Part shown: piece by piece, positions 1 to 16,687 of the stretch | How the letters are laid out: every line of letters starts with the position of its first letter | Position numbering within the stretch: position 1 is the stretch's first letter | Assembly: GCA_030753015.1 (NCBI GenBank) | Contig: JASMDC010000061.1 | Location: 1-16,687 of the forward strand | Source of the DNA: Candidatus Undinarchaeales archaeon | GTDB taxonomy: Archaea > SpSt-1190 > JASMDC01 | Length of the DNA stretch: 16,687 nucleotides | Direction: 5' to 3' | Position numbers and translations under genes: made by a program | The notes under the pieces: generated by a model | Databases searched by the model: none | The model's input: the letters and a program-made list of their open reading frames with translations, nothing else | What the model was told of the DNA's origin: nothing

Positions 1-34
1 TGGTGTCGAGCTTGACGACGAGCGTTTGCTCCAT
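1..34 (-). CDS. Start of a leftward gene cut by the window edge; possibly TnpB/IS605 OrfB-like
   Basis: Only eleven codons are visible, reading MEQTLVVKLDT from an ATG at 34-32 on the minus strand. A TATA-like box lies about 27 nt upstream, as for other leaderless genes in this window, so a real start is likely. A short N-terminus of this kind (hydrophobic strand, then K-L plus an acidic residue) resembles how TnpB/IS605 OrfB proteins begin. Eleven residues cannot establish the family. An IS-type gene would fit the toxin-antitoxin-rich neighbourhood. Confidence 0.45.
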   Translation of the reverse strand, partial: MEQTLVVKLDT

Positions 35-57
35 GATCGTATGTTATGCTTTTCTGG

Positions 58-65
58 TCTTTTAT
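58..65 (-). promoter_or_regulatory. TATA-like box of the leftward edge gene
   Basis: The minus strand reads ATAAAAGA, centred 27-28 nt from the ATG at 34. This is the archaeal TATA-to-start distance seen repeatedly in this window and implies a leaderless transcript. Confidence 0.45.
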
Positions 66-83
66 CGCTTTGGGGGGAAGCGT

Positions 84-114
84 GCCGGTACTCATTTCAG
101 GGAGGCTTACCGGC
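84..114. repeat. Inverted repeat GCCGGTA / TACCGGC
   Basis: GCCGGTA (84-90) and its exact complement TACCGGC (108-114) flank 17 nt. It lies between the leftward edge gene and the 79-aa ORF. It could be an operator, a stem-loop near the end of an insertion element, or a terminator. Nothing else in the window repeats it. Confidence 0.35.
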
Positions 115-147
115 GAAGGCATTGAACCTTTCTGATCTCCAATTCCT

Positions 148-167
148 CCCCCCAATAAATGGGGGGG
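148..167 (+). repeat. C6/G7 hairpin over the start of the 79-aa ORF
   Basis: Six Cs (148-153), a 7-nt AATAAAT loop and seven Gs (161-167) form a short GC stem. It covers the only possible ATG (159) of the following ORF. It could hinder initiation there, or the homopolymer runs may reflect local sequence decay. No SD is visible before the ATG. Confidence 0.3.
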
Positions 168-398
168 CTTCCTTGGAGGGGGGTTGGTGACATCGAGCTC
201 CTCAGGAGGACCGGAAGGATCGGCGCGAACCACACGGACAGGTTCCGCCTCCTGCGTGCCGGCAACCCGGAGCTCTACCGTATCGCGCATAAGCTGTTCA
301 GGTTCTACAGGGATTCGTACAACAAGACAATCTCGGAACCAGTGTCCAGGCAGGTGAGGGAGAACGTCAGGGCTGCACGACGACTGGTCCTTGGCTAA
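159..398 (+). CDS. Small basic protein upstream of nucleotidyltransferase 1 (unknown family)
   Basis: A 79-residue ORF, rich in Arg, with a predicted helical second half (NPELYRIAHKLF... to the end). A stop codon sits immediately upstream in frame, so ATG 159 is the most upstream start. Its stop overlaps the TTG start of the next gene by 8 nt, the tight coupling usual for a toxin-antitoxin or enzyme-partner pair. In the two other nucleotidyltransferase loci here, this position is occupied by a HEPN-like protein of about 133 aa. This ORF is shorter and shows no clear HEPN motif, so it may be a different or truncated partner. The start is poor, so the N-terminal dozen residues are doubtful. Function unknown. 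Confidence 0.5.
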   Translation: MGGLPWRGVGDIELLRRTGRIGANHTDRFRLLRAGNPELYRIAHKLFRFYRDSYNKTISEPVSRQVRENVRAARRLVLG

Positions 399-951
399 GG
401 AGCGGATACTCGCCTGGATGAAGAGGCCAGGTGTGGTCGACGTGGTGCTCTTCGGCTCATTCGCACGTTCCGCGACCAACCCTGGTGACATAGATGTCGG
501 TATCATCGTGGAGGACGCGAGGGAGGGCGATGTCCTCGACCTCGTAGGATCCCTCGCCGATGAGCTCGACGGGCTCGGGACCGGGATGGATTTCCACGTG
601 ACCGCGCTGACAGAGAGGAGCTTCATACTCGGTGAGGAACCACTTGCTCGCACCATCATCGCGGAAGGCGTGAGCCTCTTGAAGGGAAAACGGACCGCAG
701 AACTGCTCGGTTATGCTCCGGTCACGATCTTCAGGTATTCGCTAAAGGGCTTCTCCCGATCGAAACGAGTGCGGTTCCACTACCTTCTCCGGGGCAGAGG
801 CGGTGCGACCGGTATGCTGGCAGAGACGGGCGCTGAGCTCATCGGTAGTGGCGTGCTCATGGTCCCCACCGAGGCAGAGGACACCCTCCGCGGCATCATG
901 GACATCTGGGACGTGCGGTTCGAGATGATGCGAGCCCTCGTGGAACGTTAA
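391..951 (+). CDS. Minimal nucleotidyltransferase (MNT1) with extra C-terminal domain
   Basis: A 186-aa protein of the DNA polymerase beta-like minimal nucleotidyltransferase superfamily. The signature G22-S23 ... D33-I-D35 carries two metal-binding aspartates, and a third acidic residue appears in GMDFHV, so catalysis looks possible. Known MNT antitoxins (MntA) AMPylate a HEPN partner; the substrate here is unknown. The last ~85 residues form a second domain (YSLKGFSRSKRVRF, then LVP-type strand). It is shared with the two other MNT proteins at 2347-2940 and 5793-6401, so the three are paralogues. Start TTG 391 overlaps the preceding ORF by 8 nt; ATG 418 is an in-frame alternative that still leaves the G-S motif intact. 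A T-rich terminator-like tract follows. Confidence 0.85.
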   Translation: MAKERILAWMKRPGVVDVVLFGSFARSATNPGDIDVGIIVEDAREGDVLDLVGSLADELDGLGTGMDFHVTALTERSFILGEEPLARTIIAEGVSLLKGKRTAELLGYAPVTIFRYSLKGFSRSKRVRFHYLLRGRGGATGMLAETGAELIGSGVLMVPTEAEDTLRGIMDIWDVRFEMMRALVER

Positions 952-1001
952 TAGTGTTAACAGTTCTCATATTATTTTCCTTTTTGGTTAATATTGTTAA
1001 C
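947..1001. promoter_or_regulatory. Two 15-bp palindromes, operator-like
   Basis: GTTAATAGTGTTAAC (947-961) and GTTAATATTGTTAAC (987-1001) differ at one central base and are 40 bp apart. Each has GTTAA/TTAAC arms around 5 nt. The first overlaps the stop of MNT1. The pair could bind a dimeric repressor acting on the downstream VapBC cassette, or be a relic of an earlier promoter. No experimental match is known to me. Confidence 0.5.
971..985 (+). terminator. T-rich tract after MNT1
   Basis: ATTATTTTCCTTTTT lies 20 nt after the MNT1 stop. Archaeal RNA polymerase terminates at T-rich stretches without needing a hairpin, so this is a plausible intrinsic terminator. Confidence 0.4.
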
Positions 1002-1095
1002 GAGTCGTCGTGAACAGGGAGGCAAGTACAAGCAGCAGGGGTGGGAGTGATCCCCTCCGTGTCATATCGACCTCCTGTGCCTGATGAGTTTCCGC

Positions 1096-1131
1096 AAACT
1101 TGTTAAACTTGTGAAACAATGTAAACTGTAG
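1096..1131 (+). promoter_or_regulatory. 9-bp direct repeats in the vapB promoter
   Basis: Four AAAC words start at 1096, 1105, 1114 and 1123, exactly 9 bp apart. The first two units, AAACTTGTT and AAACTTGTG, differ at one base. The TTAAA at 1103-1107 could be the TATA element of vapB (ATG 1139), so the repeats overlap the promoter. VapB-type ribbon-helix-helix antitoxins usually autorepress by binding repeated sites of this sort, so this is the likely VapB operator. That is inference. Confidence 0.45.
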
Positions 1132-1138
1132 AGATAAC

Positions 1139-1378
1139 ATGGACGTCACTATCCGCAAGGTGGATGAGCGTGCCTACCGGCTCTTCAAGGCCAGGGCCGC
1201 GGAGCGCGGGCTCAATCTCGGGGAGGCGCTCTCGATCGCTCTCCAGGAGTGGTCCAAGCACGAATTACCTCAAGGACCTCGGACCGAACTGCTCGCCCAT
1301 CTCCCCGTCTTCGACTGGGGCACGAGGAGCGAGAGCCTTAGCGAGGACATCGACCGGATCCTTTATGGTGGGGAGTGA
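1139..1378 (+). CDS. vapB: VapB/FitA-like ribbon-helix-helix antitoxin
   Basis: A 79-aa protein. Residues 1-40 (VTIRKVDERAYRLFKARAAE then GLNLGEALSIAL) match the ribbon-helix-helix DNA-binding fold of VapB/FitA antitoxins: one strand followed by two helices. The C-terminal half, with DWG and an acidic SEDIDRILYG end, is the part that in this family wraps and blocks the PIN toxin. A toxin with a PIN domain starts 5 nt after the stop, confirming the pair. It probably represses its own promoter through the 9-bp repeats just upstream. Family assignment is strong; the exact VapB subclass is not resolved. Confidence 0.85.
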   Translation: MDVTIRKVDERAYRLFKARAAERGLNLGEALSIALQEWSKHELPQGPRTELLAHLPVFDWGTRSESLSEDIDRILYGGE

Positions 1379-1382
1379 GCCC

Positions 1383-1793
1383 GTGATCATCATAGACTCA
1401 TCGGTCGTTCTCGCACGTACGAATCCGAAGGACAACAATCATGAGCGTGCTTGTCAGGTCATGGAGGTCGTCAAGTCAGGGCAGTATGGGCCACTTGTCA
1501 TCACCGACCACATCCTCGCTGAGGTCGTGACCATTACCATGCTCCGACTCGGGATCGAGCAGGCCCGCACCATCGGGTCCACCCTCATGGCAGCGACCGA
1601 GGTGCGGAACGTCGACGACATTGCCCTCCCGCTCGCATGGCGCATCTTCTGCGCACAGGAGAAGGGGCGGCTGAGCCTCTGCGACTGCGCTACTGTGGCC
1701 GTGGCGCGCATCGATGGCATCGAGCACGTGGCGACCTTCGACCGGGACCTCGGACGGGTGGAAGGGATCACGGCGGTCGACGGGAGTAGCTAG
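1383..1793 (+). CDS. vapC: VapC-like PIN-domain toxin ribonuclease
   Basis: A 136-aa PIN-domain protein, expected to be a Mg-dependent endoribonuclease inhibited by the adjacent VapB. The PIN acidic residues are visible: D5 in IIIDSSVV, E47 in HILAEVV, D101 in SLCDCATVA, and the Asp pair in TFDRDLGRV near the C-terminus. The set is complete, so the toxin should be active. GTG 1383 was chosen as start because GGGGAG lies 7 nt before it and the protein then begins at the first PIN strand. ATG 1365 would add six residues and overlap vapB by 14 nt. RNA target unknown; VapC enzymes usually cut tRNA or rRNA at single sites. Confidence 0.88.
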   Translation: MIIIDSSVVLARTNPKDNNHERACQVMEVVKSGQYGPLVITDHILAEVVTITMLRLGIEQARTIGSTLMAATEVRNVDDIALPLAWRIFCAQEKGRLSLCDCATVAVARIDGIEHVATFDRDLGRVEGITAVDGSS

Positions 1794-1819
1794 TTCTGCT
1801 CCGCCCACCCGGTATCCCC

Positions 1820-1899
1820 TGTTATTCATAACACATTTCACCGTTATTCATAACGTCATACCTCGTTACAGGTAACGGTATAGACCGTTATTCATAACG
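1820..1899. promoter_or_regulatory. Array of four 14-bp palindromes at exact 22-bp spacing
   Basis: Sites of the form (C/T)GTTA-N4-TAAC(G/A) start at 1820, 1842, 1864 and 1886. Three have core TTCA and one has CAGG. The outermost pair changes T/A to C/G together between copies, preserving dyad symmetry. The spacing is exactly 22 bp, two helical turns, placing all sites on one DNA face. The array abuts the TATA box of the HEPN-like/MNT2 pair, so it is very probably its autoregulatory operator. The binding protein is unknown: neither protein of the pair has an obvious DNA-binding fold. Confidence 0.75.
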
Positions 1900-1907
1900 T
1901 ATATAAG
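1900..1907 (+). promoter_or_regulatory. TATA box of HEPN-like/MNT2 pair
   Basis: TATATAAG is centred 27 nt before the ATG at 1931 and directly follows the last palindrome of the array. The expected transcript start coincides with the start codon (leaderless mRNA). Confidence 0.7.
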
Positions 1908-1930
1908 CCAGGACGATCATATCTCTATTG

Positions 1931-2335
1931 ATGACCTCTATCGAGGAACATGAGCATGCTGCCGATGAGCTCATACGTGACATCGAGGAGAAGGTACGCT
2001 TCCACCTCCTCGCCAGACGTCAGCGGATCGTCGGATTCGCGGCCTCGGAGGCCGCCGTGAACCTCTTTGCGGCCCTGCTCCACAAGCGCAACCTCATCGG
2101 TCCCGGCACGAACATCAACCACAGGGCCTTTAAGTCCATGAAGATGGCGCGGGAGCAGTACGGCCTCGGATTACCGCACGGGGACGAGCTCCTCATGTTC
2201 TTGGTCGCCCAGGAGGACTTCCGTGACAAGCTCTGCTATGGCAAGGCCAAGGACGAGAGCGTCGTGCAGGAGGCTGTTAGGAACCTCTTCGAACTGAAGA
2301 GGCTCATCGAGTCCATCCAGGAGGGATCGGAATAG
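1931..2335 (+). CDS. HEPN-like partner protein of MNT2
   Basis: A 134-aa, mostly helical protein homologous to the one at 5405-5803: both have RQR-[IT]-x-GF near residue 30, an H-[RE]-x-F-x-S segment, and R-x4-Y followed by VV-x-E and EL-[KR]. The order (helical protein, then minimal nucleotidyltransferase) matches HEPN-MNT toxin-antitoxin pairs such as HepT-MntA. The R98-DKLC-Y103 segment sits where HEPN ribonucleases carry R-x4-6-H, so the catalytic His appears replaced by Tyr. It may be a non-catalytic HEPN relative or a Tyr-modified target. Start ATG 1931 fits the TATA box and avoids the TTG one codon earlier. HEPN membership is my inference from order and motif, not a strong match. Confidence 0.7.
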   Translation: MTSIEEHEHAADELIRDIEEKVRFHLLARRQRIVGFAASEAAVNLFAALLHKRNLIGPGTNINHRAFKSMKMAREQYGLGLPHGDELLMFLVAQEDFRDKLCYGKAKDESVVQEAVRNLFELKRLIESIQEGSE

Positions 2336-2346
2336 AGCGGCGCGAA

Positions 2347-2940
2347 GTGTTAGCTGACATTCTCGACTTCGTCTCGTTCCTCATGGAGGAGCCCGGTATG
2401 GTGGAACGTATCGGTCGCATCGTGCTGTTCGGTAGCGTCGCCCGGGGGGACTTCGACGAGGAGAGCGACATCGACCTCTTCATCGATGTTCTGAGCGACG
2501 ATGACATCGCATTCGTGGAGGAGCAGAGTCGCTCCGTCCTGGACAGGTTCGAGTCGTCGGCGGAGACGACCTGGCACCTGCGGGGGATAGACCTGCCCAT
2601 CCGTCCCCTCGTCGGACGCCTGGACGATCCGAGATGGGCCGCACTCGTAGAAGATATCAAGGGCAATGGGATCGTTCTCTACGGCCCCTTTGATCAGCTT
2701 CCCGAGAACCTGGAGCGCAGGGTGTTGGTCAACTACTCGCTCGCGGGGCTCGAGCAGAAGGAAAAGATGCGCGTCATACGGCGACTGAAGGGTAGCGTAC
2801 CCACGGGTCTACAGGAAAGGACGCTTCTTGCGGGGAAGGCGCTCCTGGTCGATCCCGTTGACGCAGTGGAACTGGGATCCCTCCTGAGGAAACACGGAGC
2901 GCGCTATCAGGTGCGCGAGGTGTACCTGAGAGAGAGCTAG
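2347..2940 (+). CDS. Minimal nucleotidyltransferase (MNT2) with extra C-terminal domain
   Basis: A 197-aa paralogue of MNT1 and MNT3. The nucleotidyltransferase signature is G29-S30-VARG ... S-D41-I-D43. The third acidic position, D in MNT1 and E in MNT3, aligns with P in the segment IDLPIRPLVG. Either the neighbouring D substitutes or this copy is catalytically weakened. The C-terminal domain begins around NYSLAGLEQKEK and ends in an alternating strand, as in the paralogues. It lies 11 nt after the HEPN-like gene and is surely cotranscribed with it. GTG 2347 is the first start codon in frame. The gene is convergent with the tubulin-like gene, only 2 nt apart at the stops. Confidence 0.85.
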   Translation: MLADILDFVSFLMEEPGMVERIGRIVLFGSVARGDFDEESDIDLFIDVLSDDDIAFVEEQSRSVLDRFESSAETTWHLRGIDLPIRPLVGRLDDPRWAALVEDIKGNGIVLYGPFDQLPENLERRVLVNYSLAGLEQKEKMRVIRRLKGSVPTGLQERTLLAGKALLVDPVDAVELGSLLRKHGARYQVREVYLRES

Positions 2941-2942
2941 TC

Positions 2943-4202
2943 CTACTGGTTCTGGCTCCATTGCTGGAACTGGTCCGCCCACTCGCCCTGGCTTGTCGGC
3001 TCGTCGGGCGGGGGCTCGTACGAGGGCTGCTCCTCCCGTGGCTCGTTCGACCCGGTCATCGCCTTCACCCGCGTGATCAGGTCCTTGATGCGCGGCATCT
3101 CCACGCCGGCCAGCAGGATGACCACCTCGAACCGGTCATAGCTGGAGATCACGGCGTTCCCCCAGCGCACGGTGCCGCCGGCGCCATCGTTGAGCTGGCT
3201 CCCTAGCCAGCTGATGGCCTCGTGGAGCTCGGACACCTTGGGCGAGGAGGGGCCGGCGACGATGAGGGCCGCCGAGCGTGCGCTCGTGTACACCGCCTGG
3301 GTCGTCGTCCCCTGGAGCACCGCCATCTGGACCAGGTTGGTCAGGCTGGAGCGCGAGTTGCCCTCGGCGTCCACGGGCGATTCTGCCCGGCCCAGGCAGC
3401 ACAGCACTCCGTAGTCGCTGGTCTTGGCCTCGAGGATGGTGTTCTTCAGGTCCGTGGAGTCCATGACCAGGTCCTGCTCCTGTGAGATGGGCAGGCCCGA
3501 GATGGTCAGCAGCTTGATCTGCTTGAGGATCTCCCGGTTGATCTGGTCGAAGATCTCGTTGATACCCACCCGACCTCGCACCTGGGTCGGGATGCGCTCG
3601 TAGAACCACTCGTTATCGGCGATGATGAGCCCGTCCAGACGGGGCAGGAGGTTCTTCATCCCCCAGAGGGCGTTCTCCTCGTACCGGCCGCTCTCGTACC
3701 CGAAGGGCAGCAGCCCGATGCCGATTTTGACGAAGTCGTTGGGATTGACTACGTGGCGCTGGATGAACACCTCGTCGATTATGTCCGCCGCTACCGGCGA
3801 GCACCCGCATCCGGAGCCACCGCCGAGCGAGGTGACGATGAAGCAGAAGTGGGGCATGATGCCGCGGCCGAGGGTGTTGACGGTGATGGTGTTGCGGATG
3901 AGGTCGCGGTTGGCGTTGGCAATGCCCTTGCAGTACTCGGGATTGCCGCCGCACCCCTTGCCGCCGCCGATGAGGATCCGCGACTCCTCGGGGATGTGGA
4001 GGATGTTGAGGTCGCGGATATTGGTGTTCAGGGCCACCGAAGAGAAGTAATCGTCCACCCGCAGGGTGGATATGCCCATGGAGCGGGCGAAGGTCAGCAT
4101 CTGGCTGACGGTCGAGCGTTGGAACTCGGCCACGGCGTCGAGCACGCGGGTGCCCCCCTGACCCAGCCCCATTGCGAATATCTGACTTCCTGAGACGTCC
4201 AT
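2943..4202 (-). CDS. Divergent FtsZ/tubulin-superfamily GTPase
   Basis: A 419-aa tubulin-superfamily protein. Visible motifs in order: T1 G12-LGQGG; T2 LNTNIRDL; T3 GGGKGCGGNPE; G-box G127-GGSGCG (canonical GGGTGTG); T5 LLPFGYESGR; the F-x3-N of helix H7 (N222); and the T7 loop V-M-D248-STD251-L, which retains both catalytic-loop aspartates of FtsZ (NxDxxD). It should therefore bind and hydrolyse GTP as a head-to-tail polymer. Cysteines at 84, 132 and 134 lie in the nucleotide loops, unusual for FtsZ. The C-terminal tail after ~385 is Pro/Glu/Gln-rich and ends in a Trp/Gln motif shared with the TadC-like protein at 11843. ATG 4202 is preferred over GTG 4211 because GGGAAGTG precedes it by 6 nt. 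Eighteen nt separate it from the upstream paralogue. It is too divergent to be called the division FtsZ. Confidence 0.88.
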   Translation of the reverse strand: MDVSGSQIFAMGLGQGGTRVLDAVAEFQRSTVSQMLTFARSMGISTLRVDDYFSSVALNTNIRDLNILHIPEESRILIGGGKGCGGNPEYCKGIANANRDLIRNTITVNTLGRGIMPHFCFIVTSLGGGSGCGCSPVAADIIDEVFIQRHVVNPNDFVKIGIGLLPFGYESGRYEENALWGMKNLLPRLDGLIIADNEWFYERIPTQVRGRVGINEIFDQINREILKQIKLLTISGLPISQEQDLVMDSTDLKNTILEAKTSDYGVLCCLGRAESPVDAEGNSRSSLTNLVQMAVLQGTTTQAVYTSARSAALIVAGPSSPKVSELHEAISWLGSQLNDGAGGTVRWGNAVISSYDRFEVVILLAGVEMPRIKDLITRVKAMTGSNEPREEQPSYEPPPDEPTSQGEWADQFQQWSQNQ

Positions 4203-4220
4203 GATGCACACTTCCCGTTA

Positions 4221-5216
4221 TCAGCCGAACAGGTCCTCCTCCAGCGTCTTCTTCGTGGGCGCGGCCCGCTCGCCGAAGCGGACGTCCTCGAGCTCGCCCA
4301 TTAGATCGGCCTCGAGGCTGACGGCCTTGCGACCCTCCTGTTCAGCCCCTGCACGGACCTCCATGAAATAATTATATATCTTCTGATATCGCGGCCGGAA
4401 CGTTAGGGCGAACAGCTCGTAGTCCGGAGTAGGCGCGACGAAGGTGCGCACGCTCGGGATGATACCGGGTGGCTCCTTGGGCATGCACACGTAAGAGAAC
4501 GAGTTATCGGTGATGGAGAAGTCGGAAGCGCACACGTTCTGGAGGATGGCCGTGTTCATGTCGAGGCCCTGGAGGCTTTCTGCGAACGACGGGACGCACA
4601 GTTCGCCGGTGAGGCCGTCCGAGGCCAGGTACTGGCGCATGCCGTACGTGCCGTTGAGACCCCTGAGGATGTCGAGCATGTACTGGACGAAGGTGTCCAT
4701 GCGCTCGAACGCCGTGTGCTGGTCGACCGCCTTTACTTTGCTCGTCAGTCGCTCCTCTTCGAGCACGATGACCATGTCAGCGGTCTCTTTCATGTCAACC
4801 ATCGTGGCGACGAGGTTGCGCTTGGCGGGCATGGGGTACTCCTTCATGTAGGGGAGGAGGATCACGGCACAGAGGAAGGCGTCGGGCTGGTACTGGCGGA
4901 TGCGCTCGAAGGCGTGGGCGGCCAGTGCCCCGTACTCAGTCGTGGGATTGAGCAGTGCCACGCTCATGCCATCGGTCATGTCCAGGGAGTGGTCCACCCA
5001 GTCCCGGACCAGCCCCATCTTGAAGTCGCGCTTGCTGGTATCGTCGGAGATCTCGATCTTGAGGCATTTGTTGCGGTCGAACTCCTTGAGATCACTGATG
5101 CTCGCCGAGGCCAGGGCAATGGGTGCGCGATGGCGCTCGGTGTACCGCTCGATCCACGTGGTACCGAAGGTCCCGAGCCCGATTAGGTTCACAGCACTCC
5201 CTCCACCGAATGCCAT
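4221..5216 (-). CDS. Degenerate tubulin/FtsZ-like protein, partner of the downstream GTPase
   Basis: About 331 aa. The N-terminal strand and glycine loop (VNLIGLGTFGTTW, residues 9-21) align with the T1 loop of its neighbour, and the central ILLPYMKEYP ... ADMVIVLEEERL matches the T5 to H6 region of FtsZ. The G-box is absent: its position reads NPTTEYGALAAHAF. No NxDxxD T7 motif is visible. It is thus probably a tubulin-fold protein unable to hydrolyse GTP, encoded just upstream of an intact one, which suggests a regulatory or heterodimer role. The C-terminus is charged (KKTLEEDLFG). Start ATG 5216 puts strand 1 near the N-terminus as in the paralogue; ATG 5249 would add 11 residues. Family membership rests on alignment by eye. 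Confidence 0.7.
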   Translation of the reverse strand: MAFGGGSAVNLIGLGTFGTTWIERYTERHRAPIALASASISDLKEFDRNKCLKIEISDDTSKRDFKMGLVRDWVDHSLDMTDGMSVALLNPTTEYGALAAHAFERIRQYQPDAFLCAVILLPYMKEYPMPAKRNLVATMVDMKETADMVIVLEEERLTSKVKAVDQHTAFERMDTFVQYMLDILRGLNGTYGMRQYLASDGLTGELCVPSFAESLQGLDMNTAILQNVCASDFSITDNSFSYVCMPKEPPGIIPSVRTFVAPTPDYELFALTFRPRYQKIYNYFMEVRAGAEQEGRKAVSLEADLMGELEDVRFGERAAPTKKTLEEDLFG

Positions 5217-5290
5217 TGTGACACCAGCTAGCCTTTTATGTGCATCCATTCCCGGGCGAGATGCTGGTGTACCGGACCTGGTGATGACAT

Positions 5291-5403
5291 GTATCTGTTT
5301 AGATACGAGTGTAACCTAAATTAGTTACAAATGTACCCCTAAAGGGAGTATAGAAATATATTTATAGTTACAAATGTAACCTTATATTGGTTTCTGGTGT
5401 AAC
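5291..5403. promoter_or_regulatory. Palindrome array between tubulin-like operon and HEPN-like/MNT3 pair
   Basis: Sites of the form GTTAC-N4-GTAAC occur as one perfect copy (5367-5380, core AAAT) and as imperfect copies at 5302-5315, 5324-5337 and 5390-5403. Spacings are 22, 43 and 23 bp, i.e. a 22-bp register with one position empty. A separate 16-bp palindrome with GTATCT/AGATAC arms sits at 5291-5306. The sites flank the TATA box of the HEPN-like gene and reach its start codon, so autorepression by occlusion is likely. The design matches the array at 1820 but the arm sequence differs. The region also lies upstream of the divergent tubulin-like operon. Confidence 0.65.
5354..5366 (+). promoter_or_regulatory. 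TATA box of HEPN-like/MNT3 pair
   Basis: The AT-only stretch AAATATATTTATA is centred near 5360, giving an expected transcript start near 5386 and an 18-nt leader before ATG 5405. It directly abuts the perfect palindrome at 5367. Confidence 0.55.
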
Positions 5404-5404
5404 C

Positions 5405-5803
5405 ATGCAACCCGCATCCCACCGTGCAAGGATACGCGAGAGCGTCGATGTCATCGAGGAGAGCATCACCCGTGGGCTTGTGGAGCGTCAGCGTACCATC
5501 GGCTTTCACACATCCGTGTCGGCAGTGGACATGCTGGAGCTCTACCTCCACGAGCTGCATGTCATAGATCCGGGTGCTGTCCTCAAGCACGAGTGGTTCA
5601 CTTCTGAGCGGAGGATAGCTCAGCGGGTCCCCTGGAGCTTCGAAGGAAGGGACAAGATACTCCCTCTTCTCATCAGGATCGAGTCGCGTCGCAACCTCCT
5701 CTGTTACTCCACGCCCCGCGAGGAGCAGGTCGTTGAAGAGGTGCTGGTCGCATTCCAGGAACTGAGGAAGGTGTTCAGGAGGTTCGGGATCGATGGAATC
5801 TAA
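5405..5803 (+). CDS. HEPN-like partner protein of MNT3
   Basis: A 132-aa helical protein homologous to the one at 1931-2335 (shared RQR-x-IGF, AV[DN], R-x4-Y, VV-x-E, EL-[RK]). The putative HEPN catalytic segment reads R96-NLLC-Y101, again with Tyr where HEPN RNases have His. That conservation between divergent paralogues argues the Tyr is functional. Its stop overlaps the MNT3 start by 11 nt, so translation is coupled. ATG 5405 gives an N-terminus of similar length to the paralogue; TTG 5387 is the alternative and would coincide with the predicted transcript start. Likely toxin or sensor half of a two-gene module; the biochemical activity is not known. Confidence 0.7.
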   Translation: MQPASHRARIRESVDVIEESITRGLVERQRTIGFHTSVSAVDMLELYLHELHVIDPGAVLKHEWFTSERRIAQRVPWSFEGRDKILPLLIRIESRRNLLCYSTPREEQVVEEVLVAFQELRKVFRRFGIDGI

Positions 5804-6401
5804 GCTCATTGCATACGCTATGGACTTCACGTCCTTCTTCATCATGAACCTGCGCTACGTCGAGCGTGTGAGGAGGATCATCCTCTATGGGAGCGTTGCC
5901 CGGGGCTCCTCCGAGAATGGGAGCGACGTTGATCTCTTCGTCGACACGGACGAAGACCTCAGCGATGAGGTGGAGAGACTCAGGGACGAATTCTATAGGT
6001 CCGCCCGGTTCACGAAGCATTGGAGGCTCATGGGAGTGGAGAACGAGCTCCACGTTGTGACCGGGAAGCTCGACGAATGGCAGGACCTCAAGTCGGCCAT
6101 GGCGGTTCACGGGACCGTGCTCTACGGACCGTACACGGAGATGCGCTCTGGACGATTGGAGGCGATCGTCACATGGGACCCGGTTAAACCGGCCTCGTCC
6201 CGCGTATTGCTGAACAAACGGCTGTTCGGATTCAAACAGGAGGGGCGCATCTACAGCGGTCTTGTCGAACGGCTCACTGGCTCGAAGCTTGGGCCCAGAT
6301 GCATCCTTGTTCCGGCAGAACACCTTGGACGACTCATGCATGAGTTCGACCGCCTCGGACTGGTCGTGCGCGTCAGGCACATGCGTGAGCTGCCTAGCTA
6401 G
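5793..6401 (+). CDS. Minimal nucleotidyltransferase (MNT3) with extra C-terminal domain
   Basis: A 202-aa nucleotidyltransferase with G33-S34-VARG ... D45-V-D47 and a third acidic residue as Glu in the strand NELHVVTG. The N-terminal helix (AYAMDFTSFFIMNLRYVERV) aligns with that of MNT2. The C-terminal domain (LLNKRLFGFKQEGRIYSGL, then ILVPAEHLGRLMHEF) is shared with MNT1 and MNT2. Expected activity by family: transfer of AMP or another nucleotide to its HEPN-like partner. ATG 5793 lies inside the 3' end of the partner gene. It is convergent with the surface-protein gene that ends at 6411. Confidence 0.85.
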   Translation: MESKLIAYAMDFTSFFIMNLRYVERVRRIILYGSVARGSSENGSDVDLFVDTDEDLSDEVERLRDEFYRSARFTKHWRLMGVENELHVVTGKLDEWQDLKSAMAVHGTVLYGPYTEMRSGRLEAIVTWDPVKPASSRVLLNKRLFGFKQEGRIYSGLVERLTGSKLGPRCILVPAEHLGRLMHEFDRLGLVVRVRHMRELPS

Positions 6402-6410
6402 GCATCGCAG

Positions 6411-8258
6411 TTAGAATCCCACCCACTGCCGCATGATGCGCTTCCAGATGAACTTGCGGGCATGCTCTATCAATTTGAACCTGATGGTAACGTACATCAG
6501 GCTGCCGGTCACCGAGAACAGGATGAGCAGGAACAGTGTCCGCTGGCGGAGCCGGTTCACATCCACCGCGCAAGTGCCGTCCTCCTGACGGACGTTGTCG
6601 TTCATGATCCCCTGGAACGTCCCCAGTTCTTCACACGCCTGTGGTATGCAGACGTTGCTCTCGCAGTAGAAGCCATTGATGCACCCGCAGTCGCTGCAGC
6701 ACCGTGCCCGCTCCACCTCGAGGCAGAGGGTGTCGCCGCACTTGATGTCGTACGCTCGTCGAGGCGCGCTGGTGAGGGTGCCCTCGAAGCTCATACCCTC
6801 CTTGAAGCTCATTCCGTCGGGGAGCGACATCGCCAGCCAGTCATCCCCCTGGGGGAGGCGGATGCGCCATTCGCCGGCGTTCTTCGTCCTGTTCAAGATG
6901 CTTGGAACGGTGAAAGTGACGATCTGCTCCTTGACCAGCATGCCCTCGATGGGCGTTACCTTGATATCATTGCCGTGGACCGTGCCGTTGAGCGGGGCGA
7001 GGAGGGCGGAATCCGTGGCGTTCTCCATCTGCCATTCCACCAGTGACAGCACGCCGTCGGGATTAGCGGATAGCACGTCGGCCTCGCCGTAGGCCTTCAT
7101 GTCCTCGACCTCGTGCAATCGGAGCACGGCATGGCCCGAGCCATCGGACAGGAGGCTGAGTGTGACGTTCCGCCGGGCATGCGGCGGGTGGAGCACCTCG
7201 AGCCGGTGCTGGCCCCCGCGGTACAAGCTGCCGTCCACATCCACGTTCATGACCGCCTCGTTGTGCATGATGTACTTGAGCCCGGGGGTTGCCGGAGCGC
7301 GTGTCCGGTACGCCACCACCTTGCGCTCGCCTGCGCCGAGAGTGAGGTTGACTGAGAGGATATTACCCACGCCGGGGACGTACACCGGCGCCAGCGCGCC
7401 GCCCAGGTACTCCAGACGCGGGTTCGTCGGCTCATCGAGCCGGACCTTCACGAGCTGTCCCCCCAGGTTCACGAGGGTGAAGTTGACCTGGAAGCCCTCG
7501 CCCTGGACGATCTTGTCGGGCATCGACCGGCTCATGGACAGCTTCGGGCGCTCGGACGCCCAGGTGATGAGCGAGCGGCCGATGGGGAGCTTCTCGCGGA
7601 GCACGCACAGTCTCCTTGAGCAGTTCAGGCCGGGGACCACGTGGATACCGGGGGTTTCCACATCGAACTTGAAGATGAACCACGTGAAGTCGTCGAACCG
7701 CGAGCCGTTGATCTCCAGGGCATAGGGGAATACCTCTTGGTAGACGGCCTCCTGCGGCGCGGCGGCGGTGTACACCAGGTCGTGCCGGGAGTAGGGGCCG
7801 AAGGGCAGCTCCCGGGTGTGCAGTGCCACTTTCTCCTCCCGAATCCCTGCGGCCTCCCGCGCCAGGTCAGCGCCCATGACCGAGACGTTCATGGGCCCCA
7901 GATCCTCGCTCAAGTGGTTTGCCAGCCGGATGGTGGCGGTGCGCACCACCGTGTCGTTGGGTCCGAGGACCACCTTGTAGAGCACCTCGTCCACGGTCAC
8001 GGTAGTGAGGTCCTGGGACCAGATGTCAGCACTACCCGTGTCGTTCGCCGGTGCCTCGGTGGCGTTGGCGGGGGCGTCGGTGGTGTTCGTCGGTGGCTCG
8101 GTGACGTTGGCGGGGGCGTCGGTGGTGTTCGTCGGTGGCTCGGTGACGTTGGCAGGGAGGTCAGTGGCGTTGACGTCTGCTGTCCCGTTGTCCACCTGGG
8201 CAGCTGTCAGTGACAGGAGGAGTAGGACCATCACAAGGAGTATCGTCGTGCGCGCCAT
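6411..8258 (-). CDS. Large surface protein with glyco-stalk, Cys-rich domain and C-terminal anchor
   Basis: 615 aa. A signal peptide (MARTTILLVMVLLLLSLTAAQ) is followed by a Thr/Pro/Asn low-complexity stalk with eight N-x-T sequons in about 55 residues, which predicts heavy N-glycosylation. Beta-rich extracellular sequence follows, then a segment with ten cysteines (about 507-563), one membrane helix (about 574-592) and a basic 23-residue cytoplasmic tail beginning RFK and ending WVGF. ATG 8258 is the start: it lies 2 nt past the stop of the upstream gene and just after GGGTGGTGATC, a near-perfect archaeal SD. A longer reading frame exists but would hide the signal peptide. It forms an operon with the other surface protein and lies divergent to the secretion ATPase genes. 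Family not recognised. Confidence 0.82.
   Translation of the reverse strand: MARTTILLVMVLLLLSLTAAQVDNGTADVNATDLPANVTEPPTNTTDAPANVTEPPTNTTDAPANATEAPANDTGSADIWSQDLTTVTVDEVLYKVVLGPNDTVVRTATIRLANHLSEDLGPMNVSVMGADLAREAAGIREEKVALHTRELPFGPYSRHDLVYTAAAPQEAVYQEVFPYALEINGSRFDDFTWFIFKFDVETPGIHVVPGLNCSRRLCVLREKLPIGRSLITWASERPKLSMSRSMPDKIVQGEGFQVNFTLVNLGGQLVKVRLDEPTNPRLEYLGGALAPVYVPGVGNILSVNLTLGAGERKVVAYRTRAPATPGLKYIMHNEAVMNVDVDGSLYRGGQHRLEVLHPPHARRNVTLSLLSDGSGHAVLRLHEVEDMKAYGEADVLSANPDGVLSLVEWQMENATDSALLAPLNGTVHGNDIKVTPIEGMLVKEQIVTFTVPSILNRTKNAGEWRIRLPQGDDWLAMSLPDGMSFKEGMSFEGTLTSAPRRAYDIKCGDTLCLEVERARCCSDCGCINGFYCESNVCIPQACEELGTFQGIMNDNVRQEDGTCAVDVNRLRQRTLFLLILFSVTGSLMYVTIRFKLIEHARKFIWKRIMRQWVGF
8067..8150. 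repeat. Two perfect 42-bp tandem repeats in the glyco-stalk
   Basis: Units 8067-8108 and 8109-8150 are identical and encode NVTEPPTNTTDAPA-type 14-residue blocks, two N-x-T sequons each. Partial copies flank both sides. DNA-level identity implies recent duplication and probable length variation between strains. Confidence 0.85.
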
Positions 8259-8260
8259 GA

Positions 8261-9826
8261 TCACCACCCCAGGTACCAGTAGGCCTCCTCGAACCGCTTG
8301 ACGTAATCCGTGGGCGTGTGTCGCCTGAGGTTCTTCGACTCGACCACGAACTTGAACCGCGTGATACTGCTCCCACCACCGATGCGCCATCTAACGAAGA
8401 ACAGGAACGAGGCGAAGGCGAAAGCGAACGATACTGCCATGAAGGTGCACTCGAACCCGTAGATCTCGCAAACGAGACCGGCGGGATGGAGGGTGACAGG
8501 GAAGGACTCGTTACCCGCCTCGAACCCACGGTAGTAGATTCGGCCGATGAGGTTGCATGCGAGTGGATCACGTGTAGCGGGCGTGCTCACATTGCACCGG
8601 TCGATACCGTACTCGCCCACATCGCACCGTCGGTCGAGCAACGTCTCGTTCCCCCCGCAGCGAAGGAAGAGCTCATAGGGAAGGCCCGGGTTTGTGAGAC
8701 TTGTGAACACGATTGTGCTGGCGTTCCCCTCGACGTCCTTTGTCACGGGTCGGAACTGCTCGAAACCCGGTGAGAACTCCCTCACCTCGATCTCCAGTGC
8801 CTCCTCCTGTTCGTCGCCGTCCGTGGAAAAGGTCACCAACCCCTCGTAGATGATCCTGCCCTCGTAGTCATGGAGGGGCAGGCGACCCAGGTCTAGGGGA
8901 CACGTGATCTTGTCGAGGACGTTGGTACAGAGCTGGTCCACCGAGAAGGTTTGGTTTACATAGGCCGTGTTGTTCCATGTGAGCTGGACCGAGATCGTGT
9001 TGTCCCGTCTGAGTATATCGTTCCACTTCTCGAGGGTCGTGTTGACGACCACGGGATCGTACTGGTTCACGAGCCGGGTGTAGTTGGTCAGGGTGAACAG
9101 GGGGTCTTCTGCGAACACGACCGCGAAGGGTGTCTCCAGGTAATCGACGATGCGAGCGCCCGACACTATCTCGAGGCGCGCCGTGTACCGTCCGCGCTCG
9201 TCGGGCACGTCCACGCTCACCGCGTGCCGGATGCTGCCCTGCATCTCACAGCTGAGGTCGATCGGCTGGTGGGAGCGGGCCACTACCTTCCGACCCGGTC
9301 CGAGCACGGATAGGGTCGCGTTGTAGCTCACCCCGTGCTCGGGGCGCCGGATGGTGTAGTCGAGATAGAGCTGCTCTCCAGGACCGAAGATATCCTTGGT
9401 CAGGCCCGCCTCGAGCTCGGTGTTGACGAAGAACACGGTGTGGATGTTGAAGGCGATCGACTCGGACACGGGGGATGTGACGTCGTAGGTGAAGTAGAGG
9501 GTGTGGTCGCCGGGGGTGCTGCATAGCGGGGCCTTCGTCATGATGGTGAACGCCCGCTCAATGTCCTTGCGCACCTCGAGCTTGGGCAGGCCGCCCGGAT
9601 AATCGGTCCCCCAGTGGTACCGGGCGTTCGTGCCGTTCTTCCGGTTGGCGATGCCGTACACGGGCTCGTCGATGAGACCGCGTACCGTGACCTTGTGGAC
9701 GCCCTGGTCACCGGGAAGGAGCACATGGTGGACGTTCTGCACATCGATGATGACCTGCTCGCCCGCAGAGACGCTCGCTAAGCACAGCGCGCACACGAGA
9801 ACGAGAGCAAGAAGCTTGGAAGGCAA
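8261..9826 (-). CDS. Surface protein, beta-rich ectodomain with C-terminal membrane anchor
   Basis: 521 aa. A signal peptide (KLLALVLVCALCLASVSAG) is followed by about 430 residues of alternating strands typical of stacked Ig-like or beta-sandwich domains, with several N-x-[ST] sequons and paired cysteines. A membrane helix (about 460-478, FMAVSFAFAFASFLFFV) precedes a 43-residue basic cytoplasmic tail containing TRFKFVV and ending YLGW. The tail resembles that of the downstream partner. The start is a TTG at 9826, about 30 nt from a TATA box shared with the divergent ATPase gene; no ATG or GTG would keep a full signal peptide. Likely a dedicated membrane partner of the adjacent Tad-like machine, by position only. 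Confidence 0.8.
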   Translation of the reverse strand: MPSKLLALVLVCALCLASVSAGEQVIIDVQNVHHVLLPGDQGVHKVTVRGLIDEPVYGIANRKNGTNARYHWGTDYPGGLPKLEVRKDIERAFTIMTKAPLCSTPGDHTLYFTYDVTSPVSESIAFNIHTVFFVNTELEAGLTKDIFGPGEQLYLDYTIRRPEHGVSYNATLSVLGPGRKVVARSHQPIDLSCEMQGSIRHAVSVDVPDERGRYTARLEIVSGARIVDYLETPFAVVFAEDPLFTLTNYTRLVNQYDPVVVNTTLEKWNDILRRDNTISVQLTWNNTAYVNQTFSVDQLCTNVLDKITCPLDLGRLPLHDYEGRIIYEGLVTFSTDGDEQEEALEIEVREFSPGFEQFRPVTKDVEGNASTIVFTSLTNPGLPYELFLRCGGNETLLDRRCDVGEYGIDRCNVSTPATRDPLACNLIGRIYYRGFEAGNESFPVTLHPAGLVCEIYGFECTFMAVSFAFAFASFLFFVRWRIGGGSSITRFKFVVESKNLRRHTPTDYVKRFEEAYWYLGW

Positions 9827-9849
9827 CCTATCGCAACACCACAGCGGGT

Positions 9850-9862
9850 ATCTTTATATCTC
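9850..9862. promoter_or_regulatory. Shared TATA element of two divergent operons
   Basis: The block around TTTATATC (9853-9860) reads TATA-like on both strands (ATATAAAG on the minus strand). It is 27 nt from ATG 9884 on the plus strand and about 30 nt from TTG 9826 on the minus strand. A single TBP site may therefore serve the surface-protein operon and the ATPase operon. Confidence 0.6.
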
Positions 9863-9883
9863 TTGCACGAAAGGAAGGCACTG

Positions 9884-11830
9884 ATGGCCACCCTGAAGCT
9901 CGACAGGAACCGGTGCACGAAGTGCGGGAAGTGCGTTGTCGCCTGTCCGAACAATGCCATCGTCATGCGGAACTTCCCGGCGTTCTGCAAGCACTGTGAG
10001 CTCAAGGCCGCACCGTGCTACCAGGCCTGTCCGCTGGGCGCCATCGCGGACGTCGGCAACGGTGTGCTCAAGGTGGACGTGAACCGCTGCGATCCCTACC
10101 AGTGCAAGAAGGAGTGCCAGAAGTGGTGCCAGTGGGACGGCGTGTTCGTGTTCGGCGACAAGGCCAAGAAGTGCGACCTGTGCTACGACTTCCAGAACCA
10201 GCCGAACTTCGTTCCCAAGTGCATCGAGGTGTGTGACGCCAAGGCCATCACCACCGACCTCATGCAGGAGGTCGTGCTCGACTACGCGGGATGGAGCGCT
10301 GAGACCATCCCCCAGGAGATCATCGCAGAGGTCCTCCAGAGCTTCACCTACGGCCAGGTCGTCAAGGTGCATGGCCAGCCGGTCCCGTACTACTACGTCA
10401 ACTCGCTGCCCCAGCTCACTGACTGGGCCCAGACCAAGCTCCTGGGTCTCACCATCAAGAAGTACATCGACACCGGCAAGGCGGACCAGGACCCCTTCTC
10501 CTCGCTGATGATGATCATGCGCAAGTCCGCCCAGTGGGTGGGCACCAGCGTGGACGAGAACCTGCTCAAGGAGCTTGCCAACATCGCTCTCATGAACACG
10601 AAGGGCTATGGGCCCTTCGACATCCTGCTTGAGGACGACCAGCTGGAGGAGGTGATGTGCATCGGCCTCGGAAAGGAGCGGCCGATGTATGTCTACCACC
10701 GCGAGTACGGGATGCTGCGTACCAACCTATTCTTCCCCGAGGAATACATGGACTTCACCACGGACCCGCCGGAGAAGAAGTCCGGCGAGGAGGTCCTGTG
10801 GAAGATCATCGAGAAGATGATCGAGCCTATGGGAGAGCGCATCGACCGCCAGCACCCCCGCGTAAACGCGCAGCTGCCGGACGGCTCCCGTCTCCATGCG
10901 TGCATCAAGCCCATGGGATTCTCCGGACCGTCGGTGACGATCCGAAAGTTCCGGGCCGCACCGTTCTCGCCCATCGACACCATCAGGTTCAACACAATCT
11001 CCCTGGAGGCCGTGGTGTATTGCTGGATCGCAATGGAGAGCGAGATCTCGATGATCGTGGCAGGCAACACCGGTTCCGGCAAGACCACCTCGCTCAACGC
11101 CTTCTCCACATTCATCCCTCCCGAGGAGCGCATCCTCATCCTCGAATCGACGCCCGAAATCAATCTGCCCCACCCGCACAAGGCACGTCTGGTCACCGTC
11201 AACAACGCGGACCCGCCCATAGGCATGCAGGACATCATCGAGGACACGCTACGTATGCGGCCCGACCGCGTGGTAGTAGGAGAGGTCCGGAGCGGTGCAG
11301 AGGCACAGGCCTTCATGAACTCGGTCCTGGCCGGTCAGGCCCGCGGCTCAATGTGCACATTCCACGCACAGGACGCCATTTCGGTCGTAAAGCGCATGAA
11401 GAACCCGCCTATGAACATCTCACCGCTCGACCTGCAGGTCCTGGACCTCATCTTCGTCCAGCGCCGCATGTCGCGGGTCGAGGGCAGCAAGCGGAAGCAG
11501 ATCCGTCGCGTCGTCGAGATCGCCGAGATCGACAAGCATCAGATGACCGACGAGGGCGTGCCGCTCATCCACACCATCTACCGCTACAATCCGGACACTG
11601 ACACCGTCGAGCGCGTGCACGCGGGGCTGTCCCCGCTGGAGGAGCGCATCTCCAAATACAACCTCTGCCTCGACGAGGGGCAATTCTGGGGCGAGGTGCA
11701 GGCCCGTACCAAGATGCTCAAGTACCTCATGGCCAACAACCTACGTGACATCAAGGTCTTCATGGACTACATCATCCGGTTCGGTACAGATCCTGCCTTC
11801 AAGCAGAGCATAATCAACATGGACATCTGA
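9884..11830 (+). CDS. tadA-like: TadA/GspE-type secretion ATPase fused to a four-cluster ferredoxin domain
   Basis: 648 aa. Residues 1-125 hold 16 cysteines in four groups of four (11/14/17/21, 35/38/45/49, 69/74/78/82, 97/100/113/117). The first two end in CP, and the last has the CDLC ... C-x3-C-DAKAI form of HycB/DmsB electron-transfer subunits, so four [4Fe-4S] clusters are predicted. After a linker and N-terminal ATPase domain comes the secretion-ATPase core: Walker A G394-NTGSGKT, Asp-box region ILESTPEIN, Walker B-type RVVVGE467VR, and His box TFH494A. This family forms cytoplasmic hexamers that drive pilus assembly, archaellum rotation or secretion. ATG 9884 is chosen over TTG 9863 because of the TATA box 27 nt upstream and the ferredoxin start. 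The two platform genes follow in the same operon. All catalytic motifs look intact. Confidence 0.93.
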   Translation: MATLKLDRNRCTKCGKCVVACPNNAIVMRNFPAFCKHCELKAAPCYQACPLGAIADVGNGVLKVDVNRCDPYQCKKECQKWCQWDGVFVFGDKAKKCDLCYDFQNQPNFVPKCIEVCDAKAITTDLMQEVVLDYAGWSAETIPQEIIAEVLQSFTYGQVVKVHGQPVPYYYVNSLPQLTDWAQTKLLGLTIKKYIDTGKADQDPFSSLMMIMRKSAQWVGTSVDENLLKELANIALMNTKGYGPFDILLEDDQLEEVMCIGLGKERPMYVYHREYGMLRTNLFFPEEYMDFTTDPPEKKSGEEVLWKIIEKMIEPMGERIDRQHPRVNAQLPDGSRLHACIKPMGFSGPSVTIRKFRAAPFSPIDTIRFNTISLEAVVYCWIAMESEISMIVAGNTGSGKTTSLNAFSTFIPPEERILILESTPEINLPHPHKARLVTVNNADPPIGMQDIIEDTLRMRPDRVVVGEVRSGAEAQAFMNSVLAGQARGSMCTFHAQDAISVVKRMKNPPMNISPLDLQVLDLIFVQRRMSRVEGSKRKQIRRVVEIAEIDKHQMTDEGVPLIHTIYRYNPDTDTVERVHAGLSPLEERISKYNLCLDEGQFWGEVQARTKMLKYLMANNLRDIKVFMDYIIRFGTDPAFKQSIINMDI

Positions 11831-11842
11831 GGACTCTATCGC

Positions 11843-13102
11843 ATGACGGACGACATGTTCTCGGTGAAGGCGGGCCACGACAGGTCCTGGAACCAGGAGG
11901 CACAGGACTGGTCCCAGACGCCCGGGCAAGCCAACCAGGGCTGGGGTGCGCCCGCCCCCGCCATGCAACAGCCCCAAAGCCATCCACCCGGGCCCATATC
12001 ACCGCCACCTGGGCCCACGCAACACGGACCTGGGCCCATGCCGCTCGGCCCCGGTCCTTCACCCATGGGAGGTGCAACGGCCCCCGTCGGTGGCGGCGAC
12101 TGGTACTCGACGTCCGTTGGTGAACAGACGCAGCAGACCACTGACGTCGAGGAGAAAGAGGCCGAGCAGCGCTCCCGGTTCAAGTTCATGGGCCCACTGC
12201 TCCTGCGCTTCGGCCCCGAGCGGATCAAGTGGTACCGCCAGGCCTGTGATGCCGTGGAATTCTTCATGTTCGCCGACGACTGGGTGCTTGTCGCCTCACT
12301 GATAGGCATCGCCGCCTTCGCTGTGGCGTTCCCTGTGCTCACCTCCCTCTCCGACGCCGCCATCATGATGGTCCTCATCCCCGTGACAGGGGGCGGTACG
12401 TTCGTCATCCTGCTCTCCTATCCCATCTTCAAGTTCGAGAACCGCAAGGACGATATCGAGACCAACCTCCCGGACGCCCTGTTCCAGATGTCGAGCAATC
12501 CGCCCCGGACCCACTTCGTGGAGCTGCTGACGGGCCTCACCAAGATCGGGTACGGAGCGCTGACCGACGAGCTGCGGGTCACGGTGAAGGAGATCGAGAA
12601 GGGCTCGTCCGTCAAGGAGGGCCTGGAGAAGCTCTCCGAGCGCAACCAGTCAAAGATCCTGGAGCGGGCCTGCTACCTACTCATCCGGGCGCAGGAGCAG
12701 GGTGTCGATATCGTCGAGGCCCTGGCCGCCCTGGCCACGGACATCAAGGAGACCAAATACCTCCTGCGTGAACAGGCCGCTTCGCTCCAGCTCCAGAAGA
12801 TCACCCTTATAGCAGCGGGCGCCGTCCTCATCCCCCTAATCCTCGGGTTCGTCGTGGGGCTGGCGCAGGCAATGGGCCAGTTCAGCGAGGACAAGGCGGA
12901 GATCATCACCGCCCAGGTCCAGACGGTGCAGCCCATCTTCCTCGGGTACGTGATCATCCACGCCCTCGAGGCGTGTCTGGCCATCGGACGCCAGGAGGGC
13001 GATATCAAGAAGAGCGTGTACTATGTTATACCGGTACTCCTGATCGCGATCATATTGTTTCAGTACGTGGCCCCTCAGGCCATGATGTTGTTCATGGGGT
13101 GA
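11843..13102 (+). CDS. tadC-like: TadC/GspF-like platform protein with Pro/Gln-rich N-terminal tail
   Basis: 419 aa. The first ~95 residues are low-complexity Pro/Gly/Gln and carry W16-x4-Q21-x-WSQ25. The body is a type II secretion F-domain protein: hydrophobic segments around VLVASLIGIAAFAVAF and MMVLIPVTGGGTFVILLSYPI, a cytoplasmic helical domain (LPDALFQMSS, GYGALTDELR, EIEKGSSVKEGLEKL), then LIAAGAVLIPLILGFVVGLA and further C-terminal segments. It would form the inner-membrane platform on which the ATPase acts. It starts 12 nt after the ATPase stop and ends 6 nt before its paralogue. The long disordered tail is unusual for TadC-like proteins and may recruit a cytoplasmic partner. Confidence 0.88.
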   Translation: MTDDMFSVKAGHDRSWNQEAQDWSQTPGQANQGWGAPAPAMQQPQSHPPGPISPPPGPTQHGPGPMPLGPGPSPMGGATAPVGGGDWYSTSVGEQTQQTTDVEEKEAEQRSRFKFMGPLLLRFGPERIKWYRQACDAVEFFMFADDWVLVASLIGIAAFAVAFPVLTSLSDAAIMMVLIPVTGGGTFVILLSYPIFKFENRKDDIETNLPDALFQMSSNPPRTHFVELLTGLTKIGYGALTDELRVTVKEIEKGSSVKEGLEKLSERNQSKILERACYLLIRAQEQGVDIVEALAALATDIKETKYLLREQAASLQLQKITLIAAGAVLIPLILGFVVGLAQAMGQFSEDKAEIITAQVQTVQPIFLGYVIIHALEACLAIGRQEGDIKKSVYYVIPVLLIAIILFQYVAPQAMMLFMG

Positions 13103-13108
13103 TTTGAG

Positions 13109-14032
13109 ATGGCGACATTCGGCGACGAGATGGAGGTGTACGAACAGGAGAGCACGTTCCGCCAGTTCTTGTTCCGTTTCAACCAGGCTTTCGCTATCTC
13201 GACCCGCATCCGGGAGAAGGACTTTAACGTGCTGTCCGTGGTCCTGCGCAAGGCGCGCATGGACTACGATCCCGGCGAGTACGTCACGCTCACCTACGTA
13301 GCGTGGCTCGCGTCGTTCCTCGGTGTGCTCCTCGTCGGAGGTATCTTCGTCATCGCGCTCGGTGACGTCGTAGGGTACACGAACATGATCGTGGGCGACG
13401 CTATCGCTGCCTTCTTCGTGAGCATGATCGTCTACTCCTACTCCAAGAGCTATCCCTACGGGGAGATCAAGGACATCGGCCTCAGGATCGAGGCGGAGCT
13501 GCCCTTCATGGTCCGGAACCTCGCCATCGAGCGCGAGATGGGCATCCCCATCAAGGACTCCTTTGAGAAGCTGGCCGAGGAGGAGGGGCTCCTGGGACAC
13601 GAATCGCGGGTCATCCTTGCCGAGATCGAGCGCGGGTACTCGGTGACCCAGGCACTGCGCGCGTCCTGCCAGCGCACTGATAGCCGGTTGTACGTGCGCA
13701 CCATGGCCCAGCTCACCCACGCCCTGGAGATAGGTACCGAGATCAAGTCGGTGCTCAACGCCATGGCAAAGGAGGCCGAGACCAACCTCCGCATCGCACT
13801 AAAAGAGTACTCGGGCAAGGTGTCCACCCTCTCCATCATGTACGTCATCGTGGCGGCCGTGGTCCCCGCCATCCTGGGTGCGGCGCTCATCCTATCGGTG
13901 CTCTTCGAGGAGGGCTCCACCCAGCTCCTCTCGGCGGACATGCTCATGATCCTTTATTGGGGCATCTTCCCCCTGATCAACTACACCATCCTGGCCATCA
14001 TGAAGCGGGGACAGCCGTACATCATGGTCTAA
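13109..14032 (+). CDS. tadC-like: Second TadC/GspF-like platform protein
   Basis: 307 aa. Membrane segments near VTLTYVAWLASFLGVLLVGG and AIAAFFVSMIVYSYS, the F-domain core LPFMVRNLAIEREMGIPIKDSF with EIERGYSVTQAL, then C-terminal segments IMYVIVAAVVPAILGAALIL and MLMILYWGIFPLINY. It lacks the long tail of the preceding gene. Paired F-domain proteins are usual for Tad and archaeal type IV pilus systems (TadB/TadC), probably forming a heteromeric platform. The start ATG 13109 follows GGGGTGATTTGAG, a good archaeal ribosome site, 6 nt after the previous stop. Confidence 0.88.
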   Translation: MATFGDEMEVYEQESTFRQFLFRFNQAFAISTRIREKDFNVLSVVLRKARMDYDPGEYVTLTYVAWLASFLGVLLVGGIFVIALGDVVGYTNMIVGDAIAAFFVSMIVYSYSKSYPYGEIKDIGLRIEAELPFMVRNLAIEREMGIPIKDSFEKLAEEEGLLGHESRVILAEIERGYSVTQALRASCQRTDSRLYVRTMAQLTHALEIGTEIKSVLNAMAKEAETNLRIALKEYSGKVSTLSIMYVIVAAVVPAILGAALILSVLFEEGSTQLLSADMLMILYWGIFPLINYTILAIMKRGQPYIMV

Positions 14033-14055
14033 GCCCCACTTGAGGGTGACCTGAT

Positions 14056-14604
14056 GTGATCTACATGGAGCAGGAGTTACTCGACGGACGTGTGCTCGTA
14101 AAGGTGGGCGACCTCACCAAAGAGGACGTGGACGCCATCGTCAACGCCGCGAACTCCGGTCTGATGGGCGGAGGTGGCGTGGACGGCGCCATCCATCGGG
14201 CCGGTGGCAGGGCCATCCTTGATGAGTGCAAGCGAATCAGGGAGACGGATTGGCCAGAAGGTCTTCCCACCGGGCGCGCCGTCATCACCACCGGCGGAGA
14301 TCTCAAAGCACGTCACGTCATCCACACCGTGGGTCCTGTCTGGAGCGGTCGGCCCGGAAAGGACGAGCAGCTGGCCAGCTGTTATACCGAGTCGCTTCGA
14401 TTGGCTGCCGACCAAGGACTTCGGACGATCGCGTTCCCCGCCATATCCACAGGCATCTACCACTTCCCCAAGGACAGGGCTGCGCGTGTGGCGTCAGCTG
14501 CTGTCAAGGCATTTCTAGAAGAGAACGATAGTATCGAGCAGGTGAGGTTCGTGTTCTTCAGCGAGGGTGACGCGAGGACGTTCCTGGAGAACTCCGGGTT
14601 CTGA
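14056..14604 (+). CDS. Macrodomain protein, MacroD/YmdB-type ADP-ribose hydrolase
   Basis: A 182-aa single macrodomain. Characteristic loops are N30-AAN33-SGLMGGGGVDGAIH47 with the catalytic-type D43, the TVGPVW strand end, and AFPAISTGIYHFPKDRAA. This class binds ADP-ribose and removes it from proteins or hydrolyses O-acetyl-ADP-ribose. GTG 14056 is preferred because GAGGGTGA precedes it by 6 nt; ATG 14065 is the alternative. It lies 23 nt after the second TadC-like gene on the same strand and could be the last gene of that operon, or a separate housekeeping gene. It is convergent with the flavodoxin gene, 16 nt between stops. Confidence 0.93.
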   Translation: MIYMEQELLDGRVLVKVGDLTKEDVDAIVNAANSGLMGGGGVDGAIHRAGGRAILDECKRIRETDWPEGLPTGRAVITTGGDLKARHVIHTVGPVWSGRPGKDEQLASCYTESLRLAADQGLRTIAFPAISTGIYHFPKDRAARVASAAVKAFLEENDSIEQVRFVFFSEGDARTFLENSGF

Positions 14605-14620
14605 GCGCACTGCCGGTTTC

Positions 14621-15052
14621 TTATCCTCGCACCTTGACGGATTCCAATGTCCTCCGGGCGAACCTGGCCGCGTCCTCGAGGTCACTCTCGTTCGGCCTGC
14701 CCCGGTTGATGATGAACAGGAACTGTCCATAGCACAAGAATCCGTCGAGATATTTACCGCCTGCCTTCTCGACTGCACTCCTCACATCGTCGAATTCGTA
14801 CGGGATAGCGGCGTGTGTGGAGAAGGGAGCGATGGTCTTACCCGATAGATCGTTCCGTTCGAGGAGAGCCTTCACGCTGTCATGGGCTGAACCCGCGTAC
14901 AAACCCGAGCCGAGGAACACTAGGTCCCCGTCTAGCGAGGAAACATCGTCGGGCCGCTGGACCTCGGCCCCTACCTCTCGCGCGATGCGGTCGGCCACTT
15001 TCTTCGTACCCCCGCTACGTGAATAGCAGATCACTTGGACCTTCATTGACAT
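14621..15052 (-). CDS. Flavodoxin-family protein
   Basis: 143 aa. Strand 1 (VQVICYS) runs into the FMN phosphate loop S11-R-SGGT16, followed by the second flavin loop GSGLYAGSAHDSV and a C-terminal helix. Length and loops match short-chain flavodoxins, single-electron carriers using FMN. It may be an oxidoreductase of the menaquinone-independent protoporphyrinogen oxidase or Flavodoxin_5 type, but the partner is unknown. A TATA-like CTTATCAG lies 28 nt upstream of ATG 15052, so it is probably leaderless and separately transcribed. No clear link to the neighbouring genes. Confidence 0.88.
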   Translation of the reverse strand: MSMKVQVICYSRSGGTKKVADRIAREVGAEVQRPDDVSSLDGDLVFLGSGLYAGSAHDSVKALLERNDLSGKTIAPFSTHAAIPYEFDDVRSAVEKAGGKYLDGFLCYGQFLFIINRGRPNESDLEDAARFARRTLESVKVRG

Positions 15053-15076
15053 TACAATGCATGCTAGAAAAGCGAA

Positions 15077-15084
15077 CTGATAAG
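15077..15084 (-). promoter_or_regulatory. TATA-like box of the flavodoxin gene
   Basis: CTTATCAG on the minus strand, centred 28 nt from ATG 15052. A weak TATA match, supported by distance only. Confidence 0.35.
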
Positions 15085-15106
15085 ACTCCTCACTTTGGAG
15101 ACGTGC

Positions 15107-15835
15107 TCACCAGCCGTGCAGCACGTCGTAGAGCAGGTCGGGCCGGTCCGTGATTATGCCGTCAACGCCTATGTCCACCAATCGCTGCATGTCCGGTTCC
15201 TCGTTCACGGTATAGGAATAGACCTTCAGGCCTGCCTCGTGCGCAGCGTTAACGAAGGCATCGTTCAGGAACTCGTACCCGGGATTGATCGTGTCGGCAC
15301 CGGCAAGGAGCGCCGAGTAGATACTGAGCGGATTGGCGCCATGTACGAGGAGGCCGGTCCTGATGGAGGGATCGGCTCGCTTGGCCTCCCACACCTCCAG
15401 GTAGTTGAAGGAGGATATTAGCGTACTGGACCCCAGACCGTACCGGTTCACGGTCTCCACGACATCCCTGGCGAGACCGGAGTCCTTGATCTCGACGTTC
15501 ACAAGGCCATTGCGGTCGACAGCCAGCTCGAGCGCCTCCTCAAGGGTGGGTACGTGCTCCCCGTCGCCTACGTCCATTCTCTGAAGCTCCTCGAGAGTGT
15601 AGTCGGACACCTTTCCGGTATAGACGCCACCGGTCACGCGATCTAGGTCGTCGTCGTGGATCACCACAATAACTCCGTCACGCGAGCGTCGGACATCCAG
15701 CTCGATCCCGTCCGCGCCCTCGTCGTAGGCGCGGGTGAATCCCCGCAGGGTGTTCTCCGGCTCGAGAGCACGAGCTCCCCGATGACCTATGTTGAGGAGA
15801 TCGTCCCAGTCCCCGAGAGCGCCCCTATCGCTCAT
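15107..15835 (-). CDS. Glycerophosphodiester phosphodiesterase (GDPD family)
   Basis: 242 aa, the usual length for soluble UgpQ-type enzymes. The catalytic set is visible: H18-R-G, E27 in EPENT, E45-x-D47 and H60-D on strand 2, with VEIKD in the C-terminal half. It hydrolyses glycerophosphodiesters to glycerol phosphate plus an alcohol using a divalent metal. There is no signal peptide, so it is cytoplasmic and probably acts in turnover of polar lipid headgroups. A leaderless start is supported by TTCAAATAAG about 27 nt upstream of ATG 15835. Confidence 0.93.
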   Translation of the reverse strand: MSDRGALGDWDDLLNIGHRGARALEPENTLRGFTRAYDEGADGIELDVRRSRDGVIVVIHDDDLDRVTGGVYTGKVSDYTLEELQRMDVGDGEHVPTLEEALELAVDRNGLVNVEIKDSGLARDVVETVNRYGLGSSTLISSFNYLEVWEAKRADPSIRTGLLVHGANPLSIYSALLAGADTINPGYEFLNDAFVNAAHEAGLKVYSYTVNEEPDMQRLVDIGVDGIITDRPDLLYDVLHGW

Positions 15836-15856
15836 GAGCGTGATGATGACGACGGT

Positions 15857-15866
15857 CTTATTTGAA
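15857..15866 (-). promoter_or_regulatory. TATA box of the GDPD gene
   Basis: TTCAAATAAG on the minus strand, centred 26-27 nt from ATG 15835. Confidence 0.5.
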
Positions 15867-15930
15867 GCTTTCGCCGCCGTATACCGGATTCGGGGTAACA
15901 GGTAACCGAAAAAGCGGCCCGTTCATATAC

Positions 15931-15976
15931 CAGTAGATTACAGGGTCACTTAGTGAAATGACCCGCTAATTTACTG
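15931..15976. repeat. 46-bp near-perfect palindrome in a divergent intergenic region
   Basis: The outer arms CAGTAGATTA (15931-15940) and TAATTTACTG (15967-15976) pair fully, with one G-T wobble. The inner arms GGGTCA (15943-15948) and TGACCC (15959-15964) pair perfectly; only two opposed bases between them do not. The centre is CTTAGTGAAA. A TATA-like TTCATATACC precedes it at 15921-15930. It sits in the 210-nt gap between two divergent leaderless genes but outside their TATA boxes. It could be an operator for a large dimer or tetramer, a structured RNA or a small mobile-element relic. Confidence 0.7.
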
Positions 15977-16015
15977 ATATTATTTCCGACCATCATCGCG
16001 CTCCCGAACGTTTGA

Positions 16016-16023
16016 TTTTTAAG
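16016..16023 (+). promoter_or_regulatory. TATA-like box of the arrestin-fold gene
   Basis: TTTTTAAG is centred about 26 nt before ATG 16046; leaderless transcription is expected. Confidence 0.5.
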
Positions 16024-16045
16024 CTTCCTTCCCTCTCCCTCGGTC

Positions 16046-16375
16046 ATGGCAGAAGTGGAGCTTGAGCTCGAGCTTGATGACACCGAGTACGACTTCGGCG
16101 AGGAGGTCGATGTGTCCTTCACCGTAGAGACCGACGAGGACCTTTCAGTGCGTGGCGTGCGTGTTGAGCTCGTGTGCAACGGCAGTGTCGTCCAGACGAT
16201 GAAGGAGGAGTTCCCCTCCATCCCCCGAGGCGAGAACGAGTACGAGTTCACCCTCCCCGTACCCCGTGGCAGGCCGACTGTGAACGGAGGGCGTTGGAAC
16301 GTTCGCGGGATCGTGGACATCCCCCTCTGGCCCGATAAGTCCGTGAGCAAGGACATCGTCGTCTGCGAACCCTGA
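16046..16375 (+). CDS. Small arrestin-like / Spo0M-like beta-sandwich protein
   Basis: 109 aa, acidic and all-beta. The pattern VELELELDDTEYDFGEEVDVSF, then VRGVRVELVCNGS, then EYEFTLPVP and WNVRGIVDI, corresponds to the arrestin N-domain/Spo0M strand order: a strand, a D-x-[YF]-x-x-G-E-x-V turn, and an R-G-[IV]-R-V-E-L strand. It is only about half the length of a full two-domain arrestin fold, so it is a single sandwich. There is no signal peptide, so it is cytoplasmic. Function unknown; arrestin-fold proteins are usually protein-binding adaptors. Assignment by pattern only. Confidence 0.7.
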   Translation: MAEVELELELDDTEYDFGEEVDVSFTVETDEDLSVRGVRVELVCNGSVVQTMKEEFPSIPRGENEYEFTLPVPRGRPTVNGGRWNVRGIVDIPLWPDKSVSKDIVVCEP

Positions 16376-16687
16376 TAAGCGTTCTATACACACGTCAAAT
16401 GGGGCCGGGAAGGCCCGTATCAAGGAAAAGTATAAATTCTTATTAATACTTAATAATATCTTGGGTTATCGTGGATCTGGCCTGTAATGGCGCCCCTTCT
16501 GGAGGGACTGGGGAGTCGGGACCGCGCCTGTTCACAACCCATGGATGACGTAGGGACCAACGGCGACCGCTGCATTCTCTGCCGGCCGGACCGACACCTT
16601 TCCCCCCTGAACGGTGACCGGCCTCTGTGGCCGCCGCCCCCTTCGTCACGCGTTTGACATCGATTTTGTGAACTACACCTCTCCAAG
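16376..16687. other. 312-nt stretch without a convincing gene
   Basis: It begins with an AT-rich block (16430-16460) containing TATAAATTC and AATAATATC, promoter-like on the plus strand, followed by a GC-rich segment. A hairpin pairs GGCCGG (16584-16589) plus CCG with CGG plus CCGGCC (16618-16623) around an 18-nt loop, and a small GACT/AGTC stem lies near 16509. A 57-codon ORF from ATG 16488 with one C-x2-C exists but has odd composition and no ribosome site. A structured RNA or an mRNA leader running off the edge is as likely. The leftward ORFs here look spurious. Confidence 0.35.

Follow-up and report, generated by a model that had tools for sequence, protein, structure and literature searches.

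The DNA analysed here, called the window below, is a stretch of 16,687 nucleotides (contig JASMDC010000061.1) from the genome of a Candidatus Undinarchaeales archaeon, and it contains a gene whose product joins a ferredoxin-like N-terminal domain to a motor ATPase (the Fd-ATPase; table 1). A sequence-only reading of this DNA had proposed that a front part with sixteen cysteines and a complete ATPase core lie in the same reading frame, and the open reading frame, the Pfam matches and the motor motifs bear this out.

Table 1. The Fd-ATPase gene, its parts, and neighbouring genes (nucleotide positions in the window)
Feature	Position	Strand	Basis
Second large predicted exported protein, 615 aa, C-terminal TM segment, no family	6411..8258	-	ORF
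Large predicted exported membrane protein, 521 aa, no family, divergent	8261..9826	-	ORF; no Pfam family
Fd-ATPase fusion, 648 aa, ATG start	9884..11830	+	ORF; Pfam, NCBIfam and PDB profile matches
N-terminal 4x[4Fe-4S] ferredoxin domain, residues 1-129	9884..10270	+	Pfam Fer4 and PDB profile matches
Cys group I, CX2CX2CX3C, C11-C21	9914..9946	+	sequence; conserved in relatives
Cys group II, CX2CX6CX3C, C35-C49	9986..10030	+	sequence and family alignment
Cys group III, CX4CX3CX3C, C69-C82	10088..10129	+	sequence; relatives mostly CX2CX2CX3C
Cys group IV, CX2CX12CX3C, C97-C117	10172..10234	+	sequence and family alignment
Linker with conserved 'GW' (W137)	10286..10322	+	comparison with orthologues
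GspE/TadA/FlaI-type hexameric motor ATPase, residues ~147-640	10322..11803	+	T2SSE; PDB 2oap, 4ii7
Walker A GNTGSGKT, residues 394-401	11063..11086	+	sequence motif
T2SSF/TadC-like membrane platform protein 1, 419 aa	11843..13102	+	Pfam T2SSF 2.8e-9
T2SSF/TadC-like membrane platform protein 2, 307 aa	13109..14032	+	Pfam T2SSF 3.9e-13
Flavodoxin-like protein, 143 aa	14621..15052	-	Pfam Flavodoxin_5 9.6e-8

The sixteen cysteines of the front domain (residues 11, 14, 17, 21 / 35, 38, 45, 49 / 69, 74, 78, 82 / 97, 100, 113, 117) form four groups whose spacing had been given as CX2-5CX2-11CX3C; this is nearly right, except that the gap of 12 in group IV lies beyond that range. Outside the ferredoxin domain there are five cysteines in the other 531 residues. 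Pfam Fer4 matches residues 6-26 (1.6e-7), and a profile of the N-terminal part matches the PDB chains of PsrB (2vpw_B, 9.4e-18), HycB3 and HycB4 (the latter 7qv7_B), FdnH (1kqf_B) and NarH (1q16_B), in agreement with the earlier assignment to the HycB/DmsB type. With DmsB, PsrB (NrfC), FdnH, NarH and HycB the domain shares the four cysteine groups with their 16 ligands and the signatures CxHC in group II and CDLC in group IV. NCBIfam matches of this part are to DmsB, NrfC and TtrB, all below the equivalog cut-offs (DmsB, TIGR02951: residues 35-131, 5.8e-7, 29.7 bits against a cut-off of 214). A zinc ribbon as the identity of the domain is ruled out by the Fer4 homology and the PDB profile matches.

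The motor part belongs to the Pfam T2SSE family (residues 303-538, 5.2e-32, 111.3 bits against a cut-off of 24.9), and its Walker A, Walker B, Asp box and His box are all present and intact (GNTGSGKT at 394, ESTPEI at 421, LRMRPDR..GEVR at 456-469 and TFHA at 492). Its relatives in the PDB include 2oap, a type II secretion system protein (1.1e-53), and FlaI, 4ii7 (1.6e-40). The NCBIfam matches of the motor part (archaellum FlaI, TadA, VirB11 and TrbB) are all below their equivalog cut-offs, and identity as the archaellum motor FlaI was rejected (NF058587, 230.2 bits against a cut-off of 550). A single-sequence AlphaFold model of the fusion was uninformative (mean pLDDT 34.7). These sequence comparisons identify the window protein as a type IV pilus/type II-like motor ATPase with a genuine four-cluster ferredoxin N-terminus of the DmsB/NarH/HycB kind.

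The two T2SSF/TadC platform genes that directly follow the ATPase, as in type IV pilus-like systems, are homologous to platform genes adjoining other fusions, and large exported proteins are also found beside other fusions. No pilin genes were recognised within the window; the genome has four prepilin peptidase (PF01478) matches above the cut-off, which makes a type IV pilus-like function of this system plausible. The flavodoxin-like protein is a possible redox partner of the ferredoxin. Elsewhere in the window, a CetZ/FtsZ-family tubulin gene adjoins a gene for a 342-aa protein without a Pfam match, which may be its partner (2943-4211 and 4221-5249, both on the minus strand); both lie near the pilus motor. 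There are also three nucleotidyltransferase-domain genes (391-951, 1928-2940 and 5387-6401), two of them preceded by an unassigned ORF of ~135 aa in what are possibly MNT/HEPN-like pairs, and a PIN-domain gene (1164-1793).

A survey of the fusion across archaea, which the sequence-only reading had recommended, found 41 ferredoxin-bearing Fd-ATPase sequences, one of them as two adjacent ORFs, in four archaeal phylum-level groups. Below, G000 is the window's genome and P1, P2 and P3 are the phyla of G321, G171 and G077, respectively. At least 21 genomes among the 87 searched in P1 have the fusion, the 19 searched in P2 have 13 fused genes plus the one that is split, and at least four fusions occur among 301 P3 genomes. 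The phyla of G254 (151 genomes) and G217 (23 genomes) gave no match at strict thresholds, and no fusion was seen, at the thresholds used, in nine other genomes of the window genome's class. When genome contigs were searched with a profile from a two-sequence alignment, the matches were nearly all ferredoxins, plus one distant ATPase; a search of viral contigs gave three distant ATPase matches only. Because the same-frame fusion recurs across many unrelated genomes, a frameshift or assembly artefact can be dismissed as its source. The genomes of the P1-P3 carriers are small, mostly 0.4-1.5 Mb, which suggests that these are DPANN-type archaea.

G000 itself has 3.85 Mb, against 0.6-1.1 Mb in the nine other searched members of its class, with a contamination estimate of 5%, and a search for archaeal 16S found none; it is either an unusually large class member or a mixed bin. 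It carries a second fusion, a 50% identical paralogue on contig C40 with a Pro/Lys-rich extension of ~150 residues ahead of the ferredoxin. No flavodoxin or platform genes were recognised beside this copy, and a Nitro_FeMo-Co (dinitrogenase iron-molybdenum cofactor-like) gene lies ~3 kb upstream of it (L125:5897-6271). In the split P2 case, G137 (L163/L188), a ferredoxin of 125 aa and an ATPase of 427 aa are separate ORFs with a 19-nt overlap, and the gene of its sister G224 is fused, so that the split is either natural or a frameshift error. Open frames of ~1000-1140 aa in G010, G032 and G072 (L013, L012 and others) have two T2SSE ATPase cores in tandem in each polypeptide.

In DmsB/NarH-type subunits each cluster is held by one quartet of cysteines, three from one motif and the fourth from another: I1-3+IV4, IV1-3+I4, II1-3+III4 and III1-3+II4. 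We took this wiring from established knowledge of these subunits and not from coordinates, and scored each of the 16 ligand positions for 37 sequences that carry the ferredoxin; the four P3 sequences were judged by reading, and a truncated, stop-interrupted copy in G260 was left out. All 16 cysteines are kept in 27 of the 41 sequences (24 of the 37 tabulated and three of the four from P3). Among the 14 reduced sequences, 12 have lost exact unions of the expected quartets, which supports the wiring indirectly: I1-3+IV4 is missing from six (G109, G398, G145, G452, G454 and G455), I1-3+IV4 plus III1-3+II4 from four (G338, G456, G458 and G459), and II1-3+III4 from two (G242 and G296). The two irregular cases are G119 and G866 (P3), the latter without the whole of group III and with group II kept. 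In each of these 12 the fourth lost ligand comes from a different motif than the first three, and the ligand next to it within one motif is retained; group I and IV4 are ~80-100 residues apart. If four of the 16 positions were lost at random, they would make up one of these quartets with p = 0.0022, and four more among the remaining 12 would do so with p = 0.006; at least three distinct events of loss are required.

Since the losses are exact unions of ligand quartets, the pattern indicates that the clusters are real and have been lost one at a time, in accord with the wiring of DmsB/NarH-type subunits. Conservation of the cysteines, named in the sequence-only reading as something that would support it, is seen over homologues that are 30-50% identical; the cluster-wise co-loss adds to the evidence that the clusters are real, and the sequences show a fusion family under selection for its clusters. 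Two new conserved cysteines in 'VYECVKGVLCADGG' are common to the two-cluster ferredoxins (L170-L173; G456, G458, G459 and G338) and may form a novel metal or disulfide site.

In trees built from the ATPase core only (FastTree; 68 tips, 37 with the ferredoxin domain), the fusions and orthologues that lack the domain fall in one clade with support of 0.97. Parsimony on presence of the domain requires nine changes, against a mean of 22.6 for shuffled states, and if gains are weighted more heavily than losses, the domain is placed at the root and is then lost 13 times; an enlarged maximum likelihood tree (77 tips, 41 with the domain; an unfinished search, no supports) agrees, with 15 losses. The domain-less orthologues have their start at, or shortly ahead of, the 'LGW' segment that comes after the ferredoxin in the fusions (for example MLGWK... 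and MSLGWH...), as fits loss of a front domain. There was thus probably one ancestral fusion whose ferredoxin was later lost many times. Homologues without the cysteines in an otherwise conserved context had been named beforehand as a finding that would refute the proposal, and they do occur. In many orthologues the ferredoxin domain is missing although the ATPase-TadB-TadC-PAC2 operon is retained, which makes the ferredoxin accessory to the motor. The ferredoxin is probably not needed for the core motor, and the orthologues that lack it evidently function without one or use one in trans.

The gene order [Fd-]ATPase-TadB-TadC-PAC2 is common to fused P1, unfused P1 and P2 loci. The P2 loci usually also have a DUF192 gene ahead of the Fd-ATPase operon and a Flavin_Reduct gene behind it, near the PAC2-family, proteasome-chaperone-like gene; the Flavin_Reduct proteins at the operon ends (L176, L178-L185 and L189-L192) are 58-67% identical. 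In the P2 fusions that were checked, this gene shares the contig of the fusion at a distance of up to about 9 kb, G137 being the exception: there the fusion locus and the Flavin_Reduct gene both lie close to the ends of contigs. The P2 genome G059, with no ferredoxin on this ATPase, has the gene on a different contig. In P1 genomes any Flavin_Reduct homologues are distant ones located elsewhere in the genome. A strict co-occurrence of fusion and flavin reductase was rejected, as the gene was not found near the P1 or P3 fusions. Short proteins with one TM segment and pilin-like N-termini lie beside the P2 fusions; the three scanned had no Pfam match. At G089, G017, G119, G137 and probably G206 a second, ordinary T2SSE ATPase lies upstream, in several cases with platform genes of its own; these loci may thus encode a two-motor archaeal pilus system in which the Fd-ATPase is the second motor. 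Such tandem plain and ferredoxin motor loci are seen in L115, L177, L179 and L188.

In its complete core, its N-domains from ~147 and the two platform genes downstream, the window protein resembles archaeal GspE/FlaI/TadA-type T2SSE ATPases (2oap, 4ii7), but unlike them it bears a 4x[4Fe-4S] domain in front; unlike the DmsB, NarH and HycB subunits, its ferredoxin is fused to a mechanical ATPase and does not partner an oxidoreductase. Makarova et al. 2016 (PMC4858521) noted Cys-rich N-termini on archaeal T4P ATPases (subclade 4F; arCOG05558) and read them as possible disulfide bridges; their text makes no mention of ferredoxin, Fe-S, redox or DPANN. By description these proteins are like the fusion in combining a T4P motor with an extra Cys-bearing N-terminal domain. 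The zinc tetracysteine domain of bacterial EpsE/GspE (PMC5061722) is likewise a metal-binding cysteine module in a secretion ATPase, but it is one zinc site within the ATPase half, whereas the window protein has four N-terminal Fe-S clusters. The caution voiced earlier about annotated homologues was apt in that relatives exist, and no earlier report of a ferredoxin-motor fusion was found in the literature searched, which includes few subscription journals or preprints.

What these loci present, as far as sequence goes, is a fusion, an intact motor core, an operon of platform proteins, and cysteines kept or lost by whole-cluster sets. We tentatively favour, at somewhat less than even chances, the interpretation that the ferredoxin is a module that regulates a type IV pilus-like motor in response to redox state or iron. 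The motor hexamer would carry six ferredoxin domains on its N-terminal, cytoplasmic face, and these would exchange electrons with soluble carriers, namely the flavin-reductase-like protein in P2 and perhaps the flavodoxin in the window. The redox or assembly state of the ferredoxins would alter movement of the N-domains and hence motor activity, such that the motor would be active under anaerobic or iron-replete conditions and would halt upon oxidation or loss of the clusters. Since clusters and entire domains can be dispensed with, the module would modulate the motor rather than power it, and a regulatory addition fits the finding that motor and operon persist where the domain is gone. Against this interpretation, the flavin-reductase link is confined to one group, P2, and no flavodoxin or platform genes were recognised beside the second fusion copy of G000. 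The main rival, which we think rather unlikely, is that the [4Fe-4S] clusters do no redox work and only hold the N-terminal domain in shape, so that the platform proteins or a cytosolic partner can dock on it. Clusters have been dropped singly with the remainder kept, the two new conserved cysteines of the two-cluster forms look like a fold being re-stabilised, and an essential metal-binding cysteine domain is known in a related ATPase (zinc in EpsE/GspE, PMC5061722), all of which suit such a structural role; but four DmsB-type clusters are an expensive scaffold, most sequences keep all 16 ligands, and a flavin-reductase-like gene lies near almost every P2 fusion.

A filament motor directly coupled to cellular electron flow is unlikely in our estimation: reduced carriers would charge the ring of ferredoxins on the motor hexamer, and its charge state would decide between building, retraction and electron exchange, or else the electrons would be handed on where the pilus is anchored and would themselves decide the fate of the filament. 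It is improbable that the ferredoxin is a conduit that delivers electrons to the pilus base or removes them there and so links metabolism to an extracellular filament or membrane acceptor. Homologous four-cluster domains of the DmsB/HycB type do serve as wires in respiratory and hydrogenase complexes, yet lineages with only two or three clusters should have a broken linear wire, the whole domain is often lost, and no cytochrome or other membrane electron carrier was recognised in the subset of neighbouring genes scanned. Repeated loss of the domain would also be expected of a chance or vestigial fusion whose ferredoxin is inert baggage kept by descent, but ligands are strictly conserved at 30-40% overall identity and are lost in complete sets, so selection acts on the remaining clusters, and we give this explanation very little credence.

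Type IV pilus motors are known to be controlled by second messengers, partner proteins or metal sites. Under the favoured regulatory interpretation, redox or iron status would act directly on surface filaments through a four-cluster ferredoxin that is part of the motor itself. Within one motor family nature provides forms with four, three, two and no clusters, with which the function of each cluster can be tested. Many of the carriers are small-genome archaea of a kind thought to live attached to other cells, for which control of attachment would be relevant.
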